From positions 1-64,000 of the forward strand of contig NZ_KE386945.1 in NCBI RefSeq assembly GCF_000429725.1: a stretch of 64,000 bases of DNA. Reading direction: 5' to 3'. This document shows, piece after piece, positions 1-64,000 of the stretch (positions are counted from its first letter, which is position 1; each line of letters opens with the position of its first letter). The notes beneath the pieces were generated by a model. That model did no database searches and was not told the origin of the DNA. It saw nothing but the letters and a program-made list of their open reading frames with translations. A program made the translations under genes and the position numbers. The stretch is from Alkalicoccus chagannorensis DSM 18086 (GTDB taxonomy: Bacteria > Bacillota > Bacilli > Bacillales > Salisediminibacteriaceae).

Positions 1-46
1 CGAAACCTTTTTCTGCGTTAAACCATTTTACTGTACCTGTAGTCAT
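1..46 (-). CDS. Cold-shock protein, partial (cut by window start)
   Basis: The first 15 codons of a CspA/CspB-type protein run off the left edge. The visible N-terminus [15 protein letters not shown] is the start of the OB-fold and enters the first RNA-binding motif. It matches the gene at 1171-1368 residue for residue. CSPs bind single-stranded nucleic acid and act as RNA chaperones. The start ATG is preceded by an AGGAGGAATATT ribosome binding site shared with the two downstream copies. Confidence 0.93.
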   Translation of the reverse strand, partial: MTTGTVKWFNAEKGF

Positions 47-215
47 ACAATATTCCTCCTGTGTGGGGGTTGCCCACGTAGTATTGCTAGTTGATCGATT
101 CTTGCACTTCATCCAGAGGAATATCACTTGCGAAACATTCTTCTTTCTTCCAAAGCCGAACCTCAATAAGCTTTCTTAAGTATAACCCGTGAGCCTGAAA
201 AAAGATACCCCTTTG
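47..215 (-). promoter_or_regulatory. Conserved promoter and long 5' leader of csp copy 1
   Basis: About 165 bases upstream of the partial csp gene are nearly identical to the leader of the copy at 1171. They contain a conserved GGGGTATC block, a TATACT -10-like hexamer (plus 179-184) and a roughly 130-nt untranslated leader ending in AGGAGGAATATT. Long conserved 5'UTRs are typical of cold-shock mRNAs. No convincing -35 box is visible. Confidence 0.5.
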
Positions 216-269
216 GGGAAATTCTTTCTGACGCGAAGCAGTTGATGTCTTCTCTTTCCCTTTTGATCA

Positions 270-446
270 TCGTTCGGGAAGGTAAGCGCAGCGCTTTTGG
301 CCTCGTTACAGCCAGATCCTGGCGGGAAGCAGACAAACCCGATCCTGAAGTCGACAGCTTGTTTAGTGAAGAAAAGGTACTTCTTTCTTCACGCACAGCC
401 GGCTACGCCGTCAACCTAAATGGGAACGTATACATTCCTATCATAT
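270..446. repeat. Family C dispersed repeat (AAGCGC palindrome), diverged copy
   Basis: Contains AAGCGCAGCGCTTTTGG, then a GGGAAG...CTTCTTTCTTC block and a GCCGGCTACGCCGTC block, ending in TACATTCCTATCATA. The same order of blocks is seen at 11815, 27028, 37497, 39600-40005, 46765, 48558 and 55701. No gene is seen here. Confidence 0.5.
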
Positions 447-474
447 AAAAAAAAGCCCCGGGAATCCCGGGGCT
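447..474 (-). terminator. Intrinsic terminator of csp copy 2
   Basis: A perfect 9-bp stem (AGCCCCGGG / CCCGGGGCT, 3-base loop) is followed on the minus strand by a run of eight T, 10 bases after the csp stop codon. Confidence 0.9.
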
Positions 475-483
475 AATTCGTTA

Positions 484-681
484 TTACTTCTGCACGTTAG
501 CAGCTTGTGGTCCGCGCTGGCCTTCTTCGATGTCGAAGTTGACAGTCTGGCCTTCGTCGAGTGTCTTGAAGCCTTCACCTTGAATAGCGGAGAAGTGAAC
601 GAATACGTCGTTCTGTCCTTCAACCTCGATGAAACCGAAACCTTTTTCTGCGTTGAACCATTTTACTGTACCTGTAGCCAT
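484..681 (-). CDS. Cold-shock protein (CspA/CspB family), copy 2
   Basis: A 65-residue protein covering the whole cold-shock domain, with RNP1 (KGFGFIEV) near residues 13-20 and RNP2 (VFVHF) at 26-30. It is a single-stranded RNA/DNA-binding chaperone of the cytoplasm. The reading frame stays open upstream to about 948, but the start is placed at MATGTVKWF because that is the family start and it sits behind AGGAGGAATATT. It differs from copy 3 at only three or so positions (for example QGEGF versus QDEGF), so this is a recent tandem expansion. It has its own terminator and its own leader. Confidence 0.95.
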
Positions 682-866
682 ACAATATTCCTCCTGTGTG
701 GGGTCTTCCCACGATTTATTGCTAGTTGATGGATTCTTCCACTTCATCCAGAGGAATATTTCTTGCGGAACATTCATCTTTCTTCCAAAGCCGAACCTCA
801 ATAAGCTATACCAAGTATAACCTGTGAACTGGTAAAAAGATACCCCTTTGCGGAAATTCTTTTTTG
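682..866 (-). promoter_or_regulatory. Promoter and 5' leader of csp copy 2
   Basis: Homologous to the leaders of the other two copies but the most diverged. A TATACT -10-like hexamer lies at plus 814-819, giving a leader of about 125 nt, with the GGGGTATC block further upstream and AGGAGGAATATT before the ATG. Nothing recognisable was found in the remaining 867-1132. Confidence 0.5.
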
Positions 867-1132
867 GCTTGCCGATGATGGATGTCATTTGAATATACAC
901 AGCCAATCTGATTAGGTTGAACAGAAAAGCTGAGCCGATCAGCCACATTATAGAGGAGTACAGATAAGGCTAGGTTCTACGTCATCACGATTTGAGTTGC
1001 TCTACTACCTAGTATAGGAGAAAAACAAATCATGAAGGCAATCCCGCATTCACCAACATGTAACGACCCTAACGGCATCAGCAGCATCTCGACTTGCTGG
1101 AAGGGCGGGATGGGGCTCACACCAAAAAATCA

Positions 1133-1161
1133 CAAAAAAAGACCCCGGAAAAACCGGGGTC
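1133..1161 (-). terminator. Intrinsic terminator of csp copy 3
   Basis: An 8-bp stem GACCCCGG / CCGGGGTC with an AAAAA loop, followed on the minus strand by a T run of seven. It lies 10 bases after the stop codon. Confidence 0.9.
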
Positions 1162-1170
1162 GATTCGTTA

Positions 1171-1368
1171 TTACTTCTGCACGTTAGCAGCTTGTGGTCC
1201 GCGCTGGCCTTCTTCGATGTCGAAGTTAACAGTCTGGCCTTCGTCGAGTGTCTTGAAGCCTTCGTCCTGAATAGCGGAGAAGTGAACGAATACGTCGTTC
1301 TGTCCTTCAACCTCGATGAAACCGAAACCTTTTTCTGCGTTAAACCATTTTACTGTACCTGTAGTCAT
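1171..1368 (-). CDS. Cold-shock protein (CspA/CspB family), copy 3
   Basis: A 65-residue cold-shock domain protein with intact RNP1 (KGFGFIEV) and RNP2 (VFVHF). The predicted role is RNA-chaperone and antitermination activity in growth or cold adaptation (family knowledge). The start is MTTGTVKWF behind AGGAGGAATATT. It is the same as the partial copy at the window edge over the 15 residues that can be compared. It is the first of three tandem csp units in transcription order, each with its own leader and terminator rather than forming one operon. Confidence 0.95.
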
Positions 1369-1555
1369 ACAATATTCCTCCTGTGTGGGGGTTGCCCACG
1401 TAGTATTGCTAGTTGATTGATTCTTGCACTTCGTCCAGAGGAATATCACTTGCGAAACATTCATCTTTCTTTAAAGCCGAACCTCAATAAGCTTTCTTAA
1501 GTATAACCCGTGAATGTAGAGAATGATACCCCTATGGCACATTCTTTTCTACAGA
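1369..1555 (-). promoter_or_regulatory. Promoter and 5' leader of csp copy 3
   Basis: Nearly the same sequence as the leader of copy 1. A TATACT -10-like hexamer lies at plus 1500-1505 (leader about 130 nt), a GGGGTATC block further upstream, and AGGAGGAATATT precedes the ATG. Confidence 0.5.
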
Positions 1556-1590
1556 AGAAATAGTCACAATAGTAGGTGAATGATTCTTCG

Positions 1591-2427
1591 CTACTGCAGC
1601 AGCCTCAGCACGCTGCTCATCTGCTGGTTGGCCTGGGCCATCATCGCCATCGACACCTGGCCGAGGAGGCTCGCGCGTGTCATCTCCATCATCTGCTTCG
1701 CGACATCGACGTCGCGGATGCGGGATTCGGATGACGTTAAGTTCTCTGAAGCATTCGCCAGGTTGGAGATCGTGTGGCCGAGGCGGTTCTCATACGCCCC
1801 GAGCTTCGAGCGTTCGGAAGACACCCGGCCGATGGCGCCGTCAATGACGTCCAGCGCACTGTTAGCCGCCTCCCGGGAGGAAATATTAATGCCGCCCCCG
1901 ACTGATGCCTCAGCACCACCTGCCACGCCGAGCGATTCGGCCCGCATATCGCCGATGGTGATCCGCATGTGCTGCCCGCTGTTGGCGCCGATCTGCAGCC
2001 GCCCGTCAAACGAGCCGTCAAGCAACGGTCTTGTGTTGAATTCCGTCGCTTCCCCGATCCGGGACAGTTCACCGACCAACTGATCCACTTCCTTCTGCAG
2101 TGCTGCCCGGTCCGTGTCCGTATTCGTATCGTTCGCGGCCTGCACCGTCAGCTCACGGACCCGCTGCAACATGGAATGCGTTTCATTCAAACCGCCCTCC
2201 GCCGTCTGAATGAGTGAAATCCCATCCTGTGCGTTGCGCCCCGCCTGGTCCAGCCCGCGGATCTGCGCCCGCATCTTCTCGGAAATCGCGAGCCCCGCCG
2301 CATCGTCGCCGGCCCGGTTGATCCGCATGCCCGAAGACAGCTGCTCCATCGCGGTCTGCATCGACTGCTGATGCCTCATCATAAAACGGTGCGTCTGCAT
2401 CCCAACCATCTTCATATGCGTGATCAT
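1591..2427 (-). CDS. Flagellin, divergent copy (flagellin A)
   Basis: A 278-residue flagellin with conserved D0/D1 helices at both ends ([18 protein letters not shown] in the N-terminal part; SRIRDVDVA and MAQANQQ in the C-terminal part) and a short GC-rich middle. The start is the ATG of MITHMKMV, eight bases after GGAGG, not the ATG seven codons earlier. The N-terminus ([14 protein letters not shown]) and C-terminus (SVLRLLQ) depart from the usual [15 protein letters not shown] and NVLQLLG, so it may be a specialised or minor filament subunit. It follows flagellin B after a good terminator and has its own sigma-D-like -10 box. No clear terminator was seen after it. Confidence 0.92.
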
Positions 2428-2465
2428 CGCCACGACCTCCGTTCGCATGATTCCCTTTGCATCTT

Positions 2466-2473
2466 ATATCGGC
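2466..2473 (-). promoter_or_regulatory. Sigma-D-like -10 element before flagellin A
   Basis: The minus strand reads GCCGATAT, the exact sigma-D (FliA-type) -10 consensus, about 40 bases before the start codon. The -35 position does not carry a clear TAAA, so promoter strength is uncertain. The resulting leader is short and lacks the GGA-loop hairpins seen at the other two flagellin genes. Confidence 0.6.
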
Positions 2474-2515
2474 GCGCAGCAGAGAAAAGTGAAGCAGAAA
2501 AGAGCATGAAAGAGA

Positions 2516-2546
2516 AAAAAAGAACCCCGGAAGAAATCCGGAGTTC
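2516..2546 (-). terminator. Intrinsic terminator of flagellin B
   Basis: Stem AACTCCGG / CCGGGGTT (one G-T wobble) with a 7-base loop, followed on the minus strand by a T run, just after the stop codon at 2554. Confidence 0.85.
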
Positions 2547-2553
2547 CGAGATA

Positions 2554-3390
2554 TTACCCGAGAAGCTGCAGTACCGACTGCGGCTGCTGGTTTGCTTGCG
2601 CCAACATCGATTGAGATGCCTGAGAAAGGATGTTCGCACGCGTCTGCTCCATCATTTCAGATGCCATGTCTACATCGCGAATGCGAGATTCTGCAGCTGA
2701 GAGATTCTCAGAAGCATTGTCAAGGTTGGCAATTGTATGTTCAAGTCGGTTTTGAACTGCACCTAGGTAGGAACGACCTTCAGAAACGGCTACAATTTGT
2801 TCATTAATAGTATCAATCGAATCGTTCCACTGTTCTTGACTTCCACCATCTGTAAAATCTAGCCCATTAAGTGTATCATAAATATCTGTTAGATCCACCT
2901 CATCAAAGTCAACCGTAATACTTTCTCCAGCATTAGCTCCAACTTGGAAAATCACATCTCCATCTTCCTGCGTTTCTCCATCAAGAAGATTCTCTGTATT
3001 GAATTGTGTATTATCTTTAATTCTCTCAATTTCTTCTACAAGTTGGTTTACTTCTGCTTCTATAGCTTCTCTATCGTCTTGAACGTTCGTATCATTAGCT
3101 CCTTGAACTGCCAGCTCTCGCATTCTCTGGAGAATCGAATGAACTTCATCTAGAGCACCTTCGGCAGTTTGAATCATCGATATACCGTCCTGCGCATTTC
3201 GAGATGCTTGATCTAAGCCATTGATCTGAGCTCGCATTTTCTCAGAAATAGAAAGACCTGCGGCGTCATCGCCTGCTCTATTAATTCGCATACCAGAAGA
3301 TAGTTTCTCCATGGAAGACTGCATGGCATTTTGATTCATTCCCATTTGACGGTGAGTGTTCATAGCTGCAATATTATTGTTGATAATCAT
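2554..3390 (-). CDS. Flagellin, second copy (flagellin B)
   Basis: A 278-residue flagellin with canonical ends ([17 protein letters not shown] at the N-terminus, [12 protein letters not shown] at the C-terminus) and an acidic middle (about residues 125-200) that is clearly AT-richer than its ends. The start is the ATG eight bases after GGAGG; the open frame upstream to 3456 is leader. It lies directly downstream of the csrA paralogue, separated by a strong hairpin terminator and a leader with a GGA-loop hairpin. The composition break inside the gene suggests exchange of the surface-exposed domain by recombination (inference). Confidence 0.95.
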
Positions 3391-3415
3391 ATTAAAAACC
3401 TCCGTGTGTGTAGTA

Positions 3416-3431
3416 GGCACTTCCATGTGCC
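3416..3431 (-). promoter_or_regulatory. Predicted CsrA-binding hairpin in flagellin B leader
   Basis: In the mRNA, GGCAC and GUGCC pair to present the loop AUGGAA, 25 bases before the start codon. The ribosome binding site itself (ACGGAGG) supplies a second GGA. A GGA-loop hairpin followed by a GGA in the Shine-Dalgarno is the arrangement known for CsrA repression of B. subtilis hag. Confidence 0.65.
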
Positions 3432-3505
3432 CCTTTGTAGTCAAAAAACGTTCCAACAGCCAGTTGTTTATCCTGTTACAGCCTCACCTCCTTGAAAGAA
3501 TTAAA

Positions 3506-3563
3506 AAGGACGAGTGGAAAAGCAGACACGTGGGTGACGTGTGCCGCTTTTCCACTCGTCCTT
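3506..3563 (-). terminator. Terminator 2, between csrA paralogue and flagellin B
   Basis: A perfect 18-bp inverted repeat (arms 3506-3523 and 3546-3563) with an inner ACACGT/ACGTGT extension. In the minus-strand RNA the 3' arm runs into UUUUU. It lies 18 bases after the csrA paralogue stop and should terminate unless its 5' arm is sequestered. Confidence 0.8.
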
Positions 3564-3571
3564 GAATGGAA
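3550..3571 (-). promoter_or_regulatory. Predicted antiterminator 2 with CsrA loop AAGGAC
   Basis: The RNA segments UUCCAUUC and GAGUGGAA pair over 8 bp (one G-U) and present the hexaloop AAGGAC. The 3' half of this hairpin is the 5' arm of terminator 2, so the two folds exclude each other. Confidence 0.55.
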
Positions 3572-3581
3572 GAAACGTGAT

Positions 3582-3830
3582 TTATGCAATGGGTTCCGAC
3601 GGTTCGTTTTCTTTTATCTGCCGGAGGGCGGTCGCTGCTTTCGCTCTCATATCCGGAACAACGATCTCTCTCTCCTGCTGTTCTTCATAAACCTCGCCAC
3701 GGACGATGGAGACATGATCCGGGGCCTCTACCGCGAGACGCAGCTGACCTTTCTTGTTTTTCACAACCCTGACCTTAATGTCATCACCTATAACGATGTA
3801 TTCTCCCGGCTCACGACCTACGACCAGCAT
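3582..3830 (-). CDS. CsrA-family RNA-binding protein, divergent paralogue
   Basis: An 82-residue CsrA-like protein (MLVVGREPGEYIVIGDDI at the N-terminus), slightly longer than the 78-residue CsrA at 9175. The RNA-contact arginines corresponding to R6 and R44 of CsrA are present (VGR and IVRGEVY). The usual LSRK is VGRE, and the EEN motif whose N55 is needed for FliW control in B. subtilis is replaced (ERE). It may therefore bind RNA but escape FliW (inference). AGGAGGG lies eight bases before the ATG. It is the first gene of a sigma-D-driven unit ending in flagellin B, with an attenuator-like terminator on either side. Confidence 0.88.
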   Translation of the reverse strand: MLVVGREPGEYIVIGDDIKVRVVKNKKGQLRLAVEAPDHVSIVRGEVYEEQQEREIVVPDMRAKAATALRQIKENEPSEPIA

Positions 3831-3867
3831 TTGAGAACCCTCCTTTGATTAAGTAGAAAATCGGACA

Positions 3868-3950
3868 CAAAAAAGAATGAGTGAACGGGCAGAAGAAACA
3901 ATGAATAACTAACGTATTCATCCCTTGCAACGACCGGCTCACTCATCCTT
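3868..3950 (-). terminator. Terminator 1, in leader of csrA paralogue
   Basis: Outer stem of 12 bp (arms 3873-3884 and 3939-3950, one wobble) enclosing an inner ATGAATA/TATTCAT stem. In the minus-strand RNA the 3' arm is followed by UUUUUU. It sits about 40 bases before the start codon, inside the transcript from the promoter at 4027-4053, and so looks like a leader attenuator. Confidence 0.75.
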
Positions 3951-3956
3951 GAATGA
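3939..3956 (-). promoter_or_regulatory. Predicted antiterminator 1 with CsrA loop AAGGAU
   Basis: In the RNA, UCAUUC and GAGUGA pair over 6 bp and present the hexaloop AAGGAU. The run CAAGGAUG matches the core of the CsrA SELEX consensus (RUACARGGAUGU). It overlaps the whole 5' arm of terminator 1, so the two structures are mutually exclusive. Confidence 0.55.
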
Positions 3957-4026
3957 TCCCGTTATGTCGGACATTCCCTCCATCCAAGAGGAAATGTTTA
4001 TGTGGGCTTGCTTGTGTCTAATTATA

Positions 4027-4053
4027 TTATCGGCGAAAGAATAATAATGTTTA
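4027..4053 (-). promoter_or_regulatory. Sigma-D promoter of csrA paralogue-flagellin B unit
   Basis: The minus strand reads TAAA, 15 bases, GCCGATAA: a perfect -35 and spacing and one mismatch to the GCCGATAT -10 of sigma-D promoters. Transcription would start near 4020, leaving a leader of about 190 nt that holds terminator 1. Confidence 0.8.
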
Positions 4054-4139
4054 GCATCAAACAAATTTTTTTTGAAATATTTTTATTAAATTCGTCAAAG
4101 AATAATTATAGTCATCTATATTCATTAAATGCTGTTTAC

Positions 4140-5540
4140 TTACTTCTCTCTTCGAGCAGCTTCTATCAGAACTTCTTTCGTCAAACCTCTGAATAATGGC
4201 TTTTGACTCGCCAATTGGTATCGCCAAACCGCTCCACCAAAACTCATTTCGGTAAATATGGGTCCCCCATCTTCTCCAACAACAAAATCCCATGAAACCA
4301 TTTTATAATGCAGAACTCGTGTATGAAGCAATTTGGCTTGTTCTATAAACTCATTTATATTCTCCAAGGGGGGAAGCGTATTAAAACCAACTTCTGTATC
4401 CGGATGGCAGGTATAGTATTTCCCGTTTTTATCGAAACCAAAATGACGGAAGGTGCCGTTATCTTCTAATCCAACTACAATGTCATTTGATTCGTTATTT
4501 TGATCAGAAGATTCACTAATTGGGATCTGTACGAAACTCAAAAGATGATGAAACTCCTGTTTCCATCTAAGTGTGACAACCCTGACTATACTCGTTTTAT
4601 TTGGGTTGATTGTTTTCAAATCTTTGTGTTGATGAACCTGCTCTTCTAGAGTCCAATTTCCTTCATACCAATCTAAAAAATCGTAGACTGTCATTTGTCC
4701 AACTTTAATTCTTTGCTTTTTATCTATGTATTCAATTGCCTTAAAATTGTCTTGATCGCTTTTCACACTGCCTTTAATAACCATATTTTTTTCACAAGTG
4801 GTTAACATATCGTGAGCTTTATCAATTGAAACCATTTCATCATCATTGAAATACAACTGCCTTTCAATTGATTTCAGCATGATTCTGGGTTGACGAATAT
4901 TCAAATCTTTAAAAAGATGTGTGTACATGTTTTTATCTGAGTAAACATAAGCGGTTCTCTTTGGATTCAAAAAAGGAACCAAGCTTTCCCAAAAAAGTTG
5001 TTGAGGGATGATTTTATGGGAGCCCTCATTAGTCATTCTTGAATAGACTATACTTATAGTTGGATCATAATATTTTTGAAGTACTCTTGGTAAGAACAAC
5101 TTCCACTGCTTTAATAACTCATTTGAGACCTTTGAAAGCAACTTTTGTTCCACAAAATTTTTATAATATTTATTCTGCGTATTCATTCCCAAACTCTCAT
5201 GAGAGTCTTGTAACTCGATATATTTTCTGATTTCTTCGTAGTAGGTAATAATTTGATCCAATAAATCCGGGGCTAACTCCTTATAACGACCTTTCTCAAA
5301 CTTGTCTACTACTTTAGAATGTTTTTCTTCCATTGTAATCAGCAAATCAAATACTGGGGTGGGGTTATACTTTTCCTCCGTTTTTCTATTTGAATAAATA
5401 GAATCAAAGACTTTCAACACTCTGTTATAGTAATCAATAGACTGTTCGAGGTCACTTTGCAAAACGAATTGTTTGCAATTATCAAGTAATGAGATAGATG
5501 ATGTAATCATTTTTAATTCTAATTCTCTTAATTCATTCAT
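4140..5540 (-). CDS. Degenerate ATP-grasp protein with extra N-terminal helical domain
   Basis: A 466-residue protein. Residues about 150-466 align with the sugar-transfer-associated ATP-grasp family and with its neighbour at 5537 (shared SDKNMY, RVVTLR, HPDTEVGF, WDF and the ending PIFTEMSFGGAVWRYQ). The family NTLR is altered (SIVR), the DN...GG loop is missing, and the metal-binding E-x-N is E-x-S. It may be a regulatory or inactive partner (inference). Residues 1-150 are a helical, charged extension of unknown origin. It overlaps the previous gene by four bases (ATGA), so the two are translationally coupled. It is AT-rich compared with its surroundings. No substrate can be assigned. Confidence 0.7.
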   Translation of the reverse strand: MNELRELELKMITSSISLLDNCKQFVLQSDLEQSIDYYNRVLKVFDSIYSNRKTEEKYNPTPVFDLLITMEEKHSKVVDKFEKGRYKELAPDLLDQIITYYEEIRKYIELQDSHESLGMNTQNKYYKNFVEQKLLSKVSNELLKQWKLFLPRVLQKYYDPTISIVYSRMTNEGSHKIIPQQLFWESLVPFLNPKRTAYVYSDKNMYTHLFKDLNIRQPRIMLKSIERQLYFNDDEMVSIDKAHDMLTTCEKNMVIKGSVKSDQDNFKAIEYIDKKQRIKVGQMTVYDFLDWYEGNWTLEEQVHQHKDLKTINPNKTSIVRVVTLRWKQEFHHLLSFVQIPISESSDQNNESNDIVVGLEDNGTFRHFGFDKNGKYYTCHPDTEVGFNTLPPLENINEFIEQAKLLHTRVLHYKMVSWDFVVGEDGGPIFTEMSFGGAVWRYQLASQKPLFRGLTKEVLIEAARREK

Positions 5541-6658
5541 GCATTCCTACCCCTTATATACTTATCAAGTGCAATGTTCTTTTCCTCTTTAAAACTCTTA
5601 ATTTCCTTTAAAATCTCTTCCGTAAATTCACCAAACAAAGGAGAGCCAGTTCTGAATTGATAATGCATCAATGCCCCAGCAAAATTCACCTCTATAAAAA
5701 TCGGACTGCCATCATGATTTATTGCTATATCCCAAGATGCCAGCGATTTGTGTGGGATTTTTTTATGTAACATTTTTGCAAAAGCTATTACTTCCTCATA
5801 ATTCGGGATTGATGGCAATTTGTTAAAGGGGTAGTTAGTCGTAGGGTGCTCATAGTAGAGATTGAATTTCTTATCCATTCCAAAATCTGCAAAGCTTCCA
5901 TCCTCGTGTACTGCAACGGCTATTCCTCCTTGCCCGGAATTGTCTTTGATACTACCCTCCGCTCCAAATTTAGCATGCGTTAGGATGTAATTGATTTTAT
6001 TAGCTCTTCGCAGTGTAACCATTCTTAGTGTGTTCACTGAGCTGGGGTGCGGGGACGCCATGAGTGTATGTTGTTTAATTTTCTTTTGTACGACAAAATT
6101 ATCTCCCCAGGCTTTTTTTATCTTGTTAAGATTTACCTCACTTTCACCTAAATAGTAGTTAACTCCTCTTTTATGTAATAATTCAATATTCTTTCCATCG
6201 TCGGAATAACTATGTTTTACTATTAAATCCTTTTTATTTTCAAAAAACAGTTTATATGCACTGCTTTTAGATATTGGTTCATTATCTTGATTAAAATAAT
6301 CTCCTTCTACACATTTCACTAAGCAAACAGGATAATGATCTTTTGTTAAAAATAAGTCATAAAGATTCTTATCTGAAAAGAAGGCCGATGCCGTGCCTGG
6401 ATTTAATATTGGGAGAGCGTCTCTCCGACCGATTTCATTAGGTATAAGGTTTACCTTTTTCACACCATATAATTCATTGAAAATGATATGTATACTTGGA
6501 TCAATTTCAGATCCATAGTGTTCTAAAAAAAATTTTTGAACATCCTCAAGGTGATTTTCGTCGATGGTTCTAAACCAGCCAGCTCGAATAAGATCCTTGT
6601 ACAAGCTGGATTCGGTATTAATATTAAGACTCTTGTGGTAATCAACAGTTTTAAGCAT
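5537..6658 (-). CDS. ATP-grasp family protein (sugar-transfer-associated type)
   Basis: A 373-residue protein whose C-terminal 250 residues fit the ATP-grasp family often found beside polysaccharide or glycosylation genes. It has a nucleotide-binding lysine segment (IVKHSYSDDGK), SSVNTLRMVTL, DNSGQGG and the metal-ligand motif IEVNFAG. ATP-grasp enzymes ligate a carboxylate to an amine or thiol through an acyl phosphate; the substrate here is unknown. Its place between flagellin units suggests flagellin or glycan decoration (inference). GGAGG lies four bases before the ATG. No promoter of its own was found, so it may be read through from flagellin C. It is AT-rich, a sign of horizontal transfer. 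Confidence 0.8.
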   Translation of the reverse strand: MLKTVDYHKSLNINTESSLYKDLIRAGWFRTIDENHLEDVQKFFLEHYGSEIDPSIHIIFNELYGVKKVNLIPNEIGRRDALPILNPGTASAFFSDKNLYDLFLTKDHYPVCLVKCVEGDYFNQDNEPISKSSAYKLFFENKKDLIVKHSYSDDGKNIELLHKRGVNYYLGESEVNLNKIKKAWGDNFVVQKKIKQHTLMASPHPSSVNTLRMVTLRRANKINYILTHAKFGAEGSIKDNSGQGGIAVAVHEDGSFADFGMDKKFNLYYEHPTTNYPFNKLPSIPNYEEVIAFAKMLHKKIPHKSLASWDIAINHDGSPIFIEVNFAGALMHYQFRTGSPLFGEFTEEILKEIKSFKEEKNIALDKYIRGRNA

Positions 6659-6678
6659 ATTCCCTCCAATAACATTCT

Positions 6679-6718
6679 ATAAGGGACCATTCTCGCTTTT
6701 ACAAGAATGGTCCCTTAT
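6679..6718 (-). terminator. Hairpin after flagellin C (leaky terminator)
   Basis: A 15-bp perfect stem (arms 6679-6693 and 6704-6718) between flagellin C and the ATP-grasp pair. The minus strand lacks a real T run after it (ATAGAATGTT), so it may act as an mRNA-stabilising or partial terminator that lets some transcription into 6658-4140. Confidence 0.7.
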
Positions 6719-6735
6719 TAGTTTTAAATCACTTG

Positions 6736-7587
6736 TTAACCAAGCAGTTGCAGAACATTTTGCGGTTGCTGATTGGCTTGAGCCAGCATAGACTGTGAAG
6801 CTTGAGAAAGGACGTTGGAACGTGTCTGTTCCATCATTTCTTCCGCCATATCAACATCACGGATACGTGATTCCGCAGCTGATAAATTCTCAGATGCGTT
6901 ATCCAAGTTAGATATTGTATGTTCCAGTCGATTTTGAGTAGCTCCAAGCTCCGAGCGCTGCGTAGAAACGGTGTTTATTGCATCATTGATCGATTCAATA
7001 GCGTCTCGCGCGCTATCATGATCACTTACATCAACATTTTCTCCATCACCAGTAACAACACCTAATGCGTCTGCGCTCATGTCATCAATATTAAGTGAAA
7101 TAACTTCATTGTCATTATTACCGTTTGCACCTACCTGGAAATTTGCAGCATCTCCTCCATCATCGGCTAAATCGCCATTCAAAAGGGACTGCTCGTTAAA
7201 CTCAGTAGTATCAGCGATACGATCAATTTCCTCACTTAGTTCATTGAGTTCTTCCTGTATAGCATCACGATCAATATCTTCATTAGTATCGTTTGCCGCC
7301 TGTACAGAGAGTTCACGCATACGCTGTAAAATGTCATGTGTTTCGTCTAGCGCACCTTCAGCCGTCTGGATCATCGAGATACCGTCCTGAGCATTTCGAG
7401 ATGCCTGATCCAACCCGTTGATCTGCGCTCGCATCTTCTCTGAAATCGCAAGACCTGCAGCATCGTCGCCGGCACGGTTGATTCGCTGACCGGAAGAGAG
7501 TTTCTCCATGGAGCTCTGCATTGCGTTCTGGTTCTCACCCATTTGACGGTGTGTGTTCATCGCTGAAACGTTCGTGTTAATAATCAT
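6736..7587 (-). CDS. hag: Flagellin, main copy (flagellin C, Hag)
   Basis: A 283-residue flagellin with fully canonical termini ([52 protein letters not shown], ending NVLQLLG) and a short acidic mid-domain. It assembles the filament outside the cell. Its location downstream of fliW-csrA, its sigma-D promoter and a roughly 100-nt leader with a CsrA hairpin all match B. subtilis hag, so it is probably the main filament gene. AAGGAGG precedes the ATG by ten bases. Confidence 0.95.
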
Positions 7588-7609
7588 GTATATATCCTCC
7601 TTGATTTTG

Positions 7610-7638
7610 CTTCCCTCTGCACGTCCTTGTGCGGGAAG
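7610..7638 (-). promoter_or_regulatory. CsrA-binding hairpin in hag leader
   Basis: In the RNA, CUUCCC and GGGAAG form the base and GCAC/GUGC the top of a hairpin with the hexaloop AAGGAC; ACAAGGACGU matches the CsrA consensus at nearly every base. A second GGA is in the Shine-Dalgarno AAGGAGG about 12 bases downstream. Two-site CsrA repression of hag is established in B. subtilis. Confidence 0.75.
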
Positions 7639-7696
7639 ATAAAAATTTCGGCTTCAGGTTGCCGTCGGCCGCCGGTCCTTCTGCCTTACACTTCTT

Positions 7697-7723
7697 TTAT
7701 CGACTGGGAGTTGATGATGTTTA
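7697..7723 (-). promoter_or_regulatory. Sigma-D promoter of hag
   Basis: The minus strand reads TAAA, 15 bases, GTCGATAA (two mismatches to GCCGATAT). Initiation near 7690 gives a leader of about 100 nt, the length known for B. subtilis hag. Confidence 0.7.
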
Positions 7724-7853
7724 GTCTTCCTGAAGATTTTTTGTAAAAAGTTCGTCGGAATCATGGTGTATGCCCTATTCCTCATTAGCATTTAGGTAGT
7801 ATTTAATTTTTAAAAATCTCATTTTGAAGGAGATGAACGTTTTACTGAAGCAT

Positions 7854-7948
7854 AGACGGCGACGCCGGAGGGAAAAGCGAACTCCGAAAATCCACTTCCG
7901 TGAATACGGAAGTTAGTTGAGGAGGAGCCCCTCGGCAAGCGTCCGTCT
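7854..7948. repeat. Family B palindromic repeat, copy 1
   Basis: A 95-bp element bounded by AGACGG and CCGTCT. Read on the minus strand it gives the family order GGACGCTTGCC, a GAGGAG palindrome, TTTTCGGAGTTCGC, TCCGGCGTCGCC. It is the same element as at 25985, 44875, 48655 and 57535. It lies upstream of the hag promoter; nothing else was recognised in 7724-8097. Confidence 0.6.
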
Positions 7949-8097
7949 GAAAGCAAAGGAAAACGAACGGTTTTTTTATTAAATGAAAAGCTGATTTACT
8001 GCTTCATGACGTTTCTTGATTCGGAACTTTCTGCTTCACGCTAAAATTTTGGTCAAAGATCAAAGAGTAAAAACACGAGCTCCTCTTCGCTCAAACA

Positions 8098-8135
8098 AAA
8101 GGCACCGTAGTAAAAGCAGCTCCGGTACCTTTTAA
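8098..8135. terminator. Hairpin terminator between luxR-type gene and hag
   Basis: A 10-bp stem (AAAGGCACCG / CGGTACCTTT, one wobble), A/T-flanked on both sides. A related GAGCTCC-CTTC-CTC segment precedes this hairpin and the one at 8204, indicating a local duplication. Confidence 0.6.
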
Positions 8136-8203
8136 TTGCTTGTTCGGCTTTTTGTCTTCCTCCAAACCAGTGAGGAGAAGGCTGAGCTCCGCTTCACTCG
8201 CAC

Positions 8204-8236
8204 AAAATTCCCTGCCAAAGACCGGCAGGGAATTTT
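8204..8236. terminator. Intrinsic terminator of the LuxR-type regulator
   Basis: A 12-bp perfect stem AAATTCCCTGCC / GGCAGGGAATTT with a 7-base loop, 55 bases after the stop at 8291. T-rich on both strands. Confidence 0.75.
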
Positions 8237-8290
8237 TAAGATCTTGTGCGGTTTTGCTGTCGCTTTCAAGCAGCGGATGCGCCGCCTCTT

Positions 8291-8983
8291 CTACCGCAAT
8301 GCATCGACCCAGCCGTTTTTGATGATTTGGACCATGGCGTCGGTGCGGTCGTTGGCGCCGAGTTTTTTCAGCAGGTGGCTGATGACGGTGCTGACGGTCG
8401 ACGGGGCGAGGTACATGAGTTCGGCGATGCGCCGGTTGTTGTGCCCATCGAGAATGTGCTGCAGGACAGCGCGTTCATTTTTGGTGAGGCGGTACAAGAC
8501 GTCCTCTTCGCGGAGGATGAGACGTTTGATTGGGCGGTCTTTCAGTTTTTGTTCATGCAGCTCGCGGACGAGGTCGTTATGGAGCGGCTGCTCGAGATAG
8601 ACGCCGAAACGCCGGACGGTATCAAGGACGCTGCTGCCTGTAGAGTAGAAGGAGTGCAGCGACAGGATGCCGGAGAGTCCGTTGGCGAGATATGGGATCA
8701 GGGACGCTTTCGGTCGGTTGACGGTGACGACGAGCATGTGTTGATGCTCGCTTTTTTCTTTCAGTTTTTCCTGCACCCACCGGGATGCTTCGGTATCGGC
8801 CGATTCGATTAATAAAAATATGTATGCCGCTTCCGTTGAAGACGTGGATCCGTTCTGGTCGATCGTGACTGCATATTCTGGGAATGTCTGTTGCATCCGC
8901 TGTCCAGAGGCCTGTGAAAGGTACTGATCGTGATCCAGAACGAGGACGCGGCTGCCCACTGCTGTACTGGTTGACTGTTGCAT
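8291..8983 (-). CDS. LuxR/NarL-type regulator with degenerate receiver, DegU paralogue
   Basis: A 230-residue protein. The C-terminal 65 residues are a GerE/LuxR helix-turn-helix (LTKNERAVLQHILDG, then NNRRIAELMYLAPSTVSTVI) ending NDRTDAMVQIIKNGWV, strikingly like the DegU tail in this window. The N-terminal part has receiver-like length (VLVLDHDQ at its start), but the phospho-acceptor aspartate and the conserved lysine are not recognisable, so it is probably not controlled by phosphorylation. GGGAGG precedes the ATG. It is transcribed alone between csrA and hag, a slot empty in B. subtilis, so a flagellar or surface-lifestyle target is a reasonable guess. Confidence 0.85.
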   Translation of the reverse strand: MQQSTSTAVGSRVLVLDHDQYLSQASGQRMQQTFPEYAVTIDQNGSTSSTEAAYIFLLIESADTEASRWVQEKLKEKSEHQHMLVVTVNRPKASLIPYLANGLSGILSLHSFYSTGSSVLDTVRRFGVYLEQPLHNDLVRELHEQKLKDRPIKRLILREEDVLYRLTKNERAVLQHILDGHNNRRIAELMYLAPSTVSTVISHLLKKLGANDRTDAMVQIIKNGWVDALR

Positions 8984-9016
8984 GAATCCTGTCCTCCCTT
9001 TTCTGTTCTAACCATT

Positions 9017-9045
9017 AGAATACACGGAAAAAAGGGAAACGACAA
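9017..9045 (-). promoter_or_regulatory. Sigma-A-type promoter of the LuxR-type regulator
   Basis: The minus strand reads TTGTCG, 17 bases, TATTCT. Transcription would begin about 27 bases before the start codon. Confidence 0.5.
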
Positions 9046-9174
9046 GATTCGATTTTTGACCTGATAATAACTTTTCGACATGATTCGCTATAATCATAGG
9101 ACCAATGAAGGTGCCCTCCTCCATAATTCTGCTTGTGGAGACCATACTTTTTGATAATTCATACGAGGATACGC

Positions 9175-9411
9175 CTATTTTTCGCTCTCCGAATTTTTTT
9201 CGGCCAATTCATTTAAAATGTTTAAATCAAATTGAGATGCCTGCGCATTCTCTTCCTGAATCGCGACGTAGACCTCTTTTCGGTGGATGTCGACGTTCTT
9301 TGGGGCGTTGATGCCGAGCTTCACCTGGTCGCCCTCGACAGACACGACGGTGATTTCAATATCGTCGCCGATCTTGATCGACTGCTGTTCCTTGCGGGAG
9401 AGGACGAGCAT
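9175..9411 (-). CDS. csrA: CsrA, translational regulator of flagellin
   Basis: A 78-residue canonical CsrA: MLVLSRK at the N-terminus, GDQVKLGI in the core, IHRKEVY with the RNA-binding arginine, and QEEN with N55, the residue known in B. subtilis to be needed for FliW antagonism. The dimer binds GGA-containing hairpins near ribosome binding sites and blocks translation. It overlaps the fliW stop by one base (TAATG), as expected for the coupled fliW-csrA pair. Targets visible here are the hag and flagellin B leaders. Confidence 0.97.
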
Positions 9412-9857
9412 TATGATTCCCCCTTCACGGTCTGCAGCGGGATCGGCGTCTGCGTTGAGTAGTCGGAGTCGCTCAAGGCAATCTGCCGGCCTCGTTTCTG
9501 GACGTGGTTAATAACGATCGGCCCGCGCAGGTTCACGGTGGAGTCGGCGAGCGATCCTTTCAGCGTCAGGACGACAAAGAGCGAGACGTCGCTCTCCTGT
9601 TCGATGGCGAGCGATTCGATCGTCTGATCAGACAGCGCTGCCTCGTAGTCAGGGAAGAACGTAAACGGATCCATAATGACGAAAGCGAGTCCCGGGGTGT
9701 GGATGGACTGGAGCAGGTAGTAGGGGCTCGGTCCTTCGCCGAACGGAAGCAGGATAAACGCTTTCTCGTCTTCGAATCCGGGCATGCCGAGTTCAAAGGT
9801 CGTAATGTTCGCTTCATTGATCGTGAGAGGGCCGCTGTATTTCGTTTCGATCTGCAC
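9411..9857 (-). CDS. fliW: FliW, flagellin-binding antagonist of CsrA
   Basis: A 148-residue protein with the family features [13 protein letters not shown] near the N-terminus and LRGPIVIN in the C-terminal part. FliW binds either flagellin or CsrA, tying flagellin translation to flagellin secretion (established in B. subtilis). It starts at a GTG seven bases after GGAGG. It is directly coupled to csrA. The 173 bases between yviE and fliW hold no gene. Confidence 0.96.
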
Positions 9858-10030
9858 GTAAATGCCTCCTTTATGTAGTGGAACATGAGCGTCTGTGGCG
9901 TCGGCTTCTTTCCTATTGAATAAGACGTGCTCGTTCTGCCGGGCGGAGGAACGGAGCTCTTCCCGGCTGTCTTTTCAACGGCGACGAAAAAACGACCACA
10001 GTCACGCATGGCCGTTTCTGCTGCCTGTAT

Positions 10031-10603
10031 TTATCTTCTCATATCTACGGCGCCGCCGACAGCACGAAATTGGATGCTGTTCTGCTGTTCCAGATAGACA
10101 GACGTCTCCCAGCGGGGAATGTCGATCTCCGGCGGGTTCGGCTGCACGTCAATCACTGGGTCCGGCCAGTCAAAATCGATCTGCTGCTCGCCCGGGGTGT
10201 AGGAGATGCGTACTTTCTCCGTACCGGTCGGCACCGTGCCGTAACCGGTTTCCTGTACTGGAAGCATCCCTTTCTCGCGGGCGAGGTCGGCGATGACGTT
10301 GCGCTCCTGTTCGATCGCCTGCAGCTGCCTGCCTTCCTGTGCCGTTTTCGCGACGTAGGCCATGACGTTCTGATTGGCCCGGGCGGCATACTCTTCGTTC
10401 CGGACGAGGATGCTTTTGATATCGGCATCGGCAAAAGCGGCCGTCTGGTCAATGTCCAGCTGCCCGTCCGTAGAGCTCATCGTCATATTGCCCTGCAGCT
10501 CCTGATCGATCGTCATATCGGCGTCGTGGTTTTCGATCTGCATCGGCGGACGCTGGCTCGACATCCCGAGCCGGGCCATCGTCTGATCTATCTCGATCCG
10601 CAT
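10031..10603 (-). CDS. YviE-like protein (DUF6470)
   Basis: A 190-residue protein with MRIEIDQTMARLGM at the start and a beta-rich C-terminal half (PTGTEKVRISY, IDFDWPDPVIDV). The position between flgL and fliW is that of B. subtilis yviE. The function is unknown; synteny ties it to the late flagellar operon. No signal peptide or membrane segment. AGGAGG lies ten bases before the ATG, and the gene starts 15 bases after the flgL stop. Confidence 0.9.
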   Translation of the reverse strand: MRIEIDQTMARLGMSSQRPPMQIENHDADMTIDQELQGNMTMSSTDGQLDIDQTAAFADADIKSILVRNEEYAARANQNVMAYVAKTAQEGRQLQAIEQERNVIADLAREKGMLPVQETGYGTVPTGTEKVRISYTPGEQQIDFDWPDPVIDVQPNPPEIDIPRWETSVYLEQQNSIQFRAVGGAVDMRR

Positions 10604-10618
10604 GAGCGTCCGCCTCCT

Positions 10619-11794
10619 TTATCTGAGAAAGTCCATCAGCGTCGGCTGCATGATCCGGGCGCTGGAAGAAAGCGCGGCCCGGTGCACGTTTTCCTGGGAC
10701 ATCATCTCGGTAATGACTTTCTCCATATCGGCGTCTTCGTTATCCGAGAGAATCCGTTTAGCAATGACTTCCTGCTCCTGTATACGGGAGTCGATCATTT
10801 CAATCCGGTTCACGCGGGCACCGAGCTCGGCCCGTTCATTGACAGAATTATCAATATGGAAATCCAAATGATCCAGCATTTCCGAAATCTCGCTCGTCTC
10901 TGTTGTCTCATCTTCGAGCATGTTCTCCAGCTGCTTCAGATCGCCAAACAGCTGGTTGCTGAACACCTGCTCGGGCTTAACGTTAACAGGCACCTTGACC
11001 CCTTTCAAGAGTTCAATCGAGACGTCCTTATCATTGGTCGAGACTGCGTCTTTATTGGAGGCGATCACCTGACTCGGGCGTAGTGTTTCGGTCTGCTCTG
11101 CCTCATTGCCTTCAGCATCAGTGCCGGTATACGTACGCGTGATATTTGAAATCTCCCCGTCCTCAATCGCAAACGTCAACGATTCGCCGCTTTCAGTTTC
11201 AAATACGGCTTCGTCTTCGTCGGAGGCTGCAAGCTGATACGTCTGGCCGCTGTGCGTCACTTCTACTGGGAAATCGCCATCCTCGATCTGCTGGTCGACG
11301 TCGTCACCGTCAAGGGCATTCATGATGCCGGTTGTGCCGATATCCATGCCGTCGAGGTCGATCGGCTCGTTCGTCGTATCCGTTCCGTTGAAAATGAATT
11401 TATTGTTGTTCTGCGTATTGCCGAGCGAAGCCAGGTGTTCCCGCAGCTGACGCACTTCCTGCGCGATGTTGCCGCGCTGGCCGCTCTCGTACGAATCATT
11501 GGCTGCCTGTACGGTCAGCTCGCGCACACGATGCAGTGCATCGGTACCTTTATCGAGCGTGGCATCAGATGTATCCGTCCAGTTGTATGCTTCGGAGAGA
11601 TTCCGATTGAACTGCTCAGTTTCCGTCACCTGCGAGCGGTAGCGGATCCCGTTCATGGCAATGACCGGATCTTCTGAGGCACGAGAAATCTTTTTGCCCG
11701 TCGACAACTGCTCCTGCGACGTCTTCAGCTGTTCGTAGCTCTTACTGAGGTTCGTTAAGGAATTCATCGTTACCATCGATTGTGTCACGCGCAT
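10619..11794 (-). CDS. flgL: FlgL, hook-filament junction protein (HAP3)
   Basis: A 391-residue flagellin-like junction protein with an N-terminal D0/D1 (MRVTQSMVTMNSLTNLSKSY, GKKISRASEDP) and a C-terminal helix region (ARVNRIEMIDSRI). It connects hook to filament, after FlgK. It is about 90 residues longer than the B. subtilis protein; the extra material is an acidic middle insert (about residues 150-290), probably a surface-exposed domain. It is co-transcribed with flgK upstream and yviE downstream. Confidence 0.95.
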   Translation of the reverse strand: MRVTQSMVTMNSLTNLSKSYEQLKTSQEQLSTGKKISRASEDPVIAMNGIRYRSQVTETEQFNRNLSEAYNWTDTSDATLDKGTDALHRVRELTVQAANDSYESGQRGNIAQEVRQLREHLASLGNTQNNNKFIFNGTDTTNEPIDLDGMDIGTTGIMNALDGDDVDQQIEDGDFPVEVTHSGQTYQLAASDEDEAVFETESGESLTFAIEDGEISNITRTYTGTDAEGNEAEQTETLRPSQVIASNKDAVSTNDKDVSIELLKGVKVPVNVKPEQVFSNQLFGDLKQLENMLEDETTETSEISEMLDHLDFHIDNSVNERAELGARVNRIEMIDSRIQEQEVIAKRILSDNEDADMEKVITEMMSQENVHRAALSSSARIMQPTLMDFLR

Positions 11795-11814
11795 CGGTCG
11801 CGCCCCCTTTCATA

Positions 11815-11935
11815 AATCAAAAGCATGTCACGCTTTTGATTGCCATGCCGTGCTTCCTCGCTGCCAATTTTAAAGGGAAGAAAAGCTCTTCTGTCTTCCC
11901 GCGCAGCTGAGGAGCCGGCGTTTTATACTATCGGA
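11815..11935. repeat. Family C dispersed repeat between flgK and flgL
   Basis: Begins with the palindrome ATCAAAAGC...GCTTTTGAT, followed by GCCATGCCGTGC, then the inverted GGGAAG...CTTCCC pair and GAGCCGGCGTTTTATAC. It lies inside the flg operon, so it is transcribed as part of the mRNA. Confidence 0.55.
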
Positions 11936-11951
11936 TCGTTACGTGATCAGG

Positions 11952-13646
11952 TTAAATGCCTACACGGCCCATGCCGTTGATGATGCGGTCGAGCATTTCA
12001 TCAACGGACGTCAAGTTCCGTGCAGCTGCGTTGTACGCATGCTGGAACTGGATCATCATCGACATCTCTTCATCCAGCGACACGCTGGAGACCGACTGAC
12101 GGCGTTCTTCCACCGCATCGCGGAGCGAGGAGGTGTTTCGTTCCAGGCGCTGCGCTTCGTTCGTATCCACGGCGACACTTCCGATCACGGACTGATAAAA
12201 CGACTGCACGTTCGTATCGTTCGCATCATAGACGAGCTCGGCGTCCTTCACTTCGGCTAACGCCTGAGCACCAGAGCCATCCCCGGCAAATGCCTCATCC
12301 ACGTCTTGAGCGACCCATTCGTCATTCTCGTCGTCCCATTCCGGCCCGGCCGAGGCAGCGACGTTGTCGAGGCTGTCGTGGATGCGGTCATCGATGCCGA
12401 AGTTTTTCGCCACGCCGACGATGGACTCATTGTCTTCCAGATCGCCGAAGCTGCCGTCCAGATTCGTCTGGAAAAAGGAAATGCTGTCGGCTTCGCCGTT
12501 TTCGATTTCAGAGAGACTGAAACTCTTCTCGTGTACCTCATTGAATTCACGCGCAAACGTCGATACCATCCGGTCAAGATTTTTCATCATCTCCGGGAAG
12601 TCCCCTGTAACATCCTCTGCGCCTTCCAGGCTGTCGCTGTCAGGATGCTGGTGACCAAAAATTTCGATCGTGCCAAGCAGGGAGCCTTCGGCAGTAAAGT
12701 CATTGATGCCGACTTCTCCTGCTTCGCCGCCATTGGAGTCAAACACAGAGAGGCCGGTGACAGGGTCGAGCAGCTGGTCGGACACAGCATCGTCGTCAAA
12801 ACTGTCGAAATTCACGCCGATCTGACGGTAATCCAAGTTCTCCCCGTCGATGAGGGTCATCGGTTCGCCGTTATCCATTTCAATCGGATTCCCGTTCGAA
12901 TCCACAGCCGTAATATGATAGCTGCCTTCTGCCTTGTCTTTCGACAATCCCCCGTTGGAGACACGCTCCACTTGTATGTTCATCTTTTCGGAAAGCTCAT
13001 CCACAAGCTGGTCACGCTGGTCATACAGATCATTCGGCAGATTGCCGTGTGGTTCCACGGAGGCGATCTGTTCATTTAAATTGTGTATCTGCCGCAGAGT
13101 GGAATTGATGTCATCCTCTTTGACGCCAAGTTCGTTCTGGTAGTCACGCTGAATCGACTCAAGCGAGTTGTATGTAGAGTTGATTGTCTCCGCTACGGCG
13201 ATCCCGCGCTGACGGACAACCGAACGAGTACCGGCGTCTTCCGGATTGGAAGCCAGATCTTGAAGCGACTCCCAGAAGCGGTCCATTGTCTGGGCAATGC
13301 CGTCATCTGTTGGTTCGTTGATGATGTCTTCCATTTTTTCGAGCCCGTCTTTACGCGCATTCCAGTATCCGTGCTGCTGGTTCTCCTGCCGGAACTGCAC
13401 GTCGAGAAACTGTTCCCGGACCCGTTCGACGGAGCCTGCTTCAACACCGGTTCCCATCTGTCCCGGGATACCGGGTTTATTGAAGGCTGCTTTCGGAAAG
13501 GATTCGGTCGTCGTCATGTTGACACGCTGGCGCGAATAGCCTTCCGTATTGGCGTTGGATATGTTGTGGCCAACCGTTTTGAGCGCCGCCTGGTTCGTAG
13601 TAAGGGCGCGGCGGGATGTTTCCAGCCCGCTGAATGTAGACAGCAT
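11952..13646 (-). CDS. flgK: FlgK, hook-filament junction protein (HAP1)
   Basis: A 564-residue protein with the axial-protein N-terminus (STFSGLETSRRALTTNQAAL, then HNISNANTEGYSRQRVN) and C-terminus (SVSLDEEMSMMIQFQHAY, then MLDRIINGMGR). It forms the first junction zone on the hook. The long acidic middle (residues about 230-450) carries the variable domain. AAGGAG precedes the ATG. It stands 18 bases after flgN, its dedicated chaperone. Confidence 0.97.
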   Translation of the reverse strand: MLSTFSGLETSRRALTTNQAALKTVGHNISNANTEGYSRQRVNMTTTESFPKAAFNKPGIPGQMGTGVEAGSVERVREQFLDVQFRQENQQHGYWNARKDGLEKMEDIINEPTDDGIAQTMDRFWESLQDLASNPEDAGTRSVVRQRGIAVAETINSTYNSLESIQRDYQNELGVKEDDINSTLRQIHNLNEQIASVEPHGNLPNDLYDQRDQLVDELSEKMNIQVERVSNGGLSKDKAEGSYHITAVDSNGNPIEMDNGEPMTLIDGENLDYRQIGVNFDSFDDDAVSDQLLDPVTGLSVFDSNGGEAGEVGINDFTAEGSLLGTIEIFGHQHPDSDSLEGAEDVTGDFPEMMKNLDRMVSTFAREFNEVHEKSFSLSEIENGEADSISFFQTNLDGSFGDLEDNESIVGVAKNFGIDDRIHDSLDNVAASAGPEWDDENDEWVAQDVDEAFAGDGSGAQALAEVKDAELVYDANDTNVQSFYQSVIGSVAVDTNEAQRLERNTSSLRDAVEERRQSVSSVSLDEEMSMMIQFQHAYNAAARNLTSVDEMLDRIINGMGRVGI

Positions 13647-13664
13647 ACTGTTCTCTCCTTCTGC

Positions 13665-14150
13665 CTAGGCCTGGGAATCGAACACGGATCGTTCTTTACC
13701 GTCCTCTTCCGACCCGCGGCCGGAATAGTTGGTGAACGAGTCCTGTGGTTCCACGAGGCTCAGCGATAAGTTCAAATAACGCAGCGATTCCGTGATCAGC
13801 TGCCGGTTCAGGTCGTTCTGCTGCTGTACTTCCGTAATGATGGCGCGCAGCGTTTCCTGCAGCTCGTCGAAAGCGGCCTGATCCGATGCGGAAAAGGCGG
13901 GCTTGAGCTGTTCCATCGTGGCGTCTTCAGCCACAATGCCCTGCTGCTGCAGCCAGCGCTGGACGATCTGGCGCCGTGCCAGCTCCAGCTTCTCCAGTCG
14001 GGAGATGAGCGGCGTTTCTTCCTTCATGATCCGCTCGAGGCCTTCGATATCATTTTTCTTCACGACGGCTTCTTTTTCCTGTGCTTTTTGTAAGAGCTCC
14101 TGGTGCAGGGTGATGAGTGCTTTGAATACCTTCTTCAAATCCTCGGTCAT
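13665..14150 (-). CDS. flgN: FlgN-family export chaperone (YvyG)
   Basis: A 161-residue, largely alpha-helical protein (heptad-rich at residues 10-60 and 95-135) in the flgM-flgK interval, where B. subtilis has yvyG/flgN. FlgN keeps FlgK and FlgL unfolded and delivers them to the flagellar export gate. The C-terminal tail (SFTNYSGRGSEEDGKERS) is disordered. AAGGAG lies six bases before the ATG. Confidence 0.88.
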   Translation of the reverse strand: MTEDLKKVFKALITLHQELLQKAQEKEAVVKKNDIEGLERIMKEETPLISRLEKLELARRQIVQRWLQQQGIVAEDATMEQLKPAFSASDQAAFDELQETLRAIITEVQQQNDLNRQLITESLRYLNLSLSLVEPQDSFTNYSGRGSEEDGKERSVFDSQA

Positions 14151-14168
14151 GGGAGGCTCCTTTCCGGC

Positions 14169-14423
14169 TTATCCGTTCCAGAATTCATACATCTTGCGGG
14201 CCGTTTCCTGCGCATTCACCTGGTAGCTGCCGTTGTCGACCTGCTGCTTCAGTTCCTGCACGCGTTCGCTGCGCTCCTGCTGGAAGGCGGCGGACTTGGC
14301 CATCTGCTTCGCTTCGGAGGAGATTTCCAGGGCATCGGACGGCTTGGAGGCCGGCTGCTGCTTCTGATTCGGCTGCTGCGATTTCTGGTAGGCGTTGAGT
14401 GAGTGCATCGGGTTGATTTTCAT
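14169..14423 (-). CDS. flgM: FlgM, anti-sigma-D factor
   Basis: An 84-residue protein with MKINPMHSLNAYQKSQQ at the N-terminus, a DALEISSEAKQM motif and the C-terminal helices that grip sigma-D (RVQELKQQVDNGSYQVNA). It holds sigma-D inactive until hook completion. The start is set at MKINP because AAAGGAG lies nine bases before it; an upstream in-frame ATG lacks such a site. A sigma-D promoter lies 90 bases upstream, giving the known feedback loop. Confidence 0.94.
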   Translation of the reverse strand: MKINPMHSLNAYQKSQQPNQKQQPASKPSDALEISSEAKQMAKSAAFQQERSERVQELKQQVDNGSYQVNAQETARKMYEFWNG

Positions 14424-14512
14424 CCGGATTCTCCTTTCTTCTATCAAAACATGTCTGCGTTCATCCGTGAAAGTGCAGACGGTCTTTCGCTGCTTCCGTG
14501 CGTCTGTTCATT

Positions 14513-14539
14513 ATATCGGCAGGCCTTCCGCTATTGTTA
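14513..14539 (-). promoter_or_regulatory. Sigma-D promoter of flgM
   Basis: The minus strand reads TAAC, 15 bases, GCCGATAT: an exact -10 with ideal spacing and one mismatch in the -35 TAAA. Confidence 0.8.
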
Positions 14540-14689
14540 ACCTTTCGCCTACATTCCGTCGAAAGACCTGGTACACGTAGAGAATTGGTCGTGGCTGCCG
14601 CGTGCCTGCGGCTGTTTCTTCTATTATACATGGGAAGCAGGGGGCGTTTCTACATCGAACTGTCGGTGAGGGCGGCGCCGAGGATTGGC

Positions 14690-15735
14690 GGTCTTGGCGG
14701 CGCGGGAGGAAAAGCGGGTCGCTCTGCTGCATATTTGCGACGCTTCGGCTCGGGAGGCGGGTTGCTTCGCCTTGGGATGCGGGTCTGCCGTGGGAATTTT
14801 TGAGCCACCCTGCTTCTTTTGAGCCACCTCGCGACGACATTGAGCCGCTTGGGACGGCAATCCCGACGCTTGCCGTAGAAATGGAGCCAAACATTCTTCA
14901 GCCCGTCATCCACCCAACCCCTTCCCGCCTCTGGCTGTCCACGGCAGCCGGCGGAAATGAACTCATCGACGCTCTTGTTGTTTTGGGGGACGGAGGAAAA
15001 GCGGGTCGATCCGCTGTATATTTGCGTCGCTTCGGCTCGGGAGGCGGGTTGCTTCGCCTTGGGATGCGGGTCTCCCGCGGGAATTTTTGAGCCACCCTGC
15101 TTCTTTTGAGCCACCTCGCGACGGGTTTGAGCCACTTCAGACGGCAATGCCAACGCTTGCCGTAGAAATGGAGCCAAACATTCTGCAGCCCGTCGTCCAC
15201 CCAATCCCTTCCCGTCTCCGGCTGCCCTCGGCAGCCGGCGGAAACCAACTCATCGACGCTCTTGCAGTTTGGGGGACGGAGGAAAAGCGGGTCGCTCCTC
15301 TGCATATTTGCGACGCTTCGTCTTGGAATGCGAGTTGCTTCGCCTTGGGATGCGGGTCTCCCGCCGGATTTTTTGAGCCACCTTGCTTTTTTTGAGCCAC
15401 CTCGCGACGACATTGAGCCGCTTGGGACGGCAATGCCGACGCTTGGCGTAGAAATGGAGCCAAACATTCTGCAGCCCGTCGTCCACCCAATCCCTTCCCG
15501 CCTCCGGCTGTCCACGGCAGCCGGCGGAAATGAACTCATCGATGCTCTTGCAGTTTGGGGGACGGAGGAAAAGCGGGTCGCTCCTCTGCATATTTGCGAC
15601 GCTTCGTCTTGGAATGCGAGTTGCTTCGCCTTGGGATGCGGGTCTCCCCGCGAATTTTTTGAGCCACCCTGCTTCTTTTGAGCCACCTCGCGACGACATT
15701 GAGCCGCTTGCGACGGCAATGTCGCCGCCTGCCCG
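14690..15735. repeat. Family A tandem array 1 (286-287 bp units, about 3.6 copies)
   Basis: The phrase TGAGCCACC(C/T)TGCTT recurs at 14801, 15088, 15374 and 15660, so the period is 287, 286 and 286. Each unit has a GCGGGTCTCCCGC-type hairpin, a T run, two GAGCCAC words about 20 bases apart and a GGCAGCCGGCGGAAA block. The period is not a multiple of three, and all six frames are open over long stretches, so the array is almost certainly non-coding. It separates flgM from yvyF. No gene is seen in 14540-15800. Confidence 0.9.
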
Positions 15736-15814
15736 AAACGTTGAGCCACCTCTCCTGCGGCACTGGGAACACATCCGCCGGCTCCCTTAATAAAACGTCG
15801 ACATTCTATCACAT

Positions 15815-15845
15815 TAAAAAACGCCCGGCAGTCGTGCGCCGGGCG
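15815..15845 (-). terminator. Intrinsic terminator of yvyF
   Basis: Perfect 8-bp stem CGCCCGGC / GCCGGGCG followed on the minus strand by TTTTTT; 32 bases after the yvyF stop codon. Confidence 0.9.
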
Positions 15846-15876
15846 GTCAGGGTCTAGTTTTATTAGTATACACCGG

Positions 15877-16314
15877 TCAGCGGCGGTCTTTGTTCACGCG
15901 GTCGCCGAGCGAGTGATACGTCGTGTAGCGCTCTTTCGATCGGTCCGTTTTCCGCTGTTCGAACGCCGCCTCGCTGTCGCGGCGCTTCAGGCCGTCCTGG
16001 ATGTTCCCTTTGCAGGAACCACAGAGGCGCCCTTCGCGGATCTCTGCCCCACACGATTCGCACGGGTAGGACAAGCCGGGAAACTGCGACGTGAGAATGC
16101 GGCCTTCCCGCACGAACGTGACAATCTGCTCCCGGTCTACTCCGGTTCCCTCTTCCACTTCCTCCATCGTTGCCCGGCGGTTCTCCCGCTTCCGGATAAA
16201 CGCATACACTTCCTGAAACTGCCGCTCCACTTCATCGTGGCAGGCTGAACAGACACTCCGGAACGCCTTTGTAAACACTTTTCCACACTTCGGGCAGTTC
16301 GCAAGCTCTGGCAT
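15877..16314 (-). CDS. YvyF-like flagellar-operon zinc-ribbon protein
   Basis: A 145-residue protein with two four-cysteine zinc ribbons (CPKC with CSAC near residues 7-25; CESC with CGSC near 88-102) and a helical linker resembling a winged-helix segment (TMEEVEEGTGVDREQIVTFV). This is the TIGR03826-type 'flagellar operon protein' YvyF, found between comFC and flgM. The function is not established; a nucleic-acid-binding or regulatory role is inferred from its architecture. AAGGAGG precedes the ATG. Confidence 0.92.
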   Translation of the reverse strand: MPELANCPKCGKVFTKAFRSVCSACHDEVERQFQEVYAFIRKRENRRATMEEVEEGTGVDREQIVTFVREGRILTSQFPGLSYPCESCGAEIREGRLCGSCKGNIQDGLKRRDSEAAFEQRKTDRSKERYTTYHSLGDRVNKDRR

Positions 16315-16382
16315 GACAGCCCCTCCTTCACTTCATCTTTTCTTTTATATCGTCAAGATTCGACGAAAAGTGAAGGCTCTTC

Positions 16383-17033
16383 CTATCTTTTTCGAAGTGC
16401 CCGCGCCAGAGTAACGGCCCGCACATCCGCCGCTCCCGCCCGCCGCAGCAGGCTTTCTGCGCTTCGAAGGGTAGCTCCGGTCGTATAAATGTCATCGACA
16501 AGGAGCACCTTTCTTCCTGTTACTTCCTTCTCATATAATGAAAATTGATGCGACACACGCGCCTCCCGGCTTCCGCTCGTTTTGCTGAGCTTCTCCCCAG
16601 CTTCCGGCCGTAGGAGCAGTTCCTCCGTCGGCAGGCAGGAAGCGAGCTGCGCCGCCTGATTAAACCCGCGTTCCCAGGCACGGGAAACGTGCAGCGGAAT
16701 GGGAACGAACGTATCGGCTTCGGGATACACTTTCCGGGCAAGTTGCTTTATCCAAGGAGCGAAGAGACGGCCGATCTCCGCGTCTCCCCGGTATTTCCAG
16801 CGCGCGATCATCTCCTGGACGAACGGCGTATAGCCGAACAGCGACCGCTGGATGAGCCCGTCACATGGCTGCGGACAGCCGCCTGGATGCCCGCAGCCCG
16901 TACAGCACGTCGTCAAATCAATCGGCTCCAGGGCTTCCGTGCAGACACTGCAGAGATCCGGGATGCGCACGGTGAAAAACAAAGCCCACGACGCCGGCAG
17001 TTCAAAGTCATTCCGGCATAGGCGGCACTTCAT
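16383..17033 (-). CDS. comFC: ComFC, competence phosphoribosyltransferase-like protein
   Basis: A 216-residue protein with an N-terminal zinc finger of cysteine pairs (CRLC, CSVC, CTGC) and a C-terminal phosphoribosyltransferase fold with the PRPP loop VLLVDDIYTTGATL. ComFC is needed for natural transformation, in handling incoming single-stranded DNA. The start ATG overlaps the comFA stop (ATGA), so the pair is translationally coupled. The frame is open further upstream, but that part is antisense-free overlap with comFA and has no family similarity. ComFB, which lies between these genes in B. subtilis, is absent. Confidence 0.94.
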   Translation of the reverse strand: MKCRLCRNDFELPASWALFFTVRIPDLCSVCTEALEPIDLTTCCTGCGHPGGCPQPCDGLIQRSLFGYTPFVQEMIARWKYRGDAEIGRLFAPWIKQLARKVYPEADTFVPIPLHVSRAWERGFNQAAQLASCLPTEELLLRPEAGEKLSKTSGSREARVSHQFSLYEKEVTGRKVLLVDDIYTTGATLRSAESLLRRAGAADVRAVTLARALRKR

Positions 17034-18361
17034 GCCTGCCTCCGGTTCAGCTTCTCGATCATCGCGACGGCTTTTGCCGCGGCACGGCGGTATCCGTAAT
17101 GAAAGAAGACGACATCTCCATCGGCGGCCTGCGGATGCCGCCCAGCACGGCCGGCAATCTGTACGAGGGCGGTTTCCGTGAAAATTTCCGCCTCTGCGCC
17201 GAGCACTGCTACCTGCACGTCGTAAATCGTCACGCCGCGCTCTAAGATCGTCGTCGTCAGCAGAATGTCGACTTCCCCGCTTCGGAACGCAGCCACCCGC
17301 GCCGCCCGCTCCGGCTCGCCTGCGTGGACGGAGGCCGTCGTCTGTCCGGGCAGTGCGGCCTGGACAGCGCGTTCCACGTCGTCGAGCTGTACGACTTCCG
17401 GTACGAACAGCATCACCGGCCGTTCTGCGTGGCGCTGGAGAAAGGCGGTCACGACGGACGGGAGCATTCCCCGCGCGAGCCGCTTCGCCCAATTTCCAGC
17501 CCAGACAAGCGTTGGCACCGGCAGATCCTGCCCATGGTAGCGTCGCGGAACGACGGCAGCCGGCAGCGCCCCCTTCCGGACGCGCCGCTGATCCGATGCC
17601 GACGGGGTTGCCGAGACGGTGACGTGCAGGGCATCCGCGCGGGCCGCGGTTCGAACCGCGCGGTGCAGCCGTTCATCGGCGGTGTAGGGAAAAGCATCCA
17701 CTTCATCGATAAACACGACGGGAAAGCTGTGATACAGGCGCATCGCCTGGTGCGTGGTCGCCACATAGAGATCGGCCTCCAGGAAGCGTTCGTGCGGCTC
17801 CAGCCCGCCGTGCAGCGCAGCGGTGACGGCATCCGGGAAGGCCTGTTTCAGCCTTGGCGCGAGCTCCTGTACGACGTCCCGTCGCGGCGCGGTGACGAGC
17901 ACCGGGTGCCCGGCGTCGAGTACCGCACCGATCAGCGGGAACAGCATTTCCGTTTTCCCCGCTCCGCAGACCGCCCAGAGCAGCTGCTCGGTCCGGCCGT
18001 CCTCCCAGGCACGGACGAGCGCATCGGCCGCCTGCTGCTGGCTTGGGGAAAGCGTGCCGTCCCACGTACAGCGGCCTCTGCCCGAAGGAACCGGGGGCTC
18101 CAGTTCGGCGTAGTACAGCCGCTCGCATCCGCGGATGACGCTCATCTGCAGGCAGCTGCGGCAGTAGCGGCACGGCCCGTGACAGCGGAAGCAGTCAAAC
18201 GGCGCGATGTCTCGGGAGCCGCACCGGCTGCACACGTCCGTGAGTCCCGGCGTCGAAGCAAATGACCGCAGGGCCTCAAGCAGCTCGTCCGGTTGCAGGT
18301 GCGGGTGAAGCTGGTGGATTTCGGATACGGTAAGTCGGCGGTGTTTTGGAAGATGAAGCAT
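17030..18361 (-). CDS. comFA: ComFA, DNA-import ATPase/helicase
   Basis: A 443-residue DEAD-type helicase with an N-terminal four-cysteine zinc finger (CSRC, CFRC, CRYC), Walker A AVCGAGKTE, Walker B VVFIDEVDAF, motif III SATPS and motif VI QIAGRAGR. It works at the inner face of the membrane to bring transforming single-stranded DNA into the cell. The start is the ATG seven bases after GGAGG, 13 codons inside the longest frame. It heads the comFA-comFC unit. Confidence 0.95.
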   Translation of the reverse strand: MLHLPKHRRLTVSEIHQLHPHLQPDELLEALRSFASTPGLTDVCSRCGSRDIAPFDCFRCHGPCRYCRSCLQMSVIRGCERLYYAELEPPVPSGRGRCTWDGTLSPSQQQAADALVRAWEDGRTEQLLWAVCGAGKTEMLFPLIGAVLDAGHPVLVTAPRRDVVQELAPRLKQAFPDAVTAALHGGLEPHERFLEADLYVATTHQAMRLYHSFPVVFIDEVDAFPYTADERLHRAVRTAARADALHVTVSATPSASDQRRVRKGALPAAVVPRRYHGQDLPVPTLVWAGNWAKRLARGMLPSVVTAFLQRHAERPVMLFVPEVVQLDDVERAVQAALPGQTTASVHAGEPERAARVAAFRSGEVDILLTTTILERGVTIYDVQVAVLGAEAEIFTETALVQIAGRAGRHPQAADGDVVFFHYGYRRAAAKAVAMIEKLNRRQA

Positions 18362-18491
18362 AAAAAAACCTCCTGGCATGATAGTCAGGGGGTCCGTCAA
18401 GAGATATTGGGGAGGTGCTGTGGTTGGGAGAGCCGCCGGCGCATCTGCCCCCGTGCCGGCGGTCGTGTGGAAGCAGGTGCGCTGCTCGCGC

Positions 18492-19340
18492 TCATCCTTT
18501 CGGCATCCAGCCGATCCCGATGCTTCCGGGGCCGAGATGCGTCCCGATCACCGGACCGAAATAGCTTTTGTAGAAGACCGCGTGCGGATAGGCCGGCTGC
18601 AGTTCATCCAGCAGCGCATCGGCTTTGTCCGGGCAGTTGCCGTGGATGACGGCAACATGGGCCGGCGTTCCGTCCTTGAGGCCTTCGTCGAGCAGTTTCT
18701 TGATTTTCGCTACTGCCTTTTTCTCGGTCCGCACTTTTTCATACGGCACAATCTTCTTGTCTTCAAAATGGAGGACCGGCTTGATCTGCAGCATGGATCC
18801 GATGAACAGCTGCGCGCCGTTTAAGCGGCCGCCCCGGTGAAGGTGGCTCAGGTCATCGGCCATGAAGTAGGCACGCGTGTGCTGCCGCTTTTCTTCCAGA
18901 TGGCGGAGAATTAAAGCAGGCTCCTTTTCTTCGGCCGCAAGCGCAGCGGCTTCGAGCACGTAGAAGCCTTGAATCATGCAGCTGATGCCGGAGTCGAAGA
19001 CGTGCACCGGCAGATCGTCGACCATATCCGCAGCGGCTACAGCAGTCTGATACGTGCCGCTGATCCCGCTCGAAAGGGTGATCACGATGATTTCATCGTA
19101 CTCCGCCCCGAGGCTGCGGAACGTTTCTTCAAACAGGCCGATACTCGGCTGCGACGTTTTTGGAAGCGTCTCGGCCTGCCTCATTTTTTCATAAAAGTCG
19201 TCGGTGGTGAGGTCCCATTCTTCCTGGTACGATTCTTCCCCGAAGTGCACGTTGAGAGGAACCATCGTGATGCTGCGTTCTTCCCGCATGTCGGGTGGTA
19301 TGTAGGCGGTACTGTCGGTCACAATCGCTGTTTTTGTCAT
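18492..19340 (-). CDS. DegV-family fatty-acid-binding protein
   Basis: A 282-residue protein, the normal DegV length: IVTDSTAYIP at the start, TSQPS, the serine motif SSGISGTYQTA, and GPGSIGIGW at the end. DegV/FakB proteins bind a fatty acid for phosphorylation by FakA. AAAGGAG lies 10 bases before the chosen ATG (MTKTAIV). The location between degU and comFA matches B. subtilis yviA. Confidence 0.94.
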   Translation of the reverse strand: MTKTAIVTDSTAYIPPDMREERSITMVPLNVHFGEESYQEEWDLTTDDFYEKMRQAETLPKTSQPSIGLFEETFRSLGAEYDEIIVITLSSGISGTYQTAVAAADMVDDLPVHVFDSGISCMIQGFYVLEAAALAAEEKEPALILRHLEEKRQHTRAYFMADDLSHLHRGGRLNGAQLFIGSMLQIKPVLHFEDKKIVPYEKVRTEKKAVAKIKKLLDEGLKDGTPAHVAVIHGNCPDKADALLDELQPAYPHAVFYKSYFGPVIGTHLGPGSIGIGWMPKG

Positions 19341-19539
19341 ATGTAGCGGCTCCTTTTTTCCTTCTGCTGTCGTCATTTCCATATTCTTGTCTACCTTTCA
19401 TCGTATCAATCCGCATGCGGCTTGTCTATGTTTTTCCGCGGTAATGCAGTGACGTGGCAAGAAGCCTGTCTTCTTGGAACAAAAGCACGGCGCCGTCCTC
19501 AGGGGAAAATGGCATCTTCTGCACTGTTTCCGGCTGCCA

Positions 19540-20290
19540 CGGCAGCCGGCGGGAATGAGGTGATCCTTGCTTTTGCCGGGGCTGATCCAAAAGCGCGTCG
19601 CTTTCCGACTTTTTTGAGCCACCCCGCTGTTTTTGAGCCACGTCGCGACAGCTTTGAGCCGGTTCTGCCCGAGATGCCGACCCTTCATCCGGGTTTTAAG
19701 CCACCGATACCGTCAGCCCTTCATCCACCTAACCCCTTCTGGTTCCTGGCTGCCACGGCAGCCGGCGGAAACCAGCTCACCGACGCTTGTGCTGCGGCTG
19801 ATCCAAATCCGAGTCGCTTCACCAAACGTTTGAGCCGCTTTGCTCTGTCAGGCGGGCGGTCTGGCGCCGCATGCGGGTCGCCCGCCGGATATTTTGAGCC
19901 ACCCCGCTGTTTTTGAGCCACGTCGCGATTGCTTTGGGCCGCTTCTGCCAGACATGCTGACGCTTCGCCCGGGTTTTGAGCCCCCGATACCGTCAGCCCT
20001 TCATCCACCTAACCCCTTCCGGTCTCCGGCTGCTACGGCAGCCGGCGAAAACCAGGTTATCGACGCTTGTGCTGCGGTTGCTCCAAAAGCGCGTCGCTTC
20101 AGCAAACGTTTGGGCCACTTTGCTCTTCGAGGCGGGCGGCATGGCGCCGCATGCAGGTCGCCCGCCGGATAATTTGAGCCATCCCGCTGTTTTTGAGCCA
20201 CCTCGCAACTGCTTTGAGCCGCTTCTGCCAGACATGCTGACGCTTCGCCCGGGTTTTGAGCCACACCTACGTTCACCTCCCCGCCCCCGC
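19540..20290. repeat. Family A tandem array 2 (280-bp units, about 2.6 copies)
   Basis: The phrase TTGAGCCA(C/T)CCCGCTG recurs at 19615, 19895 and 20175, an exact 280-bp period. Units share with array 1 the GCGGGTCGCCCGC hairpin, paired GAGCCAC words and a GGCAGCCGGCG block but are clearly a separate subfamily. The period is not a multiple of three, so the long open frames here are not genes. It lies between degU and degV. Confidence 0.9.
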
Positions 20291-20362
20291 ACTTTCTCCG
20301 GCTGCCGCGGACAATGCGCGAGGCCTGCCACCGTCATAGGACATCTTCTACTTTCGTAAAAA

Positions 20363-20399
20363 CCAAAAAACACCGGCAGAAGCGGTGCTTCTGACGGTG
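20363..20399 (-). terminator. Intrinsic terminator of degS-degU
   Basis: Stem CACCG.CAGAAGC / GCTTCTG.CGGTG with one internal mismatch and an ACC loop, followed on the minus strand by TTTTTT. 22 bases after the degU stop. Confidence 0.85.
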
Positions 20400-20420
20400 C
20401 CGTGCTGGCGGGGACCGGCA

Positions 20421-21113
20421 TCAGTTGACGCGGACCCACCCGTTTTTGATGGCGTCGACAACCGCCTGCGTGCGGTCGTTCATGCCCATTTTCTGCAGGA
20501 TGTTGCTGACATGGTTTTTCACTGTTTTTTCGCTGATATAAAGCGCTTCGCCGATCGCGCGGTTGCTCTTGCCATCGGTCATGAGCTGGAGCACTTCGCA
20601 TTCGCGGCGTGTCAGCAGGTGCAGCGGACGCCGGTATTCGACTTCACGGAAGCCGACTTCGGTTTCGCCTCCGCCATCGGAAGCCAGGCGGCGGTATTCT
20701 TTAATCAGGTTGAAGGTAACCTTCGGATGAATGTAGGCGCCGCCCTCGCCGACCACTTTCACGGCTTCGATGAGCGCTTCCGTGTCCATCTCCTTCAGCA
20801 GGTAGCCGGCCGCACCGGTTTTCAGGACGTGCGTCACGTACGTTTCATCATCGTGGATCGAGAGGATGAGTACTTTGACGTTCGGGAACGTTTCGATCAG
20901 CTGCTTCGTCGCTTCCATGCCGTTCATCTCCGGCATGTTGATATCCATCAGGACAACATCCGGCTGGTTCTGGCGGACGAGGTCAATCACTTCGCTACCG
21001 TCGTTGCCTTCCGCGACGACGTCGAAGCTGTCCTCCATGGATAGAATGCGTTTTACACCCTCGCGGAAAAGCTGGTGGTCATCTATGAGTACAATGCGTA
21101 GTTTGTCTTCCAT
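20421..21113 (-). CDS. degU: DegU, response regulator
   Basis: A 230-residue NarL-family regulator. The receiver domain (1-125) has acidic residues D11-D12, phospho-acceptor D57 in VVLMDINMP and the GYLLKE lysine; the C-terminal LuxR helix-turn-helix covers [12 protein letters not shown] and [17 protein letters not shown]. It controls exoenzymes, competence, motility and biofilm genes with DegS. The start follows AGGAGG by eight bases. It is 22 bases downstream of degS in the same operon. Confidence 0.97.
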
Positions 21114-21135
21114 GTTATCTTCCTCCTGGTTGAAT

Positions 21136-22284
21136 TTAAATGCCTGCATCTTCATCGTTCCTTTCTATCGGAATCTGGACGAGAATGATGGTGCCCTTCC
21201 CAGGGGTGGAGTCGATGCTGATTTTCCCTTCGAGCATGTTGATGCGCTCTTTCATGCCGACAAGGCCGAAGCTGTTCTCTTTCGTGGCGGAGGTGTCAAA
21301 CCCTTTTCCGTCATCTTTAATGACGGCAGTGATCAGTTTCTCTTTCACGTCGAGCTTCACGGTGACCGTTTTCGGCGCTGCGTGTTTTACCGCATTCTGA
21401 ACGCCTTCCTGCACGAAGCGGAAAATCGCCGCCTCCATCTGGGGAGGGTATCGGATGTCTCTTCCCATCTGTTTGAAGTCAATGTTGATACTGTGGCGTT
21501 CTTCTACATTGTTTAAATATTTTGTGAGTGTCGGCACGAGGCCGAGGTCATCCAGCGTCATCGGACGCAGATCGTAAATGATGCGGCGCACTTCGGCAAG
21601 CGATTCCTTGACCATGCGCTTCATATCCCGGATCTCTTCGCGTGCCTTCTCGACGCCGTGCTTATCAATGACACGTTCGACAATTTCGGAGCGGAGGGCC
21701 ACGTTCGCCATCATCTGCGCCGGCCCGTCGTGAATCTCCCGGGACAGCCGTTTGCGCTCCTCTTCCTGCGCCTGAATAATCTGCAGTCCGAATTCCTGTT
21801 TCTGCTCGGCATCCGCGATCATCTCGCTCACCTGCTGCAGATCCCCGGTCAGGTAATTAATGACGACGTTGATCTGGTTGATGAGCTGGTCGGCCCGCTC
21901 GATGGTTTTCTCGAGCTTCATGAGCCGGCGTTCAATATGATCGCGCCTCGCGCGGAGCTGCTTTTCTTCCTGCTGCAGCACGGCCAGCTTGACTTGGTAA
22001 TCATTGGCCTGCTCGTAAGCTTCGCGCACCTGTTCATCAGAAAAATTCTCGAAGTGGCGGCTTACTTCTGCGAGACGGTTTCTCGCAAAACGGGAGTGAT
22101 CGTCCATCTTTTCACTTTCGTCAATAATACGGACGACTTCCGTTTTAATGTCTTCGAGTTCGTTTTTCAGCGTTTCATATTCTTCCCTGGAGTCCTCTCC
22201 GATGGTGAATATCTGTTCTTTGCTGGCTTCGACGGTATCCATCATGCCGGAGAGGATTGTTTCCATATCCGTCAGGGAGCTCAC
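21136..22284 (-). CDS. degS: DegS, cytoplasmic sensor histidine kinase
   Basis: A protein of about 382 residues with a long N-terminal coiled coil (20-150), the HisKA_3 motif [12 protein letters not shown] with the phosphorylated histidine near 185, and a C-terminal HATPase domain (NAVKHA, DDGKGFD, SFGLVGM). No membrane segment, as in B. subtilis DegS. Two GTG starts are possible (22290 and 22284); the second is preferred because AAGGAG lies nine bases before it. It phosphorylates DegU. Confidence 0.95.
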
Positions 22285-22477
22285 TGCCACCCTCTCCTTC
22301 GATCTGTAACTTCTCGGCGTTATGCCGAAATGACTGCATCCATTGACTCGTGCTTCTCCGCAGTTTTGCGGGGGTCGTCTTCCTCATTTATCACAAAAAA
22401 AAGGAATGTTCCCTGCATTCCGGTCAGTGCCCGGAATCCGCTGGCTGAAATCAACACGAAAATACAGCCTTTTTCCT

Positions 22478-22506
22478 ATTTTCTCTAAAGTTGCGGCGCT
22501 GGTCAA
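22478..22506 (-). promoter_or_regulatory. Possible sigma-A promoter of degS-degU
   Basis: The minus strand reads TTGACC, 17 bases, GAAAAT, about 195 bases upstream of degS. A TTGACA on the plus strand at 22538-22543 may serve the divergent yvyE gene. The rest of 22291-22737 holds nothing recognisable. Confidence 0.4.
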
Positions 22507-22737
22507 GTAGAAAGATAAGAACGGTACTTTCCGCCGCTTGACATGAGCTTATAAATCATCATACCCTATATTGAGGTCTTTTACCGCATTTAATCGACAT
22601 TTCTATATTTTTTTACAATCAGACTTAAGAGCCACTTTCCGGGATTCGGATCGGCTGCGGGCAGGTCCGGTGAAAAAAGAGGACTTTCGTCAACAACATT
22701 TCCGGCTGGCCGGAGATTGCGGGGAAGGAGTTTCGAC

Positions 22738-23388
22738 ATGCTTTCGGTATACCATACGGTCCATCCGTCCGGACAGGGAGAGATGACTGTACAGAAGTCG
22801 CGGTTTATCTGCTACGTGCGGCGGGTGACGACAGAGGAAGAGGCGCAGGCGTTTATTGCGGAAATTAAGAAAAAGCATGCCGATGCCGCGCACAACTGCT
22901 CGGCGTACTTGATCGGCGAGCACGATCAGATTCAAAAAGCGAACGACGATGGAGAGCCTTCCGGCACAGCCGGCGTGCCGATGCTGGAAGTGCTGAAGAA
23001 GCGCGGCCTCAAAGACACGTGCGTGGTGGTCACGCGCTATTTCGGCGGCATCAAACTCGGCGGCGGCGGGTTGATCCGTGCATACGGCTCAGCGGTAACG
23101 ACCGGACTGAACGAAACAGGCATGGTGGAGCGCCGGCTGATGACAAAGCTCTCCGCTGCTTTCGACTACAGCCTGCTTGGAAAAGTCGAAAACGAAGTCC
23201 GCAATTCCGACTACCCGCTGAAAGACATTGCCTACGAGGAACAGGTCCGCCTCACATGCTGGGTGCCCGCCGGCGGCGAAGAAACGTACGAAAGCTGGAT
23301 GCAGAACCTGACGAACGGCCAGGTCACCTTATCCCGCGACGGCGCCGGCTATTTGGAAACGGATCTCGACCCTCCAGGCCGGTCGTAA
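22738..23388 (+). CDS. YigZ/IMPACT-family protein (YvyE)
   Basis: A 216-residue protein of the UPF0029/IMPACT family: KSRFICYV near the start, HNCSAYLIG, DDGEPSGTAG, VVTRYFGGIKLG and GGLIRAYG, then a C-terminal DUF1949-type domain. The exact function is unknown; relatives are linked to translation control. AAGGAG lies seven bases before the ATG. It is divergent from degS, as in B. subtilis. Confidence 0.94.
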   Translation: MLSVYHTVHPSGQGEMTVQKSRFICYVRRVTTEEEAQAFIAEIKKKHADAAHNCSAYLIGEHDQIQKANDDGEPSGTAGVPMLEVLKKRGLKDTCVVVTRYFGGIKLGGGGLIRAYGSAVTTGLNETGMVERRLMTKLSAAFDYSLLGKVENEVRNSDYPLKDIAYEEQVRLTCWVPAGGEETYESWMQNLTNGQVTLSRDGAGYLETDLDPPGRS

Positions 23389-23403
23389 AAAAACAACAGC
23401 AGC

Positions 23404-23432
23404 GCCGCCGGGATGGCTTCCCGGCGGTTTTT
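23404..23432 (+). terminator. Intrinsic terminator of yvyE
   Basis: Stem CCGCCGGG / CCCGGCGG followed by TTTTTC, 16 bases after the stop codon. Confidence 0.9.
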
Positions 23433-23499
23433 CTGTCGAAAGAGAACGGACCGCTGACGAGCGGCTTCATTTTGGGGACGTGCAGCCGTCATTTTCCCC

Positions 23500-23610
23500 A
23501 ATTGTCCGCACTTTGCCGCCGCTTGGTCGTAATTTCCTCCAATTGTCCACACTTGGCCGCAGCTTGGTCACAATTTCCTCCAATTGTCCACACTTCCCCG
23601 CAGCGGCCAC
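23500..23610. repeat. 41-bp tandem repeat, about 2.6 copies
   Basis: AATTGTCC(G/A)CACTT starts at 23500, 23541 and 23582, an exact 41-bp period, with GCCGC-GCTTGGTC-AATTTCC between. It lies between yvyE and the LCP gene. No coding potential was recognised. Confidence 0.85.
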
Positions 23611-23747
23611 CGCTTTCTTCTCGTTCAAAAAAAGAGCACCTTTTTTATTGGAAAAAGCCCCCTTCTGCCATTATGCATATTTACTTCCACCACGCTATCA
23701 TATAGAATGGAATAGATTTGTAACCTATCTTTGGTAAAGAGCGTCTG

Positions 23748-23782
23748 TTACATTGGACGTTATCATGGTATATAGCTAATAA
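23748..23782 (+). promoter_or_regulatory. Possible sigma-A promoter of the LCP gene
   Basis: Two overlapping choices: TTACAT, 17 bases, TATAGC; or TTGGAC, 18 bases, TAATAA. Either would start transcription some 25-35 bases before the ATG. Confidence 0.35.
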
Positions 23783-23806
23783 TGAAGCAAAAAAGGAGCA
23801 CCTTTT

Positions 23807-24817
23807 ATGAACCAATCCCGTATGGATGAGCGCAGGGATCGCAAGAAAAAATCCCCTTTCCGGCGCTTTGTAAAAACAATGTTAATCTTGGTTACCATCA
23901 CTCTCCTGATAGCCGGCGGTATTGTCGCCTATGTGCTGACACAAGTAAACAACGTGACCACCAGTGCAAGCCAAGAGCTGGACCGTGGAGACCGCTCGGA
24001 AATTCGGGAAGATGCTGTCAATCCATCGAACGACAACATCTCTATACTCTTTTTGGGTGTTGATGACCGCGATGGTGATTTGAGCGGCCGAACAGATGCT
24101 AATATTCTTGCGACATTCAATCAGGAAGAAGGATCGGTCAAGCTGGTTAGCATCCCTCGTGATACACTGGTAGATATCCCTGACCGAGGCCCTGATAAAA
24201 TCAATCATGCCCATGCTTTCGGCGGCGTAGATTTGGCCGTGGAAACTTTCGAGGAGATGCTCGATGTACCAGTTGATTACTTCGTCACCTTGAATTTCGT
24301 GTCGTTCATGGAAATTGTGGATATTTTTGATGGGGTCGAGGTAGATTCCGACTTTGCTTTTACCGAGATGGACAGCCAGGATAACCAGGATGCTGTCGAA
24401 ATCGTAGAAGGCGAGCAAGTGCTCGACGGAGAGCAGGCGCTTGCTTATACGCGAATGCGTGATCATGACCCAAGCGGAGATATTGGCCGGGGAGAGCGTC
24501 AGCAGGAAGTCATGGAATCACTGCTGCGCGAAGGAGCTTCGTTCCGCTCGATTACTCGATTTGATGATGTGATGGAAAGCCTGGAAGATCATATGAAGAC
24601 AAACCTATCTTTCAACGATATTGTCGGTATGCATAGTTATGCGTCTAGCATGGAGAATATCGAGATGATCAACTTGGAAGGCGAAGGCACATCGATGAAC
24701 AACATTTATTACTTCGATCCACTTGAATCTTCGGTCGAAGACATCTCTGAAAAACTGCGTATTCATCTCGGTCTGGAAGAAGCCGAACGAGATCTCGGCA
24801 GCGGACCAGCTGATTAA
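23807..24817 (+). CDS. LytR-CpsA-Psr (LCP) family wall-polymer ligase
   Basis: A 336-residue membrane-anchored protein: basic N-terminus, one transmembrane helix (about 24-46) and an extracellular LCP domain with SILFLGVDDRD, SIPRDTLVDIP, KINHAHAFGG and YTRMRDHDPSGDIGRGERQQ, which hold the phosphate-binding arginines. LCP enzymes transfer undecaprenyl-linked polymers to peptidoglycan. It is probably the TagU/LytR counterpart of this locus, near tagO. AAGGAG lies eight bases before the ATG. Confidence 0.94.
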   Translation: MNQSRMDERRDRKKKSPFRRFVKTMLILVTITLLIAGGIVAYVLTQVNNVTTSASQELDRGDRSEIREDAVNPSNDNISILFLGVDDRDGDLSGRTDANILATFNQEEGSVKLVSIPRDTLVDIPDRGPDKINHAHAFGGVDLAVETFEEMLDVPVDYFVTLNFVSFMEIVDIFDGVEVDSDFAFTEMDSQDNQDAVEIVEGEQVLDGEQALAYTRMRDHDPSGDIGRGERQQEVMESLLREGASFRSITRFDDVMESLEDHMKTNLSFNDIVGMHSYASSMENIEMINLEGEGTSMNNIYYFDPLESSVEDISEKLRIHLGLEEAERDLGSGPAD

Positions 24818-24828
24818 CTACATCACGT

Positions 24829-24873
24829 AAAAAGCGCCGTTCCCCTTAACACTCAGGGCCGGCGCTTTTTTCA
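24829..24873. terminator. Bidirectional terminator after the LCP gene
   Basis: Stem AAAAAGCGCC / GGCGCTTTTT with a longer loop; T runs on both strands. It serves the LCP gene on the plus strand and the convergent 24910 gene on the minus strand. Confidence 0.85.
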
Positions 24874-24909
24874 TCTGATTCAGCGGCAGCTGAAATATGG
24901 TTCGACTGG

Positions 24910-25668
24910 TTACAGCGAACGCCACAGCAGCGTACTCTGGGGTCCAAATGCATAATAGGTGACTTCTACAGCACCTGAAATCTCCTGCCAATCACTCTCC
25001 CGCGGCTGCTTTTCAATAGCAGCAAAATCTTCCCTCGTTAACGGAAAACCTTGTTCTACTGCCAACTCTCCTGCTGCGAGCATATCTTCTTCTCGTTCAG
25101 AAAACAAAGACATCCGCCCGTTTCCGATATAAGCGGCTGTGACCTCACCCGTTTCAAGGTTTCTCACCTCGTAGATACCATCGTCTTCCTCAAGTACGTA
25201 TCTTTCTCCATCGATCAGGTCTCCTTCTACGGAAGGTAGCTCGGCTGCCGGCATATTGATACTTACCGTTCTTGAAGCCTGGTCCCACCCTACTTGGGCA
25301 CCTATTCCTTGTGCCAGAGCGCGCACAGGCAGTACTGTTCGATCATTGACAATCTGCAGTGGTGCCCTCAGCGTCTCTTCGCTTCCATTCACGAACATGG
25401 AGGAGCTGCCCACTGGAGCATGTACCCTCGTATCTTCATAGGAAATATGGACATCTCTCGCCTCACCATCCCACCTCACCGAAGCACCCATTTCTTCAAA
25501 TACACTTCGAAGTGGGACGAAGGTGACCCCATTTTCGATGAACGGCCCCTGTGCCTCCTCCATGTTTACCTGTTTCTCATTCACTTCAATCGTCACTTCT
25601 GAAGCCCCGGCCCCGTTTGTAAAACCGAGCAGAAAAACACCTGCAGCAGCGGCAGTGATTAAACGCAT
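24910..25668 (-). CDS. Secreted protein with two copper-amine-oxidase-N-like repeats
   Basis: A 252-residue exported protein: signal peptide (about 1-22, ending GAGA), then two Cu_amine_oxidN1-type repeats (VTFVPLRSVFEEMGASVRWD at about 48-67; RTVLPVRALAQGIGAQVGWD at about 109-128), then a C-terminal region without a recognised domain. These repeats are non-catalytic and common in Firmicute envelope proteins. The same module occurs in the proteins at 37708, 45090 and 46981. A GGGGG-type ribosome site precedes the ATG. The function is unknown. Confidence 0.85.
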   Translation of the reverse strand: MRLITAAAAGVFLLGFTNGAGASEVTIEVNEKQVNMEEAQGPFIENGVTFVPLRSVFEEMGASVRWDGEARDVHISYEDTRVHAPVGSSSMFVNGSEETLRAPLQIVNDRTVLPVRALAQGIGAQVGWDQASRTVSINMPAAELPSVEGDLIDGERYVLEEDDGIYEVRNLETGEVTAAYIGNGRMSLFSEREEDMLAAGELAVEQGFPLTREDFAAIEKQPRESDWQEISGAVEVTYYAFGPQSTLLWRSL

Positions 25669-25984
25669 GTTGATTCCCCCTTGGATGATATCACCTATTA
25701 TACCATGATCCCCCTGTTCTCCTTTCTTCCAATTGACAAATGAACCAATGGACCTGTTTTCTCAAATATAAAACGAGCATCCGGACGCAGCACCGACTTT
25801 TATACCCATCACATTAGAGGTTCTCACACCGGTGCATCCCGAAGTTCTTTTTATGAAGTACAATAAAAAAAGCCGGTCAGGAGCATGTATCGAGTTGTCC
25901 TCTATATGCTTTCCTGCATTTCTCGGTTCTAAAATAAATGTTGGGGTAGAGGTTCATTTCCGTGGCATCTTTTCTTCCGTTTCA

Positions 25985-26075
25985 GGCGGACGCTTGCCAA
26001 GTGGCTTGTCCTCCACTCTCCTCGCGTTGCGAGGAGGATTTTCGGACTGCGCTTGATCCCTCTGGCGTCGCCGCC
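25985..26075. repeat. Family B palindromic repeat, copy 2
   Basis: Starts GGCGGACGCTTGCC and ends GGCGTCGCCGCC, with a CTCCTCGCGTTGCGAGGAG palindrome in the middle. This is the best-preserved copy in the window. The surrounding 25669-26292 has no gene. Confidence 0.75.
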
Positions 26076-26292
26076 CTTCACTCCTGAAAAGGGTTCGTTT
26101 TTGTTTTTTCTTTTCAAAGAGAATCATAGGTCCGCCATTTGAAAAGCGTTTGAGCATTCCTGAACCTAATCAGCCCAACATGTGAATGAGAACCCATTTC
26201 TCCCCCTGAACGCATCTACGAAAGAGGCTGCGGAAGGTAATAAGTACAGCAACAGGGCATTGCACCTCCCGCGAAAGAATTTCAATCGGCTA

Positions 26293-26530
26293 CTCCTGCG
26301 TTTACTCGTCGCATGTAGACCGTCTGCTCCTGCGTTTACTCGTCGCATGTAGACCGTCTGCTCCTGCGTTTACTCGTCGCATGTAGACCGTCTGCTCCTG
26401 CGCTTCCTCGTCGCATGTAGACCGCCTGCTCCTGCGCTTCCTCGTCGCATGTAGACCGCCTGCTCCTGCGCTTCCTCGTCACATGCAGACCGCCTGCTCC
26501 TGCGCTTACTCGTCGCATGTAGACCGTCGC
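26293..26530. repeat. 34-bp minisatellite, 7 copies
   Basis: Seven head-to-tail copies of a 34-bp unit (CTCCTGCG(T/C)TT(A/C)CTCGTC followed by GCATGTAGACCG(T/C)CTG). The copies split into a T/A type (1-3), a C/C type (4-6) and a mixed last copy. There is no unique spacer, so it is not a CRISPR, and 34 is not a multiple of three, so it does not encode a repeat protein. Confidence 0.92.
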
Positions 26531-26688
26531 TGATCTCTCGCATCTTCTCGGGAACGCCAAAAAGCCGTCAAACTTTTTCAAGAGTGGCATAAGGCTGATC
26601 CGATTCCGTTTACGTTTTGGCAGGCGTGGCTCAAATCGCAGAGTGGACCGTCCCAAAACGGCCCGAGAGCGTCGTGTTCTGGTCGTTC

Positions 26689-26722
26689 ACCGGCTCAATA
26701 TCAAGCCGGTGGCTCCTTTTTT
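26689..26722 (+). terminator. Orphan terminator-like hairpin
   Basis: ACCGGCT / AGCCGGT stem, then GTGGCTCC-TTTTTT. No gene ends here, so it may be a remnant. Nothing else was recognised in 26531-27027. Confidence 0.45.
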
Positions 26723-27027
26723 CTTCAGGGCGTCCCGCCTGCGTCTGCTATCCGCCCGTTTCAGGCAGGCAGGCGTCTCCTTTTTTTCGTGAAGCGACCC
26801 GCTTTTCCTAGTAAGGAGCTTCTTCGCCTTTCCAACAGGAAGTGCAGCCTTGACTATCAGGGAAGTTACTCCTGCATTAAGCCCCCTATCTTCAAGCTTG
26901 CTTGAGGAATAGAAAAAGCGCGCTTCTCTTAACAGGTACGATTTCTTTCACGCATACGTAATACCAGCACTAGCAGCCTTTCATGCAAAAAGTTTCTATT
27001 CCCCTTTATCCAGCAAGGAACATAAGC

Positions 27028-27155
27028 GCAGAGCGCATTTGGTCAGAAAGAAAGTTAGAGCCGCCGCAGATTTTGCAGGGAAAAGAGGGTCTTCTGTCTT
27101 CCTGTGCAGCACACGAAGCCGTTGTCTCCTTAGCAGACAAGAATACATTCTTCTC
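27028..27155. repeat. Family C dispersed repeat before tagO terminator
   Basis: ATAAGCGCAGAGCGCATTTGGTCAG head, AGCCGCCGCAG block, then AGGGAAAAGAGGG...CTTCCTGTGCAG and GAAGCCGTTGTCTCC. A diverged copy of the family best seen at 39862-40005. Confidence 0.5.
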
Positions 27156-27159
27156 ATGC

Positions 27160-27193
27160 AAAAAAGCCAGCCCGGTTTTCCGGACTGGCTTTT
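27160..27193 (-). terminator. Intrinsic terminator of tagO
   Basis: Stem AAAGCCAG.CCGG / CCGG.CTGGCTTT (one G-T) with a TTTT loop, and T-rich tail on the minus strand, just after the stop codon. Confidence 0.9.
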
Positions 27194-27198
27194 GGTCG

Positions 27199-28260
27199 TT
27201 ATGGGGACGTTCGGTTGATGCCGAACATGCGGTCCATGATATTCAGGATCGGACGGTACTCTGTGTTAACGAGTCCGACACGCTCCGCCAGCAGTTCGAC
27301 TGCAAAGAGCACAATGAGCGTCAATACAAGCGCTCCCCAAAGAGTCGACTGCGAAATAACAACTGCAGCGAGTGCAAAGAAAGCACTAATGCCATAGATC
27401 ATGAGCACGGTTCCGCGGTGGGAATACCCAAGACGCAGAAAACAGTGGTGCATGTGTGACTTATCCGGTGCTGACAGCGGCTGCTTGTTCACCATGCGGC
27501 GGATGATTGCGAACAACGTGTCCGAAATCGGTACCGCGAGGATGATGATCGGAATAAGGAGACTGAAGAGCGTGACACTCTTAAATCCGAGCAGCGAGAT
27601 GACAGCGATCATGTAGCCGAGGAACAAGGCCCCTGTATCGCCCATGAAAATTTTGGCCGGATGAAAGTTGTAATAAAGAAATCCGATAGTAGAAGCAAGC
27701 AGCATCGAAGCCATCGCTACGATGAAGAAGTTTCCGTCCATCACAGCGATTGTCGTGATCGTTGCAAGAACGATCGCAGACACACCTGCAGCGAGACCGT
27801 CCAGGCCGTCGATGAGGTTAATCGCGTTCGTGATACCGACAATCCAGAGCAGCGTGAGCGGCAGTCCAAAGATGCCCAGCTGCCAGATCGTGTCAAACGG
27901 AAGGTTGATGAACTCCACGTAAATGCCTCCGTAGATAGCAACGACCGCTGCACCGATCTGTCCGAGCAGTTTGATCTTCGCCGACAGCTCGAACATGTCA
28001 TCCAGTACGCCTGTAATAATGATAATTGTACCACCAATCAGGATCGGCCAGAGATATGGACTTTCCGGCATCGTGATAGCAATACCAATCAGAAAGCTGA
28101 AATAGATCGCCAGTCCGCCGAGTCTCGGCATGATCCGCTGATGCACTTTCCGCTGATTCGGCTGGTCTGTCGCTCCGATTTTCACTGCTAGTTTTTTTAC
28201 TACGGGCGTAAGCAGAACGGCTGCAATAAAGCAGGCAATAAACGTGAGAATATAGTCCAA
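27199..28260 (-). CDS. tagO: Undecaprenyl-phosphate GlcNAc-1-phosphate transferase (TagO/WecA)
   Basis: A 353-residue polytopic membrane enzyme of the MraY/WecA family: PNQRKVHQRIMPRLGGLAI, the magnesium motif GVLDDMFE, NAINLIDGLDGLAAG, FHPAKIFMGDTGALFLG and the cytoplasmic histidine motif DKSHMHH. It starts lipid-linked polymer synthesis (teichoic acid or secondary wall polysaccharide). It begins at a TTG behind GGGGAG. It lies downstream of csaB, and the wall polysaccharide it starts would be the substrate for CsaB. Confidence 0.95.
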   Translation of the reverse strand: MDYILTFIACFIAAVLLTPVVKKLAVKIGATDQPNQRKVHQRIMPRLGGLAIYFSFLIGIAITMPESPYLWPILIGGTIIIITGVLDDMFELSAKIKLLGQIGAAVVAIYGGIYVEFINLPFDTIWQLGIFGLPLTLLWIVGITNAINLIDGLDGLAAGVSAIVLATITTIAVMDGNFFIVAMASMLLASTIGFLYYNFHPAKIFMGDTGALFLGYMIAVISLLGFKSVTLFSLLIPIIILAVPISDTLFAIIRRMVNKQPLSAPDKSHMHHCFLRLGYSHRGTVLMIYGISAFFALAAVVISQSTLWGALVLTLIVLFAVELLAERVGLVNTEYRPILNIMDRMFGINRTSP

Positions 28261-28435
28261 CTAGGTCACTCCCCTGTCTCAATAGTTCCTGATGTATTAT
28301 TCGTTGTTGTAGATGGTTTTGTGTCGCACCCGCTATGTGAGTCGTTGAAACGATCCCGGACGTTACACCTTTTATGAAAAACAATTTTTGTTTTTTCATA
28401 CTCCATCTTGCAGTCTACCGTTTTTCTGGCAGAGA

Positions 28436-28472
28436 TAAAAGGGACGAACGACTCACTTCTTCGTTCCAACTG
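28436..28472 (-). terminator. Possible terminator of csaB
   Basis: GGAACGA / TCGTTC(G)TCC stem with a 9-base loop followed on the minus strand by CTTTT, 10 bases after the csaB stop. It is imperfect, so read-through to tagO is possible. Confidence 0.45.
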
Positions 28473-28481
28473 GTCTTCCGC

Positions 28482-29546
28482 CTATGAAAGCAGGCCTTGA
28501 AGAGCGCTTTGGGAGGCCGCTTTTTCTTTTTCTTTGAAGGCTTCCAGTGCTTTCCGTCGTTGGGCAGCATGATCCAATCCATAGAGGACCGCTGCGGTAA
28601 GATCCTCGGCAGTCCAGTCGGACGCTTCTACATGTGCGGCCACTGGCTGTCCTGCGGCCGCTGCAAGGGCATCAATTTTCGGGTCATAGGAAAGTGCGGT
28701 GAATGGAACGCCGGCAGCGGCTGCGAAAATCAAGGCGTGCAGACGCATACCGATCAGCATGTCCGCATGACCGATGATCGACCACGTTTCTTCTGTCGTC
28801 ATTCCTGCATCAGCTATAAACGGCCCCTGCTCCGTTCCAGTATGATGCATGTAGGAGATTACTTTCGCAGATGCTTTTGCATCCGCCTCCCCGTGCATCG
28901 GTACAAATACAATGCGGTGTCCCTCATCAATCAGGGCGTCGAGCGTTTCCGCCGTTTTTTGAAGATGTCGGTCGGCTTTCGGCCAGTCCCGAACGGATAC
29001 AGCAACATAAGGTGCTTCATAGGACGCAGCGGGAATGGATGGCTCCCAGGCAAAAACGGCGTCTGGAACGACGTTCACTTCTTTTGTAACACCGATATCC
29101 TTGAGCAGCTGCCTGGATGCTTCATCCCGAACGTAGATATCGTCAGTGCGCTGCATCACGTTTTTTACGGCTGCACGGGATGCTCTGCTGTTGAGCGGTC
29201 CAATCCCCTGAGCGAATACGGTCACCGGCGTACCCGCTAATCGGGCAAGCTTGATGACACCCCCGTAGTACACAACACTTTTCGGCCCTGTCTGATCCTG
29301 AAACAAACTTCCGCCGCCGCTGATAAGCCTGTCTGCTCCCCGGAGCGCCTGATAAACCTCTCCGAATTTCCAACGGTTGACAGCCTGCACGCCGTGCGTA
29401 CGGCGTGTTTCCTCAGGATCATTGGACAGTACCGTGATTTCGGCGTTGCCGGCTACCCTCTGAATCTGTTGAATCAACGAGGCGAGAATGGCTTCATCCC
29501 CAGTGTTCTGAAAACCGAAATAACCTGACAAAACAATACTATTCAT
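28482..29546 (-). CDS. csaB: CsaB, wall-polysaccharide pyruvyl transferase
   Basis: A 354-residue polysaccharide pyruvyl transferase: GYFGFQNTGDEAILAS at the start, SGGGSLFQDQTG, VFAQGIGPL and IGMRLHALIFAAAAGVPF. CsaB adds ketal-linked pyruvate to the secondary cell wall polymer, the ligand of SLH domains. The SLH proteins at 40096 and 42078 supply its logical partners. The start is at MNSIVLSGYFG, four bases overlapping the end of the DUF5693 gene (ATGA), so the long upstream open frame is not used. Confidence 0.94.
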   Translation of the reverse strand: MNSIVLSGYFGFQNTGDEAILASLIQQIQRVAGNAEITVLSNDPEETRRTHGVQAVNRWKFGEVYQALRGADRLISGGGSLFQDQTGPKSVVYYGGVIKLARLAGTPVTVFAQGIGPLNSRASRAAVKNVMQRTDDIYVRDEASRQLLKDIGVTKEVNVVPDAVFAWEPSIPAASYEAPYVAVSVRDWPKADRHLQKTAETLDALIDEGHRIVFVPMHGEADAKASAKVISYMHHTGTEQGPFIADAGMTTEETWSIIGHADMLIGMRLHALIFAAAAGVPFTALSYDPKIDALAAAAGQPVAAHVEASDWTAEDLTAAVLYGLDHAAQRRKALEAFKEKEKAASQSALQGLLS

Positions 29547-31471
29547 GTTCTCACCTTCCTTTTCACAAATGGGATGACCCATGTTTTCACAAGAAGATAT
29601 ACCCCGATCAGAATGACACCGCCAAGAACTCCTATCCCTAATCCAAGCAGCGTCCGTGCAGTAGAAACAAGCAGCGGTGTATGGAGGTGTGTAAACGTCC
29701 CTACCATGGAAGCAAAGGCAACCGCTCCACCGAGAAGGAGAAAGGAAGCATACCGAACCTGGTCTTTCCACATATACAATCCCAGCACGAGCAGTGGTAT
29801 ACCGAAAGCAAATTCCGTCGTACGCGGCCGGACAGAGAAGAGGTTCTCCATCGCCTGCCGAATTTCCAGTTCATAAGGAAGGGCAATCCCCGTGTTGCCT
29901 GTACGTGTAACATAGAAGAATCCAATTCCCGCCGCAGCGGCTATCAATACGAGATGATAAAACTTAACCGGAAGCTTCATCCAAGCATACCCCGCAAAGA
30001 GCGCACCAGCAAGAAGCAGCGGTGCTACGGCAAGGACTTTCACGCCTCGGAACATATCCAAGTGAGCAATATAGTCGGTGCCGTACAGAAGCGTCACGAC
30101 AAACCAGGCACCGACGAGCGCAGTTCCTGCCCCCTTGATGAACTCCAGCCCCACCCCCTTCGTATCGGTTGGCTGCTTCATGTTCAAAATCGCGTAGGTT
30201 GGGGCTGCGATACTGAGAAAGAGCACAATTCCTTTCAGCAGCAGATCGATCTGCAGCAGTGAAATGCCCCAGAAAACGACAAGAGCAGAGATAGCTGCAG
30301 GAATGACCAGCTTCGGATGAAAGAAAGAAGCTGCGATTCCTGTAAAAGCTGCTGCTGCTGCAAAAATAATCATTTCAAACCACTGAGGGCTGTCGAAAGA
30401 GGGAAAACTCTGCGCACCTTCAGTCGGTTGATCGATCCGATTATGCACCATTTCTGTCATGCTTAGAAACTCCTGTAGCTGCTCTCTCGCTTCTTGTGGT
30501 GAATCATAGAACTCCGCAAAGTCCGGAGTTCGGACGAGCAGGTTAAAAAACAACGCATCGACATTCCGCTCATCTACCGCCCTGGAAGATTGAAACACTT
30601 CATACGGTGCTCCAAACAAATCGTGGTACGGGTCATCTTCCATGCGGTAGCCGCTTCCGAGCGATTCACTCAAGAGCCTGTTCGGATAGAGCTCCAGCTG
30701 CTGCGCCAGCGTATTCATTCCCTGCTGATCGTTAAATTCAATGGTGAACGTATTCAGTTCCAGCTCATTCATGTAGGAAGCCAGCTGCTCAATGACTTCC
30801 GGCTCTCCTGCACCAGTGACTTCATTACCGGCAAAGAGAAGGTGCGTCGCCAACTCCATGTCTGCCAGCTGGGAGTAGAGGATATGATCTTCGACTTCGG
30901 CAGCGAATTCATTATCCAGCCTTGGCAGCGGCTTCAAGCCAGCCTCTTCAATAGATTCAACCGCTTCCTGATCAAACGTGATGGCTTCCTGAAAAACGCC
31001 TGGAGAAGCATACGGCATATACAGGAAGTCCGTTCCATCAATATCAATCATTTCAACCGTCGTCTCTTCATCTCTTGTATAGTTCAGCACCTCAAGGATC
31101 GGCTCCGTATATGGATGATCGGGATCAATCACTTCTACGAAATAAGCACGATGGTCCGGGAGGTCTTCCCGATCTACATCAAAATCACGAATGAGTTCAT
31201 CCTCGTCGACCAGCTCCAGCAGATCCTCCGAGACAAGGTCACTCATGGTCAACGGCTCTATGGCGACAGACTGCACCTGGTTGGATACAGAATGAAACAC
31301 TTCTTCCTCCGTCATTTCCGAATCTTCAGCAAGACTCAGCACATCATCATATGGAATAACGATCTCATACGAGTCGTTCCCTTCTTCTACGGCAACCCTT
31401 TCCCACAAAAACGGGATGGATACAGCCATACAGATCAGAAGAAGGATCCACAGCCACTTTACTATATTCAT
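29543..31471 (-). CDS. DUF5693-family polytopic membrane protein
   Basis: A 642-residue protein: N-terminal transmembrane helix (about 5-25), a large acidic extracytoplasmic domain (about 30-360), then nine or so membrane helices (about 365-640). It fits the DUF5693 family, which in Bacilli sits beside csaB. It has been proposed to be part of the pyruvylated polymer pathway, but no biochemical role is known to me. AAAGGAG precedes the ATG. It is translationally coupled to csaB. Confidence 0.85.
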   Translation of the reverse strand: MNIVKWLWILLLICMAVSIPFLWERVAVEEGNDSYEIVIPYDDVLSLAEDSEMTEEEVFHSVSNQVQSVAIEPLTMSDLVSEDLLELVDEDELIRDFDVDREDLPDHRAYFVEVIDPDHPYTEPILEVLNYTRDEETTVEMIDIDGTDFLYMPYASPGVFQEAITFDQEAVESIEEAGLKPLPRLDNEFAAEVEDHILYSQLADMELATHLLFAGNEVTGAGEPEVIEQLASYMNELELNTFTIEFNDQQGMNTLAQQLELYPNRLLSESLGSGYRMEDDPYHDLFGAPYEVFQSSRAVDERNVDALFFNLLVRTPDFAEFYDSPQEAREQLQEFLSMTEMVHNRIDQPTEGAQSFPSFDSPQWFEMIIFAAAAAFTGIAASFFHPKLVIPAAISALVVFWGISLLQIDLLLKGIVLFLSIAAPTYAILNMKQPTDTKGVGLEFIKGAGTALVGAWFVVTLLYGTDYIAHLDMFRGVKVLAVAPLLLAGALFAGYAWMKLPVKFYHLVLIAAAAGIGFFYVTRTGNTGIALPYELEIRQAMENLFSVRPRTTEFAFGIPLLVLGLYMWKDQVRYASFLLLGGAVAFASMVGTFTHLHTPLLVSTARTLLGLGIGVLGGVILIGVYLLVKTWVIPFVKRKVRT

Positions 31472-31489
31472 GAACTCTCTCCTTTACAT

Positions 31490-33073
31490 CTACTTCTGTT
31501 CATCTTGGTGTCCGACAGTACGAGCGAGTCTTGCTCCAATGACCGGAATCCGGCGCAGCTCATCCGCGCTGAGCGCGCGGAAGAAGAGCAGCATGCCGCT
31601 GTAGAGCACGCCGCCAACACCTATAGCACCTAAGCTGTAGAGAAGTGCTGCGGTTCTCGTCCAGTCGGCCGGATCCAGAACCAGGAGCGGGCCTCCTACG
31701 GCTGCTCCCATTAACAGTGCAGCGAGAAGAATGCGTCCTTCCCGATTGCCGGTCATACGGAAACGAACCGTCCTTTTCATCATATACAAATTCCACCCTG
31801 AAAGAAGGATGTAGGCCGCAAGTGTTGACCAGGCTACTCCGATCAGACCGAAATAGCGAATCAGCACAATGTTCAGCAGAATCTTAAACAGGGAAACTAC
31901 CAGCACAATGCCTGCGGAAAGTACCTGTTTATTCAACCCCTGCAGAATTCCAGTAGTAAGGACGGCAAATGAGGTCGCTGCTGCACCAACGTGGACGACA
32001 GCAAGCACGCTGCCTGCCATCGTATCGCCGAACAGAGCGAGATTCAAGGGAACCGTTAAAACAGTCAGGCCCACTGCCGCAGGCCAAGCCGTGACGTGCA
32101 TGAACTTCATGGCCTGCTCTGTCACCCGGGTTGTCCGAGCATGGTCGCCGGCCGCCAGCGACGAAGTAATGACCGGAATCAGTGGTAAAATCAGGGCCTG
32201 CGCAAACACGACGGCAATCTGAACGAGGGCAATCCCACGTCCGTAATAACCGAACTGGGAAGCAATGTCCAGCTCTTCTGCACCGGCAGCCCGGAGCTGC
32301 CCTGGAACCGTCACCGAATCAATAAAGTTAACGAGCGCCATAGCCAGTGCACCTACACAAATCGGCAGCGCCATAACGAGAATCGTTTTCGTCCACCTCC
32401 GGTATGTCTGCCACGTGTAATTGCTCTGCGCAGCAGGCCGCATGCCCCTGCGCACAAACGTCCAGCGCAGATAAAAGAGAGAGGCCGCCGCGCCAATAAT
32501 CGAGCCGATCATGACCCCACCCGCTACCACCGGGGCGCTGTATCCCTGCACCACGAGAATCCAGGCAAACAGGAGGATGAAGAATACTCGCACAAACTGC
32601 TCAATCACCTGAGAGACGGCTGTCGGCGTCATATCCTGAAATCCTTGAAAATACCCGCGGTAAACAGCCATGTATGGCGCAATCAAAAGCGTCGCCGAGA
32701 CGGCAATCAGCGCCGGTGCAGTGAAGGTTCCTCCAAGAAGGTGTGAAATCGGCTGATACAGGAGGGCGATCAGAAGGAACATCGCGGTTCCGAATGTGAA
32801 AGCGAGAATACTCCCCGTCACATAAATCGACCGGACATCGTCTTCTGATCCTCTTGTTCTCGCTTCTGAAATCAGCTTGGATACAGCCAGAGGGATGCCG
32901 GCCACCGATAAAATCAGAACCGCCATATAGACAGGGTAGACAATGGAAAAAATGCCGAACACTTCGTCCCCTGCGATATTCTGCAGCGGGATACGGAACA
33001 AACTGCCGAGCAGCTTCGACACAAGCGAGGCCGCAGTAATGATCAGCGCCCCTCTGACAAAGCTCTGGCTCAT
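31490..33073 (-). CDS. Lipid-linked polysaccharide flippase (MurJ/Wzx/SpoVB superfamily)
   Basis: A 527-residue protein with about 14 predicted membrane helices, opening FVRGALIITAASLVSKLLGSLFRIPLQ, typical of the MOP-superfamily branch of YtgP/SpoVB/MurJ. It is predicted to flip lipid-linked wall-polymer precursors. It overlaps tagA by four bases (ATGA) and is followed 18 bases later by the DUF5693 gene, so it belongs to the same operon. Confidence 0.93.
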   Translation of the reverse strand: MSQSFVRGALIITAASLVSKLLGSLFRIPLQNIAGDEVFGIFSIVYPVYMAVLILSVAGIPLAVSKLISEARTRGSEDDVRSIYVTGSILAFTFGTAMFLLIALLYQPISHLLGGTFTAPALIAVSATLLIAPYMAVYRGYFQGFQDMTPTAVSQVIEQFVRVFFILLFAWILVVQGYSAPVVAGGVMIGSIIGAAASLFYLRWTFVRRGMRPAAQSNYTWQTYRRWTKTILVMALPICVGALAMALVNFIDSVTVPGQLRAAGAEELDIASQFGYYGRGIALVQIAVVFAQALILPLIPVITSSLAAGDHARTTRVTEQAMKFMHVTAWPAAVGLTVLTVPLNLALFGDTMAGSVLAVVHVGAAATSFAVLTTGILQGLNKQVLSAGIVLVVSLFKILLNIVLIRYFGLIGVAWSTLAAYILLSGWNLYMMKRTVRFRMTGNREGRILLAALLMGAAVGGPLLVLDPADWTRTAALLYSLGAIGVGGVLYSGMLLFFRALSADELRRIPVIGARLARTVGHQDEQK

Positions 33074-33798
33074 CGTTTCCGCTTCTCTCTCATGATACGG
33101 ACCGCAAACCGCGGAAGTGCTCCCATCCGTTTAATCCGGGAAGGCTGCACCATCAAACGATACAGCCACTCCACATGAAGCTTCTGCCAGATTTTCGGTG
33201 CCCGCTTCATCTCACCGGCGAGCACGTCAAAACTGCCGCCGATCCCCATGAATACTCCGTGGTCAAAGGACGGAGAGTACTGCGCAATCCATTTTTCCTG
33301 CCTGGGGAGGCCGAGTGCAGCGAAGACATAGTCCGGCTGTTTTTCCGCGATGTCCTTGGCGATGGAATCATCTTCCATGTCAAAATAGCCGTGATGACTT
33401 CCGGCAATCTCAATCCCGGGGAACTCCTCGCGTACAACGGCCAGTGCTTTTTGAAGCGTTTCTTCCTTTGCACCGAGAAAATAGACAGACTGTTGCATAT
33501 GATCTGCCGTCGCTAAGAGACGCATAAATAAATCAAAGCCAGCCACCCGTTCTGGAAGCGGTGATCCGAGCAGCTCTGCTCCCTTCACGACCCCAATCCC
33601 GTCAGCAGTCACAAAATCCGCAGCCAGCAAGCTCTCTCTATAGGCCGGGTCTTCTTCTGCCTTCATGATAATTTCCGGATTAGCCGTCACAACAAAGGCT
33701 TTCTCTTTCTGCTCTGCCCGGCGCACGAGTTCTGCTGCAAGGTCGTTGAGCGTCGTATGTACAATCGGTATACCTAAAACATCAACCGTTTTCTTCAT
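33070..33798 (-). CDS. tagA: WecG/TagA/CpsF-family glycosyltransferase
   Basis: A 242-residue GT26 enzyme: TANPEIIMKAEEDPAYRESL, FVTADGIGVV with the likely catalytic aspartate, FLGAKEE and ALGLPRQEKWI. TagA adds N-acetylmannosamine to the GlcNAc lipid made by TagO. It is the first gene of the operon running through the flippase, DUF5693 and csaB. The ribosome site (GAGGGATGG, distant) is weak. Confidence 0.93.
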   Translation of the reverse strand: MKKTVDVLGIPIVHTTLNDLAAELVRRAEQKEKAFVVTANPEIIMKAEEDPAYRESLLAADFVTADGIGVVKGAELLGSPLPERVAGFDLFMRLLATADHMQQSVYFLGAKEETLQKALAVVREEFPGIEIAGSHHGYFDMEDDSIAKDIAEKQPDYVFAALGLPRQEKWIAQYSPSFDHGVFMGIGGSFDVLAGEMKRAPKIWQKLHVEWLYRLMVQPSRIKRMGALPRFAVRIMREKRKR

Positions 33799-33834
33799 GT
33801 AAATGGGTCACCATCCCTCTATTAACTCTTCTGC

Positions 33835-33843
33835 ATCATAACA
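33835..33843 (-). promoter_or_regulatory. Extended -10 promoter of the tagA operon
   Basis: The minus strand reads TGTTATGAT (TGn plus TATGAT), about 40 bases upstream of tagA. No good -35. Confidence 0.4.
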
Positions 33844-34094
33844 AATTTCTGCTGTGTTGGGAATCGTTCCTATGAGATAGTCATTCTGCCCCCTGAAGAA
33901 CCCAATTCCGCCCCGCAGCAGAAAAATGAGCTCTCTTTCATCCTTCGGTCCTCTTTTTTATACCAGCTTTAGGAATCACCGGCATCGTGATCCGCCCGGG
34001 AAGGCCCCACTACCGGCGTCTATTTTCCTAAACAGGGCGGCCGATCCATCTACCGCTTCATTTTTCTTCTGCAGAAACAAAAAAGGACCTCCAT

Positions 34095-34104
34095 GTGCTA
34101 TACT
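34095..34104 (+). promoter_or_regulatory. Extended -10 promoter of secA2
   Basis: TGTGCTATACT: TGn plus TATACT, about 68 bases before the secA2 start. The rest of 33844-34094, including an open frame from 33926, shows no gene. Confidence 0.45.
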
Positions 34105-34171
34105 AGACGATGTTCCAATGGTAGAGATCTGGATAGACGAACACCTGAAGAGGTTGAAGGAGCGGAACAAT

Positions 34172-36562
34172 ATGTTGAAATTTGTACAGAAAATCATCGG
34201 CGAGGAACAAGACCGCCGACTAAAAAAGTACCGGAAGATGATTGATCAGATTAACGATAAAGAACCAGACATAGAAAAACTGACCGACGAAGAGCTGCAG
34301 CAGAAAACCGTGGACTTCAAACAGCAGATCGAAGACGGAACTACCGTAGATGACCTTACGATAGAAGCTTTCGCTGTGGTTCGCGAAGCTTCCAGACGCG
34401 TGCTCGGGCTGCGGCACTTCGATGTGCAGCTGATGGGTGGACTCACGCTTTTGGAATCCGACATAGCCGAGATGGCAACAGGAGAGGGCAAAACCCTCGT
34501 CGCCTCTCTTCCAAGCTATTTGAAGGCATTGGAAGGACGCGGGGTTCATGTCATCACCGTCAACGACTACCTCGCATCCAGAGACCGGGAGCTGATCGGG
34601 CAGGTGCATGAGTTTCTCGGACTGACCGTAGGACTAAACATCAACGGGATTTCCCCCGGGGAAAAGGTACGTGCCTACAAAGCGGACATCACGTACGGCG
34701 TCGGTTCTGAATTCGGCTTTGATTATCTGCGGGATAATATGGTCACGAAAACAACCGACCGCGTCCGCCGCAGACCTTATCACTATGCAATCATTGACGA
34801 AATTGATTCGGTGTTGATCGATGAAGCCAAAACGCCGCTCATCATTGCCGGAAAGCGAAGTGTCCGTCCGAACTTGTACCATGTCTGTGCCAAACTTTCC
34901 GGTTCATTTAAAGAAGATGTCGACTATATCTATGACCGCGAAAGCCGATCCGTCAACTTTACCGAAGCCGGCATCACGAAAGTGGAACGTGCATTCGGGA
35001 TTGATAACCTTTATGACCTCGAACACCAGACGCTTTATCACTATGTCATTCAAGCGCTGCGTGCCCGCGTGATGTTCCATCTTGATGTGGAGTACATCGT
35101 GGAAGAAGGAGAAATCAAGCTTGTTGACATGTACACGGGTCGAGTCATGGAGGGCCGAACATTGAGCGATGGCCTTCATCAGGCAATTGAGGCGAAAGAA
35201 GGACTGACCATCACAGAAGAAAATAAGGCACAGGCAACGATCACCGTGCAGAACTTCTTCCGCCTTTACCCTTCCTTGGCCGGAATGACAGGCACAGCGA
35301 AAACAGAAAAGCAGGAATTTCAACAGCTCTACGGCATGACGGCAATCGAAATTCCGACGAATCATCCCCGCATCCGGGAGGATCGTGAAGACAAGATTTA
35401 CTATACGATCCACCAGAAGCTGCAGGCTCTGTCGGAGGAAGTTGAACTAAGACATGCGACAGGTCAACCGGTCCTTATCGGGACAACATCGATCATCCAG
35501 TCCGAAACCGTAGCTCAATACCTGGACACAAAGGGCATTCCGTATGAAATCCTGAACGCGAAAAGCGTGGATCAGGAAGTCAACCTCATCTCACTCGCCG
35601 GACAAAAAGGGCAGGTGACGATTGCGACCAACATGGCTGGACGAGGTACTGATATCATGCTCGGAGAAGGGGTCCATGAGCTGGGCGGTCTGTACGTACT
35701 CGGGACAGAAAAGCATGAAAGCCGCCGTATAGATAATCAGCTCCGCGGGCGTTCCGGACGACAGGGAGACCCGGGAACAACGGAGTTCTTCGTTTCTATC
35801 GAAGACGATATGATGAAACGCTTTGCCCGGGAAGAACTTGAAAAGTGGCAGGAATCGCTCACCGCCGATGAAACGGGGTTGATTCACGAGAGAGAAGCGG
35901 CCGAATTTATCGAAAAAGTGCAGCGTATGTGTGAAGATGCTCATTATGCCCAGCGCGAATATACGCTTAAGCTGGACGATGTGATCAATGAGCAGCGGGA
36001 TGTCATCTACAAACTGCGTAACAGCATTTTAGAATCAGATCAGCCGCTTGCGTTTGTCACCGAGATGATCCAAACCTCGGTGAAAGCACAGGTCGATAAG
36101 CTCTGCCCGGATTACATGCTCCCGGAAGAATGGGATTTGGATACCCTCTTTATCCGGTTGAATCACATGCTTCCGCATGAAGATCTTCAGCCTCCGGCAG
36201 ACATGGAAGATAAGAGCGACATCGATGCCCTCGTAGAGGAGAGCCTGGAGCGCTACATCATGTTCATCGAACAGTACCAGGAGGATGCCCGCCTTCAGTC
36301 CGACACGAAGCAGATGCTGCTTCTCGTCCTCGACCGGAGATGGCTCCAGCATCTCGATGATATGAGCCGCTTAAAGGAAGGGATCGGCCTTCGGATGTAC
36401 CAACAGGAAGACCCACTCCGCATCTACCTGCGGGAAGGATTCGAAGTGTTCGAGAAAACCTTCCACAATATCCAGTATGATGCAGCCATGCAGACAGCGC
36501 GCCCAATGCGGAAACGTGCCGAAGCTGCCTTGGATGAAGGAAAATCCAGAAGGAGGAAATAA
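34172..36562 (+). CDS. secA2: SecA2, accessory preprotein translocase ATPase
   Basis: A 796-residue SecA family ATPase with Walker A MATGEGKTL (104-108), Walker B IIDEIDSVLIDEA, QVTIATNMAGRGTDIML and a preprotein cross-linking domain. It lacks the C-terminal cysteine/histidine zinc motif of SecA1. SecA2 drives export of a small set of clients, in B. anthracis the S-layer proteins. The start is MLKFVQKIIG, nine bases after AAGGAG; 82 upstream in-frame codons have no similarity. It is the first gene of a unit with slaP, divergent from the tagA operon. Confidence 0.95.
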   Translation: MLKFVQKIIGEEQDRRLKKYRKMIDQINDKEPDIEKLTDEELQQKTVDFKQQIEDGTTVDDLTIEAFAVVREASRRVLGLRHFDVQLMGGLTLLESDIAEMATGEGKTLVASLPSYLKALEGRGVHVITVNDYLASRDRELIGQVHEFLGLTVGLNINGISPGEKVRAYKADITYGVGSEFGFDYLRDNMVTKTTDRVRRRPYHYAIIDEIDSVLIDEAKTPLIIAGKRSVRPNLYHVCAKLSGSFKEDVDYIYDRESRSVNFTEAGITKVERAFGIDNLYDLEHQTLYHYVIQALRARVMFHLDVEYIVEEGEIKLVDMYTGRVMEGRTLSDGLHQAIEAKEGLTITEENKAQATITVQNFFRLYPSLAGMTGTAKTEKQEFQQLYGMTAIEIPTNHPRIREDREDKIYYTIHQKLQALSEEVELRHATGQPVLIGTTSIIQSETVAQYLDTKGIPYEILNAKSVDQEVNLISLAGQKGQVTIATNMAGRGTDIMLGEGVHELGGLYVLGTEKHESRRIDNQLRGRSGRQGDPGTTEFFVSIEDDMMKRFAREELEKWQESLTADETGLIHEREAAEFIEKVQRMCEDAHYAQREYTLKLDDVINEQRDVIYKLRNSILESDQPLAFVTEMIQTSVKAQVDKLCPDYMLPEEWDLDTLFIRLNHMLPHEDLQPPADMEDKSDIDALVEESLERYIMFIEQYQEDARLQSDTKQMLLLVLDRRWLQHLDDMSRLKEGIGLRMYQQEDPLRIYLREGFEVFEKTFHNIQYDAAMQTARPMRKRAEAALDEGKSRRRK

Positions 36563-36564
36563 TC

Positions 36565-37482
36565 ATGCTTCCATTTTTCAAAAAGAATCAAAAAGAACAG
36601 CTGCAGATGGAAGGACAGGACGCACCTGTCTCTTCTAAAGAGCTCCTTGAGGAGTCCGCAGAGAGTGAAGCGAAAAGTGTGGAACCTCAGCTTTCCGTTC
36701 ATCCAGAATGGAAAATACCTGAAGAAGACATGTACGCTTTTCGGTTTCTCCATAATGAATGTGAGCCGCTGCTGCCGAACCAGGTGTCTCTCTCCGGCAT
36801 GAACATGCAGGAAGACAATGGCACGTTCACGTTTAACGCTTTTGTCCGACACAGTATCAACAAAAAACTGAAACTGGAAGATGCTGTTATTATTATAATG
36901 GATGAGGACAACCGTGTGCTTGGCCGAAAAACGTTTGACCTTCGTGATCTCGGCGAACTGCCGCCAAACGCAAGCCGTCCGTGGCAGTTCACGTTCACCC
37001 CGAAGGATCTGTTCACTGAGGAAATCCCTCAGACAGGCTGGAAGCTCGCTTTCCAACTGCAGCCATCCTCCAGAAAGCACACGCTCGACCTGAGCGACTC
37101 CTGGAAACGATCCCTCGCACAGGAAGCACGCCAGAAGCTCACAAGAGCGGTGAATGACATGGAAGCGCCGAAGCCGGGAGAAGTCAATTTCATGGGTCTC
37201 AAAGCGCAGTTCGCTGAAGACGCCCTTCATGTCACCCTGCTGATCCGGAATGGCGGCGAGAAGAACATTAATATCGAACAGCTGCCTCTGGAAGTAACAG
37301 ACGCCGAGGGGGACATCATTGCATCAGGTGGGTTTAAACTGGACCCGCCCCTGCAGGTGAAATCGAACACGAGTAAGCCGTGGAACTTCGTTTTCCATTC
37401 CTCTTCTTTGAAAAAGGAAAATCCTGATCTCTCTCGCTGGAAGGCTTACCCGCCTAAAAAGGAAAATAAAAGCGACCAATAA
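36565..37482 (+). CDS. slaP: SlaP-like accessory Sec S-layer assembly protein
   Basis: A 305-residue soluble protein with two SLAP-type repeats (about 45-165 and 175-300), each with a conserved 'LxLPPxxSRPWxFxF' core (PPNASRPWQFTFTP; SNTSKPWNFVFH). The family was named for SlaP of B. anthracis, which acts with SecA2 in S-layer protein export. It has no signal peptide, so it is cytoplasmic. AGGAGG precedes the ATG, two bases after secA2, so it is certainly co-transcribed. Confidence 0.9.
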   Translation: MLPFFKKNQKEQLQMEGQDAPVSSKELLEESAESEAKSVEPQLSVHPEWKIPEEDMYAFRFLHNECEPLLPNQVSLSGMNMQEDNGTFTFNAFVRHSINKKLKLEDAVIIIMDEDNRVLGRKTFDLRDLGELPPNASRPWQFTFTPKDLFTEEIPQTGWKLAFQLQPSSRKHTLDLSDSWKRSLAQEARQKLTRAVNDMEAPKPGEVNFMGLKAQFAEDALHVTLLIRNGGEKNINIEQLPLEVTDAEGDIIASGGFKLDPPLQVKSNTSKPWNFVFHSSSLKKENPDLSRWKAYPPKKENKSDQ

Positions 37483-37496
37483 CTAATGTTTGACCA

Positions 37497-37625
37497 AAAG
37501 CGCAAAGCGCCTTTTGGTCGGAACGGCGAGTATCGAAGGTTTAATGGAGAAAGCGGAAGTTCTTCATGCTTCCCGTAAAGCCGATAAAGCAGCCGCGTCC
37601 TGGATGAAAACTGATATATTCCAAT
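37497..37625. repeat. Family C dispersed repeat after slaP
   Basis: Opens with AAAAGCGCAAAGCGCCTTTTGGTCGG, i.e. the family palindrome, then GAACGGCGAG, a GGAGAAAGCGG...CTTCCCG pair and AAAACTGATATATTCC. Confidence 0.75.
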
Positions 37626-37633
37626 CACCTAAA

Positions 37634-37685
37634 AAAATAGAAAACGCCCTTGAAAGTCATAACGACTTTCAAGGGCTTTCTTTTC
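37634..37685. terminator. Bidirectional terminator between slaP and the amidase
   Basis: 13-bp perfect stem GCCCTTGAAAGTC / GACTTTCAAGGGC, loop ATAAC, with A/T runs on both sides. Confidence 0.9.
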
Positions 37686-37707
37686 AAGAGACAGGCTCCT
37701 GCCTTTA

Positions 37708-39423
37708 TTACCGCACGTGATAGTACTCTTCTAGACCGTCCACGATCGACGCCGCAGCGCTGCGGCGGAAGGAATCCCGCCGAAGCTTTTCAGCATCTTC
37801 CGGATGATCCATAAAAGCAATCTCCATGAGAATCGATGGCATTTCAGCATTTCTCAACACACTGAAATTCGCTTCATCTACTCGTCGATAATGCGTGCCA
37901 AGCCGGCTGACCATCGCATCCTGAATACTGTGCGCCAGATTTTCTGAATGTGCACTGCTGTAGGACGCATTCCAGAACGTTTCTGAGCCGCGTGCCTGTC
38001 CATTGAAGGCATTGGCATGAACGCTGATGAACAAGTCGGCATACTCACGGTTCGCAAGTTCAGCTCGTTCCTGCAGTTCGAGGAAGTAATCATCTGTTCT
38101 TGTCATAATCACTTCTGCACCTGCTGCTTCCAGCATTTCCTGTGCGTATAGACTTACATCCAGGTTGATGTCTTTCTCCAGCATGCCGCCCGCTTGAGCT
38201 CCAGCATCTCCCGCTCCGTGTCCTGCATCAATTACGACCCGTTTCCCTTCAAGGCCGGGTGGGAGGAATGTCAGCGTAATCGACCCGGATGATTCACGGT
38301 AGACATAATGGTAATCAGGTTCAAGTTCGAAATCGACGTAAGTATCTCCTCCGGACGTCCATTCACGAACTTCACTAATAGCCGCATGCACCGCATTAGG
38401 TACATCAATATCGGTTGCATTCGTACGGATTCTGAGGCCGTCTGATCTTTCCTCTGTCACCGACACAGACGTGCCACCGATTTTGTGCATCGTCAGTACA
38501 CTCCGTGCAGGACTCTGATCCCACTGAGGGGCACCCAGAAGCCGCATTCTTTCATTCTCATGCTGCAGATGGAGATAGTGAGAATGAACATAACCTTGGG
38601 TTCCACTGCCATCATTGATCCTTACCCATTCACTATCAAATGCTTCAACAGTGACCTCTTCCCCATTCGTCAGCCTCCCCGTCTGTGGTGTAGAAGCAGA
38701 CGGTCCCTGCCGCACGTTGAGGTGGCCGGTATGGGAATCCACCGTCCCACTGATCTGCTGATCACTCAGTTCCTCTTCAGAAAGGACATCCTCTTCTGCT
38801 GATTCCCCCCGGTGAATATCCACCGACCGGTCATCGTGAGTGTAAGAAACGTCGGCATCAAACGTTTCAGCAAAAAAACGAAGCGGAATCATCGTATGTC
38901 CATTTACAATACCCGGCTCCACTCCTGGATAAATCCGTTCACCATTCACATAGGAGGCTTCTGCATCAATATCGAACCGTACACTGGTACTGCCGTCTTC
39001 TGCGTGAACCTGGCGGGTGTCATTATCCCAACGCACTTGAATATCAAGTGCTTCACTCACGGAACGAAACGGAACCAGAAGATGGTTATTTCTGTTGAAA
39101 GGTTCTTCTGCAAATTCGATCTCCACGTCATTCACAGAAATGAGGTAGCCTTTGCGTATAAATTCCTTCGATACATACCTTGTACCGCCTTCATACTCAA
39201 TTTCATAGAAAGCACCGGATTCACCTGTAATATGTACGGCAGAACGACTTTCCACTTGTCCGATGACCTGTTCCGGCTGATATCCCGGCTCGGCTCGCAC
39301 GTTCAGTTCCTCAAACCCCTGCACGTAGCCGGTCTCTGATGATTCTGCTCCGACCGCCGTCACCATTCCTGTAAGCAGAACAATGAGTGCAGCAAGAAAG
39401 GATATGATTGTGATCTTTCTCAT
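37708..39423 (-). CDS. Secreted N-acetylmuramoyl-L-alanine amidase with SH3b and CuAO-N modules
   Basis: A 571-residue wall hydrolase: signal peptide (1-27, ending AVGA), an SH3b domain (about 30-92), a copper-amine-oxidase-N-like repeat pair (about 95-205), a second SH3b (about 230-290), an AMIN-like region (about 310-375) and an Amidase_3 domain (about 380-570) with zinc ligands in VVIDAGHGAGDAG, a metal-binding glutamate, SVHANAF and the catalytic glutamate in SILMEIAFMDHP. It cleaves the amide between muramic acid and L-alanine. The start follows GGAGGAGG. Single gene, minus strand. Confidence 0.92.
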   Translation of the reverse strand: MRKITIISFLAALIVLLTGMVTAVGAESSETGYVQGFEELNVRAEPGYQPEQVIGQVESRSAVHITGESGAFYEIEYEGGTRYVSKEFIRKGYLISVNDVEIEFAEEPFNRNNHLLVPFRSVSEALDIQVRWDNDTRQVHAEDGSTSVRFDIDAEASYVNGERIYPGVEPGIVNGHTMIPLRFFAETFDADVSYTHDDRSVDIHRGESAEEDVLSEEELSDQQISGTVDSHTGHLNVRQGPSASTPQTGRLTNGEEVTVEAFDSEWVRINDGSGTQGYVHSHYLHLQHENERMRLLGAPQWDQSPARSVLTMHKIGGTSVSVTEERSDGLRIRTNATDIDVPNAVHAAISEVREWTSGGDTYVDFELEPDYHYVYRESSGSITLTFLPPGLEGKRVVIDAGHGAGDAGAQAGGMLEKDINLDVSLYAQEMLEAAGAEVIMTRTDDYFLELQERAELANREYADLFISVHANAFNGQARGSETFWNASYSSAHSENLAHSIQDAMVSRLGTHYRRVDEANFSVLRNAEMPSILMEIAFMDHPEDAEKLRRDSFRRSAAASIVDGLEEYYHVR

Positions 39424-39599
39424 CCTTATCCTCCTCCTCCATAATGTTGTACTTATGATAATATACCACATTTTTTTGCATATTAAAGAGATTTTCAGAA
39501 GAGAGGGCCTTATGACCCCCCTTCTTTCTCAACGGATCGACGGCGCACCTTTCCCGGCCATTTCAAACGGAGAATGCCGTCGTTCTCTGCCAATGAGCA

Positions 39600-40005
39600 T
39601 ACCCCAGAACCTAGACACACAGTATCTTTTTCGGAACGGGTTACGCCGCTGCAGTTTGTTGAAGGGAAAAACAGGCTTTGCCTTCTTCCCTGTCAGCGTA
39701 CAAAGCCGCCTACATATCTCTCAGAACAAAAGCGCGGAGCGCCTTTTGGCCGGAACGTCGTGTACCTCAAGCTTTTCGAGGGAAGCAAGAGGGTTTCTTT
39801 CTTCCCGTGCATCGAATGAAGCCGCGGTCTTCTTGTATGAACACTAATACTTCCTATACGAAGAACAAAAGCGCAAAGCGCCTTTTGGTCGGAACGGCGT
39901 GCGGAAGCGCTGCAAGCTTTTTGAGGGAAGAAAACGTTCTTTGTTTCTTCCCGAGCAGCGAATGGAGCCGCCGTCACACTGTATGAAAACTTATACATTT
40001 CTATC
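39600..40005. repeat. Family C dispersed repeats, three tandem copies
   Basis: Copies begin near 39600 (diverged), 39722 and 39862. The last two open with ACAAAAGCGC(G/A)(G/A)AGCGCC-TTTTGG and a GGAACG(T/G)CGTG block, then GAGGGAAG...TTCTTCCCG and end TATGAA. The unit is about 138 bp. The neighbouring amidase and SLH genes give no coding explanation. Confidence 0.75.
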
Positions 40006-40009
40006 ATGC

Positions 40010-40047
40010 AAAAAAAGAGCCGGCTCCAACGTTCTTTGAGCCGGCTC
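40010..40047 (-). terminator. Intrinsic terminator of the SLH glucosaminidase
   Basis: GAGCCGGCTC / GAGCCGGCTC, a self-palindromic 10-bp arm pair, followed on the minus strand by TTTTTT, 48 bases after the stop. Confidence 0.85.
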
Positions 40048-40095
40048 CTTGACGAATAGAAGGGTCAAGGGTAAGGTTTCTACTTTATTTCTCTT

Positions 40096-42075
40096 TTAAC
40101 GGAAAGAAGGGAAATCCATACGGTCAATATACGCACCGTGGATGAAGCCTCGGTCCGCGTCCGGCTTATCCCCCTGCACCTCATACCAGAGGGCATTTCC
40201 ATTGCGAAGTTCGTCATGGATAATCACCGGCATGCCAGCATCACTGTATCGATACAAGGCATCACGGGACGTGCCCGCTTCGGGGCGGACGTTCAATCCG
40301 GACGTGTTCGTTACACCGAGATCATAGGAGGCATAATCTTCCTCGCCGAGAAAACGATCCGCACGATACATATGACCCGCGATTTTCTGTCCCCAGAACA
40401 TATCAGAAGCATAACGAATGTTGAAGCCAAGGGCTTTATGGCCTTTCACCGATCCACTAAAGCGCCAGTTTTCCACATTGCCGTAAGTTTCTTTCATGTG
40501 CATACCGGCAAACAAAATACTGTCTTCAAAGCTGTGGAATTCATCTGCGTTTCCATAAGGATCTTCATCGGTAGCATTGAGCCCGAACAAGTTGTTCTTA
40601 TCTTGAGCAATCTCACTTCGTCCCCAAGAACTTTCATGAATCGCTTTGGCCATCAGGTAAAGCGCATTGATGCCATACTCTTCTTCTGCTTCTTTAAAGG
40701 AATCTCCTTCACCTGCTAGTGGGCTGGCTCCACTAGGTGCAGCTTCTTCCAGGAAACGGTCCAGATCTTCCGCACTGTAGTTCGTGCTGGAGTGAACGGA
40801 CAATTTATTGAAATACTGCGGCTGTTCTCCTTCAAAAGAACCGTCGGTGGTGTAGAACGATGATCCGTCTTCACTCAAATATTCCGTTCCTTCTGAGAGA
40901 AAAGAAGGTGCTGGTCCGAAGCTGTAGCTCGTGTAGGAGTCAGCAATCGGGTTATACAATCTGTGATATAGCGTTCCACCCGATACTTCATAATGATTTC
41001 GACCTTCTACTCTCTCCGTCGGGATCAACTCTACATCATCCATGTCCATGTAGCCGGATGCTCCAGCATAGCTCACTTCCACGTACCCCGGACCGGCCCC
41101 CTGATAATTGAACTCCGAACCAAAGGCACGGTTGCCGGATGCGTAAGTTTTAGATGTAACAAGGTTGCGCGCCGTATACACGTTCACGGTCCCATTCGAT
41201 ACCTGTTTCGGGAGAACAAGTCCGTCTTCCATTTTGACGATTCTATCGTCGGACAACAGCAGCGTACGGCTGTTGTTCATTGCTGCTTCCGCTTCTTCAT
41301 ACGTGTCGTAAGAAGAACCTTGCACCGTAATACTGCCGTCACTATCAATGGATGCAGTGCGGTATGTACCGTCGTCGACATCCGGCAGTTCACTTTCCGG
41401 CTCGTCTTCTTCTTCCGGCGGATCAACTTCTTCACGGAAATCCGCTGCGGCATCCTGCATTCTCGTAATAAAGGCAGCTGCCTGAGCCCTTGTTGCGCTG
41501 TCTTTCGGAGCAAAGCGGAACGAGGTTCCTTCTTCGTCTGCAGGATGTCCTGTGATTACACCGTAGAAGTAGTTCGCTTCAACGGCACTGCGGTGGGAAG
41601 AGTGGATGTCCGCTTCATCAATGAAGACACTTTCCTCCAGCTGCTGGGAAGGCATGTCGAGTACGTTTGTCATGGCACGGTAGATCAGCGTCGCCATTTC
41701 TTCTCGTGTGATTTCCTGATCCGGGGCAAACCCGCCATCAGGATAACCCTGAATCAACCCTGCGGAAGAGGCTCGAAAAATCCCCTCTGCAAAAGTATGA
41801 CTGCTGTCTACATCATTGAATCGCCCTTCATCTGGCTGATATGGCAGATCCAGAGCCCTTGCGAAAAACGTGGCGAACTGCGCTCTTGTTACAGCCTCAT
41901 CCGGCCTTGCTGTGCCATCCGGAAACCCTGCAAGAATGTCGCGTTCCACCGCTTTATTCATCTCTTTCTCGAGGGAATGCCCCTCCACGTCACTGAACGA
42001 TGAAGCTGAAGCAGGCTGGGTCAGACCAAATGATAATATCATCACCAACACAGCCATCATGGTTCGTTTCAGCAT
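40096..42075 (-). CDS. SLH-anchored endo-beta-N-acetylglucosaminidase
   Basis: A 659-residue secreted protein: signal peptide (1-25), three SLH domains (about 26-70, 84-140 and 150-212; TRAQ- and TREE-type motifs), an acidic linker, SH3/GW-like modules (about 240-400), a glucosaminidase domain (about 430-590; KAIHESSWGRSEIAQDKNNLFG) and a C-terminal SH3b. It is predicted to cut the glycan strand of peptidoglycan. The SLH domains should bind the pyruvylated wall polymer made via CsaB. AGGAGG lies eight bases before the ATG. It starts two bases after the stop of the gene at 42078, so they form an operon. Confidence 0.92.
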   Translation of the reverse strand: MLKRTMMAVLVMILSFGLTQPASASSFSDVEGHSLEKEMNKAVERDILAGFPDGTARPDEAVTRAQFATFFARALDLPYQPDEGRFNDVDSSHTFAEGIFRASSAGLIQGYPDGGFAPDQEITREEMATLIYRAMTNVLDMPSQQLEESVFIDEADIHSSHRSAVEANYFYGVITGHPADEEGTSFRFAPKDSATRAQAAAFITRMQDAAADFREEVDPPEEEDEPESELPDVDDGTYRTASIDSDGSITVQGSSYDTYEEAEAAMNNSRTLLLSDDRIVKMEDGLVLPKQVSNGTVNVYTARNLVTSKTYASGNRAFGSEFNYQGAGPGYVEVSYAGASGYMDMDDVELIPTERVEGRNHYEVSGGTLYHRLYNPIADSYTSYSFGPAPSFLSEGTEYLSEDGSSFYTTDGSFEGEQPQYFNKLSVHSSTNYSAEDLDRFLEEAAPSGASPLAGEGDSFKEAEEEYGINALYLMAKAIHESSWGRSEIAQDKNNLFGLNATDEDPYGNADEFHSFEDSILFAGMHMKETYGNVENWRFSGSVKGHKALGFNIRYASDMFWGQKIAGHMYRADRFLGEEDYASYDLGVTNTSGLNVRPEAGTSRDALYRYSDAGMPVIIHDELRNGNALWYEVQGDKPDADRGFIHGAYIDRMDFPSFR

Positions 42076-42077
42076 GG

Positions 42078-44354
42078 TTAGTCCTCCTCTGTTTCTGAAG
42101 CAGATCTTTGTTCAATCCGATCCAGTAGTGTTGAAAATTCTGCTCGTGTTACAGCGCGATCCGGACGGAAGGTTCCGTCTTCATATCCTCCTGCAAGTCC
42201 AGCAGATGCGAGGCGCTGTATATCCTCATACCCCCAGTGGGATTCACTCACATCTGGAAATGAGGTCTCATCAGATCCACTGAATGTAAACGCCCGGACG
42301 AGCACGGCCGACAATTCGGCACGTGTCAACGAATCAGAAGGGCGGAACGTACCTTCCGGATCACCTTCGATCAGGCCTGCCTCCTGCGCTCGTTGAATAT
42401 GATCATACATCATCCTGGATTCTGAAACATCCGTGAAATCTCTGTCATTGTCTGCCTCTGGAAGTTGAAGCTCTCTGACCAGCATCGCCGCGGTTTGTTC
42501 ACGAGTCACACTGCCTTCCGGCTGGAACGTGCCGTCCATAAAGCCGGTTATCGTGCCCCGATCATTCAGACGAAGGACTGCAGAGGCTGCCCAATGATCA
42601 GCTGCATCCGGGAACCGCGCCACTTCACGGGATTCCGTCACGGCCTGCAGCCCACTAAAATACAAGGTTCCCTCCTGCTTATTCGCCTCATTCGTCTGAG
42701 CTGCATAAATCGTTTTCAGCGTATAAGGCTGCGGGACGCCTTGAGGTAGATCAGCTGTTACGTACCGCCACCCATTCCAGTCTAATCCTCCGTTTTCTGT
42801 GAAGTCGACCGTATGACGTTCTCCCTCAGCATCATATACATAACCGCGAAGCCATTCCTGCCCGCCATCTCCATACACCCACATGCCAATCTCTTCCACT
42901 TCACCAGCGAAAGCTGCCGGTTCTGATGCATGAAGATAGGCTGCAGCTGTGCCAGTTTCTTCGTCTGTGAAATCATAATCGACTTTTACTCCCGGTTCGC
43001 CCAGATGCTGCGCCTCCGTTGATGCAGAAGCCTGAACGGATGATTCTCCGCGCAGGGTTTCCGTATAAAAACGCTCCGGTGTTTCGAAATAAGGAAGGTC
43101 GTCCACCGGTCCATTTAGTAGAGGCCAGGGAGAAGTGTCCACTGCCTGAAGTGTCGTCGAAACGGCACGCTCGCTTCCTGCTGATGGTGTGTTGATGAGA
43201 TCAGGAAAACCATATCCAGGCTTCATTCCTGCCATCGTCGTAGAACCTCCCCCATCGAGGTTGATCGCCCGGTCCGCACCCAGCTCAATGAGATGATCTG
43301 CCAGCTCGGTGATCGACAACCCTTCTGCCTGCCCATTCTGTCTGCCGTCTACAGTGACAAACATTACATCGCTGCCATCCTCTGAAATACCAATGGCTGT
43401 CCGCGGCTGCCGCGAGCTGGACTGGAAAGAAGCTTCATCCATTGTGATATGACGTTCGCCGTCCTTCACTAGAAAGGGACCGGAACCAAGGACATAAGAA
43501 GCATCCTCCCAATATTCATCTATGTTAAAAGACAACTCCACTTCATCCCCTGGTTCCAGTGCCGCCAAGTCCTCATCGATGCGGTCACCATGTACAGAAA
43601 TGACAAAACCATCTTCAGGGATGTCAGGATGGGAGCTTTCCCATCGGCTGTCTTCCTCGTTACGCTCATTTCGTTCTTGAATGGTCCCGCTGAAGGAACT
43701 ATCCGTCTGGATGGAAGAGAAATCACCAGCATCCTCTACGACAAATTCAAGGCGGAATTCTGAAGGGTTTTCTCCAGGTGTATCCAGTGCATGATTCGGT
43801 GTGTATATGTTGAAACTATCGTTAGCCGGCGAAGTGTCCAGCTCATCAATATCCCAGGAATTCCCACCAGAAGAAAGAACCCCCTGCATGTTATGTTCAT
43901 CGATCAAAGCCGTACCATCCTCCATCATGCCGAAAGCCTGCAGATGATGGTTATACCCTGCTTCGTTGGAAGAGGTTCTTCCAAAACGTAGAAGCTCTCC
44001 TTCCTGAATTAGCAGGTTAGCTGGCATACCTTGGTTCAATCCACCCGTTTCAAAAAAAGAAGCGTTTACCGCACCCAAAACCCGGCTGCTCAACTCATGA
44101 TGATCCCGCGCCTGATCGGTTGTTGTCCGGAGACGGTTCAATGGGTCTGGAAGGCTCAGTTGAAGCTCGGTATAGGGATCATCCAAATTTACCGACATTG
44201 CATGTATAGACTGCGGCACGTCCCCGCCGCGTTCCCATGCTGCCCATGTCACACCATTCGAGAGCTCTTCCACTTGCTGCTCTTCCGCAGTAACGGCAGA
44301 AGGAAGCAGTACCGCTCCAGCAGTTAAAGCGGCTAGTATATGTAAGTTTTTCAT
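42078..44354 (-). CDS. SLH-anchored phosphodiester glycosidase (NAGPA family)
   Basis: A 758-residue secreted protein: signal peptide (1-24), a NAGPA/phosphodiester glycosidase domain (about 60-380; RTAIGISEDGSDVMFVTVDGRQ-like core and AINLDGGGSTTMA), a beta-rich carbohydrate-binding-like region (about 430-560) and three C-terminal SLH domains (about 570-745; TREQ-, TRAEL- and TRAEF-type motifs). The family removes sugar caps from phosphodiester-linked sugars, so wall teichoic acid is a possible substrate (inference). GGGGAAATGAG precedes the selected start, 18 codons inside the longest frame. First gene of the SLH operon. Confidence 0.9.
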   Translation of the reverse strand: MKNLHILAALTAGAVLLPSAVTAEEQQVEELSNGVTWAAWERGGDVPQSIHAMSVNLDDPYTELQLSLPDPLNRLRTTTDQARDHHELSSRVLGAVNASFFETGGLNQGMPANLLIQEGELLRFGRTSSNEAGYNHHLQAFGMMEDGTALIDEHNMQGVLSSGGNSWDIDELDTSPANDSFNIYTPNHALDTPGENPSEFRLEFVVEDAGDFSSIQTDSSFSGTIQERNERNEEDSRWESSHPDIPEDGFVISVHGDRIDEDLAALEPGDEVELSFNIDEYWEDASYVLGSGPFLVKDGERHITMDEASFQSSSRQPRTAIGISEDGSDVMFVTVDGRQNGQAEGLSITELADHLIELGADRAINLDGGGSTTMAGMKPGYGFPDLINTPSAGSERAVSTTLQAVDTSPWPLLNGPVDDLPYFETPERFYTETLRGESSVQASASTEAQHLGEPGVKVDYDFTDEETGTAAAYLHASEPAAFAGEVEEIGMWVYGDGGQEWLRGYVYDAEGERHTVDFTENGGLDWNGWRYVTADLPQGVPQPYTLKTIYAAQTNEANKQEGTLYFSGLQAVTESREVARFPDAADHWAASAVLRLNDRGTITGFMDGTFQPEGSVTREQTAAMLVRELQLPEADNDRDFTDVSESRMMYDHIQRAQEAGLIEGDPEGTFRPSDSLTRAELSAVLVRAFTFSGSDETSFPDVSESHWGYEDIQRLASAGLAGGYEDGTFRPDRAVTRAEFSTLLDRIEQRSASETEED

Positions 44355-44450
44355 CTCATTTCCCCTTTTCCTATTCCCATAACAATTAATTATCGTTCCA
44401 ATGTTCATTATACATGAGTGAATCGATTGTGCAGGTTACATTTTATTAAC

Positions 44451-44479
44451 ACTGCCTGTTCATGCCAAGAACAGGCAGT
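44451..44479. terminator. Hairpin upstream of the SLH operon
   Basis: An 11-bp perfect stem ACTGCCTGTTC / GAACAGGCAGT without a strong T run. It may be a weak terminator or an operator-like palindrome about 95 bases before the start codon. Nothing was recognised in 44480-44874. Confidence 0.4.
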
Positions 44480-44874
44480 ACGGCTCACTGCTCTCGTGGG
44501 AAAGCAAGCATCTATCATCCCTGGTACTATGAAGAAAAATTGAATCAGGCGGTCCTGTCCAGAAGATGGTTGTTTGGATTGGAGACAGGCTCAGTGATAA
44601 CTTGACCGATCCGCATGGGGCGCCTGCCCCACCCTGCCCAGCAGCCTTGACGAAAAAGCCCGCCACAAGTTAAATGCTCTGCTGCAAGAAGCGAGAAGGA
44701 CAGGGAGGTCGTTGCCTTCGATCGTCGGCGCTTCGAAGCCGCAAGCTTGTCAGCAATTTGCGACAGTGCGGTGTTCCAGCGATGACTGGCAGCAGGAATT
44801 CTGCATACGAACCGGAGCAGATGCTATCTTTTCACAAGGCTGTGTTATCGTTTGTTGTTGATGTCATCCGCTTT

Positions 44875-44967
44875 CGGCGGACGCTTGCTCCAGGACTTGT
44901 CCTCCACGATCTTCCGCGAAGCGAAGAGGATGTTCGGACGGTGCTTATCCCTAGAGCGTCGCCGCCT
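44875..44967. repeat. Family B palindromic repeat, copy 3
   Basis: Opens TCGGCGGACGCTTGCTCC and closes AGCGTCGCCGCC; the middle has CTTGTCCTCCACGATC and GAGGATGTTCGGACGG as in the other copies. Confidence 0.75.
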
Positions 44968-45016
44968 ATCGCTGCTTTCATCAAATAACAACATCAAGCC
45001 TTAGCAGCGCTTTTCA

Positions 45017-45051
45017 CAAAAAAAGCCCGCCCCCGGAAAATCGGGAGCGGA
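45017..45051 (-). terminator. Intrinsic terminator of the CAP protein at 45090
   Basis: CCGCTCCCG / CGGGGGCGG stem (one wobble) followed on the minus strand by CTTTTTTTG, 40 bases after the stop. Confidence 0.85.
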
Positions 45052-45089
45052 CGTACGTATTGTCTTTTCATGCTTGAAGAGCTGCGCCA

Positions 45090-46415
45090 TTAGTCAACTT
45101 CATATTCTGTGATGAATTTCTGTGTGAAATACGGCTGGTGATCGTCTGTAAAATGAACACCGATGCCATTTTCTTCGTACTTGTCAGAGAGCATTGTTTC
45201 CCGATGACTTTCGGAATAGAGCAGATTAAAGTGTGCGTGCAATGGGCTGATTTGATTTCTAGCGAGGTTCTCCCCAGCGTGCTTGAACAAAATGTCATGG
45301 TCACGCATACGATCGAACGGCGACTGTCCCATTTGATTATCATGGGAGAAATATAAGTTGTCTGCCATATCCGCACTGTGCTCCCCGGCAGCAGCGGCTG
45401 CCTTCTCGTTCCATTCCAGCGGCTCCAGACCGGCCATCTCCCGTTCCATGTTCGTCAGCAGCCAGAGTTCACGTGCATAGCTTTCGCTTATCGTATCCGA
45501 GTCACGATTGCCGTAGAATCCTTCTTTGGCATGTTCGGCATCCTGATGGATAATCTGAACACCGCCGACACGGTCCTCTTCATGGCGATCATAAAACACA
45601 GTAACGTAATAGTCGTTGATTTCAAAGAAATCCCACGTCTCATCGTCACCATAATTAAAGTGCAGACCGTTTTTTTCAAGCCAGCGTTCCGGCTGTCCGA
45701 AGCGGTCACGAACATCGCCGCGCGTAATGTCTTCGTCGGTCATCTCCGGTGTCATCGGTGCGAACACCGCGTCTACCGTGCCGTCCTCAGCACCGACAAA
45801 GTGGAAAGAAGCGTTCTCTCCATATACGACATCCCACGAGAAATCGTAAGCTGTTTCGAGTGTCTCATCAGCAGTTCCGCCATCCCAGCTTTCACCGGGC
45901 AGTACCGGCATCCAGTCAAACAGATTTATGTCGGTTTCAGAAAGCACATTGTCCTCATCGCTTCCGGGCCGTTCAATCGTTTCAGTATGACCGGATTCTG
46001 TCACCGTGACGGTTTGGGTACTTCCGTCCCAGCCGACATTTGCACCGAATGCTTCAGAAACAAAGCGGAGCGGAACGAACGTGTGCCCTTCCCGAATGAT
46101 CGGTGTCTGGTCGATCGTCACTTCTTCATCGTTGACAAAAGCAATCTGCTCATCGGCATGCATATGAATCGACGCATTCTCATTGGAAGCGGTTATTTCG
46201 CGGCTCTCCTGATGCCAGGTTACTTCCGCTCCAAGGTCTTCAAAAATCGTCCGTAAAGGCACCAGCACGCGGTTGTTTTCCATAAACATCTTGGACGCCG
46301 TCTCTGGCTGGTCCTGACCGTTGAATTCGTATTGTATGCTTCCGTCCGCATGAGCAGCCGTTCCGCCTGCGAGCATCATGCCGGCTGCTGCTGCTGTAAG
46401 TATAAGCTTTTTCAT
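45090..46415 (-). CDS. Secreted CAP-domain protein with CuAO-N repeats (paralogue 1)
   Basis: A 441-residue exported protein: signal peptide (1-23, ending AHA), two copper-amine-oxidase-N-like repeats (about 40-145), a CAP-associated domain (about 165-305) and a C-terminal CAP/SCP domain (about 315-440; LTNMEREMAGLEPLEWN, GENLAR, SHRETML). Bacterial CAP proteins are secreted and of unknown biochemical role, near wall or spore functions. The start is the ATG nine bases after AAGGTG. It shares architecture with the protein at 46981. Confidence 0.9.
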   Translation of the reverse strand: MKKLILTAAAAGMMLAGGTAAHADGSIQYEFNGQDQPETASKMFMENNRVLVPLRTIFEDLGAEVTWHQESREITASNENASIHMHADEQIAFVNDEEVTIDQTPIIREGHTFVPLRFVSEAFGANVGWDGSTQTVTVTESGHTETIERPGSDEDNVLSETDINLFDWMPVLPGESWDGGTADETLETAYDFSWDVVYGENASFHFVGAEDGTVDAVFAPMTPEMTDEDITRGDVRDRFGQPERWLEKNGLHFNYGDDETWDFFEINDYYVTVFYDRHEEDRVGGVQIIHQDAEHAKEGFYGNRDSDTISESYARELWLLTNMEREMAGLEPLEWNEKAAAAAGEHSADMADNLYFSHDNQMGQSPFDRMRDHDILFKHAGENLARNQISPLHAHFNLLYSESHRETMLSDKYEENGIGVHFTDDHQPYFTQKFITEYEVD

Positions 46416-46764
46416 TGTCATCCCCACCTTCAAAGGTTTGTCCCAAGATGATGCTGTATAGCTGCTTCATCTATTAATCATTATGACGTTCTCTATACAA
46501 TAATGTTACCCTTTTGTTACAAAATCAAACGTTTTTTTGGAAGACAAGCGCTTTTAAGGGGAACATTACCATATAAAGTACGTCCAAAGCATAAAAAGTG
46601 CTAAGACTTTTCTGTATAGAAGGGGGGTTATATTACAGGTAGATGACAATTTGATGACACGAGGAGAGTGGGGGTGGAATTGCCCACTTTTTTGTATTAC
46701 CCTGCTGGCGGAACGGGAAACCCGCTTTTGCTGACTCCCCTCCTTCCACTGCGTTCATACAGCA

Positions 46765-46880
46765 GAACAAAAGTCGCTTTGCGCTTTTGATCGGAACGGC
46801 GTGTACCGCAGGTTTTTTGAGGGAAGCACGGGTTCTTCCTGCTTCCCGAGCAGCCGGCTGCGCCGTCTTCCTGCTAGGAC
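46765..46880. repeat. Family C dispersed repeat between the CAP genes
   Basis: ACAAAAGTCGCTTTGCGCTTTTG head, TCGGAACGGCGTGTACC, then TTTTTTGAGGGAAG...TGCTTCCCGAGCAGC and CGCCGTCTTCCT. A clear copy with a rearranged palindrome. Confidence 0.7.
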
Positions 46881-46903
46881 TCTTTATGCTTTACTACAAA
46901 GTA

Positions 46904-46939
46904 AAAAACAGCAGCCCTCCTATGAGAGAGCTGCTGTTT
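46904..46939 (-). terminator. Intrinsic terminator of the CAP protein at 46981
   Basis: AAACAGCAGC / GCTGCTGTTT stem followed on the minus strand by TTT, 41 bases after the stop. Confidence 0.85.
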
Positions 46940-46980
46940 CTCTGTTTATGCTGCGTGCTGAACGGCGGTGCCGCCGCTTG

Positions 46981-48387
46981 TTAACGCCCGGTAAAGAATT
47001 TCTGCGTGTAGTACGGACGGTTTTCCGCATCGAAGGCCGTGCCGATGCCGACCTCTTCGTACTCGGAAGTCAGCAGGTTTTCCCGGTGTCCGTAGGAATT
47101 CATGAGCCCTTGCTGAGCAATGATCGGACTCGACTGGCCGGAGGCGATGTTTTCACCGGCCCGGCTGTACTGCAGTCCTGCTTCCTCCATCCGGTCAAAC
47201 GGATCAAGCCCTTCCGGTGAATCGTGGGAGAAATAGCCTCGTTCCGACATGTCCCGGCTGTGATTATAAGAGACGGAGGCCACCTGTTCATTATAGGAAA
47301 GCGGCTCGTAGCCGTGTTCCACCCGGTCTGCATTGACGAGGTCGTACATGAGGCGGTCGAAATCGTCGCCGAGTGCATCGTCCGGATCGGCGTAATACCC
47401 TTCCAGCGCCATTTCCATGTCTTCGGAGATCAGCTGGGCTGCCGTCAGTTCATCTCCTTCATGAACGTCATAAAAGGTAGTCAGAAATCCGTCTTCCACC
47501 TCAAACAGATCAAATTCATCCGACTGCTGCTGCGTGTAGCGGGTATTGCCTTTCCGTATTTCAGTGACCATCTCTCCGTAGCGGCCGCGGACGCTTTCCC
47601 GGTGATCCCCTAACGACGTGCCTTCCGGAGAAAGGATCGGTGCTCCGCTCGTATACAGGCCGGCCACTTCCCCGTCTGCGATGCCGGCCATGCGGAAGTT
47701 CTCGTAGTTATCATGGTAAATATACCAGTCGAATCCGTACTGCGAGGCCGTAATCCGTTCCGGACTGCCCCAGGCGTTCTGGACATCCGACTCTCCATCC
47801 CCGATATGAACCCCGTCCACCGACCAGCGCTCCGGTGCTTCTTCCGGCGCTTCAGGTGGATCGTTGTCCTCTTCCTGCTCGTTTGTCGGCTCCGATACAT
47901 CCCGGCGGCCGGCCGTTACCGTGATCTGCCTGTCTTCTTCGCTCATCACAGCTTCCATCGCGTCCCCGTCCCAGACGAGGGAGGTTCCGAATGTATCCGT
48001 GACGAGGCGGATTGGCACGTACACACTGCCATCGACCATCTGCGGCGCCACTTCAAGCGACACTTCTTCTCCATTAATGTCCGCCGTCGTGCTGTCCAGC
48101 TGCGCAGCGAAACTGCTGTCCCCGCGTTCCGCTTCAATCCATGCCGTCTCGCCTTCCCAGGAAACGGACGCGTCCATAGCGTTCATCAACGGACGAAACG
48201 AGACATATACCTGCCCATCCTGGAGAAACGCGTCTTCCACTACCAGCTCTTCCTGATCATCCACTTCTGCAGGTTCCGAGTCACGAACTTCCTCTATATC
48301 GTTAAAAGGGAACCACCAGATCAGTGCCACTGCTGCCAGCACGAGCACAATCGAAAACCCAGGGCCCCGGCTCCTTCTCCTTGCCAT
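46981..48387 (-). CDS. Membrane-anchored CAP-domain protein with CuAO-N repeats (paralogue 2)
   Basis: A 468-residue protein: basic N-terminus and a membrane helix (about 11-28), two copper-amine-oxidase-N-like repeats (about 50-150), an acid/proline linker, a CAP-associated domain (about 190-335) and a CAP domain (about 345-468; LVNADRVEHGYEPLSYN, SHDSPEGLDP, GENIASG, GHRENLL). The architecture matches the neighbour at 45090, but it keeps an uncleaved anchor. AGGAGG lies seven bases before the ATG. The two are probably an old tandem duplication with their own terminators. Confidence 0.9.
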   Translation of the reverse strand: MARRRSRGPGFSIVLVLAAVALIWWFPFNDIEEVRDSEPAEVDDQEELVVEDAFLQDGQVYVSFRPLMNAMDASVSWEGETAWIEAERGDSSFAAQLDSTTADINGEEVSLEVAPQMVDGSVYVPIRLVTDTFGTSLVWDGDAMEAVMSEEDRQITVTAGRRDVSEPTNEQEEDNDPPEAPEEAPERWSVDGVHIGDGESDVQNAWGSPERITASQYGFDWYIYHDNYENFRMAGIADGEVAGLYTSGAPILSPEGTSLGDHRESVRGRYGEMVTEIRKGNTRYTQQQSDEFDLFEVEDGFLTTFYDVHEGDELTAAQLISEDMEMALEGYYADPDDALGDDFDRLMYDLVNADRVEHGYEPLSYNEQVASVSYNHSRDMSERGYFSHDSPEGLDPFDRMEEAGLQYSRAGENIASGQSSPIIAQQGLMNSYGHRENLLTSEYEEVGIGTAFDAENRPYYTQKFFTGR

Positions 48388-48557
48388 TCTGCATTCCTCC
48401 TGCTGAGATGCCTTCTTTCTATTTTACTCTGCCGGGAGCGCATCCAGCAAGCAGAACGCAGAGCCGGACCAAGCGCACAGACCCGCTGCTCTTGGATGTA
48501 CGAACGACCTGAGGAAAGCCGCCCGCTCCGCAGCGTTGGCAGAGACGAGACCGGATC

Positions 48558-48625
48558 AAAAAGCAAGGCCAAAAGAGCGAAGCGCCTTTTGCTCGGAACG
48601 GCATGTCCTTTAAAAAAAGGCTTTG
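48558..48625. repeat. Family C dispersed repeat, truncated copy
   Basis: Only the head is present: AAAAGAGCGAAGCGCCTTTTGCTCGG, then AACGGCATGTCC, ending in a TTTAAAAAAAGGC hairpin. Confidence 0.6.
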
Positions 48626-48654
48626 TTAAAGCCTAGTGTTGTTATAACAAAAGT

Positions 48655-48754
48655 ACGCCTGCGGCTCTTTTTTCTTCGCTTGCCGCGGAGACATCCTTCC
48701 GCTCTCCCTCCCTACGTCCGGGAGGATCTTCACGCTTTCTTTATCCGCAGGCGT
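48655..48754. repeat. Family B palindromic repeat, copy 4
   Basis: A 100-bp element bounded by perfect 10-bp inverted ends ACGCCTGCGG / CCGCAGGCGT, with CGCTTGCCGCGGAGACATCC and GGGAGGATCTTC inside. Confidence 0.65.
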
Positions 48755-48823
48755 CTCAAAAATAGCCTGGGCCTGCTCCGTTTAATGTAAGTTTCTTTTC
48801 TTTCAGAAGGACGCAGCGAAGAC

Positions 48824-48918
48824 CGGCGGACGCCTGTGGAAGAAGGAGATCGGAAGCTCCCGCAGGGCGTAAGACCGAGGAAGCTGGAGATTTCCTCTAC
48901 GGCAAGCCTGCCGAGTTA
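48824..48918. repeat. Family B repeat, degenerate inverted copy
   Basis: CCGGCGGACGCCTG head and GGCAAGCCTGCCGAG tail, with AGCTCCCGCAGGGCG inside. It is close to copy 4 and may form a longer composite. Nothing was recognised in 48919-49169. Confidence 0.35.
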
Positions 48919-49169
48919 CAGTGGCGTTTTCTGTCATTATCAACAACAAACGATAACAGAGCTTAAAGAAAAGAAACGAGCGCTTAACAAGGATTCGCAT
49001 GAAGGAACAAAATGGGAATATAGATATTTGAAGTTGCACGTGCGTTTCATCAGCATACAGGCGGGAGGCAACGCCAAGGTGAAGCAGAAAACAGATCTCT
49101 TCCTCATGGTGACGAAACGAAGGAACTGCGCCGCCATAAAGCTGGTTTGTTCGCTTTATCCTCAAATGA

Positions 49170-49208
49170 AACACTGCCGACAATCCCATTCGGATCGTCG
49201 GCAGTGTT
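49170..49208 (-). terminator. Intrinsic terminator of the ComEA-like gene
   Basis: 11-bp perfect stem ACACTGCCGAC / GTCGGCAGTGT; short T run on the minus strand (GTTTCATTTG). Confidence 0.75.
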
Positions 49209-49253
49209 TATTCCTTCATTCGATTTTTCCCAGCCTCGGTCTCTCTGAAAAGA

Positions 49254-49859
49254 TTATTTATCGGTAACGGTAAGTCCCGGGCGGAGCCGTTCCAGTTTCT
49301 TCTCGCCGATGCCACGGACGCGGGTAAGGTCGTCGAGGGTGTCATACCGGCCGTTGGTCTGCCGTTCTTCCACGATCCGCGCAGCAAGGTCCCGGCCGAT
49401 GCCGCTCACGCCTTCGAGGTCATCCACATCCGCCTCGTTCACATCCACGATGCCGTCGTCTTCTTCTTGTTCTTGCTCTTCTTGTTCCTGTTCTTCTTGT
49501 TGTTCTTCTTCCTCGAGGGTCAGCTGCTCGGATTCCTTCTGGGTGTCCGCTTCTTCCTGCTCGTCGTCAGAATCCTCCGGCGGTGCTGGCGCTGGTTCTT
49601 CTTCCGTTTCCGGCTGCGCGTCGGTATCCGCCTGCTCCTCTGTATCCTCTTCAGCAGGCGCGCCGCTGTCCTCACCGGACGCTGCTTCCTCGTCGTTGTA
49701 TGTATCCTCTGCTGCATGCTCTTCCTGTTGAGGCGCTTCCTCTGTATCCGGGGAAGGCGCGTACGCTCGTTTTTCCAGCCGCTGCCGGATCATTTGAACC
49801 AACGGCATCATCGCCCAGAGGACGGCCGCTGCTGCTGTGATCTTCAAAAACCGCTTCAT
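49254..49859 (-). CDS. ComEA-like helix-hairpin-helix protein
   Basis: A 201-residue protein: N-terminal signal-anchor (about 5-25), a long acidic, Glu-rich linker (about 35-135, low complexity) and a C-terminal pair of helix-hairpin-helix motifs (VDVNEADVDDLEGVSGIG, then YDTLDDLTRVRGIGEKKL). The architecture and length match ComEA, the membrane-bound DNA receptor of natural competence. However, comEB and comEC do not follow it, so the symbol is left open. AGGAGG precedes the ATG. It is 12 bases downstream of the GGDEF gene. Confidence 0.85.
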   Translation of the reverse strand: MKRFLKITAAAAVLWAMMPLVQMIRQRLEKRAYAPSPDTEEAPQQEEHAAEDTYNDEEAASGEDSGAPAEEDTEEQADTDAQPETEEEPAPAPPEDSDDEQEEADTQKESEQLTLEEEEQQEEQEQEEQEQEEDDGIVDVNEADVDDLEGVSGIGRDLAARIVEERQTNGRYDTLDDLTRVRGIGEKKLERLRPGLTVTDK

Positions 49860-49871
49860 CTGCTCTGCCTC

Positions 49872-51302
49872 CTATACTCTGCTTTCCTTCAGTATATCAG
49901 ATTCTTCCCGGGCGGGAATGGGATAATCTGCCGAGCTGGATGGTTTTTTTTCGAAGGAGCGGTTGTACATGGACATGCCGTTCTTCCCGTTCCGCTTGAT
50001 TTCATACATCGCCTTGTCTGCCTCGAGAAGCATGTCATCCACCGTCCCGTCCTGATCGAACCCCGTGATGCCGATGCTCGGGGTAACGATTACCTGCTTC
50101 CCGTCCATATCGAATGGTTCACTCAGACGCTGCTTCAGCCTCTCCCCGACTTCTGCCGCCTGCTCACTCGTGATCTTATCGAGGAAAATGACAAATTCGT
50201 CTCCGCCGAGCCTGCAGACCATGTCGCGCTCCTTCAAGGAAGAAGTCAGCCGTTCCGCCATGTACGTAAGTAAATCGTCCCCAACCGCGTGGCCGAAGCG
50301 GTCATTGATCTGCTTGAACGAATCCAAATCAATAAAAAGAAGGAAGGCGCGCCCTGGATCAAAGGATGGCAGCGACTGCATGGAAGACACGTACTCGTAA
50401 AAATGAGTACGGTTCGGAATTTTTGTCAACGAATCATGGTAGGCCATGAACGCCATCCGTTCCTCCGCATGCTTGCGGTCCGTGATGTCAATGAGGGCGG
50501 CTTCCACCCGGTCCAGCCTCCCTTTTTCGATGACCGGCATCATATTCGCGGTCACCCAGATCGTACGGCTGTGAAGCCGGAAGCGGAATTCTACTTTCCG
50601 CAGCTTCCCCTCCAGCACTTCCTTCTCAATCATTGCAACAAATGCCTGATCGTCTTCGTGGACATACGCTTTCCACGGCAGCACGGCGTCTTTTTCCATC
50701 GGCAGCGCCATCAGCTCCGGAATCCCCGAGGTGATGTCATGACGAGCTCGTGCAGGATCATATGTATAAGTCACAATCTGGGCGCTGTCCAGCAGATAAC
50801 GCAGTTTCAGACGGTGGTCGCGGAGCACGGTGAAAGCCTCCTGCATATCCCGGTGCTGCACTAATAGAAAGGCAGTCAGCAGCACGTTGAACAGCTGCAG
50901 GTACAGAAAGGTCGACCAGGATCCGCCCTGAAAAATGTCCGCTGCGGCTACTGCAAACACAAGGCTCGTGATGATCACCGAGGCCGCTCCGCTGAACAGA
51001 ACAGCAGAACGGTCCCGGTAGAGGGCACTCAGCAGCAGCCCGAACCATACGAAAATAAACGCAGACAGCATCTGCACGGTAAGAACAAGAATCGCAAACG
51101 ACACAAAATACGTCCAGAGCACGCCGTACATGAGAACACGCTGGTACGGAAATGCTGGCAGGACATAATAAAATAGAAGGAACAAAGGAAGCGAAAGAAC
51201 CGGCAGAAACAAAATCCAGCTCTGCGTCACAACAGCACTAAGGAAATACACAACCTGGAAAGCAAAGATTAGCTGCAGTACGATTTTGTTTCGTTCTTTC
51301 AT
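49872..51302 (-). CDS. Membrane diguanylate cyclase (PAS-GGDEF)
   Basis: A 476-residue protein: about five or six membrane helices (10-155), a PAS-like domain (about 165-285, ending ALIDITDRKHAEERM) and a GGDEF domain (about 290-450) with the intact active-site motif CRLGGDEFVIF. It is predicted to make c-di-GMP from two GTP. The inhibitory I-site RxxD is KERD, so product inhibition may be lost. It sits 12 bases before the ComEA-like gene in one transcription unit. Confidence 0.92.
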   Translation of the reverse strand: MKERNKIVLQLIFAFQVVYFLSAVVTQSWILFLPVLSLPLFLLFYYVLPAFPYQRVLMYGVLWTYFVSFAILVLTVQMLSAFIFVWFGLLLSALYRDRSAVLFSGAASVIITSLVFAVAAADIFQGGSWSTFLYLQLFNVLLTAFLLVQHRDMQEAFTVLRDHRLKLRYLLDSAQIVTYTYDPARARHDITSGIPELMALPMEKDAVLPWKAYVHEDDQAFVAMIEKEVLEGKLRKVEFRFRLHSRTIWVTANMMPVIEKGRLDRVEAALIDITDRKHAEERMAFMAYHDSLTKIPNRTHFYEYVSSMQSLPSFDPGRAFLLFIDLDSFKQINDRFGHAVGDDLLTYMAERLTSSLKERDMVCRLGGDEFVIFLDKITSEQAAEVGERLKQRLSEPFDMDGKQVIVTPSIGITGFDQDGTVDDMLLEADKAMYEIKRNGKNGMSMYNRSFEKKPSSSADYPIPAREESDILKESRV

Positions 51303-51577
51303 CCTACACTTCTCCCTTCTCTATTCACGCTATGCACTTCTTTTATACTAACACAAGCGATTCAGGAAAGGAAAGGAAACGGTGGAAGAAGCAAGGACTC
51401 AAACGTCATAAACCTTGTTAAATCAAGATTTTAACGAGAAAAAAGACCTTTATTACGCTTCTTTCTCCGTAGGGAAAAGTCCTGCATATTATTTCATTCC
51501 TTTCGACAGTTTAAAATGTCTAAGTCTTTTTACTCCTTTGTCACGACTAAACAGGGATCTGTCAGCCGCTCTTGAAA

Positions 51578-51616
51578 ACAAAAAGAAGGCGCCGGAAGGT
51601 TTATGCTTCCGGCGCC
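51578..51616 (-). terminator. Intrinsic terminator of the small membrane gene at 51687
   Basis: 11-bp perfect stem GGCGCCGGAAG / CTTCCGGCGCC, followed on the minus strand by TTCTTTTTG. Nothing was recognised in 51303-51577. Confidence 0.9.
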
Positions 51617-51686
51617 CTGCAGCAAAGAGAGTCGTCTCTGTTCCGTGCTATGACACTCTGCCTGTCCTGCTTCCACGTCCAATGGA

Positions 51687-51977
51687 TTAGGAGCGCCGCA
51701 GCCGCTGTAGGAAAAAGACATGCACGAGCGCAATAATCACACCGGCCAAAACAAGACTGAACAGCACGAGCAGTCCGCCCCCGGCCAGACCGGCTGCCTG
51801 CCCGGCGTAACCGAACCCTCCAAACAAAGTGATAAAGCCGATAAAGGTCACTGGATTCACGGCACGTACCGGAATCCACTTGAATAAGCTCTCTGCTAGT
51901 TCACTGAAAAGCAGGTAGGCGAAACCGAGACTGATTCCGCCGATGAGTATCGTCAGGTAGATGACGGAAGCATCCAT
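51687..51977 (-). CDS. Small membrane protein, possibly NfeD-like
   Basis: A 96-residue protein with three predicted membrane helices (about 4-28, 42-60 and 66-90) and a short basic tail (QRLRRS). The GFITLFGGFGYAG segment resembles the membrane part of NfeD/YuaF proteins, but there is no OB-fold domain, so the assignment is tentative. AGGAGG precedes the ATG, and a strong terminator follows. The function is unknown. Confidence 0.7.
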   Translation of the reverse strand: MDASVIYLTILIGGISLGFAYLLFSELAESLFKWIPVRAVNPVTFIGFITLFGGFGYAGQAAGLAGGGLLVLFSLVLAGVIIALVHVFFLQRLRRS

Positions 51978-52093
51978 CCGAATCGTCCTCCTTTCTGCGT
52001 ACTATTCTTCTATTCCCATCTATTTCAAGGATTATGCTCCATCCTGAGAAAAATATTTTTTGAAAACCTCTAAGAACGTGTGGGTCCTATTTC

Positions 52094-52103
52094 ATGGTAT
52101 AAT
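52094..52103 (+). promoter_or_regulatory. Extended -10 promoter of the MHYT-EAL gene
   Basis: ATGGTATAAT: a TGn extension joined to a perfect TATAAT, 33 bases before the start codon. No -35 at the right distance. Confidence 0.6.
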
Positions 52104-52135
52104 ATATACTAAATCCATCACTGGGAGGCCCACTT

Positions 52136-54160
52136 GTGACAGATACCCTCATTGTTCTGGAAACCTACTACAATATACCGCTTGTCCTCTTCTCGATTTT
52201 GATGGCGGTCATCGGCTCGTTCGTTGCGCTCGAGATCAACACGCGCATCACCCAGCTTCCCGCGGGCCGACGAAAAATGCCGTGGATCCTTGCCGGTGCC
52301 GGAACGATGGGAATCGCCATCTGGTCGATGCATTTTATCGGCATGTCCGCCTTCCAGCTGTATGTGCCGCTTCAGTATGACTGGTTGATGACGGTCTTTT
52401 CGATCATTCCAGCCATCATCTCTGCCTTCCTGGCTTTTTTCGTCCTGCATCACATGACGGTTCGCTGGTCCACCGTGTTGACCGCCGGCCTCCTCATGGG
52501 CGGCGGTATTTCCGCTATGCATTACACCGGCATGCAGGCTATCAGTTTTGCCGGCGTCATGACCCACACACCAGCGTCGATCATTACAGCCACTTCGATT
52601 GCGGTGATTGTATCGTTTGCCGCGCTCGCAATTTTTACCCACTCCCGGACCATTCAGTCCATGCCGCTCCGCGGTGTGATGGCAGTGGTCATGGGGCTCG
52701 CGATATCATCGATGCACTACACAGGCATGGGGGGATCGTCGTTCTGTCTGCCGCCGGAAATGTCGAACCTGATTCAGGCGGAACCAACCGAGCAGAACAA
52801 CGTCCTCGGAGTGACGACCATTCTTGCGACCATCGTCATGTACACCGCCGTCCAGTTTATACTGCAGAGCGAAAACCGCTGGGCGCAGCGGATGAGTTTC
52901 ATCGATCCTGCTACCGAGCTTCCGAACCGGCGCAGCTTCGAAGCTCTCTCCGTGGAAGAACTCCGCCGGTATCCGGCAGTCATGTTCGCTGAAATCAACA
53001 ACTTCAGCATGATGAACGACAGCTATGGCCTGGAAACTTCGGATCAGATTCTGTTCATTATTTCCGGCCAGCTGTCCAAACGCCTGCCGGAAGGAGCCAA
53101 ACTTTACAAGCTGAACGGATCCCGCTTTGCCGCTCTGTTGACAGAGGAGTCGGAAGCAGGCGTGCTGGAGCGAATGCGCGATGCGGCAGAAGAGTACATC
53201 GTCCCCGTCTTCGGCTCGGACCAGGAAATCGACGTACAGATGACCGCCGGTGCAGCACTGACATACGACATCACGAGCCACCGGCAGCTCGCCCGTGAAA
53301 TTGACGCCGCGATGCGGGAAGCGAGGTATACTTCTACCCGGTGCGTCTTATACGATCAGAATCAGCACGACACGTTCCGTGAACAGGAACTGGCAGAGGA
53401 CCTGCGCCGGGCCATTGCCGAACAGAAGCTGGACGTTTACTATCAGCCGAAAGTCGATTCCCAAAGTCTTCATGCCGATAAAGTAGAAGCCCTCGTGCGG
53501 TGGAACCACCCGCAGCATGGGTTTATCTCACCGGGTCTGTTCATTCCGGCGGCCGAGCGCTACGGGCTGATCATGCCGCTCACCGAAACGATGCTGCGCA
53601 TGGTCTGCCGCGATCTAGAGTCCGGAGCGCTTGCCCGGCGAGGCATCAAGGGCGCTGCCGTGAACTTGTCCCCTGCCCACTTCCAGGTGAGCGAGGCCAA
53701 CAGCCGGATTCTCGCCATCGTGCAGGAGTTTAACATTCAGGCTGAGGATCTCGAATTTGAAGTGACCGAGTCCACGATGATGGAGAGCGTCGACCGCGCA
53801 GTGCAAATTCTCTACGAGCTGCGTGCAGCCGGTCATACGATTGCCCTCGATGATTTCGGCACCGGCCTCTCGTCGATGACCTACCTGCAGAAACTTCCGG
53901 CCGATACGCTGAAAATAGACAAAAGCTTCATCCAGTCGATGACAGACGCCTGCCGGAATGAAGCCGTCGTGAAATTGATGATCGACTTTGCGAGAACTGC
54001 CAACATGGATATCGTCTGCGAAGGGGTCGAAACGAAAGCCCAGCTGGAACGCATCCAGCACCTGTCGCATGCACAGATTCAAGGATTCTACTTCCAGAGA
54101 CCGGTACCGCTGGAGCAGATTCAAACGGACTTTTCGGAGAGAGCCAGAAAAGAAGCCTGA
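52136..54160 (+). CDS. MHYT-GGDEF*-EAL c-di-GMP phosphodiesterase
   Basis: A 674-residue protein with an N-terminal seven-helix MHYT sensor (three metal-type motifs: SMHFIGM, AMHYTGM and SMHYTGM), a degenerate GGDEF domain whose active-site motif is NGSRF, and an intact EAL domain (about 430-670; KVEALVRWNH, NLSPAHF, DDFGTG, DIVCEGVE). It should degrade c-di-GMP; the damaged GGDEF may be regulatory. It resembles B. subtilis YkoW in build. A GTG start follows GGAGG by seven bases. It complements the cyclase at 49872. Confidence 0.92.
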   Translation: MTDTLIVLETYYNIPLVLFSILMAVIGSFVALEINTRITQLPAGRRKMPWILAGAGTMGIAIWSMHFIGMSAFQLYVPLQYDWLMTVFSIIPAIISAFLAFFVLHHMTVRWSTVLTAGLLMGGGISAMHYTGMQAISFAGVMTHTPASIITATSIAVIVSFAALAIFTHSRTIQSMPLRGVMAVVMGLAISSMHYTGMGGSSFCLPPEMSNLIQAEPTEQNNVLGVTTILATIVMYTAVQFILQSENRWAQRMSFIDPATELPNRRSFEALSVEELRRYPAVMFAEINNFSMMNDSYGLETSDQILFIISGQLSKRLPEGAKLYKLNGSRFAALLTEESEAGVLERMRDAAEEYIVPVFGSDQEIDVQMTAGAALTYDITSHRQLAREIDAAMREARYTSTRCVLYDQNQHDTFREQELAEDLRRAIAEQKLDVYYQPKVDSQSLHADKVEALVRWNHPQHGFISPGLFIPAAERYGLIMPLTETMLRMVCRDLESGALARRGIKGAAVNLSPAHFQVSEANSRILAIVQEFNIQAEDLEFEVTESTMMESVDRAVQILYELRAAGHTIALDDFGTGLSSMTYLQKLPADTLKIDKSFIQSMTDACRNEAVVKLMIDFARTANMDIVCEGVETKAQLERIQHLSHAQIQGFYFQRPVPLEQIQTDFSERARKEA

Positions 54161-54174
54161 GTGGAAGCACCGCA

Positions 54175-54420
54175 TTCCGGGAAATGCGGGTCGCTCCACT
54201 CTTTTTTTGCGTCGCTTCGCCTCGGGAAGCGCGTCGCTTTCCGCCGCATGCGGGTCTCCCGCCGGATTTTTTTGAGCCAATTTGCTTTTTTTGAGCCAAT
54301 TCTCAACGACATGGAGCCGCTTCCTCCTACAATCTCGACGCCTGCCGCAGAAATGGCGCCAGTCAACTACCTTTATCCACTCAACCCCCTTCCTGCAGCG
54401 GTGGGCACTTAGGTAACGGG
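54175..54420. repeat. Family A repeat, solo unit
   Basis: One copy of the GAGCCA unit: ATGCGGGTCTCCCGCCGG hairpin, T run, TTTTTTGAGCCAA twice about 20 bases apart and CGCAGAAATGGCGCC. It follows the EAL gene directly and may carry its terminator. Nothing else was seen to 54535. Confidence 0.75.
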
Positions 54421-54535
54421 AAGCTTGTCCCGGACCGTCTAAAGCACCTCAGCTCCTCAACTAAGGCGCCCCACCCTCTCCTACCGCGGCCAGAGCCGCT
54501 GCCTCTCTTCGACAATGGATCCACTTCTGCAATCA

Positions 54536-54576
54536 AAACAGGGCAGCCGGCTCTCCTTCAGGAGGACTGGCTGCCC
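54536..54576 (-). terminator. Intrinsic terminator of mgtC
   Basis: GGGCAGCC / GGCTGCCC stem with an inner AGTCCTCCTGAAGGAGAG hairpin; TGTTTTG on the minus strand. One arm overlaps the last codons of mgtC. Confidence 0.75.
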
Positions 54577-55034
54577 ATTCGTTCTTCGATTTTGTTGCCG
54601 ACGCGTGCGAGAATGACGGTAGCAATCACGGCAACGAGGACGAGTCCGTAGAATCCCGCAGCAATGCCGATGCCGACACCGCCGACGAAAAAAATCATCG
54701 CCGCTGATGTGAGTCCGGTGACGTTAAAACCATCTTTCAGGATCACGCCGGCGCCGAGAAAGCCGAGCCCGGAAACAATCTGGGCGGCCAGGCGCATCGG
54801 GTCCATCATGATGTTCGACGACGTCTCCGCAAAGTGGATCACGCTGTGGATCGAGACCAGTGTAATGAGACAGCAGGACACGCACACATACATATACGTC
54901 TTAATGCCGGCCGGCTTGCTTTTCGAATAGCGGTCCCATCCGATCAAAAAGCCGATGAGGGCACTGCCGAGAATCTGAAGGAGCATTTCTATGTACGGGG
55001 TGACGTAGCTGCCTGCAGTCTGAAGTTCAAGCAA
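54558..55034 (-). CDS. MgtC/SapB-family membrane protein
   Basis: A 158-residue polytopic protein with the MgtC core: ALIGFLIGWDRYSKSKPAGIKTY, RLAAQIVSGLGFLGAGVIL and GLTSAAMIFFVGGVGIG. Relatives act in magnesium limitation or modulate the F-type ATPase and virulence. The preferred start is the TTG seven bases after AAAGGAGG; an ATG 12 codons upstream would overlap that ribosome site. Confidence 0.88.
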   Translation of the reverse strand: MLELQTAGSYVTPYIEMLLQILGSALIGFLIGWDRYSKSKPAGIKTYMYVCVSCCLITLVSIHSVIHFAETSSNIMMDPMRLAAQIVSGLGFLGAGVILKDGFNVTGLTSAAMIFFVGGVGIGIAAGFYGLVLVAVIATVILARVGNKIEERMGSQSS

Positions 55035-55185
55035 GGGCTTGCCTCCTTTCTTCCTGTTTATTCTATGCATTAGTTATACGCTATTTTTCTCTTCCCGGCA
55101 AATCCGTCTGGAAAACACCCCCTTTTATGTATGGATTTCATTATCCGCTGATTTTTAGTATTATATAGGTAAGGAGGTGTCGCAC

Positions 55186-55518
55186 GTGAGTGAAGAAAAA
55201 GAAGATCTAAAAGAACGGGTCATGGCGCAGCTGGAAAATGTGGTCGACCCGGAACTTGGTGTAGATATTGTCAACCTCGGGCTGGTCTATGAGATCAAGC
55301 TCGACGATCAGGATAACGTCACGGTCGTGATGACCCTGACCTCGATGGGATGCCCGCTCGCCGGCACGATTGTCAGCGACATCAAGACGGCACTCTCAGA
55401 GCTGCAGGAAATCAAGGAAATCGGCGAAGTCGATGTCGACATCGTCTGGAGCCCACCTTGGGATAAGTCGATGATGTCCCGTTACGCAAAACTGGCGCTC
55501 GGTGTCGCTGACAACTAA
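55186..55518 (+). CDS. MIP18-family (DUF59) Fe-S assembly protein
   Basis: A 110-residue protein with VDPELGVDIVNLGLVYEIKL at the start, TSMGCPLAGTIV with the family cysteine, and VDIVWSPPWDKSMMS at the end. This is the PaaD/SufT/MIP18 fold, used in iron-sulfur cluster maturation. The GTG is placed eight bases after GGAGG. The earlier in-frame GTG is inside that ribosome site. Single gene. Confidence 0.93.
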   Translation: MSEEKEDLKERVMAQLENVVDPELGVDIVNLGLVYEIKLDDQDNVTVVMTLTSMGCPLAGTIVSDIKTALSELQEIKEIGEVDVDIVWSPPWDKSMMSRYAKLALGVADN

Positions 55519-55700
55519 ACCGGGAACCCGTTCCCGGTCGGCGGGCGCGCGCTTCAAACGACAGCGCGGCCCGTCTTTCCGGGCGCAGCATCCGCGCACG
55601 GAGTACGTGCGTGCATGCTGCTTCCGGAAACATGCCAGCGATACAGGTCGGAGGACGTATGTTTCTGACAGCGCAGCCATGATATAGTAGGGCTGGTCAT

Positions 55701-55795
55701 GAACGAAAGCGTACAGCGCCTTTTCGTTCGAACGGCGCGCAGCAGACACAGCCGCCGTCTCTTTTTATGAAAACGTATCCTTTTCAACGAACCAA
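55701..55795. repeat. Family C dispersed repeat, truncated
   Basis: GAAAGCGTACAGCGCCTTTTCGTTCG head, AACGGCGCGCAGCAG, then GCCGCCGTCTC and TATGAAAACG. The inner GGGAAG pair is missing. A short ACCGGGAA...TTCCCGGT hairpin follows the MIP18 gene at 55519-55540. Confidence 0.55.
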
Positions 55796-55855
55796 CAAAC
55801 AGCACGAAGAGCCGCAGCGCTCTTCTGATATTACAGACAGGGGTGTAGCGACGAC

Positions 55856-57385
55856 ATGAGCACGAAACAAACGACCGCAGATGTCATGCTGATCGGCGCA
55901 GGCATTATGAGCGCGACGCTCGGCACGATGATCAAAGAACTCGATCCGGACTGGAAGGTGCAGATTATTGAAAAGCTCCCGGAAGCCGGTGCGGAGAGCT
56001 CGAATGAATGGAACAACGCCGGAACCGGTCACGCCGCTTTATGTGAATTGAATTACACGTCCGAGAAGCCCGATGGTACGGTGGATATCACGAAGGCGAT
56101 CAACATCAACGAACAGTTCCAGGTATCCACGCAGTTCTGGTCCTACCTGGTCAACCAGGGCATTCTCGACCATCCAGCATCGTTCATCCGCCCGATCCCG
56201 CATTTAAGCTTCGTCCAGGGCGCGGAGAATGTCCAGTTTTTGTACCGTCGTTTTCAAGCGCTTTCACAAAACCCGCTGTTCACGGGCATGGCGTTCGCCG
56301 ACGATCGGGACACGCTTTTGCAATGGATGCCGGTCATGATGGAAGAGCGCGACAGGAATGAACCTGTGGCAGCGACCAAAATCGACTCCGGCACCGACGT
56401 CAACTTCGGTGCGCTCACGCGGAAGCTGATTGATCATCTCGACACGCAGGACATCCAGACGCAGTACAACAGTGAAGTGGAGAACATCACACGCACAACC
56501 GAAGGCCTGTGGGAGCTCTCTGTCCGAAATCACGAAAGCGGCAGCGTGGAAACACACACCGCGCACTTCGTGTTCATCGGCGGCGGCGGCGGAAGCCTCC
56601 ATCTCCTGCAGAAAACCGGCATCCCGGAAAGCCGCGGCGTCGGTGGTTTCCCCGTCAGCGGGCTGTTTATGATGACCAAAGACAAAGAGCTGATTGAAAA
56701 GCACCACGGCAAAGTGTACGGCAAGGCCAAAGCCGGTGCCCCGCCGATGTCGGTCCCGCATCTGGATACCCGCTACATCGGCGGCGAAAAAGCCCTGCTC
56801 TTCGGTCCGTTTGCCGGATTCTCGCCGAAGTTCTTGAAAACCGGTTCGATCATGGACCTGCCTTCATCGATCCGTCCGGATAACTTGATTACGATGGTTG
56901 CTTCCGGCGCTAAGAATGTGCCGCTCACCAAATACTTGATTGAGCAGGTGCTCCAGTCGAAAGAACAGCGCATGGAAGAACTGCGCGACTTCATTCCGGG
57001 CGCCGTGAGTGACGACTGGGAGCTCGTGACCGCCGGCCAGCGCGTGCAGGTGATCAAGGATACGGACCACGGCGGAAGGGGAACCCTTCAGTTCGGCACC
57101 GAAGTCGTCACGTCCGAAGACGGCTCCATTGCCGCACTGCTTGGAGCGTCGCCGGGCGCGTCCACGGCCGTCTCCGTCATGCTCGACGTGATGGAACGCT
57201 GCTTCCCGGAACGCATGGAAGAATGGACACCAAAGATCCGCAGCATGGTCCCTTCCTACGGGCGCCGTCTCATGGACGATCCCGAGCTGCTGCATGAAGT
57301 TCACCAAACGAGTGCGGACGTCCTCGGCTTGACGGCGCCGGACTTTCGAGAGCTGCTCGCCGCCGGCCAGGATCAGTCGTCTTAA
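55856..57385 (+). CDS. mqo: Malate:quinone oxidoreductase
   Basis: A 509-residue FAD enzyme: [17 protein letters not shown] dinucleotide-binding loop at the start, [36 protein letters not shown] and a C-terminal [16 protein letters not shown]. It oxidises malate to oxaloacetate and passes electrons to menaquinone at the membrane. Full length for the family (about 500). The ribosome site (AGGGGTG, distant) is weak. Confidence 0.96.
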
Positions 57386-57437
57386 GCAGCCGTCGACTGC
57401 CTCGAGGAAAACCTGCACATGCTTATCATCTAAATTG

Positions 57438-57470
57438 AGAGGCCCTCACCCGACATACGGGGAGGGCCTC
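57438..57470 (+). terminator. Terminator of mqo
   Basis: GAGGCCCTC / GAGGGCCTC stem, loop ACCCGACATACGGG with inner pairing. 52 bases after the stop. The same hairpin recurs at 57699. Confidence 0.75.
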
Positions 57471-57534
57471 CCGTTTGTTGATGAAGGACAAAGCAGGCAG
57501 CCACCTCCTTTTCTTCATCTTTTCTCGTGCGCTT

Positions 57535-57643
57535 ACCGGCGGAAGCATGCCGCGGGGCTTGTCTTCAGCTATGTTCCCTGCCCTTCCGCGCAGGGAAAAG
57601 GATCGTCAGACGGCGCAGCCATCCCACTGGCGTCACCGCCGGA
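57535..57643. repeat. Family B palindromic repeat, copy 5
   Basis: Bounded by ACCGGCGG / CCGCCGGA, with CGCGGGGCTTGTCTTCAGCT, a CCTTCCGCGCAGGG inner block, and ACGGCGCAGCCATCCC ACTGGCGTCACC order. It is flanked on both sides by nearly the same terminator hairpin. Confidence 0.7.
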
Positions 57644-57698
57644 CGCTTCGGAGAAAAGGAGCGTTTCTCCCTTCATATCCTTTAAACAAAACAGGAAA

Positions 57699-57732
57699 GA
57701 GGCCCTCACCCGACACGCGGGGAGGGCCTTTT
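57699..57732. terminator. Second copy of the mqo terminator hairpin
   Basis: AGGCCCTC / GAGGGCCT stem with CACCCGACACGCGGG loop and TTTT on the plus strand. Only a few bases differ from the hairpin at 57438. It may serve the convergent chemoreceptor gene. Confidence 0.7.
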
Positions 57733-57792
57733 GGCTGTTTTGTCCTGACTGTCCTTCCAGCCTGGTATCAGAGGCAGACGATGTGACGTACG

Positions 57793-59481
57793 TTAGTACC
57801 GGAACTGCTGCAGGCTTCGCTTCAGCTGCTCGGCGATGGTCGTCAGCATCTCGCTCGAGGACGCCACTTCCTGCATCGAAGCGGTCTGCTCTTCGACCGC
57901 TGCCGACATCTGCTCGGTGCTTGCAGCGTTCTGCTGCGAGACGGCCGAGAGGCTTTCCATGACCTCCATCATTTCTTTCTTCTGGCTTTCCAGCTTTCCG
58001 CCGGATGCGTTCAGGCCGCCGACTTCCTTCCGCATGCCTTCGATCGCATCCGCCACCCCTTCGAACGTCTGGATCGTTTCGTTCACGCTCTTCGTCTGCA
58101 CCTCGGCCACTTCCCGGCTTTCTTCCATGCGATTCACCGCTCCCTGCGTTTTCGCCGAAAGCTCCTGAATCACAGCGGAAATCTCTTCAGAAAAACGGTT
58201 CGACTGCTCCGCCAGTTTGCGGATCTCTTCTGCCACGACCGAGAAGCCACGGCCGGCTTCTCCTGCACGGGCCGCTTCGATCGAGGCGTTTAACGCAAGC
58301 AGGTTCGTCTGTTCGGAAATGTTTCGAATCATGCCGCTCGCTTCTTCGATCTTGGACGTGTTCTCGTTCGTTTCCCGGATCATCTGCTGTACCGCGTTGG
58401 TCGTCTCGTTGTTTTCTTCCGTCTTTTTCGTCAACTCCTGCACGAGGCGCATCCCCTGGTCCTTCAACGAGGCGATGTGGTCCGCAGCCGTGCTGACTTC
58501 CTTGACGTATCCTTGATCTTCTTCAATCACCGTCCCCATCTGCTGCATATGGGCGGCGCCTTTTTCCGTGTCTTCCGCCTGGCTCGAAGCGCCCTTGGCG
58601 ATCTCTTCAATCGTCCCGGCCACTTCATCGGCCGCCCGGGAGGACTCCGCACTGGTACGGGTCAGGTTCGCCGACGAATCGGAAAGCCGGCCTGCCGCTT
58701 CCTGTACATCCTCAAACAACGTCCGCAGGTTTTTCTTCATCAGCGCGAGACTCGTAGAAACCCGGCCGAGCTCATCGCGCCGGTCGTCTGCCTCATGTGC
58801 CTGCAGATCGCCATTCCCGGCACGCTCAATATCCGTAATGAGCCCCCGCATGCGGCGCTTGATGTTTCTCGTGAAAAACAGCAGAGCCCCTGTCACGAGG
58901 AGAATGATCACCCCGACGACCACTGCCGTCTGTGTGATGATGTCGGCCATCGTGCTGTTGATCGCCTCCTGGGAAGCCCCCGTGAACATCATGCCGACGA
59001 CCTCATCGTCCTCATTCATTAGCGGGCGGTACGCTGTCTGCAGCTGCATATCGAGAATCTCTGCCTCGCCGGAATAGCGCTCTCCCTCTTCCAGGACCAG
59101 AGCCGACACCTCGCCTTCCGCCGCCTGCGTCACGGCACGCTCGCCGCCGATAATCAAATTCGTCGTCACCGGCATGTCTTCCTGGAAAATGGTGATCAGG
59201 CCGCCGGTGATGTCCGTAATGTCATCTGCGAGCTCATAGTGTTCGTTGATCACCGCATCTCCTTTCACGAGCTGTCCGTCGTCGAGCTGCCATCCGCCCT
59301 CGTACCGCTCATCTATGTATTCATACGCCAGATCGAGATCACTCCTGGCCTTATCCGAGGCAAACCCCTCAATCCCGCTTTCTACTTCCGTAAAGGTGAT
59401 CAACATCACCGCCGCCGTCAGTACCGCAATAATGCTGAATACGACCACGTAAAATTTCGAAATAATGGAAACATGCTTCAC
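57793..59481 (-). CDS. Methyl-accepting chemotaxis protein
   Basis: A 562-residue chemoreceptor: N-terminal helix (about 8-30), a periplasm-side single Cache-type domain (about 32-175), second helix (about 180-203), HAMP (about 205-260) and a long signalling coiled coil with the CheA/CheW tip [28 protein letters not shown]-type core. Methylation helices flank the tip. The GTG start is nine bases after AAAGGGG; the longer open frame upstream has no family similarity. No sigma-D promoter was recognised. Confidence 0.95.
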
Positions 59482-59821
59482 AACAACTACCCCTTTCGAC
59501 TTTGTGCATTGTTTGAAAATACCACGAAAGACGCAGGGAAACAAGGAGACTTTTCTCGTTCTTTTGTCTTATATGGGAAAAAGGGGGTGCAGCCCTCATC
59601 AACATGTCGCACGCAGGCCCGGCTTCCGTGTAGATAGACGTCCGCGGCCTTACACGGTCGACGAAGCGGGCCGCCCGGGGCGGAGTATCTTCAATACGAC
59701 GGGCATACGTACAAAGGTCCGCTCAGCCGAAAGCCGCCTGCCTTCTGCACCGTGGCAGAGGTGACCCAACAGGCGGAGCGGGCGTTTTCTTTTCCAGCGC
59801 GAGCAGCACGCTTTTCCCCGG

Positions 59822-59856
59822 AACGGCCTGCAGAAAGGATTACCCGCAGGCCGTTT
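59822..59856. terminator. Hairpin before the potassium channel gene
   Basis: 10-bp stem AACGGCCTGC / GCAGGCCGTT with a 14-base loop; short T run. The remaining 59482-59821 shows nothing recognisable. Confidence 0.4.
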
Positions 59857-59888
59857 CGGGTACGTGGAAGAAAAAGGAGGTGCTTTCG

Positions 59889-60296
59889 ATGAGTCTTCTC
59901 TTAGTCGGAGCCGGCATCCTCGTGATTATTGGTCACTTTGTTTATTTCTTGAAACAGCGCCGTTTCCGCGAAAGCCGACTGAACCTGGGGCTGTTTTTAC
60001 ATATGTTTTTTCTGCTGACGGCGGTGACGATCACCTTTTCGTTTCTCTACTTTTACCTCGGGACGCAGGGGACGACGCTCCGCGTGAACGATCCGACCGA
60101 TGAACCTGTCGACGTCACCTTTCTGGAGGCGCTGTACTTCAGCGGCGTCACGATTCTCTCCGTCGGCTACGGCGATTACGTGCCGATCGGACCGGCGCGC
60201 TTTTTCGCCTTGATTCAGGCAGCGCTCGGCCTCTTGATCCCGAGCGCCTTTTTCCTCACCGCGCTCGGCCAGGAGGTGCAGAACAAGCAGGAATAG
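59889..60296 (+). CDS. Two-helix potassium channel subunit
   Basis: A 135-residue membrane protein with the pore signature TILSVGYGDYVP (91-96 is SVGYGD) between hydrophobic helices (about 40-60 and 105-128), plus an extra N-terminal helix (about 1-22). It fits the Ion_trans_2 family. It has no cytoplasmic RCK/TrkA domain, so gating is unknown. The start ATG follows AAGGAGG by eight bases; an earlier in-frame GTG overlaps the ribosome site. Confidence 0.9.
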   Translation: MSLLLVGAGILVIIGHFVYFLKQRRFRESRLNLGLFLHMFFLLTAVTITFSFLYFYLGTQGTTLRVNDPTDEPVDVTFLEALYFSGVTILSVGYGDYVPIGPARFFALIQAALGLLIPSAFFLTALGQEVQNKQE

Positions 60297-60345
60297 CCTG
60301 TTCCTGCTATGATAGCGGGGAAGACAGCAGGAGAGGAGCATCCAC

Positions 60346-61020
60346 ATGAAAAACCACCGCCCGCTGCTCACCATGACATGGGAGCACCTGTTATTTCTCC
60401 ACTGGGAAGCAGACGCAGAACAGCTCCAGGCTGCTCTTCCGGAAGGCCTGGAGCTTGATACGTATGACGGAAAAGCCTATCTCGGCATCATCCCATTTTT
60501 TATGACGGATATCGCCCTGCAGGCCCTGCCGCGGCTCTCCCGGCTGCAGTTCCCGGAGCTGAACCTGCGAACCTATGTGAAAAAAGACGGCCGGCGCGGC
60601 ATTTATTTTTTCTACCTCGATGCGTCGCATGTGCTGGCAAACCGTGTCGCCAACACCGCGTTTCAGCTGCCGTACCGCCGCGCCCGCTTCGACACCTCCA
60701 CAGCAGGGCCAATCCGGATGTCGCACTACCATCCGAAGAGTCGGAGCGGCATCGATGTCAGCTGGCAGGGAGCAGGCCCGGTGTTCCGTTCGGAGCCCGC
60801 CTCGTTTGCCCACTGGGCGACCGAGCGGTATCACTTCTTCACGAAAGGCGCCGGTCTCCTCTGGCGCGGTGACGTCTCCCACGCCCCCTGGACCCTGCAG
60901 GAAGCCGACGTCGATGTGCACCACGAAAACCTGCTTGATCACTGGAACACCGGCAGTCAGGCGCCGGCCTTTTATGGACGGAAGATTGCCGTCACTGCCG
61001 AACGGATCCGGCGGGTGTAA
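60346..61020 (+). CDS. YqjF-like DUF2071 protein
   Basis: A 224-residue protein of the acetoacetate-decarboxylase-like fold: TMTWEHLLFLHWEAD near the start, LPEGLELDTYDGKAYLGIIPF, ELNLRTYV and GIYFFYLDASHVLA. The family has no established reaction. GAGGAG precedes the ATG. It lies 49 bases after the channel gene on the same strand and may be co-transcribed. Confidence 0.9.
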   Translation: MKNHRPLLTMTWEHLLFLHWEADAEQLQAALPEGLELDTYDGKAYLGIIPFFMTDIALQALPRLSRLQFPELNLRTYVKKDGRRGIYFFYLDASHVLANRVANTAFQLPYRRARFDTSTAGPIRMSHYHPKSRSGIDVSWQGAGPVFRSEPASFAHWATERYHFFTKGAGLLWRGDVSHAPWTLQEADVDVHHENLLDHWNTGSQAPAFYGRKIAVTAERIRRV

Positions 61021-61067
61021 ACGAGAAGAAGAGCGCTCTCCCTGTGGGAAGCGCTCTTCTTCTCGTT
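61020..61067. terminator. Perfect 18-bp hairpin after the DUF2071 gene
   Basis: Arms 61020-61037 and 61050-61067 are exact reverse complements; the first base is the last base of the stop codon. There is no T run, so it is probably a 3'-end stabiliser or a partner of the true terminator 30 bases further on. Confidence 0.7.
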
Positions 61068-61095
61068 GCAGCACTTGCAAAGATAATCACTTCAA

Positions 61096-61127
61096 GACTG
61101 TCAGCACATGGCTGACAATCTTTTTTT
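61096..61127 (+). terminator. Intrinsic terminator of the DUF2071 gene
   Basis: GACTGTCAGC / GCTGACAATC stem (one mismatch) followed by TTTTTTTC. Confidence 0.8.
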
Positions 61128-61147
61128 CTCTTGATGCTGCTATCCTT

Positions 61148-62614
61148 TTATTTGCCGGACTGTTCTTTATCTGTTTCCTTGGTCGCTTGCTTGAACCGCT
61201 CTTTCTGCTCTTCCAGCGATTGTTCCAGGGAGACGACCGGATACGGATAGGTTTCTCCGAGGGTGAGGCCGCCCTCGTTCCGGTCGACTTCGCTCATTTC
61301 CGCGGGCTGGTAAATGTACTCGGCCGGCACGTGCTTGAGCTCCGGGATCCAATATTTCACGAAGGCGCCGTCCGGGTCGTATCGTTCTCCTTGATGCACG
61401 ACGTGGAAGGCGCGGAACTCCTTCACATCGGTGCCGACGCCCCCGATGTACTGCCAGTTGCCGTAATTGCTTCCCGGATCGTAATCGATCAAGTGCGATT
61501 CAAACCAGGCTGCGCCCCAGCGCCAGTCGATGCCGAGGTTTTTCGTGAGAAAGCTCGCCGTGTTCTGCCTCGCCCGGTTCGACATGTAGCCCACCTTCTT
61601 CAGCTGGCGCATCGATGCATCGATGAGCGGATACCCGGTGCGCCCGTCGCACCACGCGTCAAACAGCGCGCTGTCCTGCTTCCATGCCACCGGAAGCTGC
61701 TGGAGGCCGTCGCGCCTGAAGAGCCTCGCGCCCTCCTTTTTCAGCAGGAAATGAAAGTAGTCCCGCCACAGCAGCTCAAAATAGAGCCAGTACGTCGAGT
61801 CGTTGGCGCCCTCCTGCTCCTCGAGCTCCTGCAGCTGCTCGTAGACGCGGCGGGGCGAGAGGCACCCGGAGGCGAGCCACGAAGAAAGCTTGGAGCTGTC
61901 GTCGAATTCGAGCATGCCGTTGCGGCGCTGTTTGTAGGAGAAAACGTGCCCGGTGCGGAACAAGTACTCTTCCAGCCGGCGCACGCCTTCCTGTTCGCCG
62001 CCGTTGACGAACGTCTCGGCCCGGATGCTGCTGAAGCGGTTCATGAGGTCCTCCCCGGTGTAGGCATGGTCCTCGAGGTACATCGGCGTCTGCTCCCGCG
62101 GCAGGCCGCGCGCCGGACGCGGCTGCACACCCGATGTCTCTACCTTTTTCCGGAACTGATTGAACGTCGCCGGCATGTCCGACAGCGCAAACGGCAGATC
62201 GTCTTCGTGGTAGAGCGTATCGCCGTGATACCAGACGACTTCCACCCCGGCAGCGTCGGCGGCCGCCGTGATCCCGGCTTCATCGTCTGCCTCTTCCGTT
62301 CCCGGAAGACGGTGGGCATGGATCCGCTGCACCGGAAACTGCTGCATCCAGCTCTGCACTTCCTGGGCCGCATCGCCGTCCGCCACAACGAAAGGCACGC
62401 CGAGCCGTCCGAGCTGCTGATGCATTTCGAGCAGGGATTCCAGCAGGAAGCGGCGCCGCTTATCGTCCTGCCGCGGAAAACCCGCTTCCGTCCGTTCTTC
62501 GAGGCGACGGTCAAACACATACCCGGCCATCACCGGGGTGCCGCTCTCCAGCGCCTGCATCAGCGGTTCGTGGTCGTGCACTCTCAAATCCTGGCGCAGC
62601 CAGACAAATTCCAT
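61148..62614 (-). CDS. Cryptochrome/DNA photolyase, DASH-type
   Basis: A 488-residue protein with an N-terminal photolyase alpha/beta domain (FVWLRQDLRVHDHEPL at the start) and a C-terminal FAD domain (SYKQRRNGMLEFDDSSKLSSWLASG-type segment, STYWLYFELLWRDYF, DASMRQLKKVGYMSNRARQN and DYDPGSNYGNWQYIGGVGTD). The last two match the DASH branch. It repairs cyclobutane pyrimidine dimers with light, mainly in single-stranded DNA. The start follows AAAGGAGG by eight bases. The long open frame on the opposite strand is a shadow. Confidence 0.93.
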   Translation of the reverse strand: MEFVWLRQDLRVHDHEPLMQALESGTPVMAGYVFDRRLEERTEAGFPRQDDKRRRFLLESLLEMHQQLGRLGVPFVVADGDAAQEVQSWMQQFPVQRIHAHRLPGTEEADDEAGITAAADAAGVEVVWYHGDTLYHEDDLPFALSDMPATFNQFRKKVETSGVQPRPARGLPREQTPMYLEDHAYTGEDLMNRFSSIRAETFVNGGEQEGVRRLEEYLFRTGHVFSYKQRRNGMLEFDDSSKLSSWLASGCLSPRRVYEQLQELEEQEGANDSTYWLYFELLWRDYFHFLLKKEGARLFRRDGLQQLPVAWKQDSALFDAWCDGRTGYPLIDASMRQLKKVGYMSNRARQNTASFLTKNLGIDWRWGAAWFESHLIDYDPGSNYGNWQYIGGVGTDVKEFRAFHVVHQGERYDPDGAFVKYWIPELKHVPAEYIYQPAEMSEVDRNEGGLTLGETYPYPVVSLEQSLEEQKERFKQATKETDKEQSGK

Positions 62615-62722
62615 GCCGTCGTCCTCCTTTTTCATGTTAACTCTCCATTCCCTTCCTTCGGATAATGAAAACCCGCCGCACTTTCGTTATACTGAAGAGA
62701 CAGACACAAGGAGGTCAAGCCC

Positions 62723-63520
62723 ATGCTGGTAAAAACCGCACTCGTACAAATGAACGTTGCTTTCGGTAATATCGAGGAAAACTACGCCAAGGCGGAACAG
62801 GCCGTGCAGGAAGCGGTCGAACAGCGCGCGGACGTCGTCGTGCTGCCGGAGCTCTGGCCGACGGGCTATGACTTCGACGCCATGAAAGAAGCACCCGATC
62901 GAGAAGCGAGCCAGGCCGTGACGTTTCTATCAGAACTTGCCCGCTATCACCGGGTCAACATCATCGGCGGATCGGTGCCGAAAATGACCGACCACGGCTT
63001 GTACAACACGATGCTCGTCTTCAACCGCCACGGGGCGTTCGTCAAAGAGTACAGCAAAGCGCACCTGTTCCGCCTGATGGAAGAGGAGAAGCATTTGACG
63101 GAAGGCAACGAAGGCGGCATGTTCAAAATGGAGCACGGCTTCGCAGCCGGATTCATCTGCTACGATATCCGCTTCCCAGAGTGGATTCGCACGCACATGG
63201 TGCACCCGGAATATAAGCCGGATGTGTTCTACGTGACGGCGGAATGGCCGAAAGCACGCATTTCGCAGTGGCGGGCGCTGCTCATTGCCCGCGCGATCGA
63301 AAACCAGTGCTTCGTCGTCGCCTGCAACCGGACCGGTTCCGACCCGAACACAGCCTTCGGCGGCCATTCGCTCGTCATCAATCCGCTCGGAGAAATACTC
63401 GCTGAGGCAGAAGAGGAAGACACCATCCTCTACGCGGAGTTTGAAACGGAAGAAACGGCGGAGATCCGCCGTAATATCCCGGTGCTGGACGACCGTCGTC
63501 CGGACTTGTACCGGCTTTAA
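62723..63520 (+). CDS. Carbon-nitrogen hydrolase (nitrilase/omega-amidase family)
   Basis: A 265-residue enzyme with the catalytic triad E43 (VLPELWPTGYD), K113 (YSKAHLF) and C147 (GFICYDIRFPEW). The sequence pattern resembles YkrU/MtnU, the omega-amidase of the methionine salvage pathway. No other mtn gene is near, so the substrate is only a guess. AAGGAGG lies eight bases before the ATG. Divergent from the photolyase gene. Confidence 0.92.
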   Translation: MLVKTALVQMNVAFGNIEENYAKAEQAVQEAVEQRADVVVLPELWPTGYDFDAMKEAPDREASQAVTFLSELARYHRVNIIGGSVPKMTDHGLYNTMLVFNRHGAFVKEYSKAHLFRLMEEEKHLTEGNEGGMFKMEHGFAAGFICYDIRFPEWIRTHMVHPEYKPDVFYVTAEWPKARISQWRALLIARAIENQCFVVACNRTGSDPNTAFGGHSLVINPLGEILAEAEEEDTILYAEFETEETAEIRRNIPVLDDRRPDLYRL

Positions 63521-63597
63521 TGAAGAGAGGGTGCTGCAGCCTGTTCCCCGAAGGACGGAGGGATAACGCCCTCCCCGGGTTTTGGGCCGCACCCCTT

Positions 63598-64000
63598 TTA
63601 CATAAGTAACAGGTTGATGGCAGCGAGGCAGATGACGATGCCGGCGGTGATGCGGATGGCTTTCGGGGAGAGGTGCCGGAAGCAGGCGACGCCGAGCCGG
63701 GTGCCTAAAAAGACGGTGCCGATGCCGACGAGGAAGAACCAGAGGAAGTCGGGATCGAAGTCTCCGCTGGCGCCGTGGAGCAGGACGGTCATGCCGTTGG
63801 TGAACAGGAAGGTGAGCTGCAGGTTGGCGCTGTAGGCGTATTTGTCGTCGGCGAAGAGCAGCATGAGATAGAAGACGAAGAAGGGTCCACCGACGGCGAA
63901 GATGCCGCCGATGAAGCCGCCGAGAAAGCCGAAGATGATGGGGATCCAGGGGCTTCGGGAGCGGATGCCGGCGGCTTTTCCTGCGCCGAAAAACAAGTAC
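63598..64000 (-). CDS. TauE/SafE-family permease, partial (cut by window end)
   Basis: The last 133 or so residues of a sulfite/organosulfur exporter-type membrane protein. Three to four helices are visible (FGFLGGFIGGIFAVGGPFFVFYLML, TFLFTNGMTVLLHG, FLVGIGTVFLGTRLGVACF and ITAGIVICLAAINLL). The N-terminal half lies outside the window. The substrate is unknown. It is convergent with the nitrilase-family gene. Confidence 0.9.
   Translation of the reverse strand, partial: YLFFGAGKAAGIRSRSPWIPIIFGFLGGFIGGIFAVGGPFFVFYLMLLFADDKYAYSANLQLTFLFTNGMTVLLHGASGDFDPDFLWFFLVGIGTVFLGTRLGVACFRHLSPKAIRITAGIVICLAAINLLLM

Follow-up and report, generated by a model that had tools for sequence, protein, structure and literature searches.

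Conserved RNA elements with two exclusive folds at csrA2-flagellin loci of Bacillota: candidate CsrA-dependent antiterminators

Introduction

How does a transcript that begins at a flagellar promoter get past intrinsic terminators to the flagellin gene behind them? The question is raised by a locus in the window, the whole stretch of 64,000 nucleotides from Alkalicoccus chagannorensis DSM 18086 that we analyzed. Its minus strand carries, in order, a sigma-D-type promoter, a GGA hairpin, an RNA element (element 1), the csrA paralogue csrA2, a second element (element 2), an AUGGAA leader hairpin and a flagellin gene (Table 1). The answer bears on the gating of flagellin transcription after sigma-D, and on CsrA, which is among the best-studied bacterial RNA-binding proteins. 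The mechanisms of CsrA given in the consulted part of a review are control of translation, RNA stability and Rho-dependent termination (PMC7652899), RNA pairing is credited to it elsewhere, and we found no report of CsrA acting on intrinsic terminators in the open part of PubMed Central. If CsrA does oppose intrinsic termination directly, this would add a new mode of action, and it would account for the second csrA that many Bacillota retain within the flagellin locus.

Table 1. Features of the csrA2-flagellin locus and of csrA1 in the window.
Feature	Position	Strand	Evidence
Sigma-D-type promoter TAAA-N15-GCCGATAA	4027..4053	-	exact match to consensus
GGA-loop hairpin, 11 bp, loop UGGAU, just 5' of element 1; candidate second CsrA site	3971..3997	-	-14.4 kcal/mol, z -3.3
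Element 1, putative antiterminator hairpin UCAUUC-AAGGAU-GAGUGA	3939..3956	-	folding and family pairing
Element 1, intrinsic terminator with U run	3869..3950	-	-40.7 kcal/mol, z -4.5, 0/200 shuffles as good
csrA2, CsrA paralogue, 82 aa	3582..3830	-	PF02599 E 1.8e-20
Element 2, putative antiterminator hairpin UUCCAUUC-AAGGAC-GAGUGGAA	3550..3571	-	folding
Element 2, intrinsic terminator with U run	3503..3563	-	-43.7 kcal/mol, z -11.7, 0/200 shuffles as good
AUGGAA-hexaloop hairpin in flagellin leader, then GGAGG Shine-Dalgarno	3415..3432	-	-9.8 kcal/mol, z -1.7, 12/200 shuffles as good
Flagellin gene 3' of element 2 (flagellin B of the first-pass annotation)	2554..3390	-	PF00669 E 2.4e-51, PF00700 E 5.6e-30
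csrA1, canonical CsrA with I51 and N55, adjoining fliW-like ORF 9411-9857	9175..9411	-	PF02599 E 2.1e-27

Results

Layout and folding of the two elements

The promoter call in Table 1 uses what we take to be the sigma-D consensus, and the ORF beside csrA1 is presumably fliW. Each element consists of three strands: a 5' arm, a middle strand that directly follows an A(N)GGA loop, and a 3' arm that precedes a U run; the middle strand can pair either with the 5' arm, giving a small hairpin (hairpin 1), or with the 3' arm. Hairpin 1 of element 1 sits inside a terminator of 3950-3873 with its U run at 3874-3869, and that of element 2 inside a terminator of 3563-3506 with its U run at 3507-3503. A first-pass annotation, made from the sequence alone, had placed intrinsic terminators on the minus strand at 3868-3950 and 3506-3563, with 5' arms that could pair alternatively into AAGGAU and AAGGAC hairpins. 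Both terminators are present, and both alternative folds form as it had written them. Its further remark that the hexaloops fit the CsrA loop rule agrees with the ANGGAN motif in the consulted part of the review (PMC7652899).

Folded alone, the small hairpins of the window elements are not striking: the hairpin region of element 1 has a predicted energy of -11.6 kcal/mol (z -1.8, 10/200 shuffles as good) and that of element 2 of -9.7 kcal/mol (z -2.8, 3/200 shuffles as good). An extra A-U pair closes the loop of element 1 further in the predicted fold, leaving AGGA. We then compared the terminator with the fold in which hairpin 1 is forced, and obtained -34.2 versus -21.8 kcal/mol for element 1 and -43.7 versus -23.9 kcal/mol for element 2, so that the terminator is ahead by 12 and 20 kcal/mol, respectively. 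Because the terminator is so much the stronger fold, only a kinetic trap can work, and any CsrA binding would have to act during RNA synthesis. A simple terminator scan of the window listed only an inner stem of element 2 and missed element 1, the long stems of which contain bulges or mismatches.

Several neighbouring features deserve mention in their own right. The AUGGAA hairpin of the flagellin leader is, by analogy, reminiscent of the known CsrA sites of hag. Two adjacent sugar-transfer associated ATP-grasp genes (PF14397; 4140-6658, minus strand) lie between csrA2 and another flagellin gene and are odd cargo for a flagellar cluster. A third flagellin gene, with an unusual N terminus, lies downstream of the csrA2 operon (1591-2448, minus strand), and positions 1-1464 hold near-identical, repeated ORFs with similar leaders that we take to be cold-shock-like.

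Distribution of the element and linkage to csrA2

One to three copies of the element are visible by eye in nine of ten related csrA2-type loci; no copy was found by eye in L011 (genome G052), where the neighbouring flagellins run the opposite way. We built a covariance model (R1) on 21 copies from ten genomes, one of them the window's, and searched 397 genomes of the order with it. At E<=1e-3, 31 genomes match, comprising nine training genomes, eleven new ones and eleven others. All eleven new genomes have csrA2 and flagellin at the match; among the eleven others, the loci of ten (all but G078) were inspected, and neither csrA nor flagellin was found in any of them. Nine of the eleven new genomes outscore every decoy and two do not, the bit scores of true matches in G304 (37.0) and G133 (32.0) overlapping that of decoy G055 (38.4). 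Within the 3.5 Mb of the window's genome, R1 at E<=0.05 finds only the two elements, both in the training set, and the mirror of one of them.

A scan of genomes with a csrA2 alignment gave 122 candidate loci, of which the best 76 were kept; they span Paenibacillus, Halobacillus, Pontibacillus, Alkalicoccus, Clostridium, Tepidibacter, Desulfosporosinus, Sporomusa and others. Of the 151 matches of R1 (E<=0.1) on these loci, 135 share the strand of csrA2 and come from 68 loci; the other 16 are on the opposite strand, each mirroring one of the 135. With a degenerate copy in L134, the element is present in 69 of the 76 loci (the best 76 of 122 candidates). It is absent from the other seven (L089, L118, L120, L121, L125, L127 and L135), of which two are Sporomusa. 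Three of the seven (L120, L121 and L125) are additional csrA2-like genes, and the genomes concerned do have copies at their other locus. The copies of L117 stand 0.7-0.9 kb past csrA2, with no recognised gene after them.

These 76 loci were selected for csrA2, and the claim of linkage rests on the scans of the 397 genomes. A broader model, R2, was trained partly on those genomes, which leaves R1 as the independent test. R2 finds the element in 22 of 24 genomes with csrA2 (none in G052 and G348) and in one of 373 without it, the weak decoy G055 (Fisher p 9e-33), where csrA2 was called above 60 bits, a line drawn after the scores had been seen. When csrA2 is called at E<=1e-10, 29 genomes have it and 22 of the 29 have the element; the five below 60 bits (G022, G257, G279, G300 and G320) do not.

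On 398 genomes of the class, R2 at E<=1e-4 matches six: three csrA2 genomes and three decoys, two beside a PTS gene (L138 and L139) and one without assigned context (L140). Of 20 genomes picked via their csrA2 loci, 18 have matches and the two Sporomusa genomes have no element. Of the 40 matches, 37 lie at the csrA2 locus and two are weak; the one strong copy off the locus precedes a FliD_N gene in Clostridium ganghwense (L148 1490-1590, minus strand), from which the switch may serve other late flagellar genes. The next same-strand gene is of csrA2 type for 110 of 159 pooled copies (median distance 39 nt) and a flagellin gene for 42 (median 116 nt); seven of the 159 have neither within 400 nt.

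We also searched the window and the 76 csrA2 loci (1.33 Mb, both strands) strictly for terminators overlapped by an A(N)GGA hairpin. This gave 112 matches, 93 in elements and 19 elsewhere, some of the latter in the same leaders. A single Markov resample of these 1.33 Mb yielded nine matches.

The decoys were inspected separately. Five weak model matches (L050, L052, L054, L057 and L060) have by eye the RAT-like motif CTGATTCGATCAGGCATGAGT. Of these, only L054 was checked against Pfam, and it is flanked by a CAT_RBD/PRD gene and a PTS EIIC gene; L138 precedes a PTS EIIC gene. Among the decoys is an antiterminator of the RAT type next to PTS genes, an established switch with a comparable layout. 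Four further matches outside csrA2 loci (L053, L055, L058 and L059) look like plain terminators by eye and were set aside. G055 has three repeated terminator-like matches away from any csrA, L049 with a possible UGGAC hairpin, and these could be an unrelated mobile repeat. A known RNA family was rejected as an identity: at the gathering score, Rfam 15 gave no match on L001-L010 and none over the elements in seven other loci. At E<=1, only four sub-threshold microRNA models fell on the elements within window positions 3400-4100, and RsmV scored a sub-threshold 11.4 bits on the flagellin leader against a cut-off of 100.

Other observations were made at these loci. The csrA2 leaders of L067, L073, L077, L079 and L087 are 0.78-0.87 alike to that of L067 over 120 nt, across Paenibacillus, Sporosarcina, Lederbergia, Peribacillus and Domibacillus, a likeness that suggests transfer of the locus. 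A second, shorter csrA2-type gene lies 5' of csrA2 in five genomes (G006/L003, G036/L004, G013/L008, G021/L010 and G004/L009), in several of them with a copy of the element before it. Bacillus salacetis has a group I intron upstream of csrA2 (RF00028, 93 bits; L094 2982-3330), and in Salibacterium aidingense (L113 from 4001) csrA2 ends early and the elements persist.

Two exclusive folds on a common strand

We pooled 159 copies, 135 from the csrA2-selected loci and 24 others, of which 100 are non-redundant. The loop of hairpin 1 (site 1) is a hexaloop in 77 of the 100 and a pentaloop in 23, and its first base is A in every copy. Judged by sequence, site 1 has what marks a CsrA target RNA, a short hairpin whose loop contains ANGGAN or GGA. 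The stem is shorter than 3 bp in 11 of the 100, with 1 bp in eight (L099, L107, L116 and L132) and 2 bp in three (L129 and L130). Prefix RNA lacking the 3' arm of the terminator is predicted to fold hairpin 1 in 77 of 100 elements, compared with 2-8 when the 5' arms are shuffled (ten rounds). Full RNA is predicted to form the terminator in 83 and hairpin 1 in none; 23 prefixes are without hairpin 1, and 17 full RNAs fail the terminator test.

To quantify pairing we counted kept pairs against 2000 permutations, which ignore kinship; the counts are uncorrected for phylogeny, and the loop size was picked for the longer stem. Pair 3 of hairpin 1 is kept in 93 of 100 copies (CG 70, UG 11, AU 7, GU 3, GC 2; permutation maximum 83) and pair 4 in 83 (permutation maximum 77), counts that no permutation reached. 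Pairs 1 and 2 are nearly invariant and hence uninformative, pair 5 is weak (46 of 100, matched by 27 of the 2000 permutations), and pair 6 showed no significant pairing in the 100 copies. The arms of the hairpin pair in 414 of 500 cells when in register and in at most 240 when slid.

The triplets at position 3 include C-G-C (56), A-U-A (6) and G-C-G (2). The AU type at pair 3 occurs in Clostridium, Tepidibacter, Desulfosporosinus and two metagenome bins, and the GC type in C. magnum and C. ragsdalei. The hairpin arm and the terminator arm both covary with the common middle strand, and the 5' arm of hairpin 1 lies outside the terminator, yet its pairing is kept. The first-pass annotation had named a lack of covariation in relatives among three outcomes that would refute its reading; in relatives both folds are kept with compensating changes. 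Two mutually exclusive folds on one common strand, with a terminator and U run, are the mark of a protein-dependent intrinsic antiterminator, and the elements display both.

A second CsrA-type site

Most copies have a further loop of the same kind. A hairpin with an A(N)GGAN loop stands at the apex of the terminator in 73 of the 100 non-redundant copies, compared with a mean of 2.5 and a maximum of 7 in shuffles; its loop is AGGAN in 70 and AAGGAY in 3, and GC/GC pairs close it in 56. The GGA-to-GGA distance from site 1 to the apical site has a median of 31 nt (quartiles 30-32, range 23-35), which falls inside the range of 10-63 nt over which a CsrA dimer bridges two sites, according to the consulted part of the review (PMC7652899).

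The apical hairpin was found neither in the two window copies nor in the two copies of L002, from the same genus. Instead, element 1 is preceded by the GGA hairpin of Table 1, whose GGA lies 37 nt from that of element 1 and whose first loop base is U rather than the A of ANGGA. Such a GGA hairpin within 75 nt upstream occurs in nine of the 27 copies without an apical site, window element 1 among them, versus four of the 73 with one (shuffle expectation 0.2 and 0.5, respectively; Fisher p 0.0008 with kinship ignored, several of the nine being Halobacillus or Pontibacillus). No partner site was found for the other 18 of the 27, which include window element 2. One or two extra A(N)GGA hairpins lie ahead of the element in L122 (3600-3640), L078 (3670-3880) and L092 (3870), putatively like a small CsrA-binding array. 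The first-pass annotation was right about two real elements in the window; the apical site of other species, the upstream GGA hairpin and the breadth of the family lay beyond its view.

The second site invites the opposite reading of the elements, in which CsrA binds the apical loop of the terminator, aids its folding and switches csrA2 and flagellin off. The apical loop found in 73 of 100 copies would indeed stay open in the terminated RNA. This reading leaves unexplained why a 5' arm outside the terminator is kept in register with compensating changes and why upstream GGA hairpins are commoner where the apical site is missing; the terminators, moreover, are already very stable alone. We regard it as improbable.

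Two further readings were rejected. According to the consulted part of PMC3369931, ANTAR proteins (EutV, NasR, AmiR) recognise a pair of small loops as dimers, and formation of a hairpin precludes the terminator. A protein of this or another RNA-binding kind could read the hexaloops here and antiterminate; they have A at position 1 and G at position 4 like ANTAR targets, in a similar layout. However, 13 of 17 element-bearing genomes tested, among them the window's, have no ANTAR domain (PF03861), pentaloops without the G at position 4 account for 23 of 100 loops at site 1 and for 70 of 73 at the apex, and the linkage is to csrA2. The combination of two A1/G4 hexaloops and an ANTAR protein in the genome was thus not found, and we give this reading next to no credence. 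It is also very improbable that the elements are ordinary bidirectional terminators in which AAGGA...UCCUU resembles CsrA loops by chance. Such letters are favoured by the need of AAGGAY to pair with the U-rich 3' end, and the model also picks up the opposite strand of element 2 and of several other copies. Against this stand the about nine hairpin-terminator combinations per 1.33 Mb in the resample versus 93 in elements, together with the covariation, the second site, its spacing and the csrA2 linkage.

Promoters and the CsrA2 protein

In 40 of 80 loci a sigma-D-like site lies no more than 250 nt upstream of the first element (shuffle 0.6); after removal of similar leaders the count is 32 of 70 (shuffle 0.56). 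Between the last element and flagellin such a site occurs in one of 78 loci (shuffle 0.7), or one of 68 without similar leaders; the strict motif misses half of the leaders, so its absence is not proof. A sigma-70 scan of window positions 3380-4110 found one site, the sigma-D one itself (shuffles give 1.3), and neither a sigma-D-like nor a sigma-70-like site was found between element 2 and flagellin in the window. The lack of a recognisable promoter there means that polymerase from the leader promoter must pass the terminators, and supports read-through as the output.

A nearby promoter would also suit a reading in which the terminated leader is itself the product, a short sponge RNA for CsrA comparable to enterobacterial CsrB; a sigma-D-like promoter stands close by in half of the loci (40/80), and in some species, for example at L122, one leader holds several GGA hairpins. 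We consider it a distinctly poor prospect. Site 1 is buried in the terminated RNA, where hairpin 1 is kept in 0 of 100 predictions, elements also occur between csrA2 and flagellin, a place where a sponge would have no use for a terminator, and flagellin has no preceding promoter of the kinds sought.

The csrA2 product of the window keeps R6 and R44 and has Q and E at residues 51 and 55. R6 and R44 are present in all 75 csrA2 proteins compared (L113 of the 76 was omitted as cut short), as befits members of the CsrA/RsmA family. FliW-regulated CsrA has V/I51 and N55 with a C-terminal extension, according to the consulted part of PMC7829508; V/I51 is found in none of the 75 and N55 in two, and both I51 and N55 are present in the window's csrA1. 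CsrA2 is predicted to be blind to FliW, and so could keep up its own expression. Of 18 genomes tested, 17 have two or more csrA genes and G787 has one.

Discussion

The observations made directly here, namely anatomy, conservation, covariation of two folds, a second site at regular spacing, promoter layout and csrA2 linkage, make it probable in our judgment that the elements are cis-acting RNA switches by which a CsrA-family dimer (CsrA2, CsrA1 or both) antiterminates transcription. A conserved hairpin that excludes a terminator and carries a CsrA loop is a natural device for passing terminators. The first-pass annotation had proposed an antitermination switch of this kind; covariation, ANGGAN loops and association with a csrA paralogue across Bacillota now speak for it. 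CsrA as the ligand, kinetic trapping and read-through are what we infer.

The switch would operate as follows. In the emerging RNA, the 5' arm would pair at once with the bases after the A(N)GGA loop to form hairpin 1. Without CsrA, the later terminator arm would displace this hairpin, the far more stable terminator with its U run would form, and polymerase would stop. Binding of a CsrA dimer would lock hairpin 1, ideally with the dimer also gripping another GGA-loop hairpin some 31 nt off, at the apex in most species and upstream in the window; the base of the terminator could then not close, and polymerase would continue into csrA2 and then flagellin. The net sign for flagellin is ambiguous, because free CsrA represses flagellin translation in B. 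subtilis, according to the consulted part of the review (PMC7652899).

A broader picture can be drawn, to which we give slightly less than an even chance. Across Bacillota the elements may form one class of CsrA-dependent antiterminators: a CsrA paralogue blind to FliW would bring about read-through of the terminators in its own sigma-D operon, a positive-feedback latch that would commit the cell to an extra flagellin. One dimer would hold two loops at near-fixed spacing, and in some lineages the second loop would have moved from the apex of the terminator into the leader upstream, with the two-site design retained. The family is large, lies in Bacillota and is apparently undescribed; if the reading is true, its members are compact, portable switches.

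It is instructive to compare the elements with known systems. In the BglG/SacY/LicT/GlcT-RAT systems, a protein stabilises a hairpin that overlaps an intrinsic terminator at its 5' arm, a layout like that proposed here. The RNA sequence and loop differ, and here CsrA-type loops occur at two or more sites with csrA2 and flagellin as neighbours; a CAT_RBD domain, expected with a RAT, was found in none of seven window proteins scanned. The consulted part of a review on B. subtilis assigns terminator/antiterminator control to TRAP, PyrR, GlcT, SacY, SacT and LicT, and to CsrA hag and sRNA pairing. ANTAR systems share with our proposal a dimer on two loops and a hairpin that excludes the terminator (PMC3369931, in the part consulted), but there the second hairpin overlaps the terminator, whereas here it is the first, and the second site is apical or upstream.

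Two CsrA systems, both as described in the consulted part of PMC7652899, are also close. The CsrA-FliW-hag system of B. subtilis likewise combines csrA, fliW-like and flagellin genes with a GGA hairpin and Shine-Dalgarno sequence in the leader, and hag has two CsrA sites, one of them on the Shine-Dalgarno sequence. Its known output, however, is translational repression, whereas the sites described here lie on transcription terminators, and the operon here contains a csrA paralogue without the FliW contact residues. In the pgaA leader of E. coli, CsrA remodels the RNA, exposes Rho sites and promotes termination, thus altering transcription elongation by leader remodelling as we propose here. 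That termination is Rho-dependent and promoted by CsrA; here the terminators are intrinsic and the predicted sign is the opposite.
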